The notes under the pieces are model-generated. The model saw only the letters and a list, made by a program, of their open reading frames with translations, was not told the DNA's origin and ran no database searches. The position numbers and the translations under genes were made by a program. From Sporosarcina sp. (lineage in GTDB: Bacteria > Bacillota > Bacilli > Bacillales_A > Planococcaceae), in assembly GCF_029257255.1 (NCBI RefSeq), contig NZ_JARICI010000004.1, forward strand, positions 62,001 to 126,000: DNA of 64,000 bases. The letters run 5' to 3'. Position 1 is the first letter of the stretch. Each line of letters starts with the position of its first letter. Below, piece after piece: positions 1 to 64,000 of the stretch.

Positions 1-2
1 TG

Positions 3-1136
3 CCGCTCTTGATGAACGTCATGCTTACAGCGTTTCCGATTGAGAAACGGGGAACAGCACTCGGAATGTTCGGCCTTGTCATGTTCACGGCGCCGGCAAT
101 CGGGCCGACACTTTCAGGCTGGGTAGTCGAGCACTATTCTTGGCGAATGCTGTTCATCATCGTCCTGCCAATTGCGTTGATCACAATCGTATTTGCACTG
201 TTTAAAATGAAAAACATCACGCCGAACCGCGATGTCAAATTGGATGTATCTTCTCTCATCCTATCGAGTGTCGGATTCGGCAGTCTGCTCTACGGCTTCA
301 GTTCTGCCGGTGATAAGGGCTGGGATGCACTAGAAGTGTACGGAATGATAGCTCTCGGTACAGTATCGCTCGTAATTTTTGTTTTGAAACAGTTGAAGAT
401 GGAAGAGCCGCTGCTGGATATCCGTATTTATAAATATCCGATGTTCGCCCTGGCTTCTGTCATTTCAATTGTTCTGTCAATCGCGATGTTCTCGGGAATG
501 ATTCTTACGCCGCTTTACGTACAGAACGTCCGTGGCATTTCACCATTCCATGCAGGGATTCTCATGCTGCCGGGGGCTGTTTTGATGGGAATTATGTCGC
601 CCATCACCGGTAAACTGTTCGATAAATACGGACCGCGCGCGCTTGCTTATACCGGGCTGACAATCGCGGCTGTCACGACTTATTTCCTAAGTCGTCTCGA
701 GCTTGATTCCGGTTATTACTACTTGATGATGCTCTACACTGTCCGGATGTTCGGACTTTCTATGGTAATGATGCCGATCATGACGAACGGTATGAATTCA
801 CTGCCAATGAAATCCAATCCGCATGGTACTGCAGTGAACAATACGCTGCAACAAGTGTCTGGTGCGATCGGCTCTGCTTTATTGCTGACGATCATGACCA
901 ACCGGCTGGATAAATCGGCTGCTGCTCAGGTGCAGGACTTGACGGCATCGGGAGTAGATATTTCTTCAATGAAAGAAGAGATCGAGCGTACTGCAATGCT
1001 CGACGGAATCAATCACGCGTTCTTCATCTCTACGATCATTACGGTCGGTGCTTTGATACTGGCACTCTTCATTAAACGAGTCGTTCCGCCGAAATTTGAG
1101 CCTTCGGAAGAAAATGTGGGGAAATTTAAGTCATAA
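3..1136 (+). CDS. MFS drug/H+ antiporter, DHA2 (EmrB/QacA-type), 5'-truncated by window edge
   Basis: Polytopic inner-membrane exporter of the major facilitator superfamily, 14-helix DHA2 branch, expected to expel hydrophobic drugs in exchange for protons. The frame is open to the window edge, so about the first four helices lie outside; 377 residues remain. The antiporter motif C is visible near the start (APAIGPTLSGWV), preceded by the family's EKRGTALG loop, and about nine further hydrophobic segments follow. A DKYGPRA loop resembles motif A of the second half. The protein ends with a short charged cytoplasmic tail. The substrate cannot be told from the sequence. A terminator follows six bases after the stop. 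Confidence 0.9.
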   Translation, partial: PLLMNVMLTAFPIEKRGTALGMFGLVMFTAPAIGPTLSGWVVEHYSWRMLFIIVLPIALITIVFALFKMKNITPNRDVKLDVSSLILSSVGFGSLLYGFSSAGDKGWDALEVYGMIALGTVSLVIFVLKQLKMEEPLLDIRIYKYPMFALASVISIVLSIAMFSGMILTPLYVQNVRGISPFHAGILMLPGAVLMGIMSPITGKLFDKYGPRALAYTGLTIAAVTTYFLSRLELDSGYYYLMMLYTVRMFGLSMVMMPIMTNGMNSLPMKSNPHGTAVNNTLQQVSGAIGSALLLTIMTNRLDKSAAAQVQDLTASGVDISSMKEEIERTAMLDGINHAFFISTIITVGALILALFIKRVVPPKFEPSEENVGKFKS

Positions 1137-1141
1137 AGATA

Positions 1142-1178
1142 AAGTTTCGTATGCTTACGGGCATGCGGGACTTTTTTT
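1142..1178 (+). terminator. Rho-independent terminator of the MFS gene
   Basis: Thirteen-pair stem (AAGTTTCGTATGC against GCATGCGGGACTT, with several G-T pairs) followed by seven T residues, just after the stop codon. Confidence 0.85.
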
Positions 1179-1288
1179 GAATTCAGCAGCAGACTGCGAC
1201 CTCAATAAGTAGTTAACGCTGATGAGGGTATGCACTCAGCAATTATCAAACACCCGCTGAATCCAAATAAAGCCTCTGGCGGATGTCA

Positions 1289-1324
1289 TGGATTTTGAAT
1301 TGCGCAAATGCAATTCAAAATCCA
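1289..1324. repeat. Perfect 15-bp inverted repeat, no T tract
   Basis: TGGATTTTGAATTGC at 1289-1303 and its exact reverse complement at 1310-1324, separated by six bases. It lies about 60 bp upstream of the SEC-C gene and is not followed by T residues, so it is not a standard terminator. It could be an operator, an mRNA hairpin in the leader of the next gene, or a remnant of a repeat. No second copy was found in the window. Confidence 0.8.
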
Positions 1325-1386
1325 GACACAATCACGCTAGGGTATGATTGATATGTTATGATAAAAAGAAAAAGGTTGTGTTCGAT

Positions 1387-3240
1387 GTGATAGGAAATAA
1401 AGAGAATTGTCCATGCGGCAGCGGAAAAATGGTACAGGATTGCTGCGGCAGGACAACTGAACCGGGCACCAATCAAATTCAGCTGGAATTGATAAATATA
1501 CTTAACTCCTATTATGAAACGGCTTTGCCGCCTGGAGATGTTCAGCGTCTGCAGGAAATGCTGGGAGCTTGGAATCAGCGTCTTGGTGGATGGATGGAAG
1601 AGGAAGAATTAATGTCGAATGTCAGCGATTATTATTTCTTCGTAGTCCGCAAAGATCTTTGGCGTCGTCATTTAGTCAAAGCATTGAACCGAACGCAGAA
1701 TAAAGCCGTGCGCGGTATCCTGAAAAACTGGCAGAATTCATTCGTCACATTTGCTGAAGTGACTTCATCTGACGAACAGGTCTATCATATGAAGGAAATC
1801 CTCGGCGAAGGGGAATATATGTTGGCGAGGGAAGAGGGAGAGCCGGAAGATGTCCGTGTGGTTCTCGCGATTGTGTTGGAGGAATGGCGCAATGACGAGC
1901 GCTGGGTCATGCCGATTTCAGCGGTTGCTGTCAATAAACATATGAGCGATGAACTGGTGGAACAAGTCCGCAAACTTGCAGAAAGCAGCGATGAACAAAA
2001 TAGTTTTGACTTCTTTAAAGACTATTTGCTCGATATTTACGAGTTTGTCTGCAAGCTGGATGCACAGACATTGTCGGATGTTGTGGAGCAGAACTTCACG
2101 CCGCTTCAGCAGGAAGTGGTCGAGATTTTGGATGCAAAGCTCGAAGACATGGAATTATTACCAGGTGCCTATGAGATGCTGCTTTCCTTGATGGCCTATT
2201 ATTTCGTAGAAAAACAGCCGAAGTTCCGCAAGCCTGAAGTGCTGGCTGCTGCTGCATTCCAGCTTGCTTCCGATGTCCGCATGATGCCGGAAATCTATAC
2301 ACAGGCAGAAGTGGCTAAACTATTTGGAGTTTCAGTTTCCTCATTCAAAAAACATACGGATGCCCTGTATGAAAAGATTGGTGAACTGGAAGAAGTGATG
2401 GCGGAAGGCAATGGCTCAGGTGCGCCGTATTATATCGGAACGGATCCACGTCCGGACGAGCAGACGCATTGGCAAATACATATGCTGTCAGCAAATCAAG
2501 ATTTTGATTCGATGGAAGAAGCGCAAGCCTATATCCAGCAAGCGATGCAGAAGCCGTTTGAACCGGAAAATCGCCAGCAGGAATCTCAGATGCTTTGCTA
2601 TATGGCCTATCATGCGGAGACACCTGAACAGCGCAATGATTTTGCAGAAATGGCGTATGGTGCGGATCCGACGAATGTTGATGCCTTATTGCTGCGTGCA
2701 GAGATGACGGATTCTAAAGAGGAAAAGGGCAAGTTGCTGAAACAGGCTGTATTCTCAGGTGAGAAGCAATTTGACGACCGTGCGGAAGATACATGGGCAT
2801 TTGTCACAAACCGCCCGTATCTACGCGCTTTATTGACATATGGCGTTTGGCTGTACGGTCAGGAACGCTACGGCGAATCAAGCGAAATGTTCTTGATTGC
2901 GCTGACGAGTGATCTGCATGACTATCAAGGCATACGCTATCTGGCTATTTCGTCGCTGATTTATCAGAATGAAATCAAGCAGGCTGAGCAGGTGTTGAAC
3001 GCTTGCACAGAAATTTCAGAGCATGATGCAGCGTATTTGTATTTATCTTGGCTGATTGAGATGGAGAAATCTCAGGGTGCCAGTGAGAAGAGTGCAGAGC
3101 TGTTTGTGAGAGCGGAGCAGGCGAATCCTTATGTCGGCGCGCTGATTCATACGTCTGCTGAAAAGATGAAGTACCCGAGAGCTGCCGAAGTGAAGCCTGG
3201 TACACCAGAAGAAGCACAGTATATTTGGTTTCTTATGTAA
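1387..3240 (+). CDS. SEC-C motif protein with HTH-like segment and TPR-like C-terminal half
   Basis: A 617-residue soluble protein of unknown function. Residues 8-20 form a SEC-C zinc-binding motif (CPCGSGK followed by CC), as found at the C terminus of SecA and in many small metal-binding proteins. Around residues 300-335 a segment (AEVAKLFGVSVSSFKKH) looks like a helix-turn-helix, and the last 200 residues are helical with TPR-like spacing. I chose GTG 1387 because an AAAAAGG sequence lies about 11 bases upstream; an in-frame TTG at 1348 would add 13 residues not typical of SEC-C proteins. It is monocistronic with its own terminator. A role as a metal-dependent adaptor or regulator is only a guess. 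Confidence 0.75.
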   Translation: MIGNKENCPCGSGKMVQDCCGRTTEPGTNQIQLELINILNSYYETALPPGDVQRLQEMLGAWNQRLGGWMEEEELMSNVSDYYFFVVRKDLWRRHLVKALNRTQNKAVRGILKNWQNSFVTFAEVTSSDEQVYHMKEILGEGEYMLAREEGEPEDVRVVLAIVLEEWRNDERWVMPISAVAVNKHMSDELVEQVRKLAESSDEQNSFDFFKDYLLDIYEFVCKLDAQTLSDVVEQNFTPLQQEVVEILDAKLEDMELLPGAYEMLLSLMAYYFVEKQPKFRKPEVLAAAAFQLASDVRMMPEIYTQAEVAKLFGVSVSSFKKHTDALYEKIGELEEVMAEGNGSGAPYYIGTDPRPDEQTHWQIHMLSANQDFDSMEEAQAYIQQAMQKPFEPENRQQESQMLCYMAYHAETPEQRNDFAEMAYGADPTNVDALLLRAEMTDSKEEKGKLLKQAVFSGEKQFDDRAEDTWAFVTNRPYLRALLTYGVWLYGQERYGESSEMFLIALTSDLHDYQGIRYLAISSLIYQNEIKQAEQVLNACTEISEHDAAYLYLSWLIEMEKSQGASEKSAELFVRAEQANPYVGALIHTSAEKMKYPRAAEVKPGTPEEAQYIWFLM

Positions 3241-3248
3241 GTAATTTC

Positions 3249-3295
3249 AACCGTCGTGGCCAGTCATGTAATTAGACGGGCCACGACGGTTTTTT
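3249..3295 (+). terminator. Rho-independent terminator of the SEC-C gene
   Basis: Thirteen-pair perfect stem (AACCGTCGTGGCC and its complement) with a 17-base loop and a run of T residues. Confidence 0.9.
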
Positions 3296-3320
3296 AAAAG
3301 GACTTTCTGAATAAGCTCGG

Positions 3321-3435
3321 TATAATAGCAGTAGGGGAAGTAGTTATTACAAGGTCAACAAATGGGCTAGTTTCATGGAATGGAATGTTTAAATGTAATT
3401 GTGCAATCGTCCTTAATTCGGACGATTATTTTTTT
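3321..3435 (+). ncRNA. Candidate short transcript ending in an orphan terminator
   Basis: A TATAAT box (3321-3326) with a weak -35 (AGGACT, 16-bp spacer) is followed about 80 bases later by a clear terminator: AATCGTCC, a seven-base loop, GGACGATT, then ATTTTTTT (3405-3435). No convincing start codon with a ribosome binding site lies between them, so an RNA of roughly 100 nt is possible. It could also be the remnant of a lost gene. The bases from 3436 to 3600 show nothing further. Confidence 0.3.
3405..3435 (+). terminator. Orphan Rho-independent terminator
   Basis: Eight-pair stem AATCGTCC/GGACGATT followed by a T run. No annotated gene ends immediately upstream; the SEC-C gene already has its own terminator at 3249. 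Confidence 0.75.
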
Positions 3436-3615
3436 GGAGAATTCTTTAGAAAAAGTTCGGCTAGTTTAAATGACAGATGGAGTTATTTTTGACTCGTTAA
3501 TGGCTAATAACCAACTAATAAGAAAATAACATTAGTCATACCATAGACTATCGTGACCATTTTCAGTAACCCACATAAGATGTAAGAAGTGTGATTTTGA
3601 TAAAGGGGGATTTTT

Positions 3616-4023
3616 ATGAGAAGGTTCTTTTATTATGTAGGATGGACAATCGTTTTAGGAATTATTATTTTTACCGGTAATCAATATCAGCTCTCGTTGA
3701 AACAAGATTATATGAAAAATATTGACGCCATGTCATTTGTTTTGTTTTCATCTATATTTCCTATTGTTATTGGAATACTGCTCAGATTACCAAACCTTAT
3801 AAATGAAATGAAGGAGAACGGACAATGGACATTTGATTGGGCCAAATTCATTGGGATTGGGTTGCCGTCTTTGTGTGTTTTATCCATGTATGTACTACTA
3901 TTTTATGTACCTGAAAGCATACTGCCGTTTATATCACAAGAGATTTTTCTTGGTAATTCAACAGTCCAAATAATAGCTGGGGTTGTGTTTGGTTTTGTCT
4001 TGCTAGATAGTGTAAAGAAGTAA
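3616..4023 (+). CDS. Small membrane protein of unknown function (135 aa)
   Basis: I do not recognise a family. The protein has four predicted membrane segments (about residues 5-22, 40-57, 75-97 and 110-130) separated by short loops; the loop after the second (NEMKENGQW) is charged. It is preceded by a strong AAAGGGGGA ribosome binding site eight bases before the ATG and followed by a terminator, so it is a single-gene unit. Its base composition is more AT-rich than the neighbouring metabolic genes, as is common for lineage-specific membrane proteins. Confidence 0.75.
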   Translation: MRRFFYYVGWTIVLGIIIFTGNQYQLSLKQDYMKNIDAMSFVLFSSIFPIVIGILLRLPNLINEMKENGQWTFDWAKFIGIGLPSLCVLSMYVLLFYVPESILPFISQEIFLGNSTVQIIAGVVFGFVLLDSVKK

Positions 4024-4048
4024 TGAAGCGTCATATAGGTAAAATATA

Positions 4049-4085
4049 GAGACCTAATTCATAAGCGAATTAGGTCTCCTTTGAT
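4049..4085 (+). terminator. Rho-independent terminator
   Basis: Twelve-pair perfect stem (GAGACCTAATTC and complement, six-base loop) followed by a T-rich but interrupted tract. Confidence 0.7.
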
Positions 4086-4167
4086 TTGCGGTATAAGTTA
4101 CATACTGCTGCAAACCAGTGCATCAAAAGTTTGGAATACATATCTCTTTAAAGGAATAGCATAGTAT

Positions 4168-4180
4168 ATTGTCGAACAAT
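4168..4180. promoter_or_regulatory. Short palindrome upstream of the lysine-degradation operon
   Basis: ATTGT-CGA-ACAAT lies 55 bp before the start of the aldehyde dehydrogenase gene, in the only intergenic region that can hold the operon promoter. It may be an operator; the sequence alone does not identify the regulator, and no regulator gene is adjacent. Confidence 0.3.
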
Positions 4181-4234
4181 TCTATATAAGGAACTGAATC
4201 GAAAACTATGCGAACCAGGAAGGGAGACAAACAA

Positions 4235-5710
4235 ATGAAACTGACAAACTATATCGACGGAGTGTGGCAAAAAGAGGGCGCGACTTATACCGCAGTCATT
4301 AATCCGGCGAACGGAGAAGAATTGGCTCAAGTTCCTCTATCTACAACAGAAGACGTAGAGAAAGCAACGGCTGCGGCTAAAAAAGCACAGAAGAAGTGGG
4401 CGCTGGTTCCTGCACCGAAACGTGCCGATTATTTGTATGAAATCGGGCATCTGATGAAAGAACGGAAAGAGCATCTCGCGCAAGTTCTGACGAAAGAAAT
4501 GGGCAAAGTCATCGAAGAAGCGCGCGGTGAAGTGCAGGAAGGGATTGACATGGCCTATTATATGGCAGGGGAAGGGCGCAGAATGTTTGGTGAAACGGTG
4601 CCGTCCGAGCTACAGGATAAATTCGCGATGAGCGTCCGTGCGCCTATCGGGGTTGTAGGACTGATCACCCCGTGGAATTTCCCGATTGCCATTGCCACGT
4701 GGAAATCGTTCCCGGCCATTGTCGCCGGCAATACATTCATTTGGAAACCCGCCACGGAAACGCCGTTGATGGCTTATGAAATGTCGCTGATTTTTGAAGA
4801 AGTTGGCCTGCCGCATGGTGTTGCAAATATCGTGTTTGGTGCAGGATCAGATGTAGGAACTGCGATGATTGAGCATCCGGATATCCGGGTGATTTCATTC
4901 ACAGGTTCCACGGAAACAGGTCGTCATGTCGCAGAACTTGGCGGACGTCACTTGAAAAAAGTATCACTCGAAATGGGCGGTAAGAATGCAGTAATCGTAC
5001 TGGATGATGCAGATCTGGAGCTCGCGGTTGAAGGGATCCTGTGGAGTGCGTTCGGGACGGCGGGACAGCGCTGTACGGCATGCAGCCGGGTGATTGTACA
5101 TGAAGATGTGAAAGAAGATTTGCAGAAACGTCTCGTTGAAAGTATGAAAAAGCTGACGATGGGTGACGGGCTGGATGAATCGGTAAAAGTCGGACCTGTC
5201 ATCAATGAAAAGGCGCTCGAAAAAATCAGCAGCTATATTGAAATCGGTAAGCAGGAAGGCGCGAATTTGATTGCAGGCGGCAATGTGCTGAATGAAGGAG
5301 AATACGCCAATGGTCATTATTTCGAACCAACTTTATTCGCAGATGTGGCTTGGGACAGCCGCTTGGCTCAGGAAGAGATTTTCGGACCTGTCGTTTCGCT
5401 GATTACCGTGAGCAGTTTGGAAGAAGCGATTGAAGTAAACAACAGCGTGGCGTACGGCTTGTCGAGTTCGATTTTCTCGCAGGACGTCAATAAAGTGTTC
5501 CAGGCGCAGCGTGATCTGGATACGGGAATCGTTTATATAAACGCCGGCACGACGGGTGCGGAAATTCATTTGCCGTTCGGCGGCACGAAGGGAACTGGCA
5601 ACGGCCACCGCGATTCAGGGGTGGCGGCGCTCGACGTCTTTACGGAATGGAAGAGTATCTATATCGATTACAGCGGAAAACTGCAGCGTGCACAGATCGA
5701 TACGGACTAA
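4235..5710 (+). CDS. Aldehyde dehydrogenase, probably 2-aminoadipate-semialdehyde dehydrogenase
   Basis: NAD(P)-dependent aldehyde dehydrogenase of 491 residues, full length. The active-site residues are present: Asn148 in TPWNFP, Glu246 in LEMGGK and the nucleophile Cys280 in GQRCTAC. The start at 4235 is chosen because an AGGAAGGGAG ribosome binding site ends nine bases upstream; an ATG at 4208 lacks one. It is the first gene of a tightly spaced operon with lysine 6-dehydrogenase, 24 bases downstream. That neighbour makes allysine (2-aminoadipate 6-semialdehyde), so the likely reaction here is oxidation of allysine or its cyclic form to 2-aminoadipate. The family assignment is certain; the substrate is inferred from context. 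Confidence 0.85.
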
Positions 5711-5734
5711 TCAACAGGAAGAAGGGATGAGCAA

Positions 5735-6877
5735 ATGAGAGTCGTAGTATTGGGTGCTGGATTAATGGGGAAAGAAGTCGTGAGGGACCTTGTGAAACAG
5801 GATGAGGTCAAGAAAGTGTATCTGGCGGATCGGGCAATTCGGCAGGCAGAGGATTTTGCAGAAGAGCTGATGTCGGAAAAACTCGATATTTTATTGCTGG
5901 ATGCGAATAACGAGGTGCAGTTGAGTGATGTCATTGCGCTTGGGCATATCGTCGTCAATGCGCTGTTTTATACGTTTAATGAACGGGTCGCAAAGTGTGC
6001 GGTGGAACGGGGAGTACACGTTGTAGATCTCGGCGGTCATATAGGCGGAGCGACGGAGAAAGTGCTCGCTTTGAACGAGCAGGCTGCTGCAAAAGGCGTG
6101 ACACTCATTCCAGATCTAGGCGTGGCTCCCGGAATGATCAATATTCTCGCAGGATATGGCGCGTCGAAGCTCGATGAGGCCAATGAAATCAAGCTCTATG
6201 TCGGCGGTGTGCCGGTTAAACCGAAACCTCCGCTTGACTACAATGTGGTTTTTTCATTGGAAGGATTATTCGACCATTATACCGATCCGTCGCGTGTGAT
6301 GCGAAACGGCAACATCACGGAACTGCCATCGTTATCTGAAGTGGAGGCGCTGGAGTTCGACGGCTATGGCGCAATGGAAGCTTTCCACACGTCAGGCGGG
6401 ACTTCGACGATGTTGGAATCATTTCCCTACGTGGAGACGCTTGAGTACAAGACGATTCGCTATCCAGGCCACGCGGAAAAAGCGAAACTGCTCGCGGACC
6501 TCGGATTGTTGAACCGGGAATCGTCTATTTACGTCGACGGTAAACCGCTTCGTGTGCGCGATGTCATGATGGCGCATCTGACTCCGCAATTGCGTCTGGG
6601 TGACAAATCGGATGCCGTCTTGCTGCGCGCGCTTGTAAGCGGCAAAAAGGACGGCGCAGCCAAAACCGTCACGTTTAATTTGATTACCGAAAAAGATCAG
6701 ACGACGAATGAAACCGCCATGGCGCGCGCGACAGCCAACACGATTTCAGTCGTGGCGCAGATGATCGGCAACGGCGTCATCACGAAGCGCGGTGCCTATC
6801 CGCCAGAGCAAATTGTGCCGGGAGAATTGTATATTGAAGAAATGAAGAAACGCGGTGTCGTCATCGAAGAAAGCTGA
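5735..6877 (+). CDS. lysDH: L-lysine 6-dehydrogenase (saccharopine dehydrogenase-like)
   Basis: Cytoplasmic NAD-dependent enzyme that oxidatively deaminates the epsilon-amino group of L-lysine to give allysine and ammonia. The 380-residue protein has an N-terminal Rossmann motif (GAGLMG, residues 7-12) and the catalytic-domain stretches VVDLGGHIGG, IPDLGVAPGMIN and FHTSGGTST. As I recall them, these match the characterised Geobacillus stearothermophilus enzyme closely, including the YPPEQIVPG segment near the C terminus. It sits between an aldehyde dehydrogenase and an acyl-CoA dehydrogenase, which fits a catabolic route rather than saccharopine metabolism. A generic saccharopine dehydrogenase-family annotation would also be correct but less specific. 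Confidence 0.85.
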   Translation: MRVVVLGAGLMGKEVVRDLVKQDEVKKVYLADRAIRQAEDFAEELMSEKLDILLLDANNEVQLSDVIALGHIVVNALFYTFNERVAKCAVERGVHVVDLGGHIGGATEKVLALNEQAAAKGVTLIPDLGVAPGMINILAGYGASKLDEANEIKLYVGGVPVKPKPPLDYNVVFSLEGLFDHYTDPSRVMRNGNITELPSLSEVEALEFDGYGAMEAFHTSGGTSTMLESFPYVETLEYKTIRYPGHAEKAKLLADLGLLNRESSIYVDGKPLRVRDVMMAHLTPQLRLGDKSDAVLLRALVSGKKDGAAKTVTFNLITEKDQTTNETAMARATANTISVVAQMIGNGVITKRGAYPPEQIVPGELYIEEMKKRGVVIEES

Positions 6878-6903
6878 ATTTCATTGTAAAGGAGGACATA
6901 GAT

Positions 6904-8097
6904 ATGGACTTTACATTTACAGATGAACAGAAAATGCTGCGGCAGACGGCCAGGCAGTTTACGGATGCGGAAATCATGCCGCACATCGCAAAATGGGATG
7001 CAGAAGGAAGCTTTGATCCGGCCATTTGGAAGAAGCTTGCGGATCTCGGTTTCCTAGGTGTCTGTATTCCCGAAAAATACGGCGGCAGCGGCATGGATTA
7101 TAATTCATTGGCCATTTTATGCGAGGAACTCGAACGCGGGGATACGGCATTTCGTACAGCGGTGTCCGTGCATATCGGCTTGAATTGCATGACGCTGATG
7201 CAGTGGGGGACGGAAGAGCAAAAACAGAAATATCTCGTTCCGCAAGCGAAAGGTGAGAAAATCGGCGCGTTCGGACTGACAGAACCGGGTGCAGGCTCGG
7301 ACGTATCGGCCATTCAGACGGCTGCTGTACGTGACGAAGACAGCTATATCTTAAACGGGCAAAAAACATGGATCTCGCTCTGCGACTCTGCAGATCATTT
7401 CCTGGTCTTCGCCTATACAGATAAATCAAAGAAACATCACGGGATCAGCGCGTTCATTGTGGAGCGGACGATGCCGGGATTTTCATCTAAAGCCATTAAA
7501 GGAAAGTATGGAATCCGCGCAGGCAATACGGGGGAATTGTTCTTTGAAGATGTCCGCGTACCTGCTGCGAACTTGGTCGGTGAAGAAGGAGAAGGATTCA
7601 AGATTGCGATGGCGGCGCTTGATAACGGACGCTTCACAGTGGCGGCTGGCGCAGTCGGCCTGTTGAAAGCGTGTCTCGAAGCAAGTATTCAGTACGCGAC
7701 AACCCGTGAAACCTTCGGCAAGAAGATCGGTGAACATCAGCTCGTCCAGCAGATGATCGCGAAAATGGAAGCGGGCTATCAGATGAGTCGTCTCCTCGTC
7801 TATCGTGCCGGCGAGTTGAAGAATCGGGGCATCCGCAATACCCGTGAGACGTCACTTGCTAAATGGCAGGCCTGCGATTTTGCCAATCAAGCCGCGGATG
7901 ATGCGGTACAGATTCACGGGGCGTACGGCTATTCCGATGAATACCCTGTCGCCCGCTACTTGCGGAACTCGAAAGCGCCGGTCATCTACGAAGGTACACG
8001 CGAAATCCATACGATCATGCAAGCGGAATATGTACTTGGCAAACGTGCGGATAAACAGTTGAACCGCATGCTGCCGAAGTGGCCGTTTGAGGAATAA
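6904..8097 (+). CDS. Acyl-CoA dehydrogenase, glutaryl-CoA-dehydrogenase-like
   Basis: FAD-dependent acyl-CoA dehydrogenase of 397 residues with the usual N-terminal helical, middle beta and C-terminal helical domains. The FAD-binding signatures FGLTEPGAGSD and KTWIS are present, and Glu363 in IYEGTREIH is the catalytic base. Glu77 and Arg84 in ELERGDTAFR align with the Glu87/Arg94 pair that I recall contacting the gamma-carboxylate in human glutaryl-CoA dehydrogenase; the next residue is Thr rather than Ser. Together with the two upstream genes this supports glutaryl-CoA to crotonyl-CoA conversion in lysine degradation. A GGAGGA site precedes the ATG, 26 bases after the lysine dehydrogenase stop. 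A different short-chain acyl-CoA substrate cannot be excluded. Confidence 0.8.
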   Translation: MDFTFTDEQKMLRQTARQFTDAEIMPHIAKWDAEGSFDPAIWKKLADLGFLGVCIPEKYGGSGMDYNSLAILCEELERGDTAFRTAVSVHIGLNCMTLMQWGTEEQKQKYLVPQAKGEKIGAFGLTEPGAGSDVSAIQTAAVRDEDSYILNGQKTWISLCDSADHFLVFAYTDKSKKHHGISAFIVERTMPGFSSKAIKGKYGIRAGNTGELFFEDVRVPAANLVGEEGEGFKIAMAALDNGRFTVAAGAVGLLKACLEASIQYATTRETFGKKIGEHQLVQQMIAKMEAGYQMSRLLVYRAGELKNRGIRNTRETSLAKWQACDFANQAADDAVQIHGAYGYSDEYPVARYLRNSKAPVIYEGTREIHTIMQAEYVLGKRADKQLNRMLPKWPFEE

Positions 8098-8100
8098 TGA

Positions 8101-8140
8101 AACAGGCTGTCGCGGATTATTTCTGCGGCAGCCTGTTTGC
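8101..8140 (+). terminator. Terminator-like hairpin after the lysine operon
   Basis: Thirteen-base arms AACAGGCTGTCGC and GCGGCAGCCTGTT with an 11-base loop; the T tract is short (TTT), so termination may be incomplete. Confidence 0.6.
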
Positions 8141-8157
8141 TGTGTGTAGCGAGTTCC

Positions 8158-8343
8158 GGCATGAAAATGTGGCGAATGCGCGCGAAAAAGCAGCGTTTCC
8201 GCGCGAAAAACGTCCCGAAGCGAACCAAAACCACGCGCCGCCGCACCTTTCGCAAATTCCAACGCACCAAACCGCTCCTTCAGCGAACCAAACCGCCGCA
8301 CAGACGCACCATTCCCGCTGTTCCCACGATGAAAAACCCCTGC
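8158..8343 (+). repeat. Class-1 21-bp-period array (locus A1), seven core units
   Basis: Nine-base motifs start exactly every 21 bp. Core units begin at 8179, 8200, 8221, 8242, 8263, 8284 and 8305, with degenerate flanking units at 8158 and 8326. The consensus is CG[CA]-[AG]C[CG]-AAA, for example CGAACCAAA at 8221 and 8284. The fourth unit carries TTT and the seventh ATT in place of AAA. The 12-base linkers share no obvious sequence. The array starts about 20 bp beyond the hairpin closing the lysine operon and reads in the same direction. It runs directly into a class-2 array at 8344. No protein-coding gene is credible here. Confidence 0.9.
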
Positions 8344-8490
8344 TATGAGCGCGGAAGCAGGCGGTATGATCACGAAGGCCGGCAGTATGATCATCTGGCC
8401 GCCTGGTATGATCACGAATCCTGTGGGTATGAGCGCCTGGCGCAGTCCAATGAGCGCTTGAGGTAAAAGTATGATCATCCGAGCAGGCGA
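8344..8490 (+). repeat. Class-2 21-bp-period array (locus A2), seven units
   Basis: TATGATCA or TATGAGCG motifs start at 8344, 8365, 8386, 8407, 8428, 8449 and 8470, an exact 21-bp period over seven units; the sixth has AATGAGCGC. Each motif is followed by 12-13 variable bases. The unit order, writing D for GATC and E for GAGC, is E-D-D-D-E-E-D. The array occupies the gap between two convergent genes. In the frame of the motif it would read as seven-residue repeats, but a stop codon interrupts the sixth unit. Confidence 0.9.
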
Positions 8491-8559
8491 TGCCACCGAT
8501 TGTAATGAAATACAAAAACCAGCACAGCCGCATAAGGCTATGCTGGTTTCATTCAAACA

Positions 8560-9441
8560 TTAAGATCCCACATAATCTCCACCATCCACATGAATCGTCT
8601 GCCCCGTCATATAACTAGAATCCTGTGACGCCAAAAATACATAAGCCGGCGCATTTTCAGCAGGCTGACCGCGGCGCTTCATCGGCGTATCTGCACCATG
8701 CTCAGCGACCGTCTTCGCATCAAAAGTGGCTGGGATGAGCGGTGTCCAAATCGGTCCCGGCGCTACAGCATTCACCCGGATGCCTTGCGCCGACAGATTC
8801 AATGCCAATGAACGCGTAAAGCTGGTGATTGCGCCTTTCGTTGCGGAATAATCCAGCAGGCCGGGCGAGCCGTTATAGGCAGTGATCGAAGACGTATTAA
8901 TGATGCAATCGCCTTTCTTCATATAAGTAACTGCAAGTTTAGACAGATAGAACAGTCCGAAGAAATTTGTCTCGAACGTTTCCTTCAGCTGATCCGCCGT
9001 AATGTCCGAGATAGAGTTTTGAGGGAACTGTTTGCCGGCGTTGTTGACCAAAATATTCAGCCCTCCAAACTCACCGATGACATGCTCAATCAGCTGCCGG
9101 CAATTTTCTTCTTGACTGATATCCATCTGATATTTCTTCGCTTTTCCACCGTAACTTTCAATCAATTCAACCGTTTTATTCGCGTCTTCATCTTCCTGAT
9201 CGGCTAAGTAGGCGATTGCGACATCCGCACCTTCTTTGGCAAACGCCACTGCAACTGCCCGTCCGATTCCGCTGTCACCGCCGGTAATCAGTGCCGTTTT
9301 GCCTTTCAGTTTATCAGCCCCTCTGAAATTGGGGTCATCATAGATTGGCGCGGGATGCATGTCTTCTTCCACACCCGGCTGTTCAGGCTGTGTTTGTCCG
9401 GGTACTTGTTCATCGATTTTCTCGAATTTATCTTTTGACAC
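8560..9441 (-). CDS. SDR-family oxidoreductase (YhxC/YhxD/YdaD group)
   Basis: NAD(P)-dependent short-chain dehydrogenase of 293 residues with the extended N-terminal tail typical of the Bacillus stress-related members (DPNFRGADKLKGK). The cofactor motif TGGDSGIG lies at residues 53-60, NNAG follows, and the Ser-Tyr-Lys catalytic set is in SSITAYNG...DYSATKGA. I chose the GTG at 9441 because GGAGGAGATTTT precedes it; the longer frame to 9525 lacks a ribosome binding site. The natural substrate is unknown. In B. subtilis relatives are general-stress genes under SigB; no SigB promoter was identified here. Confidence 0.85.
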   Translation of the reverse strand: MSKDKFEKIDEQVPGQTQPEQPGVEEDMHPAPIYDDPNFRGADKLKGKTALITGGDSGIGRAVAVAFAKEGADVAIAYLADQEDEDANKTVELIESYGGKAKKYQMDISQEENCRQLIEHVIGEFGGLNILVNNAGKQFPQNSISDITADQLKETFETNFFGLFYLSKLAVTYMKKGDCIINTSSITAYNGSPGLLDYSATKGAITSFTRSLALNLSAQGIRVNAVAPGPIWTPLIPATFDAKTVAEHGADTPMKRRGQPAENAPAYVFLASQDSSYMTGQTIHVDGGDYVGS

Positions 9442-9589
9442 AAAATCTCCTCCAATGCATTTTATTACAAGTATTCCCGTAAAGTTTTTACACAAACATG
9501 GCGTTACGCCAATAAATTTTTCCAAGGACGGCGGTGCGTGTTACAATATAGCAATCAACTATTACATAACAGCTAAGGAGTGCTTCTTC

Positions 9590-10762
9590 ATGAATTTCCA
9601 ACCTTCCAAAAAAATGTCCATATTTCCGCCTGCCATCTTCGGTGAGCTGAAAGCAGCCGCGGCGGCGAAACAAGCGACTGGAGATCAGATCATTGATTTG
9701 AGTCTAGGCAGTCCAGATCTTCCGCCCGATGAAAAAGTCCGTCAAGCGCTATCCGAACAAAGTGCACTGGCGTCCTCATACGGCTATACATTGGGAGGGA
9801 CGAACCGTTTCCATGAAGCAGTCGCTGATTACTATAAACGACGCACTGGCGTCATTGTAGACCCAAAAACAGAAATCTTACAGACAATGGGTTCGCAGGA
9901 AGGCCTCGTTCATTTGCCGCTTGCGTTTTGCAATGAAGGCGATTATGTCTTAACGACGAATCCCGCGTATGTCGCGTATGATGCCGGAATCAAATTAGCA
10001 GGGGCGGTTCCGTACTACATGCCGCTGCTCGCAGAAAACGGCTTCCTTCCCGATCTGAATGAAGTGCCTGAAGACATTGCAAAAAAAGCGAAACTGATCA
10101 TCTTGAACTTGCCGGGCAATCCAGTGCCGGCCATGCCGAATGAAGAGTTTTTCAAAGAAGTCGTGGCGTTTGCAAAGAAATACGAAATTATCGTTCTGCA
10201 TGACGCTGCCTATTCCGAATACTATTTCACAGGCGACCGTCCGGCAAGCTTCCTAACAACACCGGGAGCAAAAGAAGTCGGCATGGAAATCAATTCTTTA
10301 TCAAAAAGCTTCAGTCTTGCAGGCGCGCGAATCGCGTATTTCGTAGGCAACGCACAGATGATCAAAGTACTCCAAGAACTGAAGTCCAATCTCGACTACG
10401 GCACATTCGGTCCGATTCAAGAAGCGGCAGCCGTTGCACTTGACCACGGCGAAGAAATTACAGACCGTCTGCGCGCTGAATTTTCAAAACGTCACCATGC
10501 GTTAATGAGCGGCCTAGCCAAAATTGGATGGGAAACGACGCCGTCTGAAGGCGGAATGTTCGTCTGGGCAAAATATCCGTTCGACATGGACGACAAACAA
10601 TTCGTCTTTGAAGCCATCAAACAAGCCGGCGTTGTCATGGTGCCGGGCAGCATTTTCGGAACTGCGGGAAAAGGCTATGTACGACTCGCTCTTGTGCAGA
10701 AAGTGGAGCTAATCGATCAGGCGGTTGAACAGCTGGGGAAAATGTCAGTTGTGGAAGCGTAA
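9590..10762 (+). CDS. Class I/II PLP-dependent aminotransferase
   Basis: Fold-type I aminotransferase of 390 residues, cytoplasmic. It shows the substrate-cap motif SLGSPDLPP, the cofactor stretch TMGSQEGL, NLPGNPVPA, Asp205 in LHDAAYSE, and the Schiff-base Lys239 in NSLSKSFSLAG. It resembles the group usually annotated as LL-diaminopimelate or aspartate-type aminotransferases, but specificity cannot be read from the sequence. The start at 9590 is set by TAAGGAG ten bases upstream. It lies 1.5 kb beyond the lysine-degradation operon, which lacks the 2-aminoadipate aminotransferase that the route needs, so that role is possible but unproven. Confidence 0.85.
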   Translation: MNFQPSKKMSIFPPAIFGELKAAAAAKQATGDQIIDLSLGSPDLPPDEKVRQALSEQSALASSYGYTLGGTNRFHEAVADYYKRRTGVIVDPKTEILQTMGSQEGLVHLPLAFCNEGDYVLTTNPAYVAYDAGIKLAGAVPYYMPLLAENGFLPDLNEVPEDIAKKAKLIILNLPGNPVPAMPNEEFFKEVVAFAKKYEIIVLHDAAYSEYYFTGDRPASFLTTPGAKEVGMEINSLSKSFSLAGARIAYFVGNAQMIKVLQELKSNLDYGTFGPIQEAAAVALDHGEEITDRLRAEFSKRHHALMSGLAKIGWETTPSEGGMFVWAKYPFDMDDKQFVFEAIKQAGVVMVPGSIFGTAGKGYVRLALVQKVELIDQAVEQLGKMSVVEA

Positions 10763-10769
10763 AAAAGTG

Positions 10770-10818
10770 AAAAAGCTGTACGAAACGTCATTCTCCTGAC
10801 ATCTCGTGCAGCTTTTTT
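10770..10818 (+). terminator. Rho-independent terminator of the aminotransferase gene
   Basis: Long stem AAAAAGCTGTACGA against TCGTGCAGCTTTTTT with an internal secondary pairing (ACGTCA/TGACAT). Confidence 0.85.
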
Positions 10819-10846
10819 GAATAAATTCCTATAGTACGTATCGCAA

Positions 10847-10993
10847 CGCACCAAAAACGTGTCCTGCCGCACCAAAAAGCCCCGGATCCAAGCCAAAAAC
10901 AGCAAGTGCCGCACATTTACAGAGCTACACCGAACCAAAAACCTTGTCCCGCGCGCCAAACTGAATGATTCGCGCACCATTGCCGCCCCCTCC
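10847..10993 (+). repeat. Class-1 21-bp-period array (locus B), seven units
   Basis: Units begin at 10847, 10868, 10889, 10910, 10931, 10952 and 10973. The first two read CGCACCAAA, the third CAAGCCAAA, the fourth CGCACATTT, the fifth CGAACCAAA, the sixth CGCGCCAAA and the seventh CGCACCATT. The positions of the TTT unit (fourth) and ATT unit (seventh) are the same as in locus A1, while the linkers differ. It starts 29 bp beyond the aminotransferase terminator and reads in the same direction. Confidence 0.9.
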
Positions 10994-11128
10994 TCATCGC
11001 GAAGATTGGGTCATTTATTCCGCTCACTGCTCCGGCAGTCTGGATTCTACGCCTGTCATTAGTAGAGGACTGGCCGTGGCTGTGGGGTAGCATTTATGGG
11101 ACACAGTCAAATCCTACGTAAATATATG

Positions 11129-11157
11129 GAAGAGCAGCGAGTCTGTTCTTCTTTTTT
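11129..11157 (+). terminator. Orphan Rho-independent terminator
   Basis: GAAGAGCAG, five-base loop, CTGTTCTTC, six T residues. It lies in the gap between the aminotransferase and the TetR gene, beyond the class-1 array; nothing gene-like was seen between 10994 and 11128. Confidence 0.75.
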
Positions 11158-11247
11158 ATTTGCAAACAAATGATTAGCAGGTCAAATAACTTTAACTTCA
11201 GTCAACTCAACAGATTAAGCTGTCCAACTATTTTTGAGCAGAAACAC

Positions 11248-11276
11248 TTGCAACTTCCTCACTTCCGGTGTAATAT
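11248..11276 (+). promoter_or_regulatory. SigA-type promoter of the TetR gene
   Basis: TTGCAA (11248-11253), a 17-bp spacer and TAATAT (11271-11276). The palindromic operator candidate starts 11 bp downstream of the -10 box. Confidence 0.6.
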
Positions 11277-11286
11277 AATGACCTAG

Positions 11287-11309
11287 TGACCGAAAACGTT
11301 TTTCAGTCA
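11287..11309. promoter_or_regulatory. Operator-like palindrome before the TetR gene
   Basis: TGACCGAAAA, CGT, TTTTCAGTCA: ten-base arms with one mismatch, 23 bp overall, overlapping the expected transcription start. A second 23-bp site with the same TGAC...GTCA ends lies before yhgE, suggesting autoregulation by the TetR protein. Confidence 0.65.
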
Positions 11310-11331
11310 ATGGACAAGGCGAGGTGAAGAA

Positions 11332-11901
11332 GTGGATCGCAGACAAGAAATTTTGCTGGCAGCAGAAAAATCATTCTCTTTATTCGGCTACAAAGCCACT
11401 ACGATGGATCAAGTCGCTAAAATCGCCAATGTCGGAAAAGGAACAATCTATACATTCTTCTCAAATAAAGAAGAACTGTTTCACGCGATTGTTCGACAGA
11501 TGATCGAAGAAATGCGGCGTGTATCCGAAGAATGTACGATAGAGGGGGCTTCATTCGAAGTCAACGCACATGCAAGGCTCATGCAGCTGTTGAAATTCCG
11601 TGAGACACACCAGCTGAACATCAAACTGATCGAAGAAGAAAAAGAACTTCGGACACCGATGGTCAGTGAAGTGCTGGCATCAATCGAGCAGGAAATCATC
11701 GGATTTATCCGGCAGAAAATTGAGCGGGGCATTGCAAAAGGTGAGCTCAAACAGTGCGACAGCGAACTCGTTGCTTATCTATTATTTAAATCCTATCTGG
11801 CACTTGTCGTTGACTGGTCGAAGACACATGACCGGCAGCTGACAGAAGAAGAAATCGCTCAATTATTAAGCGATACGATTTTTTCCAGTCTCTTAGTCTG
11901 A
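11332..11901 (+). CDS. yhgD: TetR/AcrR-family transcriptional regulator (YhgD-like)
   Basis: Dimeric repressor of 189 residues. The N-terminal helix-turn-helix is typical of the family (FGYKATTMDQVAKIANV followed by GKGTIYTFFSNKEELF, about residues 18-50), and the rest is the helical ligand-binding domain. The start is GTG at 11332 with GAGGTGAAG just upstream. The next gene is yhgE, the same pairing as yhgD-yhgE in B. subtilis, so the likely target is the YhgE/Pip membrane protein. Two similar palindromes, one before each gene, support this. A terminator overlaps the stop codon, so yhgE may be expressed mainly from its own promoter. Confidence 0.85.
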   Translation: MDRRQEILLAAEKSFSLFGYKATTMDQVAKIANVGKGTIYTFFSNKEELFHAIVRQMIEEMRRVSEECTIEGASFEVNAHARLMQLLKFRETHQLNIKLIEEEKELRTPMVSEVLASIEQEIIGFIRQKIERGIAKGELKQCDSELVAYLLFKSYLALVVDWSKTHDRQLTEEEIAQLLSDTIFSSLLV

Positions 11902-11914
11902 GACTTTTTCTTTT
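11887..11914 (+). terminator. Terminator overlapping the end of the TetR gene
   Basis: AGTCTC, seven-base loop, GAGACT then TTTTTCTTTT. The left arm lies inside the coding sequence. Confidence 0.65.
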
Positions 11915-11923
11915 GAAATAGTA

Positions 11924-11946
11924 TGACTGTTTGAACATTTTGGTCA
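11924..11946. promoter_or_regulatory. Operator-like palindrome before yhgE
   Basis: Twenty-three bases beginning TGACTG and ending TGGTCA, imperfectly symmetric, matching the site at 11287-11309 in length and in its TGAC/GTCA ends. It sits 31 bp before the yhgE start codon. Confidence 0.5.
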
Positions 11947-11977
11947 ATCGGTCTGAAATGAAAATGGAGGAAAACTA

Positions 11978-14185
11978 ATGAAGAATACCATGACGTTTGC
12001 GGAATGGAAACAATTATTACGCACGCGCAAGATGATCGTTCCGATGATCGCAATATTATTTATTCCTGTACTCTATGCAGGCATGTTCCTATGGGCGTTC
12101 TGGGATCCGTATGATCATATGGACCAATTGCCTGTTGCCGTTGTAAATTTAGATGAAGGCGCGGACTTCAATGAGGAGAAATTGACCCTCGGAGACGAAC
12201 TGGCCGATAAACTAGTAGAAAGTAAGCAGTTTGATTTCCAAAATGTCACAAAAGAACGGGCGGATGAAGGATTAAAAGGGCAGGATTATTACATCACAAT
12301 CGAAATCCCTGAAAACTTCTCAGAACATGCAACGACGTTGTTGGATGAAAATCCGCAGAAACTGAATCTCCTTTACAAACCGAATGAAGGCTTCAACTTC
12401 CTGTCAGGTCAAATCGGTGAAACAGCGATGGACCGCATCAAAGCGGAAGTCAATGAACAAATCGCTTCCACTTACGCGGAGCAACTATTTGATTCCATCA
12501 CAGAAATGGGCGAAGGCTTCGGTGACGCAGCGGACGGTGCTGGGAAACTGCATGACGGCGCAATAAAACTGGCAGATGGAACCGGCGATCTGAAAGGGTA
12601 CCTGGCTCAACTTGCTTCTAGCAGCGTAGCGTTATCTGACGGTTCCACAAAGCTTGCAGAAGGTGCTAATAAAGCGGCAAAAGGTGCAAATGATCTTTCA
12701 AAAGGACTTGGCACATTATCCGCAGGTGCAAATGATCTGCAAACAGGTGCCGATCAAGCGGCAGCAGGTTCCGCGAGCTTACAAGCAGGTATCAGTGAGT
12801 ACACTGCAGGTGTCGATAAACTGGCATCGAGTTATGCGCAAATCGGTGCGAAAGAGCAGGAATTCGCAGGCGGTATCGGCAATTTGGCGGAGAAATCCGG
12901 TGGCTTGAAAAATGCAGCTGATCAATTAGCAGCAGGCTCACAAGGTGTGAACGCGGGTATCAATAAGCTGTCTGAACAGCTGGGTCCGATTCTTGCACAA
13001 TTGCCTGATGAGCAAAAAGGTGCTTTGCAGGCGGCATTAGGCGAGTTGAAACAAGGCAGCGCGCAAGTAGCAGGCGGTCTTGGCGAGTTATCTTCAGGAG
13101 CGGGTGCACTTCAGCAAGGGGCAGCTCAGTTGAATGGTGCTGCCGGTCAATTGCAGGGCGCACACGCAGAAGCACTTGCCGGATTGAAAAAGCTTCAAGG
13201 AAACTCTGTAAAACTGGTTGAAGGATCCAATGCGCTGGCAAGCGGAAACAGCCAATTGGCAGCAGGTTCCAAGCAATTAGTCGGTGGGGTGCAAACTGCA
13301 GCGGCAGGCTCTAAAGACTTGGCAAACGGTCTGAATGAACTGACTGCAGGCGCAGGCACGATGAAGCAGGGAACCGGGACACTCGTTTCCAAATCGAAAG
13401 ACTTGGCGGCAGGTTCTGAAAAACTCGCTTCAGGTGCAACTGAATTAAATGAAGGAACAGCTACACTGCAGGAAAAGCTGGCAGAAGCGAAAGAAACAGC
13501 TTCTGAAGTGAAACCGACAGACAAGACATATGAAATGGCGGCTTCACCAGTAGAGGTACAACAGGAAAGCATCAACAAAGTGCCGAACTACGGAACAGGA
13601 TTCGCACCGTATTTCCTTTCATTAGGATTATTCGTCGGCGCATTGCTGTTGTCCATCGTCTTCCCTATGATGGAACCGGCGACAACACCAACCGGCGCAT
13701 TCCGCTGGTTCACCAGTAAAGTATCCGTGCTGGCAGTTGTCGGATTAATTCAGGCATTGCTTGCGGTCGTGGTCGTCAAGTATGCTCTCGGCATGGAAAC
13801 AATCAATACACCGCTGTTCATATTGACAGCAATCATCACCAGCTACACATTCATCGCAATCGTTCAAATGCTCGTTTCTATTTTCGGAGACCCGGGACGT
13901 TTCATGGCGATTCTGATCTTGATTCTGCAATTGACAACAAGTGCAGGAACATTCCCGCTCGAATTAATTCCGAGCCAATTAAAGATTTTTAATACATTGC
14001 TGCCGATGACATACTCTGTCCAGGCATTTAAAGCATCCATTTCTACTGGCGATATGTCGCATTTATGGGCAAACAATGGCGTACTGATCGGCTTCATGGT
14101 CGCGTGTCTGGCCTTAACATTCGGCTATTTCGCATTAGTATTTAAGAAGCGTTATTCAGCTAAAGCAGCTACGGTAGAAGCATAA
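11978..14185 (+). CDS. yhgE: YhgE/Pip-family membrane protein
   Basis: A 735-residue membrane protein of the family containing B. subtilis YhgE and lactococcal phage infection protein (Pip). One N-terminal membrane helix (about residues 22-41) is followed by an extracytoplasmic domain. A long coiled region (about residues 185-500) is built from repeats of roughly seven to eleven residues with the pattern G-A-x-x-L-x-x-G, and five or six C-terminal membrane helices form an ABC-2-like permease domain. A GGAGG site precedes the ATG. Under control of the adjacent TetR regulator it may act as an exporter component; the transported substrate is unknown. Its similarity to Pip makes it a possible phage receptor. 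Confidence 0.88.
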   Translation: MKNTMTFAEWKQLLRTRKMIVPMIAILFIPVLYAGMFLWAFWDPYDHMDQLPVAVVNLDEGADFNEEKLTLGDELADKLVESKQFDFQNVTKERADEGLKGQDYYITIEIPENFSEHATTLLDENPQKLNLLYKPNEGFNFLSGQIGETAMDRIKAEVNEQIASTYAEQLFDSITEMGEGFGDAADGAGKLHDGAIKLADGTGDLKGYLAQLASSSVALSDGSTKLAEGANKAAKGANDLSKGLGTLSAGANDLQTGADQAAAGSASLQAGISEYTAGVDKLASSYAQIGAKEQEFAGGIGNLAEKSGGLKNAADQLAAGSQGVNAGINKLSEQLGPILAQLPDEQKGALQAALGELKQGSAQVAGGLGELSSGAGALQQGAAQLNGAAGQLQGAHAEALAGLKKLQGNSVKLVEGSNALASGNSQLAAGSKQLVGGVQTAAAGSKDLANGLNELTAGAGTMKQGTGTLVSKSKDLAAGSEKLASGATELNEGTATLQEKLAEAKETASEVKPTDKTYEMAASPVEVQQESINKVPNYGTGFAPYFLSLGLFVGALLLSIVFPMMEPATTPTGAFRWFTSKVSVLAVVGLIQALLAVVVVKYALGMETINTPLFILTAIITSYTFIAIVQMLVSIFGDPGRFMAILILILQLTTSAGTFPLELIPSQLKIFNTLLPMTYSVQAFKASISTGDMSHLWANNGVLIGFMVACLALTFGYFALVFKKRYSAKAATVEA

Positions 14186-14206
14186 AAATTTATAAAACCA
14201 TATGCG

Positions 14207-14258
14207 GATTGCTCAAGAAGTCATGATACATGATTTTCTTGAGCAGTCTTTTTTTATT
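14207..14258 (+). terminator. Rho-independent terminator of yhgE
   Basis: GATTGCTCAAGAA pairs with TTCTTGAGCAGTC across an AT-rich loop, followed by seven T residues. Confidence 0.85.
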
Positions 14259-14346
14259 TTGGATTAAACACAGAATAATTTGAATAAAATGGATAAGTTA
14301 CGTATGATTGATCATATACCAGAATATGAAAAGGAGGGTGAATCTA

Positions 14347-14763
14347 ATGAGTAATGAAATTTTGGAAATGGGAAAACAGGCTGTAGAATCGCAGCCATTC
14401 AGTCGGCTGCTTGGTGCACAATTAACGGATTTTAATCAAAGTGAAGTGGTGCTGGAAGTCCCGATCACAGAAGACTTGCTGCAACAAAATGGTTTCGTGC
14501 ATGGAGGCGTCATTAGCTACGCAGCGGATAATGCGCTGACGTTTGCAGGAGGATCCGTGTTAGGCCCGAATGTATTGACTTCTGAATATAAAATCAATTA
14601 TTTAAAACCAGCTGTCGGTGACTTGTTGATTGCACGCGGGTCTGTTATATCAGCAGGCAAAAGACAAGCTGTATGCCGCTGTGACGTCTTCATTAGAAAC
14701 GGCACTGAAGAGAAAATGTGTGCGACTGCGCAAGGGACTATCGTGACGGTGGCAGGGGACTAA
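14347..14763 (+). CDS. PaaI-family hotdog thioesterase
   Basis: Acyl-CoA thioesterase of the single-hotdog PaaI group, 138 residues, expected to work as a tetramer in the cytoplasm. The family signature HGGVISYAADNA is present, with the downstream SEYKINYLKPA strand. The start at 14347 follows AAGGAGGGTG; a more distal in-frame start at 14308 would precede this site. The physiological acyl-CoA is unknown. No operon partner is evident; the next gene, 38 bases downstream, encodes a tiny membrane protein with its own ribosome binding site. Confidence 0.85.
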   Translation: MSNEILEMGKQAVESQPFSRLLGAQLTDFNQSEVVLEVPITEDLLQQNGFVHGGVISYAADNALTFAGGSVLGPNVLTSEYKINYLKPAVGDLLIARGSVISAGKRQAVCRCDVFIRNGTEEKMCATAQGTIVTVAGD

Positions 14764-14801
14764 AATAGTTGCCGCTACCGGCCAGATTGGAGGAGACTCT
14801 T

Positions 14802-14969
14802 ATGAAAAACGTCATAATAATTTTCAAAGCAGTTGCATTAGGAATGGGTGTAAGCACACTTGTATTAAGTATTTTGGGTAGTTTATCTGTAGAAACTGCA
14901 ATCACATTGCTATCAATTGGTGTAGCTTGTTTGGCAATTGTACAGCTCCAAGACAAAATAAGTACGTAA
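14802..14969 (+). CDS. Small two-helix membrane protein (55 aa)
   Basis: A 55-residue protein with two hydrophobic helices (about residues 4-24 and 28-48) and a short charged end (LQDKIST). A strong GGAGGAG precedes the ATG by seven bases, which favours a real gene. Similar short proteins of unknown function are, as I recall, common in Bacillaceae. It is probably cotranscribed with the thioesterase upstream. Confidence 0.7.
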   Translation: MKNVIIIFKAVALGMGVSTLVLSILGSLSVETAITLLSIGVACLAIVQLQDKIST

Positions 14970-15068
14970 CTATTGGGGGCAGTTGCTTAGGGGTGATTAC
15001 GTCTTTATCGCAGTCTGGCTACTATGCAGTATACAAAATGTTGCTTTTCACTTCAGTCAGCACGCTTT

Positions 15069-15095
15069 CCGTGATCCTCCTCGGTCGCCGCCCAG
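15069..15095 (-). repeat. Fragment of the GC-rich interspersed repeat
   Basis: The stretch containing TGATCCTCCTCGGTCGCCGC resembles the GATCCTCCGGGAGTCGCCGC end of the elements at 32.8 and 57.4 kb; the rest of the element is missing. The surrounding intergenic bases 14970-15160 show nothing else. Confidence 0.4.
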
Positions 15096-15169
15096 CGCGA
15101 TCTCAAGGCGCACGTTGAACTGATAATTGTAAGTGGTAAAAAGTAAAAGTTGAAAAAGGAGAAAAATTA

Positions 15170-15550
15170 ATGATTAATAAAATTGGTCAAATTATGCTTT
15201 ATGTAAATGATCAAGAACAGGCAGTTGATTTCTGGACGAAAAAAGTGGGTTTCCGTATCGTTTCTGAAGAAAATGGCCAAGGAATGAGATGGATTGAAAT
15301 TGCTCCATCGAAGGATTCAGAAACAAGTATCATTTTACACGATAAAGAAGCAATCGCTAAGATGTCTCCAGAATTAAATCTGGGTACTCCATCTTTAATG
15401 TTCACAACTGAAAATCTCAATAAATTATATAACGATTTAACAAGTCAGGGCGTTACTGTTGGGAAGATTATGGAAATGCCGACTGGTAGAGTATTTAACT
15501 TTGCTGACGTTGAACAAAATTATTTTGCAGTTATGGAAAAGAGTAAATAA
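15170..15550 (+). CDS. VOC-family (glyoxalase/bleomycin-resistance fold) protein
   Basis: A 126-residue single-domain protein of the vicinal oxygen chelate superfamily. The N-terminal beta-alpha-beta module (IGQIMLYVNDQEQAVDFW followed by GFRIVSE) and the C-terminal half ending in GRVFNFADVEQNYFAV are typical. The metal-binding positions of true glyoxalase I are not all evident, so the enzymatic role is unknown; small members often act in drug or metal resistance. AAAAAGGAG precedes the ATG. It is flanked on both sides by fragments of interspersed repeats. Confidence 0.8.
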   Translation: MINKIGQIMLYVNDQEQAVDFWTKKVGFRIVSEENGQGMRWIEIAPSKDSETSIILHDKEAIAKMSPELNLGTPSLMFTTENLNKLYNDLTSQGVTVGKIMEMPTGRVFNFADVEQNYFAVMEKSK

Positions 15551-15559
15551 CATTTTTAT

Positions 15560-15597
15560 TTCTACAATCGTGGGTGTTTGTAGAACAAACTTTTTTG
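15560..15597 (+). terminator. Terminator of the VOC gene
   Basis: TTCTACAA/TTGTAGAA stem with a ten-base loop, then CAAAC and six T residues. Confidence 0.6.
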
Positions 15598-15610
15598 CAG
15601 ATACTTAGTT

Positions 15611-15660
15611 GATCGGAGCGGAAGCCGTCGACTCTGGGAGGATGAACTGGATTTGAAAGC
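15611..15660 (+). repeat. Decayed fragment of the GC-rich interspersed repeat
   Basis: GGAGCGGAAGCCGTCGACTC followed by a GGAGGAT stretch resembles one end of the elements at 33.2 and 41.4 kb. Further on, TTTCTG...CAGAAATACG at 15679-15704 recurs in similar form near 55.23 kb. The remainder of the gap up to 15901 shows no gene. Confidence 0.45.
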
Positions 15661-15901
15661 ACCATAAAGTCCTGCCTTAATTTCTGCAAAAAGACGCAGA
15701 AATACGACAAAGCGAACCCTGCGCTGTTCGCTTGGCTGCAGCGCAGATCAACGGTTTCAAACCGCTATCAAACTATCGGGGGCGATTCCGGAAAAAGAAT
15801 TTGCACCCTTTTCTATAATAGGGAAAGTTTATAAAGTGAGATAAAGTTTTTATTTTGCAATTGACACAAACTGTGCAGTACAGGATGAGAGGTTAACGTA
15901 G

Positions 15902-16237
15902 TCATTTATGAATAGCAACCCTAGTACCAATTGGAACTCTAGATGATAATTCTAGAACATCATGATTAAACATTCTAATACATCCATGTGAGACATTCTT
16001 ACCAATTGAAGCTGGGTTATTTGTGCCGTGTATACCGTAATGAGGTTTTGATAATCCCATCCAAAGCAATCCGAATGGTCCGCCGGGATTAAATTGCTTA
16101 TTGATGATGGTGTATATCCCTGAAGGTGTAGGTGTCAATATTTTTCCAACTCCAATGGGGTAAGATTTTAAAAGTCTATGTCCATTAAAAAGTTTTAATT
16201 GATGTTTTGATGTAGATACGTCAATCCATTTGACCAA
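15902..16237 (-). CDS. Short L,D-transpeptidase (YkuD domain)
   Basis: A 111-residue YkuD-domain protein that consists almost entirely of the catalytic domain. The active-site block [20 protein letters not shown] is complete, with Cys86 as nucleophile and His70 and His84 nearby; the upstream [11 protein letters not shown] strand is also typical. Such enzymes form 3-3 cross-links in, or attach proteins to, peptidoglycan. I chose TTG 16237 because AAAGGGG lies nine bases upstream; longer starts add residues unlike the family. No signal peptide or LysM domain is visible, so export may be non-classical or the spore compartment may be the site of action. Confidence 0.85.
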
Positions 16238-16530
16238 GTAGATCAACCCCTTTCTTAAATATTGTATGAAGTAAACCAGGTCTTTGTTAATTAACATTCC
16301 GACCATTATGTGCAATTGCTGTGTAAGTCTAATTCCACAAAAAGTGTGCGATTCTCGGATATCAGGGACTTTTCAACGATCATTCTACAGCTGTGAAATA
16401 ATTAAATTTAGTTGGTCATATAGCTATTCATTGCGTCACAATACATAACTATTTATTTCATTTCCCTTGTAACTAAATCAGGAAAATTCAGTCTACTCTC
16501 ATAACAAGATAAAGAGAGAGGATGAACGAA

Positions 16531-18624
16531 ATGAATAAAAGCAGATGGATTTTGGCTGTAATTGTGACCGGCACTCTAGGCATTGTCATGCTGGCGAGTT
16601 TCTTTTTCTGGCCGCCCGTGCATATCACGTCCTCGCATTCGGTACTTGCCGAACAGCCGATGAAAGTGTATTTTACGGCACCAGTTAAGGCGGGGGTACA
16701 GCCCCAGGATTTTGTGATTAATAATCAGACGAAAGAAAAAGTGCCCGCCGAAATGACTCTGGCAGAAGATCGGATGTCCATGACTGTCAGCGCATTACCG
16801 CCGGGAGACTATGAAATGTATGTACCGAAAAACAGTTTCAGAGGGTGGAACAGGGCGGCGGATTCGGCCGTTTCATTCGCGGTTATGGAATCAGTGAAGC
16901 CTGTTGCATCCATTGAGGAAATTAACAAGTTCTTCAAAAGGGCAGAGCAGTACGATCAGTACGCTGTAAGCACTGACAAAGGTGTCACCATGGAATCTTC
17001 CTCAGAAGATAAAGCGTCGTCTGGCGGCGGCAATGAACATTCCACGACCAACCAGCAGGTCGAAGGTGTCGATGAATCAGACATTGTCAAAACGGACGGG
17101 GATTTCATTTATGATGTCACGAACCAGACTCATCTGACTATCACCGACATCCACGATCCCGAAAAACTTGCGGTCATCAGCAAAACAAACTTCAAAAACC
17201 AATTCTTTCCGAATGAACTCTATATAGACGGTGATTTGCTCGTAGTCATCGGCGGGAAGCCGAACTATCCGCAGACGGAAGAAGAAATGCGGATCATGCC
17301 GTATATGCAGGAGCTATCAGCTATCAGGGTCTATGATGTGGGCAACCGTGCGAAGCCAGTTTTAATCCGCGAAACAGGAGCGGAAGGTTATATCATCGCT
17401 ACGAGAAAAATCGGTCCGCACGTCTACATGGTGACGAATAACCGACCGATGTACTGGCTGGAGGATGTTCCTGCCATAGAAGATCATCTGCTGCCGAAAG
17501 TGTTTGATTCGGAGAATGGAAAGACGGTGCGGCCAATCCAGACAGATCAAATATCCATTCTTCCTGGTGCGATGGATCCGGCTTATTCGGTCATCACCAC
17601 GCTTGATATCCACTCCGGCGAAACAGGAGGTGTCGAAACGAAAGCGTATCTTGGCAGCGGCGAACAGCTTTATATGTCACAAGACCATCTCTATCTGACA
17701 TCTACTTTGTACGGAAATACAGGTATGCAGGGGGACAGTGAGGTGTTCAAGTTTGGGCTGGACGGCGCGGACGTACATTTCCTCCACGCTGCCCGGCTAA
17801 AAGGAACGATCCTCAACCAGTTTTCAATGGATGAGCATAACGGCAATTTTCGTGCTGTCACGACGGAAGGTAATCTGTGGGATGAAAAGAATGTTGCGAA
17901 AAACCATTTATTCATCCTAGGGCCTGATATGAAGCAAGTAGGCTCCGTGGAAAACTTGGCGAAAAACGAACGCATCTATTCTGCGCGTTTCATGGGGGAT
18001 AAAGCGTATATGGTGACGTTCCGCGAAACTGATCCTTTGTTTGTTTTGGACGTCGCAGATCCGCAAAATCCATCAGTGCTCGGTGAATTGAAGATTCCGG
18101 GGTTCAGTAACTACCTTCATCCAATTGATGAAAATCATTTGATCGGCTTCGGCTATGACACGGTAGCGAAGAAAGGCCAGGCTGGCGGCGAACCGATTAT
18201 CCAGACGCAAGGTATGAAAATTTCATTATTTGATGTAACGGATTTCGCCAATCCGAAAGAGGCAGACACGGAAATTATTGGCGGACAGGGTACTTATTCG
18301 TCGGTCCAGCATGATCATCACGCGCTGTTTATGCATAAGGATCGCAATCTGTACGGTTTTCCTATCTCCATCTACCAAGAGGGCAAAGGTAATATGCTGA
18401 ACTTTGAGAGTTCCGGCGCGATGATCTATGAAATTACAGCAGAAAACGGGATCACGGCAAAAGCCGACCTGACAGAAAAAATGACACTCGACTATATGGA
18501 TTGGGAACGGGAAGTACAGCGCCTGCTGTACAGCGGAAATAACATCTACACCATCGCTGCCAATGAAGTGACCAGCTATTCTTTGGACGACTTTTCGTTA
18601 ATCGATCAAATAGAAAAGCAATGA
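16531..18624 (+). CDS. Membrane-anchored C-terminal beta-propeller protein
   Basis: A 697-residue secreted or membrane-anchored protein. Residues 5-27 form a signal anchor, followed by an Ig-like domain (to about residue 120), a polar linker rich in Ser/Gly, and the conserved opening of the propeller family (NQQVEGVDESDIVKTDGDFIY). The remaining 500 residues repeat blades with DV.(D/N)P and V.D motifs. It belongs to the group described as secreted proteins with a C-terminal beta-propeller distantly related to WD-40. Function is unknown. The second ATG (16531) is preferred because GAGAGG directly abuts the first at 16522. It is a single-gene unit. Confidence 0.85.
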   Translation: MNKSRWILAVIVTGTLGIVMLASFFFWPPVHITSSHSVLAEQPMKVYFTAPVKAGVQPQDFVINNQTKEKVPAEMTLAEDRMSMTVSALPPGDYEMYVPKNSFRGWNRAADSAVSFAVMESVKPVASIEEINKFFKRAEQYDQYAVSTDKGVTMESSSEDKASSGGGNEHSTTNQQVEGVDESDIVKTDGDFIYDVTNQTHLTITDIHDPEKLAVISKTNFKNQFFPNELYIDGDLLVVIGGKPNYPQTEEEMRIMPYMQELSAIRVYDVGNRAKPVLIRETGAEGYIIATRKIGPHVYMVTNNRPMYWLEDVPAIEDHLLPKVFDSENGKTVRPIQTDQISILPGAMDPAYSVITTLDIHSGETGGVETKAYLGSGEQLYMSQDHLYLTSTLYGNTGMQGDSEVFKFGLDGADVHFLHAARLKGTILNQFSMDEHNGNFRAVTTEGNLWDEKNVAKNHLFILGPDMKQVGSVENLAKNERIYSARFMGDKAYMVTFRETDPLFVLDVADPQNPSVLGELKIPGFSNYLHPIDENHLIGFGYDTVAKKGQAGGEPIIQTQGMKISLFDVTDFANPKEADTEIIGGQGTYSSVQHDHHALFMHKDRNLYGFPISIYQEGKGNMLNFESSGAMIYEITAENGITAKADLTEKMTLDYMDWEREVQRLLYSGNNIYTIAANEVTSYSLDDFSLIDQIEKQ

Positions 18625-18689
18625 AAGGTTGTCTTTTTGCGAATCGTCCATTAAGCTGTAAAGAAAAGTACCAATTTGAATGAGCACGA

Positions 18690-18727
18690 CAAAAATGGAG
18701 CCCTTTCTTATATGAAAGGAGCTCCAT
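18690..18727 (-). terminator. Terminator of the EAL gene
   Basis: TGGAGC-CCTTTC/GAAAGG-A-GCTCCA stem; on the minus strand it is followed by TTTTTG, so it mainly serves the minus-strand gene. Confidence 0.75.
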
Positions 18728-18747
18728 CTAATTTGTGTAAAAGTAAT

Positions 18748-20400
18748 TTATGAAATTTGGATCTGCTCGGCTGGCACCGGAATACCGATATAGTGCCCCT
18801 GCACAGCGTCAATACCCATATTTTTCAGCATTTCAAACTGCTGCTCGTTGCTAACGCCTTCTGCGACTGTATACAAGTCTAGTGATTTAGAAAAACGGAT
18901 TATGCCTTCGACCAGTTTTTGCGTTTTCGGGTTGCTCAGCAGCGCTTCGATAAAGACGCGGTCGATTTTGATGCTGGTAATCGGCAAGTGCTGCAGATAG
19001 CGCAATGATGCGTAGCCGGAGCCGAAATCATCGAGCGTAAACTGTAGGCCGACATTTTGCAGTTCTGACATTTGCGTAATGATGGATTGCTCCTCTTCTG
19101 CCTTCAGTGCAAACTTTTCGGTGAACTCAATGTGCACTTTATTTGCTGGACAGCCCGTCTCGTTTAAGATCGAGATTAACCGGTCTTTCCACTCTGGATT
19201 CAGTGATTCACGGATTGAAGAGTTAATGGAGACGGTCATTTCCGTGCCGGCACGATGCCATTTGGTTGCAAATGTCATCGCTTCTTCCGCCACATATGCG
19301 CCGATTTCCTCAATCAAACCGTTTTCTTCGGCGATGGGAATTAACTCATCCGGACTGATCACGCCAAGGTCTTCATCTTCCCAGCGAACGAGCGCTTCAT
19401 AGCAATTAATGCCGTTGCTGGCGATATCAAACTGCGGCTGATACGCGACATGTAGAGAGTTACGGTCAAGCGCAGTCAACATCTTTTGGTCGATTACCAA
19501 CCGGCGATTAAGGATTTTATGGGATTCGGCGGAAAGCGATGCAATTCGGCCGCCTCCTTGGCTGATTACTTCATCTGCAGCAGTCAATGCCACTTTATAC
19601 AGCTGGGTATACGTTTTCTGATCTTCAGGGAAACGGACAATCCCACCGCTGATGGAAAGAGTCTGTGCGTTATGGCTCAAATAGATCGGCTGCTGTTTCA
19701 AGAAATCATAGAAACCTTGAATATACCAATCACCGAACGCGGTCAGGACGACGAAACTGTTTGTATCAATGCGCGCAATCGGCATATCCTGGAAGTAGCG
19801 CTTCAGGCGGTTAGTAAATTCTTGGATCAGCTGCGTCTCGTATTCTGGAGATTGCAGCTCTTTCATAGTGAAGTAATGATCGATCGTTAAATATACGAAT
19901 GAAAAGTGCTGATCCAATTTAATGGATTCATTCACCACTTGTTCTAGTTTGTGACGGCTCATGAGGCCGGTCTCCACATCGATAAATGCGATTTCGCCCA
20001 ATTTTTCCTGCGTCCGGATATCTTCAGTTATATCCAGCCCTAAACAGAAGACGGATTGCAGTTCTCCGTCCGCAGACAAAGTAGGGACGGCCAACATGTT
20101 GACAAAGAATGGTTCGCCTGCGCGAGTCATTTTTTCCACTTTTCCGGACCAGGATTTACCGCTTACTAAGCAATCCCAGATGGAATTTACTGTCTGTTGA
20201 TGATTGGGGGCATCGGAAAACATTTGCCAAATAGATTTTCCGATGATTCGTTTTGGAGTCCAACCGCTGACTGCTAAGTAATTTTGGTTGGCATAGGTTA
20301 TTAGACCCTCACCATCGGTATGAGTAACTAATCGAAATTTATCGAGACTATTGACTAGTGAATGATATTCTTTAGTTTCAGGGAAGCTTGTACTATTCAT
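18748..20400 (-). CDS. PAS - degenerate GGDEF - EAL cyclic-di-GMP phosphodiesterase
   Basis: A cytoplasmic 550-residue signalling protein. A PAS domain lies at about residues 20-130 and a GGDEF domain at about 140-290. In the latter the catalytic loop is replaced by ARIDTNSF, so diguanylate cyclase activity is unlikely. The C-terminal EAL domain keeps the catalytic pattern: EAL in CYEALVRW, Asn in SINSS, Glu in IEFTEK, DDFGSGYASL, Lys in IKIDR and Glu in VAEGV. It should hydrolyse c-di-GMP, with PAS and GGDEF as sensory inputs. The start at 20400 follows GAAAGGAG; an upstream ATG at 20427 lacks a good site. Confidence 0.9.
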   Translation of the reverse strand: MNSTSFPETKEYHSLVNSLDKFRLVTHTDGEGLITYANQNYLAVSGWTPKRIIGKSIWQMFSDAPNHQQTVNSIWDCLVSGKSWSGKVEKMTRAGEPFFVNMLAVPTLSADGELQSVFCLGLDITEDIRTQEKLGEIAFIDVETGLMSRHKLEQVVNESIKLDQHFSFVYLTIDHYFTMKELQSPEYETQLIQEFTNRLKRYFQDMPIARIDTNSFVVLTAFGDWYIQGFYDFLKQQPIYLSHNAQTLSISGGIVRFPEDQKTYTQLYKVALTAADEVISQGGGRIASLSAESHKILNRRLVIDQKMLTALDRNSLHVAYQPQFDIASNGINCYEALVRWEDEDLGVISPDELIPIAEENGLIEEIGAYVAEEAMTFATKWHRAGTEMTVSINSSIRESLNPEWKDRLISILNETGCPANKVHIEFTEKFALKAEEEQSIITQMSELQNVGLQFTLDDFGSGYASLRYLQHLPITSIKIDRVFIEALLSNPKTQKLVEGIIRFSKSLDLYTVAEGVSNEQQFEMLKNMGIDAVQGHYIGIPVPAEQIQIS

Positions 20401-20531
20401 TAGAATGCTCCTTTCAGAATCTACCATATAACAATTATATAGGATAAATTCGTTATGTCTAGATACTATGTGTGAACTTTATACTATAAAAATGCAAGAA
20501 ATTTTGAATTTTTAGGTAGGGGTGATGAATT

Positions 20532-21476
20532 ATGATGCAAATAAAAGGGATTGTGATGATAGTCTTAGGCTCAATGTTATGGGGGGCAACAGGTCCTATG
20601 ATGGAATGGATTCTCGACCACAGTGAGATGTCTGTCTCTATGATGCTTATTCTGCGGCTTACGCTTGCTGGCGCTGCCGTCCTTTTATTGCTGAAAGCGA
20701 GGGGAGTGCAAGTGGCGCTTCCTATGAGACAAAAGCTTTGGTTGCGAAAAATGGTGCTGTTCGGCGTCTTCGGTATGCTCGGTGTTCAGTTCGGTTTTGT
20801 TCAGACAATCGCCAATAGTGATGCAGTCGTAGCCACCCTCTTCCAATTCGTCGCTCCTGTATACATCATTATCTTGCTATCCGTTACACAGCGGACATTT
20901 CCGCCTTGCAACCAGGTGATTGGGATGATTGTTGCATTATTTGGCTTGATTCTTTTACTGACAAATGGGTCTTTCTCTAGTATTTCATTGAGTTCAACCG
21001 CAGTTTTTTGGGGTATATTCGTTGGTATTGCGTTTACATTTTATACCTTATACCCTGTTGTGCTCATGGCGGAATGGGGCGTGTTATTAGTCGTTGGATG
21101 GGGAATGTTCATCGGCGGACTGATGTTGTTTATTCTTAACATCCCGTACTTTTTCACGAATCTATCGGTGCTGCTGAATGGTCCTGCAATGTTCATGCTA
21201 CTGCTTGTGATCATCATGGGTACATTAGCTTTCATTATGTTCTTGCAAAGTATGACCTACATTACACCTGTCGAAACGAGTGTGCTGTCTAGTTTTGAAC
21301 CGCTCACGGCCATGGTTATCTCGGTCTTATGGCTCGGTCAGACGATGGGAGGATGGCAGATAAGTGGTGCGATGATCATGCTGTTGGGGGTCGTGTGGCT
21401 GTCTGTCGGCGGTAAACGAAAGAAGACAGTAGCGCCGCCTGACCCGGTTGTCGAGCATGACCCGTTCGAGCTGTAG
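20532..21476 (+). CDS. EamA/DMT-family transporter
   Basis: A ten-helix membrane protein of 314 residues with two tandem EamA domains, the fold of the drug/metabolite transporter superfamily. Typical motifs are GSMLWGATGP in helix 1 and SSFEPLTAMVISVLWLGQ near the end of the second domain. The C-terminal tail is cytoplasmic and proline-rich. Two adjacent ATG codons are possible; TAGGGGTGATG provides the ribosome binding site. The substrate (amino acid, metabolite or drug) is unknown. Confidence 0.85.
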   Translation: MMQIKGIVMIVLGSMLWGATGPMMEWILDHSEMSVSMMLILRLTLAGAAVLLLLKARGVQVALPMRQKLWLRKMVLFGVFGMLGVQFGFVQTIANSDAVVATLFQFVAPVYIIILLSVTQRTFPPCNQVIGMIVALFGLILLLTNGSFSSISLSSTAVFWGIFVGIAFTFYTLYPVVLMAEWGVLLVVGWGMFIGGLMLFILNIPYFFTNLSVLLNGPAMFMLLLVIIMGTLAFIMFLQSMTYITPVETSVLSSFEPLTAMVISVLWLGQTMGGWQISGAMIMLLGVVWLSVGGKRKKTVAPPDPVVEHDPFEL

Positions 21477-21491
21477 TACCTTCATCTGTAC

Positions 21492-21538
21492 ACTCCGTAT
21501 CGCGTTGTGACATAATTAATACAGCAAACATACGGAGT
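21492..21538. repeat. Nine-base inverted repeat before the ABC exporter operon
   Basis: ACTCCGTAT (21492-21500) and ATACGGAGT (21530-21538) are exact complements 29 bp apart. The second arm ends five bases before the GTG/ribosome-binding region of the exporter gene. It could be an operator pair or a weak leader hairpin. Confidence 0.5.
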
Positions 21539-21552
21539 CAGAGGTGAAACGA

Positions 21553-23274
21553 ATGAAGACAGTTTTCCGCTACGCAATACCTTATAAATGGCCGATGCTG
21601 ATCGCCATTCTTTTAATGCTGCTGGAATTGTCGGTCGAGCTGATCCAGCCGCTGCTGATCGGTAAAATTATAGATGACGGGATCATGAAAGAAGATCTTG
21701 GCACGGTTGCCGTGTGGGGTGCTACGATGCTTGGTATGGCATTCGTCGCGCTCATTACCGGCGTCATCAACTCCTACTTCGCCTCGCATGCTGCTCAGAG
21801 TTTTGGCTACGATCTGCGCCAGGCCCTGTTTAAAAGGGTCCAGACGTTATCGCTCTCGGCCTTTTTGCGTTTTCCGACATCTAGCTTGATTACCCGCTTA
21901 ACAAGTGACGTAACAATGGCTCAAAATGCACTGTTCATGGGCTTACGTATTATGGCGCGGGCGCCGTTGATGGTACTTGGAAGTGTGATTATGGCGTTTG
22001 TCGTCAATCCGAAGCTTGCGGTATTTTTATTGGCGGGTGCTCCTTTTTTAGCAGTCTTTTTAGTCGTCATGGCTAGGAAAGGCGTGCAGTTATTCGGCAT
22101 CGTCCAGCGCGGATTGGATGGAGTCAACCGGCTGGTGCAGGAAAACTTGCAGGCAGTCCGGCTGATTAAGGCCTACTTACGCGGAACTTTTGAGACGAGT
22201 CGATTCTCCAAGGCTGCAGAAGCATTGAAGAAGGACAGTGTCCACGCGATGCGGTTAATGGAACTTATTTTACCGGTCTTGCTGTTCATCATGAATGCGA
22301 GTTTCATGGCTGTGCTGTGGTTCGGCGCGTCGGAAGTAAGAAATTCCGATATGCCGGTCGGAGATGTCGTCGCAATTGTTAACTATGCAATGCGCATGAC
22401 AAGTGCCTTTTCCATGTTCTCATTCTTGATTGTAATTTTTTCACGTGCGAAGGCTTCTTCTGAGCGTATGGAAGAAGTGCTGTCTGCGGAAGATGAACTT
22501 GAATCACTGGAAGCAGCAGACAATACCTATCATGGCGCGGTGGATATTCGCTTTGACGACGTTTCATTCCGATATCCAGGTACGAAAGAGAAGGTGCTGA
22601 AGCATTTGTCGTTTGAAGTGAAACGGGGAGAAAAACTTGTGATCATGGGCGCTACTGGCTCAGGCAAGTCCACGCTGCTCCAGCTCATTCCGCAAATGTT
22701 TCATGCGACAGAAGGGAATGTGCTGCTCGACGGACGGAGAGCGGAAGACTGGCCTCTAGATACATTGCGCGGGATGATCGGTTATGTACCGCAGCAATCA
22801 ATGCTGTTTACAGGCTCTATTTATGACAACATCTCTTGGGGCAAGCAAGGTGCAAGTCTTGATGAAATAAAACAAGCTGCTGTCAAAGCGCAGATTGATC
22901 ATTCAATTCAGCGCTTTACAGAAGGTTATGAAACGCGAGTCGGCCAGAAGGGTGTCAATTTATCGGGTGGCCAAAAGCAGCGGCTGTCGATTGCCCGTGC
23001 GCTCATTCGAAAACCATCTGTCTTAATTTTGGATGACAGTACGAGTGCGTTGGACGTGAAGACAGAAGGCGCGTTATGGAAAGCTCTGGAGGAAGAAGAT
23101 ACGACGATGCTGATCGTTACGCAAAAAATTCAAACTGCGCAGATTGCGGATTCCATTCTGTTACTGTCCGATGGTGTGATTGTCGGACGCGGAACGCATG
23201 ATGAATTGATGGCAACCTCTTCATTCTACCGGGAAATTGCAGAGTCTCAGCAGACGGAAGGGGTGATGCGGTGA
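21553..23274 (+). CDS. yheI: Heterodimeric ABC exporter subunit, BmrC/YheI-like
   Basis: A 573-residue ABC exporter half-transporter with six membrane helices followed by a nucleotide-binding domain. Walker A is GATGSGKST, the signature is LSGGQKQRLS, and Walker B is LILDDSTSALD, in which the catalytic Glu is replaced by Asp. That substitution is a known feature of the BmrC-type subunit, which contributes the degenerate ATP site. The partner follows immediately with overlapping stop and start. Together they would export drugs, as BmrCD does in B. subtilis, where the operon is induced by ribosome-targeting antibiotics through leader attenuation; no such leader was evident here. The start ATG 21553 has GAGGTG upstream. 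Confidence 0.87.
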   Translation: MKTVFRYAIPYKWPMLIAILLMLLELSVELIQPLLIGKIIDDGIMKEDLGTVAVWGATMLGMAFVALITGVINSYFASHAAQSFGYDLRQALFKRVQTLSLSAFLRFPTSSLITRLTSDVTMAQNALFMGLRIMARAPLMVLGSVIMAFVVNPKLAVFLLAGAPFLAVFLVVMARKGVQLFGIVQRGLDGVNRLVQENLQAVRLIKAYLRGTFETSRFSKAAEALKKDSVHAMRLMELILPVLLFIMNASFMAVLWFGASEVRNSDMPVGDVVAIVNYAMRMTSAFSMFSFLIVIFSRAKASSERMEEVLSAEDELESLEAADNTYHGAVDIRFDDVSFRYPGTKEKVLKHLSFEVKRGEKLVIMGATGSGKSTLLQLIPQMFHATEGNVLLDGRRAEDWPLDTLRGMIGYVPQQSMLFTGSIYDNISWGKQGASLDEIKQAAVKAQIDHSIQRFTEGYETRVGQKGVNLSGGQKQRLSIARALIRKPSVLILDDSTSALDVKTEGALWKALEEEDTTMLIVTQKIQTAQIADSILLLSDGVIVGRGTHDELMATSSFYREIAESQQTEGVMR

Positions 23275-25073
23275 TGAAACCATTTGGCTATGAACCGATC
23301 ATCCAGAAAGGTGATCTGAGTAAAAGTGGTCGCAAAAAGGTGCAGAAAGCAGGGAACTGGAAGTCCGTTCTTACTCGTATCTGGCGGCTGATTGATCAGC
23401 AGCGCGGCCTACTGATTGTAGTGATGGCACTGGTGTTGACCAGTTCGATTCTTGCTTTGCTCGGACCATTGATGATCGGAAATATCATTGATCACTATAT
23501 TATTCCAAAAAATGCGCAGGGACTCGGAACGCAGATCGGGGGCCTGCTTGCCATCTATGCCGGTTTTTCCATCGCCACGTATTTGCAGAATTACTGGATG
23601 GTTGGTATTGCGCAGCAGACAGTCTATCGCATGCGTACGCAATTATTCGGCCACCTGCAAAAACTGCCTATTCGCTTTTTCGATAAACGTCAGCACGGTG
23701 AATTGATGAGCCGTTTGACGAATGATATTGAAAACGTCAGCCAGACACTGAACTCGTCGCTGATTCAAGTTTTTTCGAGTGTGTTGACACTGGTTGGCAC
23801 GGTATCGATCATGCTCTATCTCAGCCCCTTACTCACTCTGCTGACGATGATCATTGTGCCGCTGATGTTTTTTGCAATGCGCTGGATTACTAGACGGACA
23901 AGCATTCTCTTTAAAGAACAGCAGCAGGCCATCGGGGCGCTGAACGGCATGATTGAAGAAACGATATCGGGCCAGCGAGTTGTCAAAGCATTTTCGCAGG
24001 AACAGAAGGTAATGGAAGAATTCGCAGAGAAAAGTGACCGGCTGAAACTTGCGGGATTCTGGGCACAGACTTATTCAGGCTTCATTCCGAAAGTGATGAA
24101 TACGCTGAACAATATGTCGTTCGCGATTGTGGCGGGGGTTGGTGGACTGCTGGCTGTAACCGGAACAAGCGGCGTCACGGTTGGAACAATTGTCATCTTC
24201 AGTGAATATGCACGGCAGTTTACGCGTCCTCTTAACGACCTCGCCAATCAATTCAATACGGTGCTGTCTGCAATCGCAGGAGCCGAGCGGGTTTTCGCTA
24301 TTATGGATGAGCCGGTTGAAAAAGATGAGGCGGCTGCCAATGAAATTCTTCTGAACGGTGACGTGGAATTTAAAGACGTGACATTCGGCTACGACGATGA
24401 AGTCATCGTCGAAAACATCAGTTTCCATGTCAGTCCCGGAGAAACAGCGGCGTTCGTCGGTGCTACAGGGGCTGGGAAGACGACAATCATGCAGCTGCTC
24501 TCGAGATTTTATGAAGCAGACAGCGGCCAGATTCTGCTTGACGGATTGCCGATTGACCGTCTGCCGAGAAAAACTGTGCGCAGCCAAATGGCTTTCGTGC
24601 TGCAGGATCCATTTTTATTCGAAGCGACGGTGCGTGAAAATATCCGTTATGGACAATTGAACGCGACTGATGAAGAAGTGGAAGAAGCTGCAAGGCAGGC
24701 TAATGCACATACCTTTATCAACAAATTATCGAATGGTTATGACACCGTGCTGACGGCGGGCGGCGAAGAGATCTCACAGGGGCAAAAACAGTTGTTGTCC
24801 ATTGCACGCGCACTGGTTGCCGATCCGGCATTGCTGCTGCTCGATGAAGCAACAAGCAGTATTGATACCGTCACAGAGCTTGCGATCCAGGAAGCGCTGG
24901 AGCGGTTGATGGAAGGCCGCACAAGTTTTGTCATTGCGCACCGGCTGAATACGATTCGCCAAGCGGACAAAATTTATGTCATGGCAGAAGGTAAAATCAT
25001 AGAATCAGGCAGCCAGAAAGAGTTGCTCGAACGGCAAGGCGTTTTTTACGGAATGCTTCAAAATGCAGACTGA
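23274..25073 (+). CDS. yheH: Heterodimeric ABC exporter subunit, BmrD/YheH-like
   Basis: A 599-residue ABC exporter half-transporter, the partner of the preceding gene, whose stop codon it overlaps by one base (TGATG). An N-terminal cytoplasmic stretch of about 45 residues precedes six membrane helices. The nucleotide-binding domain has Walker A GATGAGKTT, Walker B LLLLDEATSSID with the catalytic Glu, and a modified signature ISQGQKQLLS. So this subunit supplies the catalytic Walker B while its signature, which faces the degenerate site, deviates: the asymmetry expected for a BmrCD/TM287-288-type heterodimer. An in-frame GTG at 23271 is an alternative start. Confidence 0.87.
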   Translation: MKPFGYEPIIQKGDLSKSGRKKVQKAGNWKSVLTRIWRLIDQQRGLLIVVMALVLTSSILALLGPLMIGNIIDHYIIPKNAQGLGTQIGGLLAIYAGFSIATYLQNYWMVGIAQQTVYRMRTQLFGHLQKLPIRFFDKRQHGELMSRLTNDIENVSQTLNSSLIQVFSSVLTLVGTVSIMLYLSPLLTLLTMIIVPLMFFAMRWITRRTSILFKEQQQAIGALNGMIEETISGQRVVKAFSQEQKVMEEFAEKSDRLKLAGFWAQTYSGFIPKVMNTLNNMSFAIVAGVGGLLAVTGTSGVTVGTIVIFSEYARQFTRPLNDLANQFNTVLSAIAGAERVFAIMDEPVEKDEAAANEILLNGDVEFKDVTFGYDDEVIVENISFHVSPGETAAFVGATGAGKTTIMQLLSRFYEADSGQILLDGLPIDRLPRKTVRSQMAFVLQDPFLFEATVRENIRYGQLNATDEEVEEAARQANAHTFINKLSNGYDTVLTAGGEEISQGQKQLLSIARALVADPALLLLDEATSSIDTVTELAIQEALERLMEGRTSFVIAHRLNTIRQADKIYVMAEGKIIESGSQKELLERQGVFYGMLQNAD

Positions 25074-25077
25074 ATGA

Positions 25078-25117
25078 AAAAAAGCCATTTATCCCGCATT
25101 ATCGGATAAATGGCTTT
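25078..25117. terminator. Bidirectional terminator between yheH and the YusW-like gene
   Basis: AAAAGCCATTTATCC and GGATAAATGGCTTTT pair around a nine-base loop, with A/T runs on both sides serving the two convergent genes. Confidence 0.85.
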
Positions 25118-25120
25118 TAG

Positions 25121-25579
25121 TTATTTCTTTTCGTTAATATTTAGTGTTTTATCGTCCGTATACTTCACTTCTAGTTCAAATTCATCATAATCGTCAAGTC
25201 CGTACCACTGAAGAATCTTGTCGATGGCTTCTTCTTTTGAGGTATCACTGTCCAGCAGAATCTCCATGAACATTTTATGCATACTGTCGATGGCTTCGTT
25301 GCCTTCTTCAGTTACATCCTGAAATTCATTGACATATTCAGCATCTGAAGGCTTAACGTCCTCATAGTCGGTTTCAATTTTCTTACCGTCTTTCTTAATA
25401 GTCAAATCAAAATCAGTGAATCCATAGCCGTCTCCAGTATTCATAGAGCTTCCTTTGTCTTCATCTTCATAGCCTATTGTTGGATTATCATTGTCAGGGG
25501 CCTTTTCCTTGGAAGAGCAGCCTCCCAAAATTAACATGGAGGAAAAACCTACAATTGATAACGTTCGCTTAATTGACAT
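25121..25579 (-). CDS. YusW-like lipoprotein
   Basis: A 152-residue predicted lipoprotein. The signal peptide ends in the lipobox LGGC (ILGGCSS), followed by an acidic linker and a small domain of the YusW-like type (FTDFDLTIKKDGKKIE, then KILQWYGLDDYDEFELEVKY). The protein should be anchored on the outer face of the membrane; its function is unknown. The start at 25579 is preferred because GAAAGG lies nine bases upstream; an ATG at 25588 directly abuts it. It is a single gene sharing a terminator with the ABC operon. Confidence 0.78.
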   Translation of the reverse strand: MSIKRTLSIVGFSSMLILGGCSSKEKAPDNDNPTIGYEDEDKGSSMNTGDGYGFTDFDLTIKKDGKKIETDYEDVKPSDAEYVNEFQDVTEEGNEAIDSMHKMFMEILLDSDTSKEEAIDKILQWYGLDDYDEFELEVKYTDDKTLNINEKK

Positions 25580-25687
25580 GAGCGACATCCTTTCTACGTT
25601 TATAATACTTATATTATGACCGTAAAAGGTGCAGGCTAAACCATTACTTCGCCCTAAGAAGCGAAGAGACGTTATGTTAAATTATTA

Positions 25688-26704
25688 CTATTGGTCCACA
25701 CGCTGCGAAATTGAGCCGAGCATCTGTCTAATCGGCAGCACTTGACCAGTAGGCAGCTTGATCTTTCCATGGTAGTATCCGACCATCTGATTGACAGACA
25801 TTTTACGAATTAAATATTGATCGAGCGTCTTACGCTGGAAGAATGGTTTGAATATAAGACTCACATCCTCTGAAAACTTCGTTCGAATCCGCCAGGGGTT
25901 CAACGGATTTTCAGTATTACCTGTAAAGAGCACGTCTTCATGGATTTTATACATCGTACCTTCCACAAATACGGCGTTTTCTGTAATCCCTGTCCCGTCT
26001 GTCCAGTCGCCTCCCAAATTCAGACCGACTCGTTTGCCCCCTGTCCGCTGAGAAGCCATGCCCCATTTCCAATCCCCCATGGAACTCCAGACACCGCGGC
26101 CGAAATCATGGATCGCAAAGCTGTAATAAGGATTGAAATCATATCGCCGCGCGCCGATCTTTACAAACCCGCCTGTCGGCAAAATCGCATGTTTTGATGT
26201 GAAATGAAACGTATCACGGCTTTTCGGAATGACGACATTCAGTGATTCATCTTTATCAGGATGGATAATATGCAGATCGGCATGCAACACTTCGTTATCG
26301 AAATCAGGAATCGTCACGGATAAATGTGTTTCTCCTTGCAGATGAATGAATTGGACGGTAAGTTGATCGTGAATGAATTTAATGCTGTCCAATGGTTCTT
26401 CTGGCATCTTTATGCGTCTGCCAAGCGGTAAGGTCAAATGCTTTTCATAAAATCGTTGTGTTTCATAATCTAATATATAAATTTGACAAATGGCTTTATG
26501 ATCAAGATGGACGATTGATGTAGAAAACAACAAGTCTTCTCCATAGATGCACCAATAATTCCACCGCTTCTTTTTCATGAACTGACCTTTGAGGTTACTG
26601 ACCACCAAAGGACTGCGGGCAAATCCGATAGATTCCGGATTGAGAAGGCCCTTAGAATCGCATAGTGGTAACGATTCTGTGAATTCTCTTTCTTCGTGCT
26701 GCAT
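25688..26704 (-). CDS. DUF2804 family protein
   Basis: A 338-residue cytoplasmic protein recognisable as DUF2804 from the stretch IHDFGRGVWSSMGDWKWGMA followed by GKRVGLNLGGDWTDGTG, the most conserved part of the family. It is expected to be rich in beta strands, similar to lipocalin/hydroxyneurosporene-synthase-like folds, but no reaction is known to me. GAAAGGTGG lies eight bases before the ATG. It diverges from the downstream tRNA gene and has no operon partner. Confidence 0.8.
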   Translation of the reverse strand: MQHEEREFTESLPLCDSKGLLNPESIGFARSPLVVSNLKGQFMKKKRWNYWCIYGEDLLFSTSIVHLDHKAICQIYILDYETQRFYEKHLTLPLGRRIKMPEEPLDSIKFIHDQLTVQFIHLQGETHLSVTIPDFDNEVLHADLHIIHPDKDESLNVVIPKSRDTFHFTSKHAILPTGGFVKIGARRYDFNPYYSFAIHDFGRGVWSSMGDWKWGMASQRTGGKRVGLNLGGDWTDGTGITENAVFVEGTMYKIHEDVLFTGNTENPLNPWRIRTKFSEDVSLIFKPFFQRKTLDQYLIRKMSVNQMVGYYHGKIKLPTGQVLPIRQMLGSISQRVDQ

Positions 26705-26777
26705 CTGTCATACCACCTTTCCTGCCTATTGTCTTTTTATGTATCACTTGATATACTCTATATTGTATCAGAAACGA

Positions 26778-26850
26778 GGGGCATTAGCTCAGCTGGGAGA
26801 GCGTCGCGCTGGCAGTGCGAAGGTCAGGGGTTCGAGCCCCCTATGCTCCA
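26778..26850 (+). tRNA. tRNA-Ala(GGC)
   Basis: A 73-base cloverleaf: acceptor GGGGCAT/ATGCTCC, D arm GCTC...GAGC, anticodon stem TCGCG/TGCGA with loop CTGGCAG (anticodon GGC, reading GCC/GCU), T arm AGGGG-TTCGAGC-CCCCT and discriminator A. The terminal CCA is not encoded. It is a solitary tRNA gene with its own terminator. A possible promoter (TTGTCT, 16-bp spacer, TATACT) ends about 20 bp upstream. No integration remnant is seen at its 3' end. Confidence 0.95.
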
Positions 26851-26860
26851 TACAAAATTA

Positions 26861-26909
26861 AAAAACGTCCAATCCTGAATGATTTGATTCGGGAGCGAGC
26901 GTTTTTTTT
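26861..26909 (+). terminator. Terminator of tRNA-Ala
   Basis: CCTGAAT/ATTCGGG inner stem within an AAAAACG/CGTTTTTTT outer pairing. Confidence 0.75.
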
Positions 26910-26981
26910 ATTGGGAACGGTTTATGTGAGTTAATGGTTTGTTGCTGCTAAATCGTTTATTCGGAAGGAGTTTTTAAATTA

Positions 26982-27857
26982 ATGAAGTTTACTTTAATGT
27001 TACGTTCACTTTTTGTTGGTGGATTACTATTATCGGGTTGCAATGCGAACGAAGAAGAAGCGAAGGCATTACAGTCGACAGAAAACGAAGACCAAGCGGA
27101 AGACGTTCAAGCCGCTGAAGGACCAGGAAATACGGAGTCAGCTCAATCATTCGACTTTATCATTTCAGAGTACTCATCGTTCAAAGCATTTGTAAGAAGT
27201 ATAAATGACGATTTGACAGAAGGATCTGAATATCGCCAAACGCATACGTACACTGAAGCTGATTTGGCATATCCGGTGAGAGTATACAGTAAATACTTCG
27301 CTTATGAAATTGAAGAAATGGGACTTCAACAGGAGTTTGAAGAACTAAACGAGCTTGGTGTTTTAGCGGAACAATCTATTGACACTACTGAATATGATCA
27401 ACACGCTAAAGACTTCAAAGAAAAAGTTCATCAAATCGCAGCTAAAGTCGAAAACGGTGATGATGTATCGGGAGCTGTACATCGCCTGGGGAAGTGGGCT
27501 TCAGCTAGATACGAATGGCTGTCCAAACCCTTGAAAGATGCGGAATTACAAAAAGCAAAAAATGATGAAGGTCTTGAGTATTTTTTGAAAGCGCGCGAGA
27601 TTTCTGCGGATATTCCTAAACAAGCTGCAACAGAAAATGAAGAGTTGGCAGAAATGATTTCAAAAATCATGAATCTGTCTACGCAGATATTTCAAGAACA
27701 GGCTGCACGAGCTGACCATTTACCGCCAGGATCAAATGGTCCAGAGGATGTCGAGTACGCAGACCAATGGAAACCAGTCAGCGAAAACATGAGAGAAACT
27801 TTCAAAGAGTTGAAACAGGTGATAGGTGATCTTGCCGAAACATTGACTAATCGCTGA
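26982..27857 (+). CDS. Predicted lipoprotein of unknown function (291 aa)
   Basis: The signal peptide ends in the lipobox LLSGC (residues 16-20), then an acidic low-complexity linker of about 35 residues and an all-helical domain with regular Glu/Lys-rich amphipathic segments. I do not recognise a named family. GGAAGGAG precedes the ATG. It lies between the tRNA gene and an amidase gene. A small hairpin (GCAGAGG/CCTCTGC at 27909-27931) without a T tract follows. Confidence 0.75.
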   Translation: MKFTLMLRSLFVGGLLLSGCNANEEEAKALQSTENEDQAEDVQAAEGPGNTESAQSFDFIISEYSSFKAFVRSINDDLTEGSEYRQTHTYTEADLAYPVRVYSKYFAYEIEEMGLQQEFEELNELGVLAEQSIDTTEYDQHAKDFKEKVHQIAAKVENGDDVSGAVHRLGKWASARYEWLSKPLKDAELQKAKNDEGLEYFLKAREISADIPKQAATENEELAEMISKIMNLSTQIFQEQAARADHLPPGSNGPEDVEYADQWKPVSENMRETFKELKQVIGDLAETLTNR

Positions 27858-27963
27858 TAACTAAAGCGTTACCTATTCAATACCCTAACTTGCCATTTAG
27901 TAAAACCAGCAGAGGTGATGAAATCCTCTGCCTCTTCATATACATGGGCAAGGAGGGGTTTTT

Positions 27964-28449
27964 TTGTACGACAGACAAGCAGCGGTTCAGTATGCGGACA
28001 AGTGGTGGGATGGCAGGAATCCCGCTTTTCCTATTTTTGCAGATGATTGTACAAACTTTATTTCGCAATGTTTACTGGCCGGCGGGGCGCCAATGCACGG
28101 CTATCCCAATAGGGAAAAAGGCTGGTGGATGCGCAACGGTACGTGGAGTTTCAGTTTTACTGTCGCTCATTCATTGCGCTGGTATTTGGGGAGTTCACAA
28201 AAAGGGCTGACAGCAAGACAAGTAGGTTCGGCAGAAGAATTGGATCTCGGCGATGTGATTTCGTATGATTTACAAGGCGACGGAAGGTTTGACCACTCGA
28301 CAATTGTGACCGCGAAAGACGGCACAATGCCGCTGGTCAATGCGCATACGTATAACGCATACCAGCGAACTTGGGATTATAAAGATTCCTATGCGTATTC
28401 ACCGAATGCTAAATACATTTTCTTTAAAATCAATGACTATTTCTCCTAA
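27964..28449 (+). CDS. Amidase-domain protein (Amidase_6 type, NlpC/P60-like)
   Basis: A 161-residue protein consisting of the putative amidase domain found in Firmicutes. Likely catalytic elements are Cys in DDCTNFISQ, His in DHSTIV and a polar residue in NAHTYN. The motifs WWDGRNPAF and GDVISYD are characteristic. The start is TTG at 27964 with AAGGAGGGG about seven bases upstream. No signal peptide is present, so the enzyme either stays in the cytoplasm or forespore, or is exported by an unknown route. Its substrate is probably peptidoglycan-like, but this is inferred from the family. Confidence 0.8.
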   Translation: MYDRQAAVQYADKWWDGRNPAFPIFADDCTNFISQCLLAGGAPMHGYPNREKGWWMRNGTWSFSFTVAHSLRWYLGSSQKGLTARQVGSAEELDLGDVISYDLQGDGRFDHSTIVTAKDGTMPLVNAHTYNAYQRTWDYKDSYAYSPNAKYIFFKINDYFS

Positions 28450-28549
28450 TTAGCACGGGATAGAAACAAGTGTTTAGCCCCTGGTAACTGACTGTCTGGA
28501 TGATGTATACTGAAAATCAGAAACTTATTTGCAAAGGAGAAGGTTGAGT

Positions 28550-29143
28550 GTGAATGAACAAGCATTATCGGTACGAGAGGCCATTGTGACACGCCGCTCG
28601 ATTAAAAACTTTAACGGACAGCCGATCGAACCTGAAATCATACCGGAAATTATAGAAGATGCCGTATGGGCACCGAATCATGGAAACCGCAATCCTTGGC
28701 GTTTAATAGCTGCAGCGGGAGAACAGTATGACGAGCTTCTGGAAGTGCTGAAGGAATTCGGCGTTGCCAACTGGAAGCAGCTTTCTGACGAAGATCTGGA
28801 GAAGCAAATGAAAAAGTTTACTTCAGCCGGCGCAGCAATTTTCGTAGTTGTTCCGGAAGATTCGCGTCAAAAAGAACGTCTGGAAGATTTCGCAGCAGCG
28901 AGTACACTGATCCAGAACATTCAGCTGCTGGCATGGGATAGAGGAGTCGGCACTTGCTGGAAAACACCTCCGTTCCTGGATAACCCAAAATTCCGCGAGC
29001 GTATGGGTGTGCAAGCGGGAGAGCGCATCATCAGTATGCTGCAACTCGGCCATTTCGATGCAGCACCAAAAGCAACACCGCGCAAGCCAGTAGACGAAAT
29101 CGTTACCTACTTCGGTCACAACGAACAAGACGAAGCAGAATAA
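28550..29143 (+). CDS. Nitroreductase-family protein
   Basis: FMN-dependent NAD(P)H oxidoreductase of 197 residues. The N-terminal FMN-binding motif TRRSIKNF, the APNHGNRNPWR segment and the late GVGTCWKTPP stretch are typical of the nitroreductase fold; the enzyme would be a homodimer in the cytoplasm. The physiological substrate (quinones, nitro compounds or other) is unknown. GTG 28550 is chosen because AAAGGAGAAGG ends seven bases upstream. It is a single gene with a shared terminator downstream. Confidence 0.87.
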   Translation: MNEQALSVREAIVTRRSIKNFNGQPIEPEIIPEIIEDAVWAPNHGNRNPWRLIAAAGEQYDELLEVLKEFGVANWKQLSDEDLEKQMKKFTSAGAAIFVVVPEDSRQKERLEDFAAASTLIQNIQLLAWDRGVGTCWKTPPFLDNPKFRERMGVQAGERIISMLQLGHFDAAPKATPRKPVDEIVTYFGHNEQDEAE

Positions 29144-29148
29144 CACAA

Positions 29149-29182
29149 AAAGGCTGTTCTCCTCATCGAGAACAGCCTTTCT
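29149..29182. terminator. Bidirectional terminator
   Basis: AAAGGCTGTTCTC/GAGAACAGCCTTT with a six-base loop between the convergent nitroreductase and dipeptidase genes. Confidence 0.88.
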
Positions 29183-29187
29183 TCATA

Positions 29188-30570
29188 TTATAAGGACAAT
29201 TTTTCTACTTCTTCGTAATAGCTGCTGATCACACGCAGACCTTTATCGAAATTCTCCAAATGAAAATGTTCATTTGGGGCGTGGAAGTTTTCGGTGTCGA
29301 GACCGAAGCCCATCAAAACCACAGGCAATTGCAAAATCTCATCGAAAGCCGCCACGATCGGAATGGATCCGCCGCCGCGTGTGTAAACCGTCGGCACGCC
29401 GTAGACTTTCTCATACGCTCTGCCTGCAGCCTGAATCACTTCGTGGTCATAAGGCGTCAAATACGGCTTTCCTTTATCGAACTCTGTCACAGTCACTGTA
29501 CATCCAACAGGCTCGTTTTCTGCAATATGCGCTTTCAGTTTCGCAATAATATCGTCAGGTTCCTGATCGGGAACTAAGCGGCATGTAATTTTCGCGCCTG
29601 CTTCAGAAGGCAGTACCGTTTTGATTCCTTCTCCTGAAAAACCGCCGAATACCCCGTTGATTTCGAGTGTCGGACGGGCCCATGTGCGCTCGGTATACGA
29701 GTAGCCAGGTTCGCCAGTCAATTCTTTGACGCCGACTTCCTTCATTATTGCCTCTTTATCAAAATCAAGTGCCGCCCAGCCTGCACGCTCTTCTTCCGTC
29801 AAATCGCGGACATCATCATAAAATCCGTCAATCGCAATCGTCCCTTCTTTATCGCGGAATGAAGCCAAAATCTCCGTCAATGCATGAATTGGATTTTGTA
29901 CACCTCCACCATATAGACCCGAATGAAGATCGCCTTTAGGACCCTTCACATCGATTTGGACGCCAGCCAGACCTCGAAGTCCGTAACAAATAGCCGGCTG
30001 TCCAGGTGCATACATGCCTGTGTCAGAAATAACGATCAGATCAGCAGCAAGTTTTTCTTGATTCTCTTTAATATAAGCTTCCAGACTTGGACTGCCGATT
30101 TCCTCTTCACCTTCAATAATCAGCTTGACGTTGACAGGAAGTTTGCCGTCCAATTGCATAAGCGCTTCAATTGCTTTAATGTGCATGAACACCTGGCCCT
30201 TGTCATCACTCGCTCCGCGCGCATACAATTTATTATCACGGATTGCCGGTTCAAACGGAGGCGTTTCCCATAAATGAAGCGGGTCGACAGGCTGAACATC
30301 ATAATGGCCGTAAACCAAAATAGTCGGCTGATTTTCTGCGTGAAGCCAATCCGCATAGACAACAGGTTGTCCTGCAGTTTCTTCTATAGAAACATTTTCT
30401 AGGCCGGTCTCCTTGAACTCATGGGCAAGCCACTCTGCCGCCTTCTGCATATCCGGCTGATGTTCGGATAATGCGCTGATGCTGGGAATAGATAGGAATA
30501 TTTTCAATTCTTCCATGTGGCGCTCCCGATTTTCTGTGAAATATTGATCGGCTGATTCAAAATTACTCAT
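29188..30570 (-). CDS. M20-family dipeptidase
   Basis: Zinc-dependent dipeptidase of 460 residues, cytoplasmic. Metal- and active-site motifs are present: GHYDVQP (His and Asp), RGASDDKG (bridging Asp), EGEEEIGS (catalytic Glu pair), SDTGMY and the C-terminal HAPNE. A dimerisation domain is inserted in the middle (LHSGLYGGGVQNP). Members of this group cleave a wide range of dipeptides during peptide utilisation. AAGAGG precedes the ATG. It is monocistronic and convergent with the nitroreductase gene. Confidence 0.88.
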   Translation of the reverse strand: MSNFESADQYFTENRERHMEELKIFLSIPSISALSEHQPDMQKAAEWLAHEFKETGLENVSIEETAGQPVVYADWLHAENQPTILVYGHYDVQPVDPLHLWETPPFEPAIRDNKLYARGASDDKGQVFMHIKAIEALMQLDGKLPVNVKLIIEGEEEIGSPSLEAYIKENQEKLAADLIVISDTGMYAPGQPAICYGLRGLAGVQIDVKGPKGDLHSGLYGGGVQNPIHALTEILASFRDKEGTIAIDGFYDDVRDLTEEERAGWAALDFDKEAIMKEVGVKELTGEPGYSYTERTWARPTLEINGVFGGFSGEGIKTVLPSEAGAKITCRLVPDQEPDDIIAKLKAHIAENEPVGCTVTVTEFDKGKPYLTPYDHEVIQAAGRAYEKVYGVPTVYTRGGGSIPIVAAFDEILQLPVVLMGFGLDTENFHAPNEHFHLENFDKGLRVISSYYEEVEKLSL

Positions 30571-30809
30571 CTAAAAACCTCTTTTCCATATGCTTTTTCT
30601 ACACACAGTATAGCAGAATTTCACTGCTTATCAGGTTTAGACGCTTATTGACACGGGAATGAATGGATAAAACTGCAGACTGCCTGTCATTTCACATTAA
30701 CGACTCTTTCTTTATCTATGGTATAATAACGGAATAACAAAAATGTAGAAGTGGTATCGTGACAGGGAATTGCTTGTTTATTTAATGAGAAAAGCTGGGG
30801 GAGACGCAA

Positions 30810-32060
30810 TTGTTTATTGCACTGGGACTTTGTTTGTTTATGTCCTTTTTTTTATCAGGAAGTGAAACTGCTCTGACAGCCGTAAACCGAATGAAAATTC
30901 AACTGCGTGCGGATCAGGGAGATATTAAATCGATTAAGTTGCGCCAATTACTCTCAAAGCCGGACCGTATGATTACGGCCATCTTGATTGGGAATAATAT
31001 CGCAAATATTTTAATGCCTACAATCGTGACGATGATTGCGATTGATAAAGGGCTGAGTGTCGGATTGCTTACAGGGATTTTGACAGTCGTCCTGATTATA
31101 TTTGGTGAAGTGCTGCCGAAAACGATTGCGGCGACATTTGCAGACCGCATCGCATATGTAGTGGCACCGCCGATTACACTGCTCGTGAAAATACTCATTC
31201 CATTGACGGCTATTCTGGCGCTGTTCACAAATTTTTTTGTGCGGTTGATATCCAAGGGTGCCGTGACGGAAGCTACATTGACGAAAGAAGATGTGAGGTC
31301 GATGGTGGACATCGCATCGACTGAAGGTACCTTTGGCCAGGATGAATCGATTCGTCTAAAAGGTGTGTTAGATTTTCGTGAAAAAGATGTAATGGATGTA
31401 ATGGAAACACATCGGACCGATATTATTTCATTGTCGATGGATTCGACCTATGAAGATGTGCGGGATGTCGTGCTGCAGTATTTTTACACACGCTATCCAG
31501 TTTATGAAGAGAGTATCGATCGGGTTGTCGGTATCTTTTATTCAAAAATGCTGATTGAGTGGTCCATGTTTCCGAAGCGTAAGTTTTCTGAAATGATCGA
31601 CCGTCAGCCGCTGTTTGTTGTGCAGACGGCAAGTGTGGAATTAGTGTTCAAGCGCATGCTGACGCAGAAGAAGCATATGGCAATCGTGCTCGACGAATAT
31701 GGTGGAACACTCGGAATTGTGACGCAGGAAGATATTATTGAAGAAATGATCGGTCAGGATATAGAAGATGAAACGGACGTAGCGGAAGAAGCAATGGTTT
31801 TCGAGAAGGAAGAAAATCGTCTAATCTGTCAGGGACGTCTGGATATTGAGGACGTAATTGAACTGTTGGATGTAGAGATTCCGACCGACCACGATACAAT
31901 TGGTGGATTCGTATTCCAAGAACTTGGACATATTCCTGAAGCAGGAGAAGCGTTCCAATATAACACTTTACGATTTGAAGTGGAAGAAATGGACCGCACA
32001 AAGATTCTGCGGCTGCAGATTACAAAGCTTCCGGAAGAGGAAGAGGTCATTGAAGCATAG
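30810..32060 (+). CDS. CNNM/HlyC-CorC family membrane protein with CBS domains
   Basis: A 416-residue membrane protein. A DUF21/CNNM transmembrane domain occupies residues 1-150 (FFLSGSETALTAVNR, GEVLPKTIA), followed by two CBS domains (about 200-320, including HMAIVLDEYGGTLGIVTQED) and a C-terminal CorC_HlyC domain. Relatives such as B. subtilis YhdP/MpfA have been linked to magnesium efflux, so a role in divalent-cation export is likely but not proven. The start is TTG with GGGGGAGA upstream. It has its own promoter region of about 240 bp, in which a TATAAT is visible at 30720 without a clear -35. Confidence 0.87.
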   Translation: MFIALGLCLFMSFFLSGSETALTAVNRMKIQLRADQGDIKSIKLRQLLSKPDRMITAILIGNNIANILMPTIVTMIAIDKGLSVGLLTGILTVVLIIFGEVLPKTIAATFADRIAYVVAPPITLLVKILIPLTAILALFTNFFVRLISKGAVTEATLTKEDVRSMVDIASTEGTFGQDESIRLKGVLDFREKDVMDVMETHRTDIISLSMDSTYEDVRDVVLQYFYTRYPVYEESIDRVVGIFYSKMLIEWSMFPKRKFSEMIDRQPLFVVQTASVELVFKRMLTQKKHMAIVLDEYGGTLGIVTQEDIIEEMIGQDIEDETDVAEEAMVFEKEENRLICQGRLDIEDVIELLDVEIPTDHDTIGGFVFQELGHIPEAGEAFQYNTLRFEVEEMDRTKILRLQITKLPEEEEVIEA

Positions 32061-32172
32061 ACGATGTCAAGCAACCTTACACAAATGTAAGGTTGCTGAA
32101 AGAGAAAGCGATGGTTTGTCAGGTTGCTGTCTGACATAATTAGGGTACCAGTTCAAACGGAGGTACTAACTT

Positions 32173-32718
32173 ATGAAATCAGATTTAAACGCATTATATG
32201 AAGAATATGGCCGTTATATATATCATCTATGTCTTAAATTAACTCGTAATAAAGAAGAAGCAGAAGATCTTATGCAGGACGTATGGGTGAAAGTGGTTCG
32301 ATACAGCGGTGAGATGAGTGAAGTCAATCGAATGAAAGCTTGGCTTACAACGATTTGCATGAATACATTCAGAGACCGCTACCGAAAAAATGTACGTCAC
32401 AGCCAGTACGTAATGAACCAGCCTGATACATTAGACGTTCCGATTCTAGATTTGGTTCCCAGTGATGCAAAAACACCTGTGGAATTGATTGAACAAAGTG
32501 ATATTCAGATGCTTGTTCAGCAGAAGATCGGTCAGCTGGACGGCATTTACCGCAAGACGATCGAGTATTTCTACGTAAATCAGTATTCGCTAGTGGAAAT
32601 TGCGAACCTGATGAAAGTTTCGATTGGTACCGTGAAGTCCCGCCTGTTCCGCGCGAAGAAGTATTTGAAAGAACTGCTCGTAGCAGACGAAGCAGCACAA
32701 GAATACGTAACTGCCTAA
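32173..32718 (+). CDS. ECF-type RNA polymerase sigma factor
   Basis: A sigma-70 family factor of 181 residues with region 2 (AEDLMQDVWVKVVRY) and region 4 (SLVEIANLMKVSIGTVKSRLFRAKKYL). It would direct RNA polymerase to a specific promoter set. Unlike most ECF factors, no anti-sigma gene lies next to it: the following gene is more than 700 bp away on the other strand, and upstream is the CNNM gene. GGAGG precedes the ATG. How its activity is controlled is not evident from the window. Confidence 0.88.
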   Translation: MKSDLNALYEEYGRYIYHLCLKLTRNKEEAEDLMQDVWVKVVRYSGEMSEVNRMKAWLTTICMNTFRDRYRKNVRHSQYVMNQPDTLDVPILDLVPSDAKTPVELIEQSDIQMLVQQKIGQLDGIYRKTIEYFYVNQYSLVEIANLMKVSIGTVKSRLFRAKKYLKELLVADEAAQEYVTA

Positions 32719-32741
32719 GCTCACATTTTGTGGGCTTTTTT
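32718..32741 (+). terminator. Terminator of the ECF sigma gene
   Basis: AGCTCAC/GTGGGCT stem with a five-base loop and six T residues. Confidence 0.8.
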
Positions 32742-32772
32742 GTTTGTTCCTGTAGTAGAGAATTTGTAAGCA

Positions 32773-32915
32773 GTGAGATACCGTTTCCCTGCGTTTCAGG
32801 CTCACCGCGTTCCCGAGGGCGTGCGGTGAGCCGCTTCCTTCGCTTCGCTCAGTCCAGGGTCTCACCTGACACGCTGATCCTCCGGGAGTCGCCGCCTTCC
32901 ACTCCGGTACACTGG
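32773..32915 (-). repeat. GC-rich interspersed repeat, copy 1
   Basis: About 140 bp running from GATACCGTTTCCCTGCGTTT to CCACTCCGGTACACTGG. It matches the reverse complement of the element at 33231-33369 and has the same orientation as the copy at 57320-57461. I recognise the type as an interspersed intergenic repeat seen widely in Bacillaceae and Planococcaceae; it has no reading frame of its own. Internal complementary blocks suggest a folded RNA or DNA. Confidence 0.85.
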
Positions 32916-33177
32916 TTAGATTTTCAATACTATTTATGTGGGTGATACTTTTAAAAACGCTTTGTAGAATAATAAAGAAATCGCTCTTATTTAAGTTATG
33001 TAGCTATCAGATGAAATATAAAAGTACATTTAATGGCTACTTTAACTTCACCACCTTTCTAAATAAGACTAAAATTCCAGCACGTACGCTTTCAGGGAGG
33101 TATGGCATGAAACGTGTTTTATTCTCTGCATATATTACATACTAATGGATTTCTAGTCAGTAGTATTTGCAGTATGT

Positions 33178-33198
33178 TTACATAGTCGAACTATGTAA
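33178..33198. repeat. Perfect 21-bp palindrome between the two repeat copies
   Basis: TTACATAGT-CGA-ACTATGTAA: nine-base arms around CGA, in the AT-rich stretch between the inverted copies of the GC-rich repeat. No gene starts nearby, so its role is unclear. The remaining bases from 32916 to 33230 show nothing else convincing. Confidence 0.6.
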
Positions 33199-33230
33199 CT
33201 TAACATTCCATGTAAAAACTATTGAAAACC

Positions 33231-33369
33231 ACGCCAGTGTACCGGAGTGCAAGGCGGCGACTCCTGCGGGATCAAGCTCGACAGGTGAGACCCCGCAGGA
33301 GCGAAGCGACGAGGAGGCTCACCGCGAGCCCCGCGGAAAGCGTCCGCCTGAAACGCAGGGAAACGGTAT
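33231..33369 (+). repeat. GC-rich interspersed repeat, copy 2 (inverted relative to copy 1)
   Basis: Runs from CCAGTGTACCGGAGTGCAAG to CCTGAAACGCAGGGAAACGG and contains CAGGTGAGACCCCGCAGGAG followed by GCGAAGCGACGAGGAGGCTC. It forms an inverted pair with copy 1 separated by about 315 bp. Confidence 0.85.
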
Positions 33370-33400
33370 ACTTTCTTCCTTCAAACTACTATACTACATA

Positions 33401-33442
33401 CAAAAAAACAGCCCCACTTCATACTCAGAAGGAGGCTGTTCG
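33401..33442 (-). terminator. Terminator of the SE1832-family gene
   Basis: On the minus strand AACAGCC...GGCTGTT is followed by TTTTTTG. Confidence 0.7.
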
Positions 33443-33446
33443 ATGT

Positions 33447-33635
33447 TTATTCAGTTGCTTCAGCAAGCTGCTTGTTCAGGTCTGCGAGACGTTCTTCCAT
33501 GCCTGCCAAGCGACGTTCGGCGTTTTCGATCATCTTGTTATGGCCGGTTGACTCCAGTTTCTCGATATCACCCTGCAAGCCGATGTAGTCCATCTTCAGC
33601 ATAGCGATTTCTTGTGTGAGCTGCTCTTTGTTCAT
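33447..33635 (-). CDS. SE1832-family small coiled-coil protein (62 aa)
   Basis: A 62-residue, strongly helical protein with two heptad-rich stretches (LTQEIAMLKMDYIGLQGDIE and the C-terminal LADLNKQLAEA). It matches the small Firmicute family I know as SE1832, of unknown function. The start at 33635 has TAGGAG nine bases upstream, which lies within the last codons of the gene before it on the same strand, so the two are probably cotranscribed. Confidence 0.75.
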   Translation of the reverse strand: MNKEQLTQEIAMLKMDYIGLQGDIEKLESTGHNKMIENAERRLAGMEERLADLNKQLAEATE

Positions 33636-33649
33636 TGGGAAAACTCCTA

Positions 33650-34705
33650 TCATCGATTTTCCCTTAGTGTAACATATCCAGCTCGTTGTCGTTTCGGAAA
33701 CTCCAGCAAGTAGCGGATGACTTCCAGCAACTTCTTCTCGCCATCTCCGACATTCATCCGCAGCTGCCGCTTCACTGCACGTTCCCTCCTAGCATCATGC
33801 AGCAATGGCTCCATAATCGCATTCAGCAGATTTGACTGCGTCACTTTACGGCCGAGTCCCAGGTGAATGAATCCGTTGTGCTCCGTCGGAAAACCGAGGT
33901 TTGATTCGAAGTCGTTTTGGGCAAGTACTATACAAGGCACACCAATGACAGCGACTTCATAAGGTGTATAACCGGCATCACATAAAATCATATCAGCCTT
34001 CGAAAAAACGTCCGCATGATCTAGCGGAGCGCGCAGGACCCGCGTATTTCGACGGCTGAGCGCCATCAATTGTATTTCACTGACGTCATGAGTATAATTT
34101 GAGCCAATTAAAACGGACACATTTAATGGAATCTGCAGCTGCTTAATATGGCGCAGTGCGCGGTACGTCAAGTTGCCAGGATCCTCGTCTCCAAATGAAA
34201 TGACCAAGTGGGGCGAATCGGCAGGTTTTTTTCGTTTCAGTCCTGCGCCACGATTTCTTTTCAGTGAAGCATCCGCGGCGAACGTCTCATAACCGACGGT
34301 GTAATGATCGGGAACCATCTCATGAGTTTCCGCGTAAAGTGTCTGGATGACTAAATCGGCTAAATGACCGCCTTCACCAAAATCATCAAAATGCAGAAGA
34401 CTTGGCACTAACTCCTGAAGCTTGGCCACTTCATCTTTGTGGCTGACACCGCCGTCCCGAATGAAAAGGTCAGGCTGCAGATTGGCAACGAGCTTCAGCA
34501 GGGAAGAAGGACCTTCCACTAAATAATAGGGGGAATCGGTGTCTGGCTGAACTGTTTCCGCGTCGTACAGGAAAATTATTTCTGCTTCGGATTTCAAGGC
34601 ACTCGCAAGTATTGCTGCACGTCGCAGAGGATAACTTCCTTTTCCATCAGTTATAGAAAGATACATCACTATTTTTTTTTGGACTTGTTGTTCGATTGGA
34701 ACCAC
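33650..34705 (-). CDS. PseG/SpsG-like nucleotide-sugar hydrolase or glycosyltransferase
   Basis: A 351-residue protein with a GT-B-type two-domain fold resembling PseG (UDP-sugar hydrolase of pseudaminic acid synthesis) and Bacillus SpsG. Visible elements are an N-terminal R-R-A-A-I-L-A-S-A-L helix, HFDDFGEGG, VISFGDEDPGN at the domain junction, SVLIGSN, and the C-terminal sugar-binding stretch DMILCDAGYTPYEVAVIGVP. No other surface-sugar genes are nearby, so its pathway is uncertain. GTG at 34705 directly follows AAAGG, an unusually tight spacing; the ATG at residue 14 lacks a site because of an A-rich run. Confidence 0.7.
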   Translation of the reverse strand: MVPIEQQVQKKIVMYLSITDGKGSYPLRRAAILASALKSEAEIIFLYDAETVQPDTDSPYYLVEGPSSLLKLVANLQPDLFIRDGGVSHKDEVAKLQELVPSLLHFDDFGEGGHLADLVIQTLYAETHEMVPDHYTVGYETFAADASLKRNRGAGLKRKKPADSPHLVISFGDEDPGNLTYRALRHIKQLQIPLNVSVLIGSNYTHDVSEIQLMALSRRNTRVLRAPLDHADVFSKADMILCDAGYTPYEVAVIGVPCIVLAQNDFESNLGFPTEHNGFIHLGLGRKVTQSNLLNAIMEPLLHDARRERAVKRQLRMNVGDGEKKLLEVIRYLLEFPKRQRAGYVTLRENR

Positions 34706-34820
34706 CCTTTCTGAACCTGCTGCGTTCCTCTAAGCCTATGAAAATGTATAATATTTTATTACAATGAACACGAGCAGAGTAGTTTCACTGCCGGAACATA
34801 ATGAAAGGGGCCATGCTAAA

Positions 34821-36755
34821 ATGTTTGATTCATTGTTGATGGATTTAATGTTCGTCATAGTAATTGGAGTAGGGTCACAATGGATTGCATGGCGTACAAG
34901 AATGCCGGCGATTGTCGTGATGGCGATTGCTGGTTTGTTGGTCGGCCCGATTTTCGGTCTGATTAATCCGCAGCAATCGATGGGCGATCTATTCGGTCCG
35001 ATCATTACATTTGCTGTTGCTATTATTTTATTTGAAGGCAGTTTAAATTTGGATTTCAAGGAGATTAAGGGATTTGGCCGGCCGGTTGCACGGATTGTGA
35101 CTATCGGTGCGTTCATCGCATGGATTGCGGGTTCGCTGGCGGCACACTATATCGCGGGACTGTCTTGGGAAGTGGCTTTCATTATCGGCGGGTTGTTCAT
35201 CGTCACGGGGCCGACTGTCATTTTACCACTGCTTCGGCAGGCACGTTTGAAACCGCGTCCCGCCGCAATTTTGAAGTGGGAAGGCATTGTCGTTGATCCG
35301 TTCGGTGCACTGCTTGCGGTCTTCGCATTTGAAGCTATCAAATTTATTAATAACGAAGTGACAATGAAAACGATGCTGCTGTTCGTCGGGGCATCTGTGT
35401 TTTCTGTTGTGCTCGGCTGGGGAACGAGCCGTATTCTCGGATCAGCATTTGAAAAGGGAAGAATTCCGGAATATTTGAAAGCGCCGATTTTATTTGGATT
35501 GGTATTATTCGTATTTGTTTTATCAGATGAAATCATGCATGAAACAGGCTTACTCGCTGTCACGGCGATGGGGATGACGATGGCGAATATGCCGCTGACG
35601 ACATTGCAGGATATCCGGCATTTTAAAGAAAATATTTCGGTACTGCTCATATCGGGTATTTTCGTCATGTTGACTGCGTCGCTCGATCCCCATATTTTAA
35701 TTGAGATATTGAACCCGAAAATTGTTCTGTATGTACTGGCGATGCTTTTCGTTGTACGCCCGCTATCGATCTGGCTATCGACCATCGGCACCGACTTGAC
35801 GGTACGGGAAAAAACGTTGATCGGCTGGATTGCGCCCCGGGGCATCGTGGCACTGACAGTGTCTGGTTACTTTGCGACGATCTTGCTTGAAAATGGCTAT
35901 AAAGATGCAGAGCTGCTGACTGCATTGACGTTTGCGCTCGTATTTTCCACCGTAGTCGTTCACGGCTTCTCAATCGGCTGGCTTGCGAAAAAGCTTAATT
36001 TGACGACGCCAGCAGAAAATGGAGTTGTTTTGATTGGCAGCTCGCGTTTTACAGCGGAACTTGCAAAGTCCATCCAGGAAGCGGATCACCAAGTGCTCAT
36101 CATGGAAGAATCATGGGGTGGGCTGTCTAATGCACGGAAACTTGGCATTCCGACGTATATGGGTGATATTCTATCAGAGCACACAGGATACCACTTGGAT
36201 CTGACGCCATACCGTTATATTTTGGCAATGACCAAAATGGACACCTATAACTCGCATGTATGTGCCGACTTCACGCCGGATCTGGGTCGTGACTTACTGT
36301 TCCAGACGATGACGCATAAGCGAAGTGCAGACAGGCAAATTAATTTATCGACGGGACAGTTATTGTTTACACCGAATCTGTCCATACACGAATTGGAAGA
36401 ACGAATGACTTCCGGTTATGTGTTCCGTAAAACCTTGCTGACGAATCAATACAGCTACACGCAGTATTTACGCGAACGAGATGATCAATCGATTTTGCTG
36501 TATATTTTACGGGCAAATGGTGATATGGAATTCTATACTGCCGAAAAAGAACTGCATGCGCAGACAGGAGACACCATTGTCACACTCTCCACACCAAATA
36601 AAACCATTGAACGTACAATGGACCGTCTGGAAGGAAAAAACAGCAAAAACACAGCAAAAAAAGAAATGATTGAAACTAAATTTCTAGAAGAACAGCCGAA
36701 TGAAAAGCCAGAACTTCCTGGAGAAGCTCCGCCAAAGATTAGTAAAACAGAATAA
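34821..36755 (+). CDS. CPA1-type cation:proton antiporter with C-terminal RCK/TrkA domain
   Basis: A 644-residue membrane protein. Twelve to thirteen hydrophobic helices cover residues 1-395, with IILFEGSLNLD and ILKWEGIVVDPFGA as conserved ion-path motifs of the CPA1 family. From about residue 400 a cytoplasmic Rossmann-like RCK_N domain begins (VVLIGSSRFTAELAKSI), followed by a C-terminal TrkA-C-like module. It should exchange Na+ or K+ for protons, gated by nucleotide or ion binding to the RCK part. The start 34821 has AAAGGGG ten bases upstream; the ATG at 34764 has none. Confidence 0.85.
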   Translation: MFDSLLMDLMFVIVIGVGSQWIAWRTRMPAIVVMAIAGLLVGPIFGLINPQQSMGDLFGPIITFAVAIILFEGSLNLDFKEIKGFGRPVARIVTIGAFIAWIAGSLAAHYIAGLSWEVAFIIGGLFIVTGPTVILPLLRQARLKPRPAAILKWEGIVVDPFGALLAVFAFEAIKFINNEVTMKTMLLFVGASVFSVVLGWGTSRILGSAFEKGRIPEYLKAPILFGLVLFVFVLSDEIMHETGLLAVTAMGMTMANMPLTTLQDIRHFKENISVLLISGIFVMLTASLDPHILIEILNPKIVLYVLAMLFVVRPLSIWLSTIGTDLTVREKTLIGWIAPRGIVALTVSGYFATILLENGYKDAELLTALTFALVFSTVVVHGFSIGWLAKKLNLTTPAENGVVLIGSSRFTAELAKSIQEADHQVLIMEESWGGLSNARKLGIPTYMGDILSEHTGYHLDLTPYRYILAMTKMDTYNSHVCADFTPDLGRDLLFQTMTHKRSADRQINLSTGQLLFTPNLSIHELEERMTSGYVFRKTLLTNQYSYTQYLRERDDQSILLYILRANGDMEFYTAEKELHAQTGDTIVTLSTPNKTIERTMDRLEGKNSKNTAKKEMIETKFLEEQPNEKPELPGEAPPKISKTE

Positions 36756-36770
36756 CATCCTAATGAAATT

Positions 36771-36809
36771 AACGTATCAGACGAGTTTATAAAGTCTGAT
36801 GCGTTTTTT
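36771..36809 (+). terminator. Terminator of the antiporter gene
   Basis: AACGTATCAGAC/GTCTGATGCGTT stem followed by six T residues. Confidence 0.85.
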
Positions 36810-37040
36810 AAGGTTTATAGGCTGAAGAATAAGGGTATTCATTAGACATATATTACGAGTAGAGTATAGTAGATTCCACCTGCAAATCTGAAGAAAAATG
36901 TAATTTACAGTCTATGTACAGGTAAACATAAATAGTTGACAATTAAGAAAGTGGTCTTTAGCCCGATTGGCTGACTAACTGACTTTCGGTAAAATGGTAT
37001 ATAAAGAAAACAATACAAAGTTCCGCAGGAGGTGGATGCG

Positions 37041-37610
37041 ATGAATGCTGTAATGGGGTTTGCGAGTGCTGCTGAACAACTGCAGAGATATGACGCAGTC
37101 CGAAGAAGGAATGCGGAAAATGCCTATGAAAAACAAACGGAGTTTCGTGAACAGACGAATAAATCCTTAGAAGATCTTGAAGCACTGTTGCGGGGAGAGC
37201 AAAAAAACGCTGAACAGGTTTCCAATGAAAAATCCGAATTCCAGAAACTTGGCGCAGGTCAAGTAAAAAATATAGCGATTCCGCTCGGCAATAATTTGGA
37301 AGAAACAATTGATTTGTGGCGTGACGTTCGCAGGGACGCATATTCCGTGCAGGAACCGACGACTGCAGACTATCAGCTTGGCAGCAAAGCATCAGCAAAA
37401 ATAGCCGAAGCTGAATTGCAGCTGTCTCTTCATAACCGTGCTAAAGCAATCCGAGAACAGATGTCAGCTGTATCAGGACATAATGAAGCAGTGGCAGCAG
37501 ACCATATGCAGAAACGCTATGAAAATGCCTTTGTAGTCTACAACATTCAAAGCCAGGCAAAAAATAATCAGTACCAGGTAGAATGGCCTGAAATGAATGT
37601 CAGTGTCTGA
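37041..37610 (+). CDS. Unrecognised helical protein (189 aa)
   Basis: I do not recognise a family. The protein is almost entirely helical and hydrophilic, with a coiled-coil-prone first half (residues 20-75, rich in Glu, Gln and Lys) and a second helical block around residues 115-165. It has no signal peptide or membrane segment. GCAGGAGG lies seven bases before the ATG. Flanking genes (antiporter, YbaK) give no hint. The length and composition are compatible with a structural or secreted effector-like protein, but there is no positive evidence for that. Confidence 0.65.
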   Translation: MNAVMGFASAAEQLQRYDAVRRRNAENAYEKQTEFREQTNKSLEDLEALLRGEQKNAEQVSNEKSEFQKLGAGQVKNIAIPLGNNLEETIDLWRDVRRDAYSVQEPTTADYQLGSKASAKIAEAELQLSLHNRAKAIREQMSAVSGHNEAVAADHMQKRYENAFVVYNIQSQAKNNQYQVEWPEMNVSV

Positions 37611-37654
37611 TTGGGTTGATAGGTGTTCTCGCAACCAAACAGCTAATTAACTAT

Positions 37655-37688
37655 GTCCGTTTTGCTGAAATTCAGTGAAATGGACTTT
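37655..37688 (+). terminator. Terminator of the 189-aa gene
   Basis: GTCCGTTTTGCTG pairs with CAGTGAAATGGAC with one bulge, then five T residues. Confidence 0.75.
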
Positions 37689-37722
37689 TTACGTTACGAG
37701 CTATAGGGAAGAGGTTATACCA

Positions 37723-38214
37723 TTGGCGAAAAAACAAAAATCTGTAAAGACGAATGCGATCCGTATTATTGAAAGTGAAAGTATTGAGTATGAAATGCGC
37801 AGCTACGAGACGGATGACGGTCAAAACGACGGAGTGTCGGTGGCGAATAAAACCAATACTCCTGTCGAAAACGTCTTTAAAACACTTGTAGCCATGGCGA
37901 GCAAAACAGACCTCCTTGTGTTCATCATCCCTGTTGCAGACGAGCTGGATCTGAAAAAGGCGGCCAGAGCAGCAGGTGTTAAAAAGGTCGACATGCTTCC
38001 TATGAAAGAACTAACGAAGGAAACCGGCTACATAAAAGGCGGCTGTTCACCGGTTGGAATGAAGAAAGAACTGCCGACATTCATTGATCTGAAGGCTGAA
38101 CAGCTGGACTATCTCTTTGTCAGTGCAGGGAAAGTGGGTTTGCAGATGAAACTTACCCCGCATGACCTGGCTGCTGTCACGAAAGCTCAGTTTGCAGATA
38201 TTGTGAAGGAATAG
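37723..38214 (+). CDS. ybaK: YbaK/EbsC-family aminoacyl-tRNA deacylase
   Basis: A 163-residue protein of the YbaK/ProX editing family, expected to hydrolyse Cys-tRNA(Pro) made in error by prolyl-tRNA synthetase. The family stretches VFKTLVA, VFIIPVADELDLKKAA and GGCSPVGMKKELPTFID are present. The start is TTG 37723 with GGGAAGAGG upstream; the residues that an earlier start would add come from the preceding terminator region. It is probably a single-gene unit. Confidence 0.88.
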   Translation: MAKKQKSVKTNAIRIIESESIEYEMRSYETDDGQNDGVSVANKTNTPVENVFKTLVAMASKTDLLVFIIPVADELDLKKAARAAGVKKVDMLPMKELTKETGYIKGGCSPVGMKKELPTFIDLKAEQLDYLFVSAGKVGLQMKLTPHDLAAVTKAQFADIVKE

Positions 38215-38281
38215 TCTCACATTCTCTTCGTTTTCTGCTACAATAGAAAGAATGAGCAAGTGACAACAAGAAGAAAGAAGA

Positions 38282-38935
38282 ATGTATATGCGTAATTTAT
38301 TAGCTTGGCGCTGGATTTTTTTTGTTGGCGGAATGATGATCATGTCACTCGGCATCTCCCTGACAATTAAAGGGCAGCGATTCGGAATTGGGCCATGGGA
38401 CGTTCTGCACGTCGGGCTGTTCCAGAATATCGGATTGACGATTGGTTCCTGGAGTATTCTCACAGGACTTTTAATTGTTACGGTTTCCTCTTTGGCCCTG
38501 AAAGAATGGCCAAGATGGGGAACGTGGCTGAATATGCTGGTAATCGGGTTGTTTATCGACTTCTTTAACTGGCTGCTACCAGATGTGACATCACTTGCGG
38601 CACAGGGACTTTGCTTTATAATCGGTGTATTGGTGATGGCATATGGAGTCGGGATTTATGTTTCACCTAACCTTGGTGCTGGACCGCGGGACAGTTTGAT
38701 GCTTTTGATCGTAGATAAACTTGGATGGAGCCTACGGACAGCAAGAACAACAATTGAAGCAATTGTTACACTGGCCGGTTTTTTACTTGGCGGACCGGTG
38801 GGAATCGGGACATTATTCGTCGTGCTGTTCATCGGACAGTTCATTCAAATTGCCATGCCGCAATGTAAAAAGCTGCTGTTGTGGATTACAAATCAAGACG
38901 ACGAGAAAGTGTTATTGCGCTATAAAGGAGCATAA
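38282..38935 (+). CDS. YczE/YyaS-type membrane protein
   Basis: A 217-residue protein with five or six membrane helices and the motifs characteristic of the YczE/YyaS/YitT-like group: GQRFGIGPWDVLHVGL in the first half and NLGAGPRDSLMLLI in the second, which read as an internal duplication. B. subtilis YczE lies beside surfactin genes and is needed for bacillomycin/surfactin production, but a general role is not established. The ribosome binding site (AAGAAAGAAG) is weak, and ATG 38288 is an equally good start. Confidence 0.83.
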   Translation: MYMRNLLAWRWIFFVGGMMIMSLGISLTIKGQRFGIGPWDVLHVGLFQNIGLTIGSWSILTGLLIVTVSSLALKEWPRWGTWLNMLVIGLFIDFFNWLLPDVTSLAAQGLCFIIGVLVMAYGVGIYVSPNLGAGPRDSLMLLIVDKLGWSLRTARTTIEAIVTLAGFLLGGPVGIGTLFVVLFIGQFIQIAMPQCKKLLLWITNQDDEKVLLRYKGA

Positions 38936-38937
38936 GC

Positions 38938-38985
38938 AGAAATCAATCAGCCGCCTTCCATATGGAAAGCGGCTGATTGATTTCT
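38938..38985. terminator. Bidirectional terminator
   Basis: A 20-bp almost perfect stem (AGAAATCAATCAGCCGC... and complement) between the convergent yczE-like gene and the 54-aa gene. Confidence 0.9.
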
Positions 38986-38986
38986 G

Positions 38987-39151
38987 CTATTTTTTATCGA
39001 TTTTACCGTCGGCTGTTTCTTCTGCAGGCACTACTTTCTTAATATCATAGTATTTATCAGCGCCAATTCCACCTTCACCTATCATCTTAGAAATTTCCTT
39101 CGTGCGCATTTCATTCGTTTTAATAATCTTCTTTCGGTCATCGTTAGCCAT
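38987..39151 (-). CDS. Small conserved hydrophilic protein (54 aa)
   Basis: A 54-residue protein beginning MANDDRKKIIKTNEMRTKEI and containing MIGEGGIGADKYYDI. I recall similar short proteins of unknown function in Bacillaceae and Planococcaceae. AAGGAGGAGG precedes the ATG by seven bases, a very strong site, and the downstream bidirectional terminator supports a real gene. The longer frame upstream is mostly hydrophobic noise without a site. Confidence 0.75.
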   Translation of the reverse strand: MANDDRKKIIKTNEMRTKEISKMIGEGGIGADKYYDIKKVVPAEETADGKIDKK

Positions 39152-39400
39152 TTTCAATTCCTCCTCCTTATAAAAGCATAGTGTACTTTTCCAGAAGTAG
39201 AACGTGAATCTACTAATTAATGAGTGATACCATACCATTTTAACATAAATGAGGTGGCGAAATCTAAACAATCGCCTTTATTTACTGAAAAATCAACTAA
39301 TTTTATGCTGAGTGGTTAATAAAAGTGCATTAGGGGGCTAAACGGGAAATTGTAACTTTTCCCAAAACGTAAAGTCTAACTTATGAAAGAGGAGGAACAA

Positions 39401-39973
39401 ATGAAGAAAATACTTATAATTTTCACGTTGACAATACTCAGCTCAATCGCTTTGTATGGCTGTCAGAAAACGGAACAAGTGAAGGATGAAGAACAGTCGC
39501 CCAAGCCGGATGAACTGTATACAATATCCGAAGTGGTTGAAGGTGATTTGATTTATCGGCTTATTTCTGAAGAAGAGCACTACGATGAAGGGGAGAACGT
39601 GGAAATCTTCGCTGAGCTGGAATATGCAGGACAAAAAGCCGAAGTCGAAATAAGCCACGGAAGTTCACCATTTTTATTTCCGATGACTGAAACAACAAGG
39701 GATTATGAAATTGAATACGCAGTAACTATGGTAGGTAAACGTACAGTTTTGAAGAAAGGTGAGCCGATGCGGCAGGAACTAAATGGCGGTGGCAGCTACT
39801 CAGATCAAGATAAAGAGGAATATAAAGAATTTATGAAAAAGGTTATGAAAGCAAACTATCCAAGCGGTCACTATATTGTCGATGGACGTGCAAACTTTTA
39901 TGTAGAAGACGAGATGGAAAAGGAATACACGATCGAAGCGCAGATTGAATTTTATGTAGACAGGGAAAAGTAA
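39401..39973 (+). CDS. Predicted lipoprotein of unknown function (190 aa)
   Basis: A signal peptide with lipobox ALYGC (residues 18-22) is followed by an acidic linker and a beta-rich domain (VEIFAELEYAGQKAEVEISH, EYAVTMVGKRTVLKKGEPM). Such domains occur in several Bacillus lipoproteins that I cannot name with certainty. GAGGAGGAAC immediately upstream of ATG 39401 sets the start. It opens a run of small, AT-rich, lineage-specific genes. Confidence 0.75.
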   Translation: MKKILIIFTLTILSSIALYGCQKTEQVKDEEQSPKPDELYTISEVVEGDLIYRLISEEEHYDEGENVEIFAELEYAGQKAEVEISHGSSPFLFPMTETTRDYEIEYAVTMVGKRTVLKKGEPMRQELNGGGSYSDQDKEEYKEFMKKVMKANYPSGHYIVDGRANFYVEDEMEKEYTIEAQIEFYVDREK

Positions 39974-40040
39974 AATGTCAGGTGATTTTATTGATAAGGT
40001 GAGCGCAATGTAAAAGTTTGTCTTTAGGAGGAACGAAGCA

Positions 40041-40388
40041 ATGAGAAATAAGATTGTTTTAATCTGTCTGACTTTATTTGCGGGGATGTTATTTGCCTGC
40101 GGTTCAGAGAATCCCGATAAAAAGGTGAAAGCAACTTTGGTCGGCACGATTCAAGAGATTATTGGAGATAATGCGCTAATTCATGCAGAGCAAGAGGATG
40201 GAAAAGTTCTGGGACAAATAGAGATTAATCTTGCAGTAAACTCGGATGAAAACTTTCAAGTGGGCGATCAGGTGCGTGTAGGATATGACGGGGGGATTAT
40301 GGAGACGGCTCCAATGAAGGTGATTACTATTTCGGTTGAAAAAATAGAATGCTCAAAACGGTCGTTAACTGAAATCACTTCGGTCTGA
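40041..40388 (+). CDS. DUF3221-like small lipoprotein (115 aa)
   Basis: The signal peptide ends in the lipobox LFAC (residues 17-20). The rest is a small beta-barrel-like domain (LVGTIQEIIGDNALIHAEQE ... VGDQVRVGYDGGIMETAP ... ITISVEKI) resembling DUF3221/YobA-type lipoproteins. Function is unknown; localisation on the outer membrane face is inferred from the lipobox. TAGGAGG precedes the ATG. It is 67 bases downstream of another lipoprotein gene and may be cotranscribed. Confidence 0.72.
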   Translation: MRNKIVLICLTLFAGMLFACGSENPDKKVKATLVGTIQEIIGDNALIHAEQEDGKVLGQIEINLAVNSDENFQVGDQVRVGYDGGIMETAPMKVITISVEKIECSKRSLTEITSV

Positions 40389-40444
40389 TTTTACGTATTT
40401 ACGGAAAAACGCTAGTCTAAACAGGAAAAAAGTGAGGGGTACCA

Positions 40445-40969
40445 ATGTCATCTATCATTGTTCAAAAAGCTAAAAGTATTGTAGAAGGCTTAGAGTACGG
40501 TGCGTTTATTACTTCTAAGGGATGGGAAAGCCGAGACTTTGAGTATTATTTTAAATACTTTTCAAGTTCAGATGAAGAGGTCAGAAAATATTCGCTTCTG
40601 GTTTTTGCGGCGGGGCTTGGAAATTGGCGCGGGAAATCTGCTTTTATCTTTCAGCCGGTTGAAGAATTGCGAAAAGATCAGTTGTTTGATCCAGATGCTT
40701 ACTATTACTTTCCTGATTATATTGATTCATTCTTAACTAATCGAGAGGGCATTGAATCAGATTATCCGGGATTATATAGAATGATCATTCTCTTTTTGAT
40801 TGAATTAGACAATAGAGAGTCATTTGGTATAATCTTTCCTGAAGGCGAATTGTTTAAACGACTGCGAGAAGTTCTAGATAGCTCAAATGTTGAGGGTGGA
40901 TTAATTTACGATGGTTTTCAAAAGCTTTTGTATGATATGGAATTGCCTAATTTTTATAAGCCTGAGTAA
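40445..40969 (+). CDS. Unrecognised acidic protein (174 aa)
   Basis: I do not recognise a family. The protein is acidic and rich in aromatic residues (YYYFPDYIDSF), soluble, with helical blocks. GTGAGGGG precedes the ATG. The AT-rich coding style and the position among orphan lipoproteins suggest a lineage-specific accessory gene. Its size and composition would fit an immunity-type or regulatory protein, but no toxin or partner gene is adjacent, so this is not proposed as a function. Confidence 0.65.
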   Translation: MSSIIVQKAKSIVEGLEYGAFITSKGWESRDFEYYFKYFSSSDEEVRKYSLLVFAAGLGNWRGKSAFIFQPVEELRKDQLFDPDAYYYFPDYIDSFLTNREGIESDYPGLYRMIILFLIELDNRESFGIIFPEGELFKRLREVLDSSNVEGGLIYDGFQKLLYDMELPNFYKPE

Positions 40970-41017
40970 AATGAAATAGTTTAGCAGGGACAAACTACTT
41001 TCAAGAGGAGCACAATT

Positions 41018-41287
41018 ATGTTTATCTATTTCACACTTATCGCTGTTTTTGTGTTTTCAGTTGTAATCAGTGCTGTCGTCGGATTTTTATTTCATCAATT
41101 ATGTAATCAACTTTTAACCTCTGGAAGAATTGGATATATATTAGGAATGGTTGTGTCGGTACTCGTCAGCATTATAATGACCAAGCTGTTACTTTTCGAA
41201 ATTTGGTATTATTACGCGGCTGTTATTGGGGTGACGATCCTGTTATATATCGTACTTGTCAGATCAACGAAAAGTTATCATAAGTAG
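41018..41287 (+). CDS. Small membrane protein (89 aa)
   Basis: Three hydrophobic segments (about residues 3-30, 38-58 and 63-82) with very short connections and a basic C-terminal end (RSTKSYHK). No family recognised. AAGAGGAG lies eight bases before the ATG, and a terminator follows directly. Confidence 0.68.
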   Translation: MFIYFTLIAVFVFSVVISAVVGFLFHQLCNQLLTSGRIGYILGMVVSVLVSIIMTKLLLFEIWYYYAAVIGVTILLYIVLVRSTKSYHK

Positions 41288-41289
41288 GA

Positions 41290-41319
41290 GCTGCTCTTCG
41301 ATGGGAAGAGCGGTTTTTT
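41290..41319 (+). terminator. Terminator of the 89-aa membrane protein gene
   Basis: GCTCTTC/GAAGAGC core stem with a short loop and six T residues. Confidence 0.8.
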
Positions 41320-41370
41320 AATGTGTAGAGATAGTTTATGATAAGTAAACATTTTCAGCTTATTCGGTAG

Positions 41371-41434
41371 GATTGGAGCGGAAGACGGTCGACCCCGAGG
41401 GCCCTCCGGAAGCGTACCGTCTGAAGCGCAAATC
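41371..41434 (+). repeat. Shortened copy of the GC-rich interspersed repeat
   Basis: GGAGCGGAAGACGGTCGACC continues into CTCCGGAAGCGTACCGTCTG and AAGCGCAAATC, that is, the two ends of the element with the middle third missing compared with 33231-33369. Confidence 0.6.
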
Positions 41435-41563
41435 CCAAACTGCGTACTGATTACATAGTCAAGCACAGTTTTAATGGGAAGCAAAAGATACTTCAAGATT
41501 TGTTGTACACTTTTTCCATATGAAAGACTCTTTAGTAGTATAGGGCATTGGAAGGGAGGAACT

Positions 41564-42070
41564 ATGGATTCTCAGTTTTTGTTGGAAATATATAATAAGC
41601 AGGCGAAAATGATCTATTTTTATTTGAAAAAGAACGGCTGCAGTCATGAAGATGCGGAAGATATTGTGCAGGAAAGTTATATGAAATATATCGCTTACAG
41701 CAGCGGTGTTCCAACCGACAAAGCCCTCTCTTATATTTTCACTGTTTCTATGAATGAATTCAAAAAAGTGCTGAAGAAGAAGGGGAAAGAGCGTGTCATC
41801 TCTATCGATGATCAGCATTTCTGGATTAACTTCACGAGTGAGCAAGATACGGAATCCAGTGTCCTCACTATTGAATTGAATCAGGAAATCTCTCGAACAC
41901 TGGCACAGATGAAGGAAACTTTCAGAGAGTTGCTTGTATTGAAATACGAGCTTGAGCTGAGCTACAAGGAAATCGCGCTCCTGCTTGGAATGAAGGAAGA
42001 AACGGTCAGAACGTATTTATTTCGGGCAAGAAAAAAATTTAAAAAGAAGTGGAGGGACTTACATGGATGA
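41564..42070 (+). CDS. ECF-type RNA polymerase sigma factor with linked anti-sigma
   Basis: A 168-residue ECF sigma factor with region 2 (HEDAEDIVQESYMKYIAY) and region 4 (LSYKEIALLLGMKEETVRTY). The start is set by GGAAGGGAGG before ATG 41564. The stop overlaps the start of the next gene by eight bases; that gene encodes the cognate membrane anti-sigma factor, so the pair is translationally coupled. The inducing signal and regulon are unknown; these pairs commonly respond to envelope stress, and the operon's own promoter is expected to be a target. Confidence 0.87.
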   Translation: MDSQFLLEIYNKQAKMIYFYLKKNGCSHEDAEDIVQESYMKYIAYSSGVPTDKALSYIFTVSMNEFKKVLKKKGKERVISIDDQHFWINFTSEQDTESSVLTIELNQEISRTLAQMKETFRELLVLKYELELSYKEIALLLGMKEETVRTYLFRARKKFKKKWRDLHG

Positions 42071-43004
42071 AATTACGGAAGATCTTTTTGATGAGAAGAA
42101 GATCAATCAAGCAATTAGAAGAGGCAAGAGAAAGACGATCATCCGAACTGTTATCATTTCTATTGTAGTATTTGTTGTTCTTACCATCGCCAACTTTGCG
42201 ATTTCTGCTTACTTCAGTGAAAAGGCATTTAAGCAGTGGGATGCGTATGTCCGCCTTAGCACGCCAAACGGCTATATCAGTGAAACGGTTGATTCAACAG
42301 GGATTTTAGGTGGTCAGAGCCATTATAAAGTTTCTAAGGACATGAAAATAAAGCCGGTCGTCATTGAACAGAAACAATATCAATTTGGTTTGATTCCGTC
42401 TGTTTTAATTTCAAGGGGCCGTGGAGGCAGTATCGGAGTTGGTGGAGATGACTGGCAGATGGGCTATAAAGAAAACGGCTGGCGGGAAATGCTGTTTTTC
42501 CATCCTGAAGTCACGTATAAAAAATATAAAGATGATCAAGAGCTGATTCACGAGATGGAAGGCGACAAAATATACGAAGTGGCATTGTCTTTTGATCAAC
42601 CGTATAAATGGGATGCACTGCCTTTATTTGATTTCCCTGAGATGACTTGGTTTTGGTTAAATGCATACAGTGAAGAGCAATTAAAAACCATTCGACAAGA
42701 GGCGAAAGAAAACGATTGGCCTGCAACCTTTGTCCGGGAGAATGAAGCATTAGGCTTTTCTATGAGGGAACCAACTTATTCTACTGCTGAATGGAAATAT
42801 GAATATGAGGAATTTTTAAAGCTGTTGCAAACAAGTACTTTTCCGCAACACAAGACTGCCTATGACACGATGAAAGAAATGAACATGGACGATGTAGAGG
42901 TTTTGGGCATAGTAATTTATGGTACAATGGAGGAAATAGAAAAGATTATTACGAAACCGTTTGTGAAAGCATCTTCATTGGGCGGAGTTATTGATAATTA
43001 TTGA
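42063..43004 (+). CDS. Membrane anti-sigma factor (Sigma_reg N/C type)
   Basis: A 313-residue single-span membrane protein. A short cytoplasmic N-terminal region (residues 1-28), expected to bind the sigma factor, is followed by a membrane helix (about 29-52) and an extracytoplasmic domain of about 260 residues with the features of the sigma-factor-regulator C-terminal family. It overlaps the upstream sigma gene by eight bases, the usual arrangement for a sigma/anti-sigma pair. Release of sigma probably depends on a change in the extracytoplasmic domain. Confidence 0.83.
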   Translation: MDEITEDLFDEKKINQAIRRGKRKTIIRTVIISIVVFVVLTIANFAISAYFSEKAFKQWDAYVRLSTPNGYISETVDSTGILGGQSHYKVSKDMKIKPVVIEQKQYQFGLIPSVLISRGRGGSIGVGGDDWQMGYKENGWREMLFFHPEVTYKKYKDDQELIHEMEGDKIYEVALSFDQPYKWDALPLFDFPEMTWFWLNAYSEEQLKTIRQEAKENDWPATFVRENEALGFSMREPTYSTAEWKYEYEEFLKLLQTSTFPQHKTAYDTMKEMNMDDVEVLGIVIYGTMEEIEKIITKPFVKASSLGGVIDNY

Positions 43005-43038
43005 TGATATTCATTTGCTGAACTAAGGAGGTGCTTTT

Positions 43039-43251
43039 ATGGATATGCATACACAGTTCGATACAGGCGGTCTGTTCGTTTTATTTAGCTTTATACCGCT
43101 TATACTTAATTTACTTTTAATCATTTTTGCTATTTATTTTATAGTGAAGGTAATTAAATTTATGAATAATAAAATTGAATTGGATCGAGTGAAAAATGAA
43201 AAACTGACCGAGTTGATTAAAGTTCTTCATCAGAATAAGGATGTGCATTGA
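43039..43251 (+). CDS. Small single-span membrane protein of the ECF operon (70 aa)
   Basis: One long hydrophobic segment (about residues 11-36) and a charged cytoplasmic tail (NNKIELDRVKNEKLTELIKV). AAGGAGGTG precedes the ATG, and the gene lies 34 bases after the anti-sigma stop, before a strong terminator, so it is the third gene of that operon. It may modulate sigma/anti-sigma signalling; this is inferred from position only. Confidence 0.72.
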   Translation: MDMHTQFDTGGLFVLFSFIPLILNLLLIIFAIYFIVKVIKFMNNKIELDRVKNEKLTELIKVLHQNKDVH

Positions 43252-43267
43252 TACTATTTACAAGTTT

Positions 43268-43307
43268 GCACCGCTGATTCCTCTACGAATCAGCGGTGCT
43301 TTTTTTA
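43268..43307 (+). terminator. Terminator of the ECF operon
   Basis: Thirteen-base perfect stem GCACCGCTGATTC/GAATCAGCGGTGC, six-base loop, seven or more T residues. Confidence 0.93.
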
Positions 43308-43343
43308 ATTGCCTGTACATAGAATGAGAGGACGATAGAAAGG

Positions 43344-44438
43344 ATGGTTGGCATATACGGTCATATTACTGAATACATGGGGACGGCTTATACAGGTAAA
43401 GGAATCATGCACAAATATGAGGAGCTGATGGAGGAGTCAAGAAAGACGATATTCCTCAAATGTCTGCCTACGCATTCACTGTCGCAGGTGCTGAATGATT
43501 TGGCGGTGTACTTCGTCAAAAGAGGGCACCCTGTCGACCGCTTCATGAATCCTGGACATGTGGATAAAACAGATGCTATTTATGTAAATGAACTCAAGCT
43601 CTTTATCCTGCAGGCATCGCATCCGATTTCATTCGAACCGATGGATTTAGGGGGACGGCATAAGGTGTTTTGTTTCTACGATGTCTATCATCAGGAACAT
43701 CTGTACCAGCAGCATGAAGAAGTGGGCGACTTGCTAAAGCAGGCGAAGTACAGCTTCAGAAAGTCTCTGTCTGCCTTAGAAAGTGCTAAAGAAATTCACG
43801 ATGAATGGGAAGTAGTTAATATTCAACGGATGGATTGGGAAAGGCACACTGCCTTGATAGAAAAATTGAAAGAAGAAATATTTGGGACGATTGAATTGGC
43901 AAAAACGGCGAACATTTCTCATCGAATTATAGGTTCGTTGTCCGCTGGCAGTGCACATGATTTTATTCCGTCGATCACTAAACGAATGAGGAAGCGAATG
44001 TTAATTAAAGGATTGCCGGGAACAGGGAAATCCACGATGATGCGTGCGATTGGAGAAGAGGCAGAGCGAAGGGGGATTGACGTACTGTACGGCTGGTGTG
44101 GACTCGATCCTTCCAGTATTGATCTAGTCCTCTTCCCTGAACTTTCCATTTGTTTATTCGATTCGACTCAACCGCATGTTTATGATCCTGAAGGTCCACG
44201 TGATGAGTTAGTGGACATCGTACCTCTTTGCGCCGAAGATCAACGAGCAGAGGAAAAAATCAAAGAAATAGCACATCGTTACCGAGAAGCAATCGCAGAC
44301 GCCTCAGGCTACATGCAGACAGCAATGAAAGCCCAAAACACCGCCCGTTTGCAAATGGATCGCTCATTGAATGTGGAAGTATTTGAAAAGAAACTGCAGT
44401 CGCTGTATGCACTTATTAAATCAATGGATGGGAATTAA
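43344..44438 (+). CDS. PRK06851-type P-loop ATPase with degenerate N-terminal duplicate
   Basis: A 364-residue soluble protein made of two similar NTPase-like halves. The C-terminal half has an intact Walker A (IKGLPGTGKSTMMRAIG, about residues 219-235) followed by RRGIDVLYGWCGLDPSSIDL, FPELSICLFD and TQPHVYDPEGP. The N-terminal half repeats this order (FLKCLPTHSLSQVL, KRGHPVDRF, VNELKLFILQ, SHPISFEP), but its P-loop has lost the GxGKS/T residues. This matches the family I know as PRK06851, of unknown function. The ATG at 43344 directly abuts AAAGG; no better start was found. Confidence 0.75.
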   Translation: MVGIYGHITEYMGTAYTGKGIMHKYEELMEESRKTIFLKCLPTHSLSQVLNDLAVYFVKRGHPVDRFMNPGHVDKTDAIYVNELKLFILQASHPISFEPMDLGGRHKVFCFYDVYHQEHLYQQHEEVGDLLKQAKYSFRKSLSALESAKEIHDEWEVVNIQRMDWERHTALIEKLKEEIFGTIELAKTANISHRIIGSLSAGSAHDFIPSITKRMRKRMLIKGLPGTGKSTMMRAIGEEAERRGIDVLYGWCGLDPSSIDLVLFPELSICLFDSTQPHVYDPEGPRDELVDIVPLCAEDQRAEEKIKEIAHRYREAIADASGYMQTAMKAQNTARLQMDRSLNVEVFEKKLQSLYALIKSMDGN

Positions 44439-44448
44439 GGAACTGATT

Positions 44449-44595
44449 TTTGCTTGCTGAATGATCATAGAACATTGCCGCGTGATCATAAACTTTGTTC
44501 ATGCGATCATACCGCAGCCCCAGCCGCTCATAGAGGTTCCGCATGCGCTCATACATGCCTCCAACTTGATCATACACGCAACGTTCGTGATCATA
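44449..44595 (-). repeat. Class-2 21-bp-period array (locus C), seven units
   Basis: On the plus strand TGATCATA-like motifs begin at 44462, 44483, 44504, 44525, 44546, 44567 and 44588, an exact 21-bp period. Read on the minus strand the units are TATGATCA, TATGATCA, TATGAGCG, TATGAGCG, TATGATCG, TATGATCA, TATGATCA. The array begins about 40 bp beyond the bshB2 terminator, reads in the direction of bshB2 transcription, and fills the gap between two convergent genes. Confidence 0.92.
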
Positions 44596-44633
44596 GAGAA
44601 AATTCTAAGCAGGATAGTCATAGCCCATCAATA

Positions 44634-44664
44634 AAAAAACCGCAGACAACTCTGCGGTTTTTAG
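44634..44664. terminator. Bidirectional terminator at the bshB2 end
   Basis: AAAAACCGCAGA/TCTGCGGTTTTT with a four-base loop. Confidence 0.9.
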
Positions 44665-45332
44665 TCGAATTTATGAATATAAAAGTCTTCATAGTGGAGC
44701 CAGTTCAATGCTTCCTGATCGTGATCAGCCCATCGCTTCTCCATATCAGGCAGCATCCAGATCGTCTGAGAGGCATGTGCCCGCAATGCAGCAATTTTCT
44801 TATCCGCAACTTCAGGTAAATGGTGAATAACATCCGGCTTGCCGATTGTCTTGACCGTGTCATTATCGAATGCCTTCAAATAGACCAGTGGACGCTTGGC
44901 TTCTGGAATTTTTCCAACCGCTTCTAGCACTGCCACGCCTGTCGCATTATGGTCAGGGTGTACAGCAAGCGTCGGATGGAACGTAATTACTAATGAAGGA
45001 TTCAATTCTTCAATTAAATCAGTCATCATTTTTACGAGATTTTCAGGATCTTCGAATTCTACCGTTTTATCGCGTAAGCCCATCATGCGCAAATCCGTCA
45101 GTCCCATTGCCTCACAAGCATCAAGCAGTTCTTGCTTACGGAACTGCGGCAATGTTTCACGGTTTGCAAAAGGTGGATTGCCTAAGTTTCGTCCCATTTC
45201 ACCAAGTGTTAAGCATGCATAGGTTACAGGTACGCCCATTTCGATATATTTAGAAATCGTTGCGCCAAGCCCGAATGTTTCGTCGTCGGGGTGAGGGAAA
45301 ACGACTAATACATGTCTTTCATTTCGTATCAT
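44661..45332 (-). CDS. bshB2: Bacillithiol biosynthesis deacetylase BshB2
   Basis: Zinc-dependent LmbE/PIG-L-family deacetylase of 223 residues that removes the acetyl group from GlcNAc-malate to give GlcN-malate, the second step in bacillithiol synthesis. The metal site is visible as HPDDE (residues 14-18) and HPDH. It follows a yojF gene with 17 bases between them, the same order as yojF-yojG in B. subtilis. The start is ATG 45332, with GGGAG upstream. bshB2 is the secondary deacetylase in some Bacillus; whether a bshB1 exists elsewhere cannot be seen. Confidence 0.9.
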   Translation of the reverse strand: MIRNERHVLVVFPHPDDETFGLGATISKYIEMGVPVTYACLTLGEMGRNLGNPPFANRETLPQFRKQELLDACEAMGLTDLRMMGLRDKTVEFEDPENLVKMMTDLIEELNPSLVITFHPTLAVHPDHNATGVAVLEAVGKIPEAKRPLVYLKAFDNDTVKTIGKPDVIHHLPEVADKKIAALRAHASQTIWMLPDMEKRWADHDQEALNWLHYEDFYIHKFD

Positions 45333-45349
45333 CAAAAAAATCTCCCTTC

Positions 45350-45700
45350 TTAATATGCGAATGGCGTTTCGCTGATTTCTAGCGCCACAGCCAATTTTCC
45401 GTCAGGTCCTAGTCCCGCCATTAACAGACGGTTGTGCTCATCCATCTCATAATGCGTGATACCTTGTGCATAAATCCAGCCGCTCGGCAGTTTCAGTCCG
45501 ATACGGTGAGGGGAGTCGCCCGCAACTTTTCCGAGCTCATAGCGGATGACTATATTCCGGATGAACGCGCCGGCATTGAAGAAGCCTTCCTGAAAATGAG
45601 CAGCATACGATCCATTCGTTGTTTCCAAATGAATATATACATCTTTATTGGCAAAGGAGTCCAGTAACTCCTGCAAATGATTTACGTCAACAGTTTGCAT
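45350..45700 (-). CDS. yojF: YojF family protein
   Basis: A 116-residue protein of the YojF (DUF1806) family, found beside bshB2/yojG in Bacillales. The stretch HRIGLKLPSGWIYAQGITHY is characteristic. No reaction is known; the conserved pairing suggests a role linked to the deacetylase or bacillithiol use. TAGGAGG precedes the ATG. First gene of the two-gene operon. Confidence 0.87.
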   Translation of the reverse strand: MQTVDVNHLQELLDSFANKDVYIHLETTNGSYAAHFQEGFFNAGAFIRNIVIRYELGKVAGDSPHRIGLKLPSGWIYAQGITHYEMDEHNRLLMAGLGPDGKLAVALEISETPFAY

Positions 45701-45832
45701 ACTTATCCTCCTATGTAGTGCGTTAATTCACGGACAGCAGACAAATGACTGCCGTGTGCAGTGCAATGATTTGTCTGAAATCCATATAATCTCAGTATAT
45801 CGAAAGTCCGCTTTGATTGCGATTAGACGGCT

Positions 45833-45861
45833 CAAAAAAAGCCGGGAGCAATTCCCGGCTG
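45833..45861 (-). terminator. Terminator of pdxK
   Basis: On the minus strand AGCCGGGA, short loop, TCCCGGCT, seven T residues. Confidence 0.88.
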
Positions 45862-45869
45862 AGTTTCTG

Positions 45870-46706
45870 TCAGACTTCGTGTAATGTGATGTGCGGCGTA
45901 TCGAATTGATTTTTCGCACCGTGCATGACAGGTCCGACATATTCATTGAGCTTCCAGCCATGCGTAATTGCAGCTGTCACGAATTGTTTTGCTTCAATGA
46001 CCGCATCTTTAATCGTCATGCCGTTCGCAAGGTTCGCTGTGATGGCGGCTGCAAACGTACAGCCAGCGCCGTGATTATAATACGTATCCGCTTTTTCAGC
46101 TTCCAATAAAGTGAATGCCTGTCCATCATAAAACAGATCGACCGCTGTATCGTGTTCCAGCTGTTTGCCGCCTTTGATCACTACATTGCGTGCACCGAGC
46201 TGATGAATTTTCTCTGCAGCTTGTTTCATTTCTTCGATTGTTTTAGGCGTCTTCATTCCAGCTAATTGTCCGGATTCAAATAAATTCGGCGTGACAATTT
46301 CAGCTTTAGGTATCAAGTATTTGATCATTGCGTCGGTGTTACCGGGATTTAATACTTCATCTTCGCCTTTACAGACCATGACAGGATCGATGACCACGTG
46401 ATCCAAGCCTGATTCATCAATCGCCTGTCCGGCAGTACGAATGATTTCTTCTGTGCTCAACATTCCTGTCTTGATCGCGTCAATTCCAGTTGACAGCGCC
46501 GTCTTCAGCTGTGCTTTTACGACGTCAATCGGTAGTGAGTAGACATTATGCGCCCAATTACTTTCAGGATCCATAGTCACAACAACTGTCAACGCAGTCA
46601 TACCGTAAGTTCCATGCTCTTGAAACGTTTTCAAATCCGCCTGAATTCCGGCGCCCCCTGAAGTATCAGAACCCGCAATCGTCAAAGTCTTCTTTAATCC
46701 CATCAT
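45870..46706 (-). CDS. pdxK: Pyridoxine/HMP kinase (PdxK, ThiD family)
   Basis: A 278-residue ribokinase-family enzyme that phosphorylates pyridoxine/pyridoxal/pyridoxamine, and possibly hydroxymethylpyrimidine, in the cytoplasm. Motifs are IAGSDTSGGAGIQADLK at the N terminus, VIDPVMVCKGED, VTPNLFE, VIKGGK and the ATP/anion-hole stretch NHGAGCTFAAAI near residue 210. In that stretch the usual GTGC reads GAGC, as in Bacillus PdxK. It corresponds to B. subtilis PdxK (formerly ThiD/YwdB), and the neighbouring ung-ywdI-ywdK supports this. GGGGACG precedes the ATG. Confidence 0.85.
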   Translation of the reverse strand: MMGLKKTLTIAGSDTSGGAGIQADLKTFQEHGTYGMTALTVVVTMDPESNWAHNVYSLPIDVVKAQLKTALSTGIDAIKTGMLSTEEIIRTAGQAIDESGLDHVVIDPVMVCKGEDEVLNPGNTDAMIKYLIPKAEIVTPNLFESGQLAGMKTPKTIEEMKQAAEKIHQLGARNVVIKGGKQLEHDTAVDLFYDGQAFTLLEAEKADTYYNHGAGCTFAAAITANLANGMTIKDAVIEAKQFVTAAITHGWKLNEYVGPVMHGAKNQFDTPHITLHEV

Positions 46707-46925
46707 TAAACGTCCCCTTCATTCGCAAGTTTTCTTGTACCTAATAGTAAACAACAATCCAAATGAACACAATTATTTTGTATAGACTCTAGTTCTAGTA
46801 TCTTCTAATAAGTTACAATTTTTGACGCTGTGAAAAAGTGAAACTTATTACCTTGCAGAACGTACAGATAGATAGAGATGTATGATATATTTTATCGGGT
46901 TATTCATATAGAAAGGTCGTGAATC

Positions 46926-47699
46926 ATGAGCAAGCATGATCCGTCTGAATCAGGAAAACGTGAAATCGAACGGGCGGATGAAGAGACGTCTGTTACCGTC
47001 GATGAAATGATAAAGCGGAAACCAAAGGCGAGAAAGAAGCGCAAGCGGAAAATGGGGTTCTTGGAACTAGGATTTACTCTCTGGTCTTCTTGGAGAAAAA
47101 CCTATATCCTGCTCATTCTGATGCTGGTAGCAGCGATCATCATCCTGCCTGTAGCGGGGTTCTATCTCATTAAAATGGGCTCGACCTTCTCGGAACAAAA
47201 AGGCGCATTTGTCGAGCATGTCCAGGAACTTCAGGAATTGACCACGGCTGAAGCCTATACAAAAGTCCTTGTCGAACGCACGGACAATGAATTATTTGGA
47301 CAGAGCATCGGCGTCAACTTGCCAGGCACGAAACGTAATCTCTTGGTCGTCATCCCGGGCTCCGTCAAAGCAGGCATCGATCTTAGCGATATCACGGAAA
47401 ATGACCTGACAATTGACGACACAGAAAAGACTGTGCGTCTACGTGTACCTTCGGCAGAATTCCTTGGAGGCGCAGAAATTTACTTCGATCAAGTGGAGGT
47501 TTATTCACTAGAAGGATTATTTCGCACGAAAGCGGATATAGAAGAAGGGTACGAACTTGCCAATGAAGCGAAGATTTTGATTGTGGAAGAGGCGTCTGAA
47601 CAAGGCGTACTGCAAACGGCCGAGCGTAACGCGGAGAAGACATTGAAGGAAATGTTTTCATTAGCAGGCTATAAGCTAGAGGTCGAATTCAAGGAGTGA
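46926..47699 (+). CDS. DUF4230 family membrane protein
   Basis: A 257-residue protein with a basic cytoplasmic N-terminal tail (about 60 residues, rich in Lys/Arg), one membrane helix (about 61-85) and an extracytoplasmic domain. The segment VIPGSVKAGIDLSDITENDL is the hallmark of DUF4230. Function is unknown. AAAGGTCG precedes the ATG. The stop overlaps the ribosome binding site of ung, indicating cotranscription with it. Confidence 0.82.
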   Translation: MSKHDPSESGKREIERADEETSVTVDEMIKRKPKARKKRKRKMGFLELGFTLWSSWRKTYILLILMLVAAIIILPVAGFYLIKMGSTFSEQKGAFVEHVQELQELTTAEAYTKVLVERTDNELFGQSIGVNLPGTKRNLLVVIPGSVKAGIDLSDITENDLTIDDTEKTVRLRVPSAEFLGGAEIYFDQVEVYSLEGLFRTKADIEEGYELANEAKILIVEEASEQGVLQTAERNAEKTLKEMFSLAGYKLEVEFKE

Positions 47700-47704
47700 T
47701 GCAG

Positions 47705-48397
47705 ATGAAGCCGAAATTTCATAATGATTGGGACACTGTACTAAGTGAGGAATTTGAAAAGCCATACTATCAGACACTGCGAAAATTTCTGCAGTCGGAA
47801 TATGCGACACATGTGATTTATCCACAAATGCAGGATATGTGGACCGCTTTCGAATTAACGCCGTATCATGACGTAAAAGTGGTGATTTTGGGACAGGATC
47901 CTTATCACGGACCGGATCAGGCAGAGGGGATGAGCTTTTCTGTCAAGCCGGGCATCAAGATTCCGCCGAGTCTGCGCAACATCTTTAAGGAACTTTCTTC
48001 AGATTTGGATGTTCCGATACCGTCGAGCGGTACGTTGACAGGTTGGGCGGAACAAGGTGTATTATTATTGAATACCGTACTTACTGTGCGTGAAAGTTCA
48101 GCGGCTTCTCACAAAAGGCAGGGCTGGGAACTCTTTACGGATGAAGTAATTCGCAAGTTATCTCTGCGCCGAGAGCCGATCGTCTTCATTCTATGGGGCC
48201 GCCATGCGCAAGAAAAGACGGCTTTGATTAATCGGAGAAGACATACGATTATTGAGTCAACGCACCCAAGTCCATTCAGTGCCGCCCGTGGTTTTTTCGG
48301 CAGCCGTCCATTTTCCAGAACAAATGATTTTTTGCGTGAATGGGGCAGCGGGCCGGTTGATTGGGCTAAAACGTCAGCGGATCAGCTGGAAAGTTAG
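47705..48397 (+). CDS. ung: Uracil-DNA glycosylase
   Basis: Family-1 uracil-DNA glycosylase of 230 residues, which excises uracil from DNA as the first step of base-excision repair. The catalytic water-activating loop GQDPYHGPDQAEG contains Asp65, and the second signature HPSPFSAARGFFGS carries the catalytic His. AAGGAG overlaps the stop of the DUF4230 gene, fixing the start at 47705. The order ung, small Cys protein, ywdI, ywdK resembles that of B. subtilis. Confidence 0.95.
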   Translation: MKPKFHNDWDTVLSEEFEKPYYQTLRKFLQSEYATHVIYPQMQDMWTAFELTPYHDVKVVILGQDPYHGPDQAEGMSFSVKPGIKIPPSLRNIFKELSSDLDVPIPSSGTLTGWAEQGVLLLNTVLTVRESSAASHKRQGWELFTDEVIRKLSLRREPIVFILWGRHAQEKTALINRRRHTIIESTHPSPFSAARGFFGSRPFSRTNDFLREWGSGPVDWAKTSADQLES

Positions 48398-48412
48398 AAA
48401 GGGAGTGGGACA

Positions 48413-48589
48413 GTGGCTGTCAACTGCTTCGAATGTATTCATTTCTATACGACATGGGATCCCCAAAATCCGCGTGGTTGTAAAGCTTATGGATTTAAGA
48501 CTAAGATGATGCCATCCATCGTGGTCAAGCGTTCATCCGGAATAGAATGCTTAAAGTTTGAATCAAAGAAGGAGACGGGAAGACGATGA
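48413..48589 (+). CDS. Small Cys-rich protein between ung and ywdI (58 aa)
   Basis: A 58-residue protein starting at GTG 48413 with AAAGGGAGTGGG six to twelve bases upstream, overlapping the start of ywdI by four bases (ATGA). It has four cysteines in the pattern C-x2-C...GC...C (CFECIHF, DPQNPRGCKAYGF, IECLKF), suggesting a small metal site. I recall similar short proteins encoded next to ung in other Bacillales. The tight coupling on both sides supports a real gene in the ung operon; function unknown. Confidence 0.8.
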   Translation: MAVNCFECIHFYTTWDPQNPRGCKAYGFKTKMMPSIVVKRSSGIECLKFESKKETGRR

Positions 48590-48840
48590 TTTCATCCGAT
48601 CAATTATTGAAGGAAATAGAGCAGCAACTCGCTTTGGCTAAACGAGCGCCGAATGAACAAGTGAAAAGAGAAGCACTTTCGGCAGTGCGTGCGCTGTGTA
48701 ATGTCATGCTGAGTGATTCGAAAGCGGCAATTGCGCCGTCCGCACCGAGAGCAATCCAACTCCAACAGCCTGTTACATCACTGAATGAACAGCCGCTGCA
48801 GGAAGCAGATGCGAACGGCGAGTCCTTGTTCGATTTTTAA
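48586..48840 (+). CDS. ywdI: YwdI family protein
   Basis: An 84-residue hydrophilic protein of the YwdI family. The N-terminal helical part (LKEIEQQLALAKRAPNEQVK, then LSAVRALCNVML) is the conserved portion; the rest is a disordered Pro/Gln/Ala-rich linker ending in the acidic aromatic tail SLFDF. Function is unknown. It overlaps the preceding small gene by four bases; GAAGGAGACGGG provides the site. Confidence 0.83.
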   Translation: MISSDQLLKEIEQQLALAKRAPNEQVKREALSAVRALCNVMLSDSKAAIAPSAPRAIQLQQPVTSLNEQPLQEADANGESLFDF

Positions 48841-48942
48841 CGTTGCCACAAACCGTTCGAAAACTACACCATTCAGATGATTTGAATATGGTAAACTAGA
48901 AACAGTATGTACGTGATCAGTCGTCAGAAAGAAGGAATATTC

Positions 48943-49323
48943 ATGCCGTTTTTTATTATAGCAGGAGCGATTAACGCAGCTATTGCAGTGGCGTTCGGTG
49001 CATTTGGAGCCCACGCGCTGAAGGATCGTCTGTCTGAACATTATTTGGCTGTCTGGGAAACCGCGGTCCAGTATCAAATGTTTCATGCCATCGGATTAAT
49101 TGCGGTCGGTATATTAATGAGCAGTGCATTGCTCGGACCATCTTCTGCATTATCATGGTCAGGGTATTTATTGCTTGCAGGAGTCATTACTTTCTCTGGA
49201 AGCTTATATGTACTCAGCCTTTCCGGAATTGGAATACTCGGAGCCATTACCCCGATCGGCGGCGTGGCGTTCATTGCCGGCTGGATCATGCTGATTGTGG
49301 CAGCTGTGAAGTTCGGAAACTAA
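48943..49323 (+). CDS. ywdK: DUF423 membrane protein YwdK
   Basis: A 126-residue protein with four membrane helices of the DUF423 family: FGAFGAHALKDRL, WETAVQYQMFHAIGLIAVG and the C-terminal GAITPIGGVAFIAGW are its signatures. Its function is unknown. The start 48943 follows GAAGGAA; an upstream ATG at 48907 has no site. It has its own terminator. Confidence 0.87.
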   Translation: MPFFIIAGAINAAIAVAFGAFGAHALKDRLSEHYLAVWETAVQYQMFHAIGLIAVGILMSSALLGPSSALSWSGYLLLAGVITFSGSLYVLSLSGIGILGAITPIGGVAFIAGWIMLIVAAVKFGN

Positions 49324-49353
49324 GACAAAGGTTTTATAGCCTTTGTCTTTTTT
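49322..49353 (+). terminator. Terminator of ywdK
   Basis: AAGACAAAGG/CCTTTGTCTT with an eight-base loop and a T run. Confidence 0.88.
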
Positions 49354-49382
49354 CATAACTTACTTTTGAAAGGAAGTGCGTC

Positions 49383-50423
49383 ATGGGCCAGGTATTTTCC
49401 AGTAAACGAAATACTTTCTTTACTGTGTTGCTGCTGTTCGTGCTTGTCAGCAATTTTCTTATTTACCGCTTGCCTGTCATCCCCGGCCCAGCAGAAGCGA
49501 AGGGGGTCGTGCTGGGTTCGATCATTGACCTCGCCGTTGTAGCCCCGCTATTGATACTGGCAATCACACGCCGCAAGGGCTTTACGTTCAAGCGGGTCAT
49601 TACGTGGGTTGTGCTCGGGCTGTTCGCTTCCCGTTTTATCGTGCCTGCAGCTTACTTCCAGCCGTTCAAGTTCATTCCATATGTCGCTTTAGGCATCGAG
49701 CTGCTCATCATATTGACAGAAATATGGCTGATTGTCCTGCTGGTCAAACATCTGCCGTCAATCCTGCGCCAAATGAAATCCACTGAATCGAGCAGTCTCT
49801 TTGCTTTCCCGGCCTTAGTGAAGAAAAAAGTCTCGGATTATCCAATCATTCGAATATTGGCCGCTGAGTTTTTGATGTTCTACTATGCGTTTGCATCTTG
49901 GAAACAGAAGCCGCCCGAGAATGCTGAAAGTTTCACGATGCACCACAATACGAGCTTCATCGCCTTTTACGTTATGCTGATTCATGCAATTGCCATCGAA
50001 ACATTAGGCATTCATTGGTGGCTTCATGATAAGTCAATGATCTTATCACTCGTGCTGTTATTTCTGAATATTTATTCAGTTTTGTATTTTGTGGCGGATA
50101 TTCAAGTCGTGCGTCTCAACCCATTGCAAGTTAAGAGTGACCGGCTTCAGATTTCGTTGGGACTGGGGAAGCGAATGGAAATCCCGTTTGACGCGATTCA
50201 GAGAATTGACTGGGGAGACAGCGCCGCTTCCTGCAATCTGAAAAATAAAGAAGTGATCGATTTCATTGCGAGGGATTTTGAAGAATCATTTCCGCAGGCT
50301 GTGATTCATTTTAATCGTCCGCTCCCCGCTGTGCTGTTCCTGGGACATGAGAAGAGTTTCCGTGCAGCTGCGATCCGCGTAGACGATCTGCCGCGTTTTC
50401 GAACAATTATGGAAGCTTTATAA
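49383..50423 (+). CDS. Uncharacterised polytopic membrane protein (346 aa)
   Basis: Seven or eight hydrophobic segments: four in residues 12-125, three between about 155 and 245. A cytoplasmic C-terminal domain of about 100 residues with alternating beta strands follows (LQISLGLGKRMEIPFDAIQR), which resembles a PH-like regulatory fold. I do not recognise a named family. GAAAGGAAG precedes the ATG. It is a single-gene unit inserted between ywdK and gerQ. Confidence 0.7.
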   Translation: MGQVFSSKRNTFFTVLLLFVLVSNFLIYRLPVIPGPAEAKGVVLGSIIDLAVVAPLLILAITRRKGFTFKRVITWVVLGLFASRFIVPAAYFQPFKFIPYVALGIELLIILTEIWLIVLLVKHLPSILRQMKSTESSSLFAFPALVKKKVSDYPIIRILAAEFLMFYYAFASWKQKPPENAESFTMHHNTSFIAFYVMLIHAIAIETLGIHWWLHDKSMILSLVLLFLNIYSVLYFVADIQVVRLNPLQVKSDRLQISLGLGKRMEIPFDAIQRIDWGDSAASCNLKNKEVIDFIARDFEESFPQAVIHFNRPLPAVLFLGHEKSFRAAAIRVDDLPRFRTIMEAL

Positions 50424-50429
50424 ATAGTG

Positions 50430-50466
50430 AAACGGGCTGCCTGGGAAATTCCCGGCAGCCCGTTTT
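50430..50466. terminator. Bidirectional terminator
   Basis: ACGGGCTGCC...GGCAGCCCGT stem with a further GGGAAATTCCC pairing inside; A and T runs flank it between convergent genes. Confidence 0.9.
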
Positions 50467-50472
50467 TAGCTA

Positions 50473-50817
50473 TTATGGCGTCTGATCGAAGTAATTTAGT
50501 TCTTCATCAAACTCTGCGTAATCGAAGTAAATCATCGGGAAGAGGTATCGTCGTCCAGTTTTTGCTTCGCTGAGAATCACGTGATCGCGTCCAGCCGCTT
50601 CTACCATTCCAGCAACCTCTTTAGTATTCTTACCGGCCTCAATCGCATGTTCGAATGAAAAATGAAAAATCCCTGGCTTTCCTCTGTTTAGCCGTAAAAT
50701 ATTCTCGATGTATGATTGCTCCCTGATTGGAAGCACATTAGGATTACCTCCCGAGTATGAAGTTTGCGGAGGCGCCATTTGCTGCTGGCCGTAGCCTGGA
50801 TAATAATATTGAACCAT
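50473..50817 (-). CDS. gerQ: Spore coat protein GerQ
   Basis: A 114-residue coat protein of the GerQ (YwdL) family, made in the mother cell late in sporulation and needed for proper germination through the cortex-lytic enzyme CwlJ. The conserved C-terminal domain is complete (SYIENILRLNRGKPG, DHVILSEAKTGRRYLFPMIY, FDYAEFDEELNYF). The N-terminal arm is short and rich in Tyr/Gln/Pro (YYYPGYGQQQ). Unlike the B. subtilis protein, it carries no lysines there. AAAGGA precedes the ATG, so the short arm is not a start-site error. Its presence indicates a spore-former. Confidence 0.88.
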   Translation of the reverse strand: MVQYYYPGYGQQQMAPPQTSYSGGNPNVLPIREQSYIENILRLNRGKPGIFHFSFEHAIEAGKNTKEVAGMVEAAGRDHVILSEAKTGRRYLFPMIYFDYAEFDEELNYFDQTP

Positions 50818-50969
50818 TTCAACATCCTTTCATTAGATAAGTGGGCAGTCTCTTTCCGTCGGGGAGAAGAAGCAGTAGTGCGGTTACTGCCATAACAGCC
50901 AAAGCAAAACCCCTTGCTCGTATTCTATGTCCTGACAGGCAACGGTATGACAGGAAGTTTTAGAAGGAT

Positions 50970-51032
50970 TATGATCGAGGGCGGAGTACTTATGAGCGCT
51001 CGCGAGAGGTTTATGATCATATGGGGCAAATG
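50970..51032 (+). repeat. Class-2 21-bp-period array (locus D1), three clear units
   Basis: TATGATCG at 50970, TATGAGCG at 50991 and TATGATCA at 51012, exactly 21 bp apart. Two weaker motifs (TATGTCCT at 50926, TATGACAG at 50946) precede them with spacings of 20 and 24 bp, as if older units had picked up small indels. It faces the inverted class-1 array D2, and the last unit overlaps D2's distal end by two bases. Confidence 0.8.
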
Positions 51033-51155
51033 AAAGATTTGGAATAGCGCGTGCAATGTATGCTTTGGCGCGGTCAACAGCCACTTACGCTCGGTATCGC
51101 TGTGTTAAGGTGCGTTCAGCCACTTGTTTGGTGCGGCCAAACTCGACTTCGTGCT
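51031..51155 (-). repeat. Class-1 21-bp-period array (locus D2), six recognisable units
   Basis: On the minus strand, units run 51135-51115 (CGCACCAAA), 51114-51094 (CGCACCTTA), 51093-51073 (CGAGCGTAA), 51072-51052 (CGCGCCAAA) and 51051-51031 (CGCGCTATT). A preceding unit at 51155-51136 reads AGCACGAAG and is one base short. The TTA and ATT variants fall in the same relative order as the fourth and seventh units of loci A1 and B. The array starts about 32 bp beyond the hemQ terminator and reads in the hemQ direction. An in-frame TAA in one unit argues against translation. Confidence 0.85.
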
Positions 51156-51186
51156 ATTGTTCCCGGCAAATCTTACAAATGAACGC

Positions 51187-51213
51187 AAAAAAGCCGCGAA
51201 ATGAATCGCGGCT
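51187..51213 (-). terminator. Terminator of hemQ
   Basis: On the minus strand AGCCGCGA/TCGCGGCT with an eight-base loop, then six T residues. Confidence 0.9.
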
Positions 51214-51222
51214 GAGAATTTA

Positions 51223-51972
51223 TTATACTTCGAAGAATGCTCCACGTTTGTCGTCTTCCAAAATTGTTCCAATGAAGAATGATCCGAACACGCCGTAACG
51301 TGCGCTTACTTCATCAAAACGCATTTCATAAACAAGCTTCTTGAATTGCAGTATGTCGTCTGAGAAGAGCGTAACGCCCCATTCGTAATCGTCAAAACCG
51401 ACAGATCCCGAAATGATTTGCTTTACTTTTCCAGCGTATCCGCGGCCGATCATGCCGTGACTGCGCATCAGGCTTTTGCGGTCATCCATGTTGAGCATGT
51501 ACCAGTTATCATCGCCTTCGCGCTTCTTGTCCATCGGGTAGAAACAGACATATTGGCTGCGTGGAAGTTCAGGGTACAGGCGTCCGCGTACATAAGGGTT
51601 CTGATATGGATCTTCGTCGGATTCGCCTGCGAGGTAATTGGACAGTTCCACAACGGAAACGTAAGAGTATGCCGGAATTGTGTAGTCTGCGATCGTCAAT
51701 TTATTGAATTCAGCTTCAAGTTGCTGTAATTCATCCATTGTCGGACGCAAAGTCATCAGCATAAAGTCTGCTTTTTGACCAACCACTGTATAAAATGCAT
51801 GGCTACCTGTCTTCGCTTCATCTGCTTTTTGAAGGCGTTCCAAGTAGTTTAGGAATTCATTGACTGCTGCTTGACGTTCTTCTTTGGAAATCAGTTTCCA
51901 AGAGGCCCAGTCCATTGTACGGAAATCATGAAGTACGTACCAACCATCTAATGTAATCGCTGCTTCGTTCAC
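51223..51972 (-). CDS. hemQ: Coproheme decarboxylase HemQ
   Basis: A 249-residue chlorite-dismutase-fold enzyme that converts Fe-coproporphyrin III to haem b by two peroxide-dependent decarboxylations, the last step of the coproporphyrin-dependent haem pathway of Gram-positive bacteria. Tyr145 in CFYPMDKKR matches the catalytic tyrosine, and His172 in [13 protein letters not shown] the proximal ligand. The start is GTG with AAGGAG nine bases upstream. It is divergent from pta, as ywfI and pta are arranged in B. subtilis. Confidence 0.93.
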
Positions 51973-52189
51973 TTGAATTCAGTCTCCTTTTACTTCAAAA
52001 TAGGTTCTGTTTTAAGTGTATCATAAACGTTCTTCTGACGATAATGATATAGGAGTTGCACACAAATGATGTTTGACAAAATTGTGCCTATAGGAAGAAA
52101 GTGTCTGAAAAGTTCGAAAGCCATAGTGAATTAACTAGTAATTTCAGGTATGATGAATAGGAAAATATAACAGAAGGTGGGACTTGGAT

Positions 52190-53161
52190 ATGGCAGATCT
52201 TTTTGATGGAATTAGAGCACAGCTCGAAGGTAAGGGGAAGACGATTGTATTGCCTGAGGGGGAAGATGTACGGATTTTGGAAGCGGCTGTTCATTTGCAG
52301 AAAGAAGGCATCGTAACGCCTGTTTTACTCGGTAATGAAGAGGCGGTCAAAAAAGCAGCGGCAGACGGCGGTTACGATATCAGCGAGATTGAGCTAATTG
52401 ATCCTGCAAACGCTTCCTATCGCGAAGAACTTGCGGAAAAGTTTACAGAACGCCGCGCGGGAAAGGCGACAATTGAACAGGCACGCGAGCAAGTGAAGGA
52501 TGTCAACTATTTCGGAACTATGTTAATCTATACAGGACGTGTAGACGGCTTAGTGAGCGGTGCTGCGCATTCTACAGCAGATACAGTACGACCGGCTCTG
52601 CAAATCATCAAAACGAAGCCCGGCATTTCGAAAACGAGCGGCGCTTTCATTATGATGAAAGAAGAAGAGCGTTTGATATTCGCAGACTGTGCGATCACAG
52701 TGAATCCCTCAGCAAAAGAACTGGCGGAAATCGCAGTGGAAAGTACGAAGACAGCGAAAGCGTTCGGAATTGATCCGCGTGTTGCGATGCTTTCATTCTC
52801 TACAAAGGGCTCTGCCGTAACGGAAGAGACGGAAAAAGTAGTGGAAGCAGCGAGTATCGCCAAAGAAATGGCACCAGAATTGCTGATCGACGGAGAATTC
52901 CAGTTTGACGCAGCGTATATTCCAGCTGTCGCGGCGAAAAAAGCACCTAATTCGGTCATTAAAGGTGATGCGAATGTGTTCATTTTCCCGACGCTTGATG
53001 CAGGAAATATCGGCTACAAATTGACGGAACGATTAGGCGGCTACGAAGCCATCGGACCGATTCTGCAAGGTTTGAATGGACCGGTGAATGATTTGTCACG
53101 TGGCTGTTCTGCAGAAGATGTGTATAAACTTTCATTGATCACAGCAGCACAAAGCCTGTAA
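52190..53161 (+). CDS. pta: Phosphate acetyltransferase
   Basis: A 323-residue single-domain Pta that converts acetyl-CoA and phosphate to acetyl phosphate and CoA; with AckA it drives overflow acetate formation. Signatures include LPEGEDVRILEAA, DGLVSGAAHSTADTVRPALQ, FADCAITVNPSA and the C-terminal GPILQGLNGPVNDLSRGCS. ATG 52190 has GAAGGTGGG upstream. The following lipL gene is 59 bases away and probably cotranscribed, the same order as in B. subtilis. Confidence 0.95.
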   Translation: MADLFDGIRAQLEGKGKTIVLPEGEDVRILEAAVHLQKEGIVTPVLLGNEEAVKKAAADGGYDISEIELIDPANASYREELAEKFTERRAGKATIEQAREQVKDVNYFGTMLIYTGRVDGLVSGAAHSTADTVRPALQIIKTKPGISKTSGAFIMMKEEERLIFADCAITVNPSAKELAEIAVESTKTAKAFGIDPRVAMLSFSTKGSAVTEETEKVVEAASIAKEMAPELLIDGEFQFDAAYIPAVAAKKAPNSVIKGDANVFIFPTLDAGNIGYKLTERLGGYEAIGPILQGLNGPVNDLSRGCSAEDVYKLSLITAAQSL

Positions 53162-53220
53162 ACCGCACATTGTGAAGCGTCTGCATACATATTAGAGAAA
53201 CAGCAATGGGAGAGCTAGAC

Positions 53221-54057
53221 ATGTCACAGCATAAAAATTTATTGAATCAGCCGGCCTGGCGATTTATTGATGAATCCATCACTGCGCGCAATCGATCCGC
53301 ACTGGAATCGTTCGCAATGGATGATACGCTCTGTCAATTAGTTGGCCAGCAAAAAAGTGTACCTGTCATGAGAACGTGGGTGCATGATAAAACAATTGTC
53401 CTCGGAATCCAAGACCATCGCATGCCGTTTATCCAGCAGGCGATAGAACGCATCGAACAGCACGGCTACCAATCAATCGTCCGTAATTCTGGCGGTCTCG
53501 CGGTCGTTCTGGATGAAGGCGTATTAAATATTTCTCTGATTTTCTCAGAACAGAAGTCTTCCATCGATATTCCGGTAGGCTATGAAGCGATGCTGACTTT
53601 CGTCAAGTTGCTGTTCCCGGAACTTGGAGAACGGATTGAAGCCTATGAAATTGTCGGTTCCTACTGCCCGGGTTCTTATGATCTGAGTGTAGACGGCAAG
53701 AAGTTTGCAGGTATTTCTCAGCGCAGACTGCGTTCAGGTGTGGCGGTCCAAGTCTACCTTTGCATAGAGGGCAGTGGCTCTGAACGTGCAGCTTTCATTC
53801 GGGATGTCTATGAAACAGGACTGCAGGGAACGGAGACGAAATTTGCTTATCCTGAAATCCGGCCGGAAGTAATGGCTTCTTTGTCGGAGATTCTTGATAT
53901 ACAGCTGACTGTCAATGAAGTCGTGATTCGTCTGCAATTGTTGCTGCGCTCACTGACAGATGACGTGCGGCATGGCGGACTGACTGATGAAGAATTGGAT
54001 CTTTACGGCTTTTATTTACAACGGGTTTTTGATCGCAATCAGAAAATGTTATCGTGA
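53221..54057 (+). CDS. lipL: Octanoyl-[GcvH]:protein N-octanoyltransferase LipL
   Basis: A 278-residue amidotransferase that moves octanoyl (or lipoyl) groups from GcvH to the E2 subunits of 2-oxoacid dehydrogenases. Cys149 in GSYCPGSYDLS is the nucleophile, and Lys161 lies in VDGKKFAGISQRR. RNSGGLAVVLDEGVLN is the substrate-binding loop of the BPL/LplA-like fold. The start at 53221 follows GGGAGAG. Its position after pta agrees with ywfL in B. subtilis. Confidence 0.92.
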   Translation: MSQHKNLLNQPAWRFIDESITARNRSALESFAMDDTLCQLVGQQKSVPVMRTWVHDKTIVLGIQDHRMPFIQQAIERIEQHGYQSIVRNSGGLAVVLDEGVLNISLIFSEQKSSIDIPVGYEAMLTFVKLLFPELGERIEAYEIVGSYCPGSYDLSVDGKKFAGISQRRLRSGVAVQVYLCIEGSGSERAAFIRDVYETGLQGTETKFAYPEIRPEVMASLSEILDIQLTVNEVVIRLQLLLRSLTDDVRHGGLTDEELDLYGFYLQRVFDRNQKMLS

Positions 54058-54063
54058 TACGAA

Positions 54064-54104
54064 AAAAAGAGCTGCCAATCAATGATTGATTGGTGGCTCT
54101 TTTG
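54064..54104. terminator. Bidirectional terminator
   Basis: AAGAGCTGCCAATCA/TGATTGGTGGCTCTT between convergent lipL and rsfA. Confidence 0.88.
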
Positions 54105-54717
54105 ATGATACTAAATTTCCGTTAGGTTCCATTGTGAAAAGCGGTGCAACGTGTTCGCTCTCTTCGTTGAGTGCGATTAGTCTGCGTGCGCGATTCATGA
54201 TCTGGACGAATTGCTCGTAATCGTCTTTTAACGTGCGATTCTCTTTTTTTAGTGTCTCTATTTCAGTTTCCATCGCTTTTAGCTGTTCCGTCGCCGTTTT
54301 CGCAGTCTGTTTCCAGCGAAGTGCATCGGTATCGGCACCGCCGTTATGATGCATGCGAATTAAGTAGGCAATCACTGTGTCGAGTGATAATGCGGAAAGC
54401 GGCACTTGGATTTTCTCCTGGCCTTCTGCTCCCGGCTCCGTGCTGTACATCTGCTGGTTGCGTCTTTTAAAATCTGTACCTAGCACACGCAGCGTCTGCT
54501 TTCTCTCTTTCTTCGCTTCTGACAGCTCGCCCTCGTATTCTCTACGAACGACCGCATTCCATCTGAACCCGCAAGCTGCTGCGGTTCTATTCAGCGCGTC
54601 TCCTACTTCCTCAAACGCACTCAGCTGTGTACTACCTTCTCTCACATGTCTCAACACCGTCTCTGCCAACAACTCATCATCTTGTTCTAACCATGCATCC
54701 TGTCTAACTTTCACCAT
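54079..54717 (-). CDS. rsfA: Prespore-specific regulator RsfA
   Basis: A 212-residue regulator of the RsfA family that, in B. subtilis, is made under SigF and tunes forespore gene expression. The N-terminal Myb/SANT-like DNA-binding region (WLEQDDELLAETVLRHVREG, then CGFRWNAVVRREY) is followed by a linker and a coiled-coil (about residues 140-180). ATG 54717 has GGAGG seven bases upstream; the ATG two codons earlier is too close to it. The 3' end overlaps the shared terminator. Confidence 0.9.
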   Translation of the reverse strand: MVKVRQDAWLEQDDELLAETVLRHVREGSTQLSAFEEVGDALNRTAAACGFRWNAVVRREYEGELSEAKKERKQTLRVLGTDFKRRNQQMYSTEPGAEGQEKIQVPLSALSLDTVIAYLIRMHHNGGADTDALRWKQTAKTATEQLKAMETEIETLKKENRTLKDDYEQFVQIMNRARRLIALNEESEHVAPLFTMEPNGNLVSSKEPPINH

Positions 54718-54816
54718 CTCCATGCCTCCTGTCTTGTACTCTCTTTCTACTGCCATTATGGCCAGCTCCCAAACCTTTTATTCAAAGACTTGTAAAATTC
54801 TATCAAGATGGTAAAA

Positions 54817-54982
54817 AACAAAAGCGGAAAGCGCCGTTCAGCTGTGACAGGCGTTGGAGGGCTTGCCGGCAAAGATGCGGTGTTTGCATCTTTTCGGAAA
54901 GTCCGAAACGACCCGAACAGCTGGCGCTTGGAGCTGGATGAAAACAAAAGCGGAAAGCGCCGTTCAGCAGCGACAGGCGTTT
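54817..54982 (+). repeat. Interspersed repeat with a duplicated 40-bp end
   Basis: A block beginning ACAAAAGCGGAAAGCGCCGT (54817-54857) recurs at 54942-54982 with four differences. Between the copies lie GGCTTGCCGGCAAAGATGCG, a TTTTCGGAAAGTCCGAAA hairpin, and CAGCTGGCGCTTGGAGCTGG. I recognise this as another repeat type scattered through Bacillaceae intergenic regions; here a full copy is followed by a second, truncated one. No reading frame. Confidence 0.75.
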
Positions 54983-55431
54983 AGTATTACCTCGAATTAA
55001 GTTGGCAAGAGTGTTGTGTTTTTCACCGATTCGGCGCTGGGGGATTGCCTTACGCTGAGAGTCAGCTGGCGAAGTGCGCGCCAGATGTCTCTCACAGCAA
55101 TGGCTGACTACGCAGTTGAGCCTTCGCTGTAGCATAGAAAGCAGATCATGCTACAAATCTTCAAAACGTTAAGTGAATATGTATGGTTTCGTCACTCGAC
55201 CTAAGAACGCCGCGTCAAAGTACCATAATTTCTGAAAGACACAGAAATACGGCAGCTTACCCATTCCTACTGCAAATAAAAGGACAACGAATAGCAAGAA
55301 CTCTATTTGAATTGACTATTCAGCTTGCGGAAAAAGTTTAGAGTTCGTTTAAAGAAAAATCCATCATAGAGTCTATGTTGTCTTGTGTCGTTTTTTGCTA
55401 TACTGGATAGAATGAAGGATGAGGTGACGAC
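54983..55431. other. Intergenic stretch without a recognisable gene
   Basis: After the interspersed repeat the sequence holds only degenerate pieces, including a TTTCTG...CAGAAATACG motif at 55229-55250 that recurs near 15.68 kb. The last 100 bases should contain the ywfO promoter; no clear -35/-10 pair was identified. Confidence 0.5.
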
Positions 55432-56724
55432 ATGCCATATGCAAATGAAAAACTGCCTGAAGAGAAAGTGTTCAAAGACCCGGTTCACCGCTATATCCAT
55501 GTGCGTGACCGTGTGATTTGGGACGTGATCAACACGCGTGAATTCCAGCGCTTGCGCCGAATTCGCCAGCTTGGGACGACGTATCTGGTGTTCCACGGAG
55601 CTGAACACAGCCGGTTTCAGCATTCGCTTGGGGTCTATGAAATCGTTCGACGTATTATCGACGACGGCTTCAGTGGACGTAAGGAATGGGATGAAGGACA
55701 GCGGCTTGTAGCGTTATGTGCGGCACTGCTTCATGACCTTGGTCACGGACCGTTTTCACATGCGTTCGAAAAGGTATTTAATTTGGATCACGAGCATTTC
55801 ACCCAGCGAATTTTATTGGGGCAGACAGAGGTTCATGAAGTACTGAGCCGCGTGTCACCTGACTTTCCACAGAAAGTGGCAGATGTTATCGACAAGACCT
55901 ATCCTGATAAACTAGTCGTCAGCTTGATTTCCAGCCAAATTGATGCGGATCGTATGGATTATCTCCAGCGCGATGCGTATTATACTGGTGTGTCGTACGG
56001 CCATTTTGACATGGAGCGGATTTTACGCGTCATGCGGCCGACAGAAGAGCAGGTCGTTATCAAAGAAAGCGGTATGCATGCAGTCGAGCATTACATCATG
56101 AGTCGGTACCAGATGTACTGGCAAGTCTACTTTCATCCGGTTTCACGGAGTGCGGAAGTTATTCTGATTAAAATTTTACATCGTGCAAGATATTTATTCG
56201 AAACAGGGTATGCGTTTAAACAAGACCCTCTCCATTTTGTGTCGTTTTTCAAAAAAGAGTTTGGACTGAAAGAATACATAGCACTCGATGAGGGTGTATT
56301 GTTGACCTATTTCCAGTTGTGGATGGACGAAGAAGATGCGATCCTGGCAGATTTATGCGACCGGTTTGTCAATCGTCGACTGTTCCAGTATGCCGAGTTT
56401 GACCCGGCTTCACACTACATGAAAATAGGCGAGCTGATGAAACTGTTCGAACAGGCAGGACTTGATCCGGAATATTATTTAGTAACGGATTCTTCATCCG
56501 ATCTGCCGTATGATTTTTACCGTCCGGGAGAAGAGAATGAGCGTGTGCCGATTTATCTGCAAATGAAAAACGGCGACCTGCGCGAACTGTCCAGAATGTC
56601 TGACGTAGTAGAAGCAATTTCCGGCAAACGCCGTACAGATCATAAAATTTATTATCCGGAAGATATTTTGATGGATGGATCGAACTTATTGCATGAGAAA
56701 ATTTTAGAAGTGTTACGAAGATAA
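55432..56724 (+). CDS. ywfO: HD-domain phosphohydrolase YwfO
   Basis: A 430-residue HD-superfamily protein related to dNTP triphosphohydrolases such as enterococcal EF1143 and SAMHD1. The HD metal site is visible: His in AEHSRFQHS, His-Asp in LLHDLGHGPFSHAFE, and a later Asp in IDADRMDYLQRDAYYTG. It probably degrades dNTPs, possibly allosterically, but substrate specificity is not proven. GAGGTGACGAC precedes the ATG. The next gene, ywgA, is 17 bases downstream, as in B. subtilis. Confidence 0.9.
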   Translation: MPYANEKLPEEKVFKDPVHRYIHVRDRVIWDVINTREFQRLRRIRQLGTTYLVFHGAEHSRFQHSLGVYEIVRRIIDDGFSGRKEWDEGQRLVALCAALLHDLGHGPFSHAFEKVFNLDHEHFTQRILLGQTEVHEVLSRVSPDFPQKVADVIDKTYPDKLVVSLISSQIDADRMDYLQRDAYYTGVSYGHFDMERILRVMRPTEEQVVIKESGMHAVEHYIMSRYQMYWQVYFHPVSRSAEVILIKILHRARYLFETGYAFKQDPLHFVSFFKKEFGLKEYIALDEGVLLTYFQLWMDEEDAILADLCDRFVNRRLFQYAEFDPASHYMKIGELMKLFEQAGLDPEYYLVTDSSSDLPYDFYRPGEENERVPIYLQMKNGDLRELSRMSDVVEAISGKRRTDHKIYYPEDILMDGSNLLHEKILEVLRR

Positions 56725-56741
56725 GAGAGGGGTTGCGCGAA

Positions 56742-57248
56742 TTGCTGCAAGAGCACGCAAAAATCGTTCAGTTTGTGTCGTTGGCGAATGAAGTAAATGG
56801 CCGCAAGAAAATGCAGAAGATGATTTATATATTGAAGAAGATGGATTTCCCGTTCGCTGAAAAGTACGAGCTCCATATGTATGGGCCCTATTCGGAGGAA
56901 CTGACGCTGCGGGTAGAGGAATTATGCGAAATGGGTTTTCTGGCGGAACGTTTTGAAGATAAGGGATCGTACAAGCAATATTGCTATCAAGTGACGGCTG
57001 AAGGCTCAAAGTTTCTAGGCACAGCGGATGAACCGAAAACACAGCTGCCAGACTGCATCGGACGCCTCAACGACAAGTCATCACGTTTCTTGGAACTGGT
57101 GTCCACGCTACTGTTTTTCGACCAGTTGGACAAGGAAGAACAAATCGCCAAAGTACGCATTGTGAAAAACAAACTAAACTTCACAGATCAGGAAATGGAC
57201 CAGGCCTTCGCCTTCATCAAAGAACTACAAACCTACTCCGCCAGCTAA
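56742..57248 (+). CDS. ywgA: YwgA family protein
   Basis: A 168-residue soluble protein of the YwgA family with a winged-helix-like arrangement: GRKKMQKMIYILKK, then YGPYSEELTLRVEELCEMGF and a C-terminal helical part. The YGPYSEEL motif is shared with other small DNA-binding-like proteins (DUF4065/SocA-like). Function is unknown. I prefer TTG 56742 because GAGAGGGG ends nine bases upstream; TTG 56733 is possible. It forms an operon with ywfO. Confidence 0.83.
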   Translation: MLQEHAKIVQFVSLANEVNGRKKMQKMIYILKKMDFPFAEKYELHMYGPYSEELTLRVEELCEMGFLAERFEDKGSYKQYCYQVTAEGSKFLGTADEPKTQLPDCIGRLNDKSSRFLELVSTLLFFDQLDKEEQIAKVRIVKNKLNFTDQEMDQAFAFIKELQTYSAS

Positions 57249-57258
57249 ATAGCAAAAT

Positions 57259-57290
57259 GAAAAAGGATTCTCAGTTTTGAGGGTCCTTTA
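57259..57290 (+). terminator. Terminator of ywgA
   Basis: AAAGGATTCTC/GAGGGTCCTTT stem with a six-base loop; the T tract is short. A closely similar hairpin closes ywhB at 57711-57744. Confidence 0.7.
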
Positions 57291-57319
57291 ATTTGTTGCG
57301 GTGAAGTGAGTAAGCAGTT

Positions 57320-57461
57320 GGGATACCGTTCCCCTGCGTTCCGGGCGGACGCGTTCCCGAGGGCGTGCGGTGAACCACACCCTCGCTGCGCTCGTTGGGT
57401 GTTTCACCTGTCCCGCTGATCCTCCGGGAGTCGCCGCCCTGCACTCCGGTACACTGGGTGG
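57320..57461 (-). repeat. GC-rich interspersed repeat, copy 3
   Basis: Same orientation as copy 1 (32773-32915): starts GGATACCGTTCCCCTGCGTT, contains CGCGTTCCCGAGGGCGTGCG and GCTGATCCTCCGGGAGTCGC, and ends CACTCCGGTACACTGG. The middle differs from copy 1 (CACCCTCGCTGCGCTCG). It lies between convergent ywgA and ywhB. Confidence 0.85.
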
Positions 57462-57710
57462 TGTTTCAAAAAGAAGTGTAGGTTAAAGAACGAGCCATTT
57501 TGTTTCTGCTTCATATTTTATATATATAATTCTCCCATACGACAATACTTCATCAATCCCTATATAAACAAGCAATGCTGAGTACCTTAACTTACACAAG
57601 TTGTTGGTCATTTTAACAGATAAAAAAAGAAGTATTGGATCTACAACCACTATTTGTTATATACAAACGGTATTCTAACCTACATACTAAGTCGTTTTTA
57701 GCTGTGCAAA
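57462..57710. other. AT-rich intergenic stretch without a recognisable gene
   Basis: About 250 bp between the interspersed repeat and the ywhB terminator. No reading frame with a ribosome binding site, no array and no clear hairpin was found. Confidence 0.5.
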
Positions 57711-57744
57711 CAAAAAAGGACTCTCACAACCCGAGAATCCTTTC
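57711..57744 (-). terminator. Terminator of ywhB
   Basis: On the minus strand AAAGGATTCTC...GAGAGTCCTTTTTT. Nearly the same sequence as the ywgA terminator at 57259. Confidence 0.85.
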
Positions 57745-57750
57745 AAATGC

Positions 57751-57936
57751 TTACTTATCGCTTTCTCTGACGCCGCCCTTAGACATGTGACTCTTGGACA
57801 TTTCTTCGATGATGACAGTTACGTTTGCAGCGGGTGCGCCGGTAGTTTCAACCACAGCATCTGTCACTTTTTCACACAGCGCACGCTTCTGGTCATCCGT
57901 GCGTCCTTCGAACATTTTTACGGTTACGATTGGCAT
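57751..57936 (-). CDS. ywhB: 4-oxalocrotonate tautomerase-family protein YwhB
   Basis: A 61-residue tautomerase-superfamily protein; after removal of the initiator Met, Pro1 is the catalytic base (MPIVTVKMFEGR). The C-terminal IIEEMSKSHMSKGG matches the family. It forms a hexamer and catalyses keto-enol tautomerisation of 2-hydroxymuconate-like compounds; the natural substrate in Bacilli is unknown. AGGAGGAA precedes the ATG. Divergent from ywhD. Confidence 0.92.
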   Translation of the reverse strand: MPIVTVKMFEGRTDDQKRALCEKVTDAVVETTGAPAANVTVIIEEMSKSHMSKGGVRESDK

Positions 57937-58003
57937 ATTACTTCCTCCTAAGCAGAAAATTCAGGTATAGTACATATAATAACAGACATAGAGGGGGATT
58001 TAC

Positions 58004-58522
58004 ATGGCGAGTGAACAAAACTCCAAGCCGAAACTAGGCTTTACCATTATTAAAAACGACCCGACAGACGGCCATAAAGGATTCGGTATCGGCTCGTTGT
58101 CACTGGAAAATATCTCACCTGTCATCATTGACGTGGAAGAAGGCACTGCACAAGTAGAAATGGGTGCGATGCATGCGCGCAGTGATACAGAGCGGGGCAT
58201 CAAATTTACGACCAACCGCGAAGACTCTGAAGGTGGAAAACCATACTGGCTCGTCTGGGTAACGATTGATTATCGTGAAGAAGGCCCTTATTACGCAGGT
58301 GTCACAGCTTGTGAAATGGTCGTCAACCGTGAGAAGCGCCGAGGTTACAAATTGCTGGCGGATCACGTCAACCGTATGGATAAGTCCATGAAACGTCAGA
58401 TTATTGTGGATGAGATGGATGATCGCTCGAAGAAAATCCTGGCTGACTTTTTACGCTCACACAATATAGAATTATGGGAACGCAGCACACCGGAATTGCA
58501 TGAAGGACTGCGTACGGAGTAA
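58004..58522 (+). CDS. ywhD: YwhD family protein
   Basis: A 172-residue soluble protein of the YwhD family, recognisable from LGFTIIKNDPTDGHKGFG and DVEEGTAQVEMGAMHAR. The next conserved block is WLVWVTIDYREEGPYYAGVT. Its function is unknown; its conservation in Bacillales next to ywhB and pbpG agrees with this location. AGAGGGGGA precedes the ATG. Confidence 0.9.
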   Translation: MASEQNSKPKLGFTIIKNDPTDGHKGFGIGSLSLENISPVIIDVEEGTAQVEMGAMHARSDTERGIKFTTNREDSEGGKPYWLVWVTIDYREEGPYYAGVTACEMVVNREKRRGYKLLADHVNRMDKSMKRQIIVDEMDDRSKKILADFLRSHNIELWERSTPELHEGLRTE

Positions 58523-58743
58523 CACTTTCTATGAGAAGTGCTAAATCGCTAAAACTCTAAATAAGTCAAAACTGTGACAATTCATTTTGGCGTCTCTTTG
58601 AGGTTGAATGTCAGCTGTAAAGGAAGTAAACTGGACATACAGCTTTGCTGCTGTAATCTAGGACAGCTAGTGCAGATTCCTATTTTTTGAAGATGCCACA
58701 AAACCCAAGCGGGCAAATTCAGCCAATAGCTTTGTATTAGTCA
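58523..58743. other. Intergenic stretch without a recognisable gene
   Basis: About 220 bp downstream of ywhD with a weak CACTT...AAGTG hairpin right after the stop and no further structure identified before the shared terminator. Confidence 0.5.
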
Positions 58744-58788
58744 AAAAATCCTCACTCTCCGCGGATCGGAGAGTGAGGATTTTTTTAT
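58744..58788. terminator. Bidirectional terminator
   Basis: AAAATCCTCACTCTCC/GGAGAGTGAGGATTTT with a seven-base loop and seven T residues. Confidence 0.93.
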
Positions 58789-58823
58789 CTGGATTCAGCA
58801 GGCCGAGGCGTGAATGATTATGT

Positions 58824-60878
58824 TTATTCAAAAAACGAAAAAGGAAACAACTCCAGTTTTGATTCTTTCTTTTTATCTGAATTTTGTTCTCTTAATGAAC
58901 GATCGGTGCACAGTTTTTTTGGTGCGTCTTTGTCTTTTACATACACTACCCGCTGTTTTGGGCATTCATTCACCGCGATGCCACCTGTCTCGATATCGAC
59001 AATCACGCTTTGAACGCCCGTAGGAGGCAGGAATGGCTCAGGTATGCTTCCTTCATGGACGGTTTCCATAAAATCGATCCAGATTTTCTTTGATGCAGCT
59101 TTGTCATTCAGATTTTCAAGTTGTTTACCCCGGTCGAACCCCGTCCAAATTCCAGCTGTCAATGAAGGGGAAAAACCGATTAAGTACTGATCAGAAATCG
59201 TTGTGCCGGACTTCGCTGCATACGGTCGCGATTGTTTTGGCCGCATCGATAATCCAGTGGAAGATAGATAGTCGCTGAAGACCGGGTCGAACATGCCGGT
59301 CATCATTTGTGATAATACAAAAGCATCTTGTACCGACATGATTTGCTTCGGCTTTTTAGCTTTGTGCTCATAGACAACTTTTCCTGTCGCATCCGTAATG
59401 GACAGGATCATCTGCGGTTCAACCTCAGCGCCTTTGGACGCGATACGGTTATAAGCGTTCGTCATTTCCATCAGCGTCACATCGGATGTTCCAAGTGCAA
59501 CGGCGGGTGATTCCTGAAACGATACATCAATCCCGAGGCGCTGCGCCATTTTGGTATAGGGTTTATAACCGATTTGCTCGAGCGTTTTCACTGCATAAAT
59601 ATTATCGGAAATCGCCATCGCCTGTGCCAATGAAATCGGCTTGCCCGCAAACTTGCCGTTAATATTGCTCGGTTCATACGTCGAGCGGCCTTCATCATAG
59701 GTGAAAATCGTTTTCTCGGCAGTCATGAACGTCAGCGGATTAAATCCATTTTCAAGAGCCGCCGCGTATAAAATCGGCTTCATTGCGGAACCGGGCTGCC
59801 GTTTTGCCTGTGTAACCCGATTGAATGAACTATCCGCAAAATTCACTCCGCCAACCATTGACGTAACAAATCCCGTGTCTGCCTCCATCGAAACGAATCC
59901 AACCTGCAAATCATTATCGGGCATCCACTGTCCAATGACGTCTTCTGCGGTTTTTTGATGATGCTGATTAAGTGTAGTACGGATTCTCCAGCCGCCTTCA
60001 GCAGGCACACGGCCTTTTGCGATCAACAGTTCTTCCGCTTGCTGCCAGGCTGCGTCTAAGAAGTATGGAGCAACTTGCTTCACGTCTTTCCAGCTTTCTG
60101 TTTTCAAAACGATAGGCTCATCTGTTGCGCGCTTTTTTTGACTCTCAGAAATATAACCGCCGCCCTCCATCTGATTCAGCACGAGCAACTGTCGATTGCG
60201 GGAGTTCTCCGGATTTGCAAGCGGCGAATAAAGGGAAGGGCCTTTCGCAATTGCCGCAATCGTAGCGGCTTCTTCAAGTGTCAGTTCTTTCGCTGACTTT
60301 GAAAAGTAAAAACGGCTCGCTGCCTCTACTCCGTACATTCCGTGGCCGAAATAGACTGTATTCAAATAGCCTTCTAAAATCGTATCCTTGTCGTAGAACA
60401 CTTCTAAACGATAGGCAAATAAAGCTTCATTAATTTTTCTGGTCCATGATTTTTCATGTGTCAGATACAAGTTTCGTGCATATTGCTGGGTAATCGTACT
60501 GGCTCCCTGCGCCTTACTCATCGTTTTGACGTCTTTCAGCACGGCTCCTGCAATCCGTTTATAATCAAATCCGTTATGCTCGAAAAATTTCCGGTCCTCT
60601 GTCGCGACAAAAGCGTCTGACAGAAACGGTGAAATATCGGAAAGCTTCATCCAATATCTGCGCTGCTGTGAGAAGTGGTCGCCGATCTGGTTTCCACTAT
60701 GATCCAGAAAAAGAGAGGCTTTCGGCACGCTTAATGAAGGTGCTCCAAGTATCTGTGCGTAAAGCCGGAGCGCGATCAATACGGTGACGGCGGCTGTAGT
60801 CATCATGATTGTCAGCGAGAAAAATCGTTTTCTGATCTTTTTTCTATTGGTAGATTTAATATAGTCGGTACGTTTCAT
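58824..60878 (-). CDS. pbpG: Class A penicillin-binding protein PbpG (YwhE)
   Basis: A 684-residue bifunctional peptidoglycan synthase. A short cytoplasmic tail and one membrane helix (about residues 22-45) precede the GT51 glycosyltransferase domain (EDRKFFEHNGFD, GASTITQQYARNLYL) and the transpeptidase domain with SAMK (nucleophile Ser), SDN and KSGTT motifs. In B. subtilis PbpG is made in the forespore under SigF and helps build the spore germ-cell wall. The next genes (ywhD, ywiB, argS) match that location. The start at 60878 is preferred over 60890 for its spacing to GGGATGGGATG, but the choice is uncertain. Confidence 0.9.
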   Translation of the reverse strand: MKRTDYIKSTNRKKIRKRFFSLTIMMTTAAVTVLIALRLYAQILGAPSLSVPKASLFLDHSGNQIGDHFSQQRRYWMKLSDISPFLSDAFVATEDRKFFEHNGFDYKRIAGAVLKDVKTMSKAQGASTITQQYARNLYLTHEKSWTRKINEALFAYRLEVFYDKDTILEGYLNTVYFGHGMYGVEAASRFYFSKSAKELTLEEAATIAAIAKGPSLYSPLANPENSRNRQLLVLNQMEGGGYISESQKKRATDEPIVLKTESWKDVKQVAPYFLDAAWQQAEELLIAKGRVPAEGGWRIRTTLNQHHQKTAEDVIGQWMPDNDLQVGFVSMEADTGFVTSMVGGVNFADSSFNRVTQAKRQPGSAMKPILYAAALENGFNPLTFMTAEKTIFTYDEGRSTYEPSNINGKFAGKPISLAQAMAISDNIYAVKTLEQIGYKPYTKMAQRLGIDVSFQESPAVALGTSDVTLMEMTNAYNRIASKGAEVEPQMILSITDATGKVVYEHKAKKPKQIMSVQDAFVLSQMMTGMFDPVFSDYLSSTGLSMRPKQSRPYAAKSGTTISDQYLIGFSPSLTAGIWTGFDRGKQLENLNDKAASKKIWIDFMETVHEGSIPEPFLPPTGVQSVIVDIETGGIAVNECPKQRVVYVKDKDAPKKLCTDRSLREQNSDKKKESKLELFPFSFFE

Positions 60879-61039
60879 TGAACATCCCATCCCGTTCCAT
60901 TCAAGTATCTTTTGTTAGTATGGTATGGTTCTTGCCGGATTAAACGGCAAGTGGGAAAAAGTTTAGGCGCGGTAACATTGAAAGTACCGGCTGAAGAAGT
61001 GTATAATGAGTGAATCTATCTACATAAGGCGGTGATCGA

Positions 61040-61468
61040 ATGGAAGCACCAAATCAGCAGCAAACGGTGCAGGTCCGGCTCCGTTCTGTAATTCAGCATC
61101 CTGGACAGTCGGCAGAAGCGCATGAAATGCAGGCAAAAGGCCGGGTTATCGAAAAAAAGGGGCAGGCTTATCTGTTGTTTGAGGAATTGACAGAAGGAAT
61201 GCCGGCGGTTCGCACGACAGTGAAACTGCATGCAGAAGACGCCTTCATTATGCGAAAGGGCGGCGTGCAGATGAGACTGCCTTTCCGGCAAGACGATGCA
61301 CGTTTCGGCACATACGGAAATGGCCCGGCTGTCATGGATTTGCTGGTCAATACGAAGGAGCTTCATTGGACACCGGGACGGTTTTCAGTAGCTTATGATT
61401 TACATGCAGAAGGCAATTTACTCGGGAAACATCAATTGACAATAACCTATTCGGAGGTACCAAAATGA
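61040..61468 (+). CDS. ywiB: DUF1934 protein YwiB
   Basis: A 142-residue beta-barrel (calycin-like) protein of the DUF1934/YwiB family; [20 protein letters not shown] and [20 protein letters not shown] are its conserved strands. No function is known. It overlaps argS by four bases (ATGA), the arrangement seen in B. subtilis. AAGGCGGTGATC precedes the ATG. Confidence 0.9.
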
Positions 61469-63132
61469 ATGCAGTGGAACAGATTCAGCAGGAAATAAAA
61501 ACAGCGTTGCAGCAGGCAATTGAAAAAGCAGGCTTAGTGGAACAGGCAGATATGCCAGAAATTAAGTTGGAATCACCGAAAAACAAAGAGAATGGGGATT
61601 ACGCAGCGAACATCGCGATGCAGTTGACGAAACTGGCGAAGAAACCACCGCGTGCCATTGCGGAAGAGATTTTGGAGCATCTGGATACAGCAGATACAGC
61701 AATCGAATCAATCGAAATTGCAGGACCGGGCTTCTTGAATATCCGTGTGAAAGCAGATAGTTTGGCAGATGTCGTCAAATTCGTGCTCGATCAGGGCAGC
61801 GAGTATGGCCGTTCAGAAAGCGGACAGAATCAGAAAGTACAAGTGGAATTCGTCTCGGCGAACCCTACAGGTGACTTGCACCTCGGACATGCGCGCGGTG
61901 CGTCTTTAGGTGATTCATTATGCAATATCCTTGATCTCGCGGGTTACGATGTGTCACGCGAATACTATATAAATGATGCTGGAAATCAAATTAATAACCT
62001 CGCTAAATCAATCGAAGTCCGTTATTTCGAAGCGCTTGGTTTGGAGAAGGAAATGCCGGAAGACGGTTATCGCGGCGCAGACATCATTGGGATCGCGAAA
62101 GAACTTGCCAATGAACATGGCGATCGTTATACAAAAGTTTCCGAAGAAGAACGTCTGGCGTTTTTCCGCGAACATGGTCTGCAGATCGAACTAGATAAGC
62201 TGAAGAAAGACTTGGCGGACTTCCGCGTTCATTTTGACAATTGGTTCTCTGAAACGTCGTTATACAATAACGGCAAGATTGAAGTCGCACTTGATAAATT
62301 GCGTGAAAACGGCCATGTCTATGAAGAAGACGGCGCAACTTGGTTCCGTTCCACAACATTTGGCGATGATAAGGACCGTGTTTTGATCAAACAAGATGGA
62401 TCATTCACATACTTAACGCCGGATATCGCGTATCACGAAGATAAACTACGCCGCGGTTTCGATAAGCTCATCAACATTTGGGGCGCTGACCATCACGGCT
62501 ATATTCCGCGTATGAAAGCAGCAATCCAGGCGCTCGGCTATGACCGGGACACGTTGGAAGTAGAAGTCGCGCAAATGGTGCAGCTCTACAAAGACGGCGA
62601 AAAGTTCAAGATGAGCAAACGCACAGGAAAAGCTGTCACACTGCGTGAATTAGTAGAAGAAGTAGGCTTAGATGCGGTACGTTATTTCTTCGCTATGCGT
62701 TCAGGCGATGCACAAATGGACTTCGACTTAGACTTGGCAGTTTCCAAGTCCAATGAAAATCCTGTCTACTATGCACAGTACGCACATGCGCGCATCTGCT
62801 CGATCTTACGTCAGGCAAAAGAGCAGAACATGCAGCCATCTACTGTTAACGTTACATTGCTGACAGACGAAAAAGAACTGGAACTATTGAAGAAACTAGG
62901 CGACTTCCCGAAACTAGTAAGTGACGCAGCCCGCCTGCGCGCACCGCACAGAATCACAACGTACATCCAGGAACTAGCTGCTACATTCCATAGCTTCTAC
63001 AACGCCAATAAAGTATTGGATCCGGAAAACAAAGACCTGTCTGAAGCTAGACTGGCGTTGATTACCGCAACCAAAACGACCATTGCGAATGCCCTTAAAC
63101 TAATTGGCGTAGAAGCACCGGAACGTATGTAA
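61465..63132 (+). CDS. argS: Arginyl-tRNA synthetase
   Basis: A 555-residue class I aminoacyl-tRNA synthetase. The N-terminal additional domain is followed by the HIGH-type motif HLGH (residues 139-142 in [14 protein letters not shown]), the arginine-site stretch [12 protein letters not shown], a KMSK motif ([14 protein letters not shown]) and the C-terminal anticodon-binding domain ending APERM. It is translationally coupled to ywiB. A strong terminator follows. Confidence 0.97.
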
Positions 63133-63150
63133 TATAAAACTGCACAAACC

Positions 63151-63190
63151 AAGCCAAGTGAAAGCCCGCAAACTTTCACTTGGCTTTTTT
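63151..63190 (+). terminator. Terminator of argS
   Basis: AAGCCAAGTGAAAG/CTTTCACTTGGCTT with an eight-base loop and six T residues. Confidence 0.93.
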
Positions 63191-63346
63191 CGTTGGAGCT
63201 TATTTAGGAGTCATTCTTTTAATACCTACTTCAATGAGCTGCAATAGATTTCTTCCCCATAGTAAGTAGGGGGTGAAGCACAAATCCCCAACTGAACTAA
63301 AACTCCAAATAATCACTTTACAACTGTACAACCCTGTATTATGTAG

Positions 63347-63352
63347 TATAAT
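63347..63352 (+). promoter_or_regulatory. Probable -10 box of the cobalamin-riboswitch transcript
   Basis: TATAAT about 30 bp before the riboswitch fold. The -35 region at the right distance (CTGTAC) is poor. Nothing else is seen in 63191-63346. Confidence 0.45.
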
Positions 63353-63382
63353 GAAACACGATTACAAATTACATATATTTCA

Positions 63383-63558
63383 TAAGGTTCTCTAATCAAA
63401 ATAGAGATGAAAAGGGAAATCGGTTCAATGCCGATGCGGTCCCGCCACTGTAAGTGCTAAGCACGAGCCAGGTACCTGCCTTAATGGAATTCAGTTCCGC
63501 AACAGCCTACGAGGATAGGTAAAGTGGAGAAGCCTCTCTTGGACTTCATCCGCCTAAT
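63383..63558 (+). promoter_or_regulatory. Cobalamin riboswitch
   Basis: The leader has the sequence landmarks of the adenosylcobalamin riboswitch: a first paired region around AAGGTTCTCTAATC, then GATGAAAAGGGAAATCGGT, ATGCCGATGCGGTCCCGCCA, the B12 box GCCACTGTAAG (63444-63454) and GAGCCAGGTACCTGCC. It lies directly upstream of an intrinsic terminator and of a BtuF-like gene, so cobalamin binding should favour termination and shut off B12 uptake. Confidence 0.92.
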
Positions 63559-63587
63559 CCTTCGAAATGTTCGAAGGGTTTTTTTCG
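63559..63587 (+). terminator. Riboswitch-controlled terminator
   Basis: CCTTCGAA, three-base loop, TTCGAAGG, then seven T residues, between the B12 riboswitch and the first codon. Confidence 0.88.
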
Positions 63588-63634
63588 TGCTTGCAGCTGT
63601 AATCGAACACAATCGCTAAAGGGGGAAACATTAG

Positions 63635-64000
63635 ATGAAGAAAATTTGGCAGCTGTTACTCACAGCAATGCTTGCCGTTCTGCTTCTTGCAGCATGCGGT
63701 AACGATACAAAAAAAGAGGAAACGCCGGCTGATTCTGACAAAACAGCAGAAGAAACAAACGCAGATCAGAAAGAAGTGGAAGGTGCAGAGGAAACCAAGT
63801 ATCCTTACACAATAAATGATTCAGCAGGAGAAGACATCACGTTTGAAAAAGCTCCTGAAAAAGTAATCTCACTGGTCCCGAGCAACACAGAAATTTTATT
63901 CGGAATTGGTGCTGGCGATAAAGTAATCGCTGTAACGGAAAACGATGATTATCCTGAAGAAGCAACGAAGTTGGATACAGTAGGTGATTTTACCGTTAAC
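63635..64000 (+). CDS. btuF: Cobalamin ABC transporter substrate-binding lipoprotein (BtuF-like), 3'-truncated
   Basis: The first 122 residues of a substrate-binding protein that runs off the window. The signal peptide ends in the lipobox LLAAC (residues 17-21), followed by an acidic linker and the start of a Fhu/BtuF-type domain (YTINDSAGEDITFEKAPEKV, then ISLVPSNTEILFGIGAGDKV). On its own the domain could bind B12 or a siderophore; the upstream cobalamin riboswitch makes B12 the likely ligand. The permease and ATPase genes are expected next. AAAGGGGG precedes the ATG. Confidence 0.9.
   Translation, partial: MKKIWQLLLTAMLAVLLLAACGNDTKKEETPADSDKTAEETNADQKEVEGAEETKYPYTINDSAGEDITFEKAPEKVISLVPSNTEILFGIGAGDKVIAVTENDDYPEEATKLDTVGDFTVN

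Follow-up and report, generated by a model that had tools for sequence, protein, structure and literature searches.

Ordered seven-unit repeat arrays at gene ends of Sporosarcina, candidate sites for a DNA-binding protein

The window, i.e. the whole stretch of DNA analysed here, comprises 64,000 nucleotides of a Sporosarcina genome (hereafter G000) that was compared with the genomes of three Sporosarcina relatives, G028, G048 and G056. NCBI places the genus in the family Caryophanaceae. Several spacers of the window contain arrays of a short motif that belong to two classes and lie close to terminator-like hairpins. The features are, by position:

8103..8138, plus strand: terminator-like hairpin and T-run after the stop codon of ORF 6904-8097 and ahead of the next array, seen in the sequence.
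8179..8325, plus strand: class-1 array of seven units CG[CA][AG]C[CG]-WWW with period 21, last motif ending at 8313; model E-value 1.7e-21.
8344..8490, plus strand: class-2 array of seven units [TA]ATGA[TG]C[AG][CT] with period 21, adjoining the previous array in one spacer.
10771..10818, plus strand: terminator-like hairpin with T-run directly ahead of the array at 10847, seen in the sequence.
10847..10993, plus strand: class-1 array of seven units, last motif ending at 10981; model E-value 1.7e-21.
44461..44595, minus strand: class-2 array of seven units in a convergent spacer that holds class 1 in G028, G048 and G056.
44633..44662, both strands: bidirectional terminator-like hairpin beside the class-2 array, also found in G028, G048 and G056.
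50970..51020, plus strand: three class-2 units, TATGATCGA, TATGAGCGC and TATGATCAT, under the four-unit threshold, in one spacer with the decayed class-1 array.
51043..51177, minus strand: decayed class-1 array in which five units (51135 to 51043) are clear and two (51177, 51156) eroded; E-value 3.2e-9.
51187..51213, minus strand: terminator-like hairpin of the minus-strand ORF 51223-51972, ahead of the decayed array, seen in the sequence.

A search of the window with Rfam 15 at gathering score gave no match at the arrays, its only hits being a tRNA and a cobalamin riboswitch at 63368-63498 (RF00174, 76.8 bits).

The first-pass annotation of this DNA had described three copies of the class-1 array. 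Two are clean: the arrays at 8179 and 10847 keep an exact 21-bp spacing across seven units, their fourth unit ends in TTT (CGCACCTTT and CGCACATTT, respectively) and their seventh, CGCACCATT in both, in ATT. The third is decayed. Its clear units at 51135, 51114, 51093, 51072 and 51051 read CGCACCAAA, CGCACCTTA, CGAGCGTAA, CGCGCCAAA and CGCGCTATT, and those at 51177 and 51156 are eroded to TGTAAGATT and TAGCACGAA. This array spans 51177-51043; limits of 51155-51031, as first proposed, miss the first unit. Once it is numbered from 51177 the claimed agreement among the copies, TTT/TTT/TTA in unit 4 and ATT in unit 7 of all three, is indeed found. The class-1 arrays of the window are not due to chance. 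A weight matrix made only from units of other genomes gave best seven-unit plus-strand scores of 86.1 (8179) and 82.6 (10847) and, at 51177-51043, a best minus-strand score of 19.2, compared with a maximum of -23.5 in 120 first-order random strands. With a hand-typed matrix of seed units and periods from 17 to 25 only period 21 scored (78.2 vs at most 3.3 for the others), and a motif-free scan for seven-unit arrays at periods of 15-30 gave matches at 21 only.

The element is not an isolated one in three copies. The pattern CGMACCAAA-N12-CGMACCAAA, two units at 21 bp, has 18 matches in G000 and none when reversed. A sequence-only model was made from 22 arrays, two of the window and the remainder found by two- or three-unit patterns. 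Scanning G000 for further copies with this model yielded many, at least 44 places at an E-value of 1 or less and at least 30 of them below 1e-7; these strong places fall on many contigs, and one 13-unit array accounts for two of them. At 1e-6 or less the three congeners have at least 70, 39 and 60 matches, the last figure being that of G056. All place counts are lower bounds, since 150 first-look candidates were scored per genome, out of 433, 511, 503 and 560. Of the 169 matches in the three relatives, the counts given below cover 30 loci, 80 stretches and the loci found earlier by pattern, and arrays scoring under 40 were left out of the collection. Among genomes screened with the two-unit class-1 pattern it occurs in 4 of 61 of the genus, G000 included, and in 3 of 200 of the family, namely G000 and two of another genus.

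The anatomy of a unit was determined from 24 arrays. Bases 1-9, the motif, carry 0.9-2.0 bits each, bases 11-19 at most 0.11 and bases 10, 20 and 21 between 0.34 and 0.47. The class-1 motif CG[CA][AG]CCAAA is asymmetric and has no palindrome. Most often the arrays span seven units (94 of 141 in all; 23/28 in G000, 39/52 in G028, 17/31 in G048 and 15/30 in G056), and the other arrays collected span 4-6 or 8-32 units; the model has seven unit columns, so that the collection leans towards seven units in that order. In the collected arrays the spacing is 21 bp in 170 of 172 cases in G000 and in 300 of 314 in G028. Conservation falls off outside the arrays; what remains, in 55 arrays, is 0.4 bits at each of the two bases preceding unit 1, a smear of T some 22-36 bp upstream of that unit and two C downstream.

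The units are also ordered, as seen in arrays of exactly seven units (22 of 28 in G000, 33 of 52 in G028, 17 of 31 in G048, 12 of 30 in G056). Base 3 is A in unit 3 (18/22) and unit 6 (15/22) of the G000 arrays, against 2-4 in other units, and T-tails mark unit 4 (19/22) and unit 7 (14/22), against 0-2 elsewhere. The same order is present in G028, with base-3 A in 24 and 20 of 33 and T-tails in 25 and 18 of 33. In neither genome (22 and 33 arrays) did any of 1000 shuffles reach the observed mutual information for base 3 and the T-tail. In G048 the T-tail sits mainly in unit 7 (13/17; unit 4, 7/17), and in G056 the order is weak, 30-35 of 1000 shuffles being as strong for both features. The order was already present in the 24 arrays picked before the model existed, with A at base 3 of unit 3 in 20 and T at base 7 of unit 4 in 14. 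Base 3 reads C C A C C A C along the array, which may point to an older super-repeat of three units (63 bp). Taken with the preferred span, the diverged linkers and the roughly 30 strong places, the ordered units bear out the first-pass view of a defined cassette rather than a simple tandem expansion.

Motifs and linkers evolve at different rates. In eight orthologous arrays of G000 and G028 the motifs differ at 55 of 495 positions (0.111) and the linkers at 221 of 564 (0.392), figures from the pairs with a clean register, three of 11 with motif divergences of 0.27-0.52 having been dropped, a choice that favours conservation. Third codon positions of the flanking ORFs differ at 0.278 between the same genomes. 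Motif bases 2, 5, 7 and 8 change at 0-4% in the eight pairs. With all 11 pairs the differences are 116/648 in motifs and 320/732 in linkers, and with all 31 orthologous pairs among the four species 494/1719 and 1034/1920. Selection thus acts on the motif at the DNA level. Non-orthologous arrays within a genome likewise agree in motif (identity 0.80 in G000, 0.76 in G028) and little in linker (0.34-0.35, where composition predicts 0.26). Both checks proposed at first pass, one for other copies in the genome and one of unit order and of linker against motif divergence, came out in its favour.

The neighbouring TATGATCAC arrays are of the same kind and, on the other strand, show a related motif. 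In the window these class-2 arrays read TATGA[TG]C[AG]C in seven units, at 8344 (plus) and from 44595 to 44461 (minus). On the other strand the motif is [TC]G[AC]TCATA and shares YGM-C--A with class 1; G056 carries an intermediate, CGATCCAAA. When the plus strand is scored with the class-1 matrix from other genomes, the class-2 array at 44462 comes third (-12.4 vs a random maximum of -23.5). Only the class-2 variant TGATCA is self-complementary. Thirteen distinct class-2 arrays were found in G000, eight with seven listed units and five with five or six. Class-2 steps are either six of 21 or 21,21,21,21,20,21 (L010 and L017 in G000, L098 in G028, L102 in G048), and one array, L014, has a last step of 22. 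Several other congeners carry longer class-2 arrays, of up to 40 units, that are homogenised, step by 20 bp or by mixed distances and have the look of an ordinary tandem expansion. The regular 21-bp step that binding on one DNA face would need, a point raised at first pass, is kept in almost all spacings of the arrays collected from G000; 20-bp or mixed 20/21 spacing in related species means that exact 21-bp phasing is not universal.

The class can differ between orthologous spacers. That between ORFs 43344-44438 and 44661-45335 holds class 2 on the minus strand in G000; the orthologous spacers of G028, G048 and G056 hold class 1 on the plus strand, with 8, 7 and 7 units, at similar spacer length (about 207-222 bp) and with the same bidirectional terminator across species. 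Past ORF 6904-8097 there are class 1 and class 2 in G000, class 2 on the plus strand in G028 and class 2 on the minus strand in G048. In one spacer that holds a class-1 array in G028, G056 retains two class-2 units. A clean empty site was looked for behind the aminotransferase-like ORF 9359-10762, where synteny with the relatives examined breaks down. Twelve syntenic spacers, not every one comparable in all four genomes, have an array of at least four units in at least one species; three have it in two or more species and nine in one, so single arrays are often dispensable. Array turnover is brisk, and the kind of site stays the same.

Placement was scored for the arrays of G000 and G028, of which 35 lie in convergent, 36 in tandem and four in divergent ORF spacers (5 of 80 unassigned). 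The window's spacers of at least 50 bp number 5, 26 and 11, respectively (Fisher p 1e-4), a small background from one window with mechanical ORF calls and with array-bearing spacers included; without a length limit it becomes 11, 32 and 11, a weaker contrast, and at 150 bp or more 3, 14 and 7. In tandem spacers a median of 79-89 bp separates the array from the stop codon before it. A terminator-like hairpin on the same strand was found within 130 bp 5' of 46 of 79 arrays, compared with 8 of 79 random places in the same loci; the other side of the array has one on the opposite strand in 30 of 79, and both sides in 15. Most arrays stand at the 3' ends of genes, with a preference for convergent spacers and often beyond a terminator.

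We consider it somewhat probable (about 0.55), judging from sequence comparison, that the cassettes are non-coding arrays of sites for a putative sequence-specific DNA-binding protein acting at gene ends. One site, CG[CA][AG]CCAAA in class 1 or [TC]G[AC]TCATA on the other strand in class 2, would take about one helical turn. Sites recurring every two turns, a helical phase that we infer from the spacing, would place seven bound subunits side by side on one face of about 147 bp of DNA, perhaps with one subunit per site and each touching its neighbours, which would allow cooperativity. Such a reader would act on double-stranded DNA, tolerate almost any linker, need the two-turn step and, in this clade, prefer seven sites. 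A protein-covered stretch at gene 3' ends could then act as an insulator, a roadblock or a topological anchor, with a possible part in chromosome organisation, and would leave promoters undisturbed.

Of the other explanations, the one that survives best, possible although in our estimate unlikely, is a dispersed repeat with no host function, REP-like or non-autonomous and mobile, in which an ancestral seven-unit cassette was copied to tolerated gene-end sites by an enzyme that recognises the motif. Gene ends are where harmless insertions survive, the presence of arrays differs between close species, and IS200-type transposases (PF01797) occur in G000, G028 and G048. In addition, linkers of equal index at different loci show a slight resemblance (bases 11-19, 0.297 vs 0.268 shuffled, sd 0.0036, in G000; 0.306 vs 0.276 in G028), from which it follows that the cassettes probably go back to one remote ancestor and that part of the unit order may be inherited, not selected. 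The claim that motifs and unit identities are kept while linkers have diverged beyond recognition consequently holds in its first part and, in its second, has to allow for this faint similarity. No recent copying is seen, however, in the linkers of non-orthologous exact seven-unit arrays, whose identity is at most 0.54 in G000 and 0.58 in G028, and motifs are constrained even in orthologous copies that have not moved. Six spacers inspected by eye showed no target duplication or clean insertion, and PF01797 was not found in G056 despite its 60 class-1 matches. That one motif stands amid unrelated linkers at non-orthologous loci points to a reader acting in trans and away from copying in the recent past.

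Minisatellite dynamics with a preferred unit of about 20-21 bp, i.e. expansion by slippage or unequal exchange followed by decay, with the conserved columns as replication-favoured parts, would explain the long homogenised arrays of other species, some of which consist of 40-42-bp dimers. We regard this as an improbable origin for the arrays of the present clade, since these favour seven units, with identities in a set order, and have diverged linkers, one motif recurs at many loci with different linkers, and motif and count are conserved across loci without sequence copying. The distribution of periods speaks in the same direction, being concentrated at 19-21 bp in Sporosarcina. In random 20-kb stretches, arrays of at least six units at 20 ± 1 bp were found at 10 places in 32 stretches of Sporosarcina, at five in 24 stretches of other genera of the family (two more being runs of N) and at none in 17 stretches of other families. 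Other periods in the 32 Sporosarcina stretches came to one array each at 17, 18 and 22, none at 23-34 and one to three at 35-37 and 39. Two arrays in L319 and two in L344 lie inside open frames of at least 100 aa, hence not all arrays are shown to be non-coding.

A number of side observations were made. Further arrays with a period of 20-21 bp have other motifs, TTATCACCGCC and TATCAGCGGTTG among them; they were seen in L303 (G006) from 2222 on, in L313 (G054) at 11402 and, within one 20-kb stretch, at 1334, 9115 and 11766 of L319 (G040). L343, from a genome (G110) of a different genus in the family, has seven units of CGCACCAAA type (7.2 copies by TRF) at about 1880-2040, followed by an ORF that resembles lspA in its first residues. 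Four loci of one Chitinophagales MAG, of another phylum (L064, L071, L075, L095), have 6-9 units containing CGCACCAAA at 21 bp, those of L064 and L071 outside ORFs of at least 100 aa; coincidence, convergence or contamination may account for them. L153:1007-1142 and L159:1744-1815 carry another kind of dispersed repeat (about 70-130 bp, 74-90% alike), which they share with several loci of S. cascadiensis and S. aquimarina.

An action of the arrays as RNA after read-through, as a sponge for protein or sRNA or as a backup terminator, appears very unlikely. It would agree with the same-strand hairpin 5' of 46 of 79 arrays, as opposed to 8 of 79 random places, but the direction of arrays relative to transcription in the tandem spacers of the four genomes is even, 34 the same and 33 opposite (4:8, 16:8, 4:9 and 10:8 per genome), and flexible RNA does not need exact spacing. 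Folding of eight class-1 arrays gave no structure signal (z from -0.8 to 1.6), and among the 12 folds made in all, one of two class-2 arrays reached a z of about -2.1 on both strands. Together, the lack of an overall strand preference and of class-1 RNA structure argue for double-stranded DNA. The same 34 vs 33 rules out that arrays are always oriented as the upstream gene. Finally, the idea that the 21-bp unit encodes a heptad-repeat peptide is largely refuted. In its favour, 21 bp make seven codons, and plus frame 0 has a deficit of stops in G000 (9 observed vs 17.8 expected, sd 2.9) and G028 (17 vs 26.5, sd 3.4). Against it, there is no such deficit in G048 or G056, stops interrupt this frame in 39 of 84 arrays, linkers diverge by 0.340, 0.447 and 0.388 at its three codon positions and, unlike coding DNA, not most at the third, and 20-bp periods elsewhere break any frame.

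The range of class 2 is wider than one species. Its two-unit pattern has matches in 33 of 68 Sporosarcina genomes, G000 included; YGMTCATA-N13-YGMTCATA has them in 67 of 150 genomes, representing 13 of 17 genera, of an order sample in which all rows are of this family, with five or more matches in genomes of six genera. The reversed control ATACTMGY-N13-ATACTMGY was almost always zero, save for 39+62, 55+21, 61+41 and 8+7 matches in four genomes. These four, G113, G182, G217 and G158, have 15 to 102 matches of the reversed pattern each and possibly carry an array class of their own. All six genomes with five or more matches to the class-2 pattern in a class-wide sample of 299 belong to this family; outside it one to three matches occur in 25 of 271 genomes, a small excess over the 6 of 271 of the reversed control.

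The binding-site reading can be extended to a family-wide chromatin element, an extension that we regard as speculative and rather unlikely as a whole. A putative protein of Sporosarcina and its family would sit on phased gene-end sites, in this clade seven over 147 bp, and would read the identities of units 3/6 and 4/7 as part of a fixed complex. The motif would have drifted between lineages, from [TC]G[AC]TCATA to CG[CA][AG]CCAAA, and either type of array could replace the other at a spacer.

Among the closest known systems are the REP sequences and BIMEs of enterobacteria and others, described (PMC2817692) as dispersed extragenic elements in many copies per genome, forming composite clusters with unrelated sequences between units; the same source gives proposed roles in chromosome organisation and termination, and binding of DNA gyrase by BIME-2. 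The Sporosarcina arrays are also extragenic, dispersed and present in tens of copies; they differ in that their units are asymmetric direct repeats with no palindrome or stem, have a 21-bp pitch and mostly number seven. REP elements go with a cognate RAYT transposase, an IS200-like enzyme; PF01797, an assignment at the level of IS200-type enzymes, is present in three of the four genomes and was not found in G056. Clusters of Lrp/AsnC sites, in the words of an archaeal review (PMC2995911), comprise imperfect sites on one DNA face with centres two or three helical turns apart and wrap DNA. The array spacing of two helical turns (21 bp in 170/172 G000 spacings) resembles this, whereas the sites of Lrp are (semi-)palindromes within control regions, and the Sporosarcina motifs are asymmetric and lie mostly at gene ends. 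The palindromic site that defines both BIME and Lrp is absent here, though Lrp-type proteins are a precedent for two-turn spacing on one face with wrapping, and BIMEs for gene-end repeats that bind gyrase and affect termination.

Iterons and plasmid centromere repeats are direct repeats of about 20-22 bp in helical phase that one protein binds. The present arrays share such repeats and phase; they are, however, dispersed over the chromosome, unlike iterons, which lie at a replication origin beside a rep gene, and conserve 9 of 21 bp. STAR elements of staphylococci resemble these arrays in that a short conserved motif recurs between genes, its copies separated by variable sequence; we know of no fixed helical pitch or unit order in them. 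CRISPR arrays have near-identical repeats of about 23-50 bp and spacers of similar length, unlike the 9-bp motifs, 12-bp linkers and position-specific motif variants seen here. From a simple minisatellite the arrays differ by their diverged linkers and the span of seven in 94 of 141, although those of other species look minisatellite-like. Our search of the open-access literature found no ordered, helically phased cassette with a preferred number of seven sites, in agreement with the initial impression that no element of this form had been described. We place the arrays among the dispersed intergenic repeats.

Dispersed repeats at gene ends, such as REP/BIME, are already known, but an ordered, phased cassette with a preference for seven sites, selected at dozens of loci, was not found in the open-access literature searched. 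If a protein reads the arrays, a large bacterial family would have a system for chromosome organisation or insulation that has not been seen before. Motif, count and phase each predict something about binding and are directly testable, and the spacer with class 2 in G000 and class 1 in three relatives offers a natural swap experiment.
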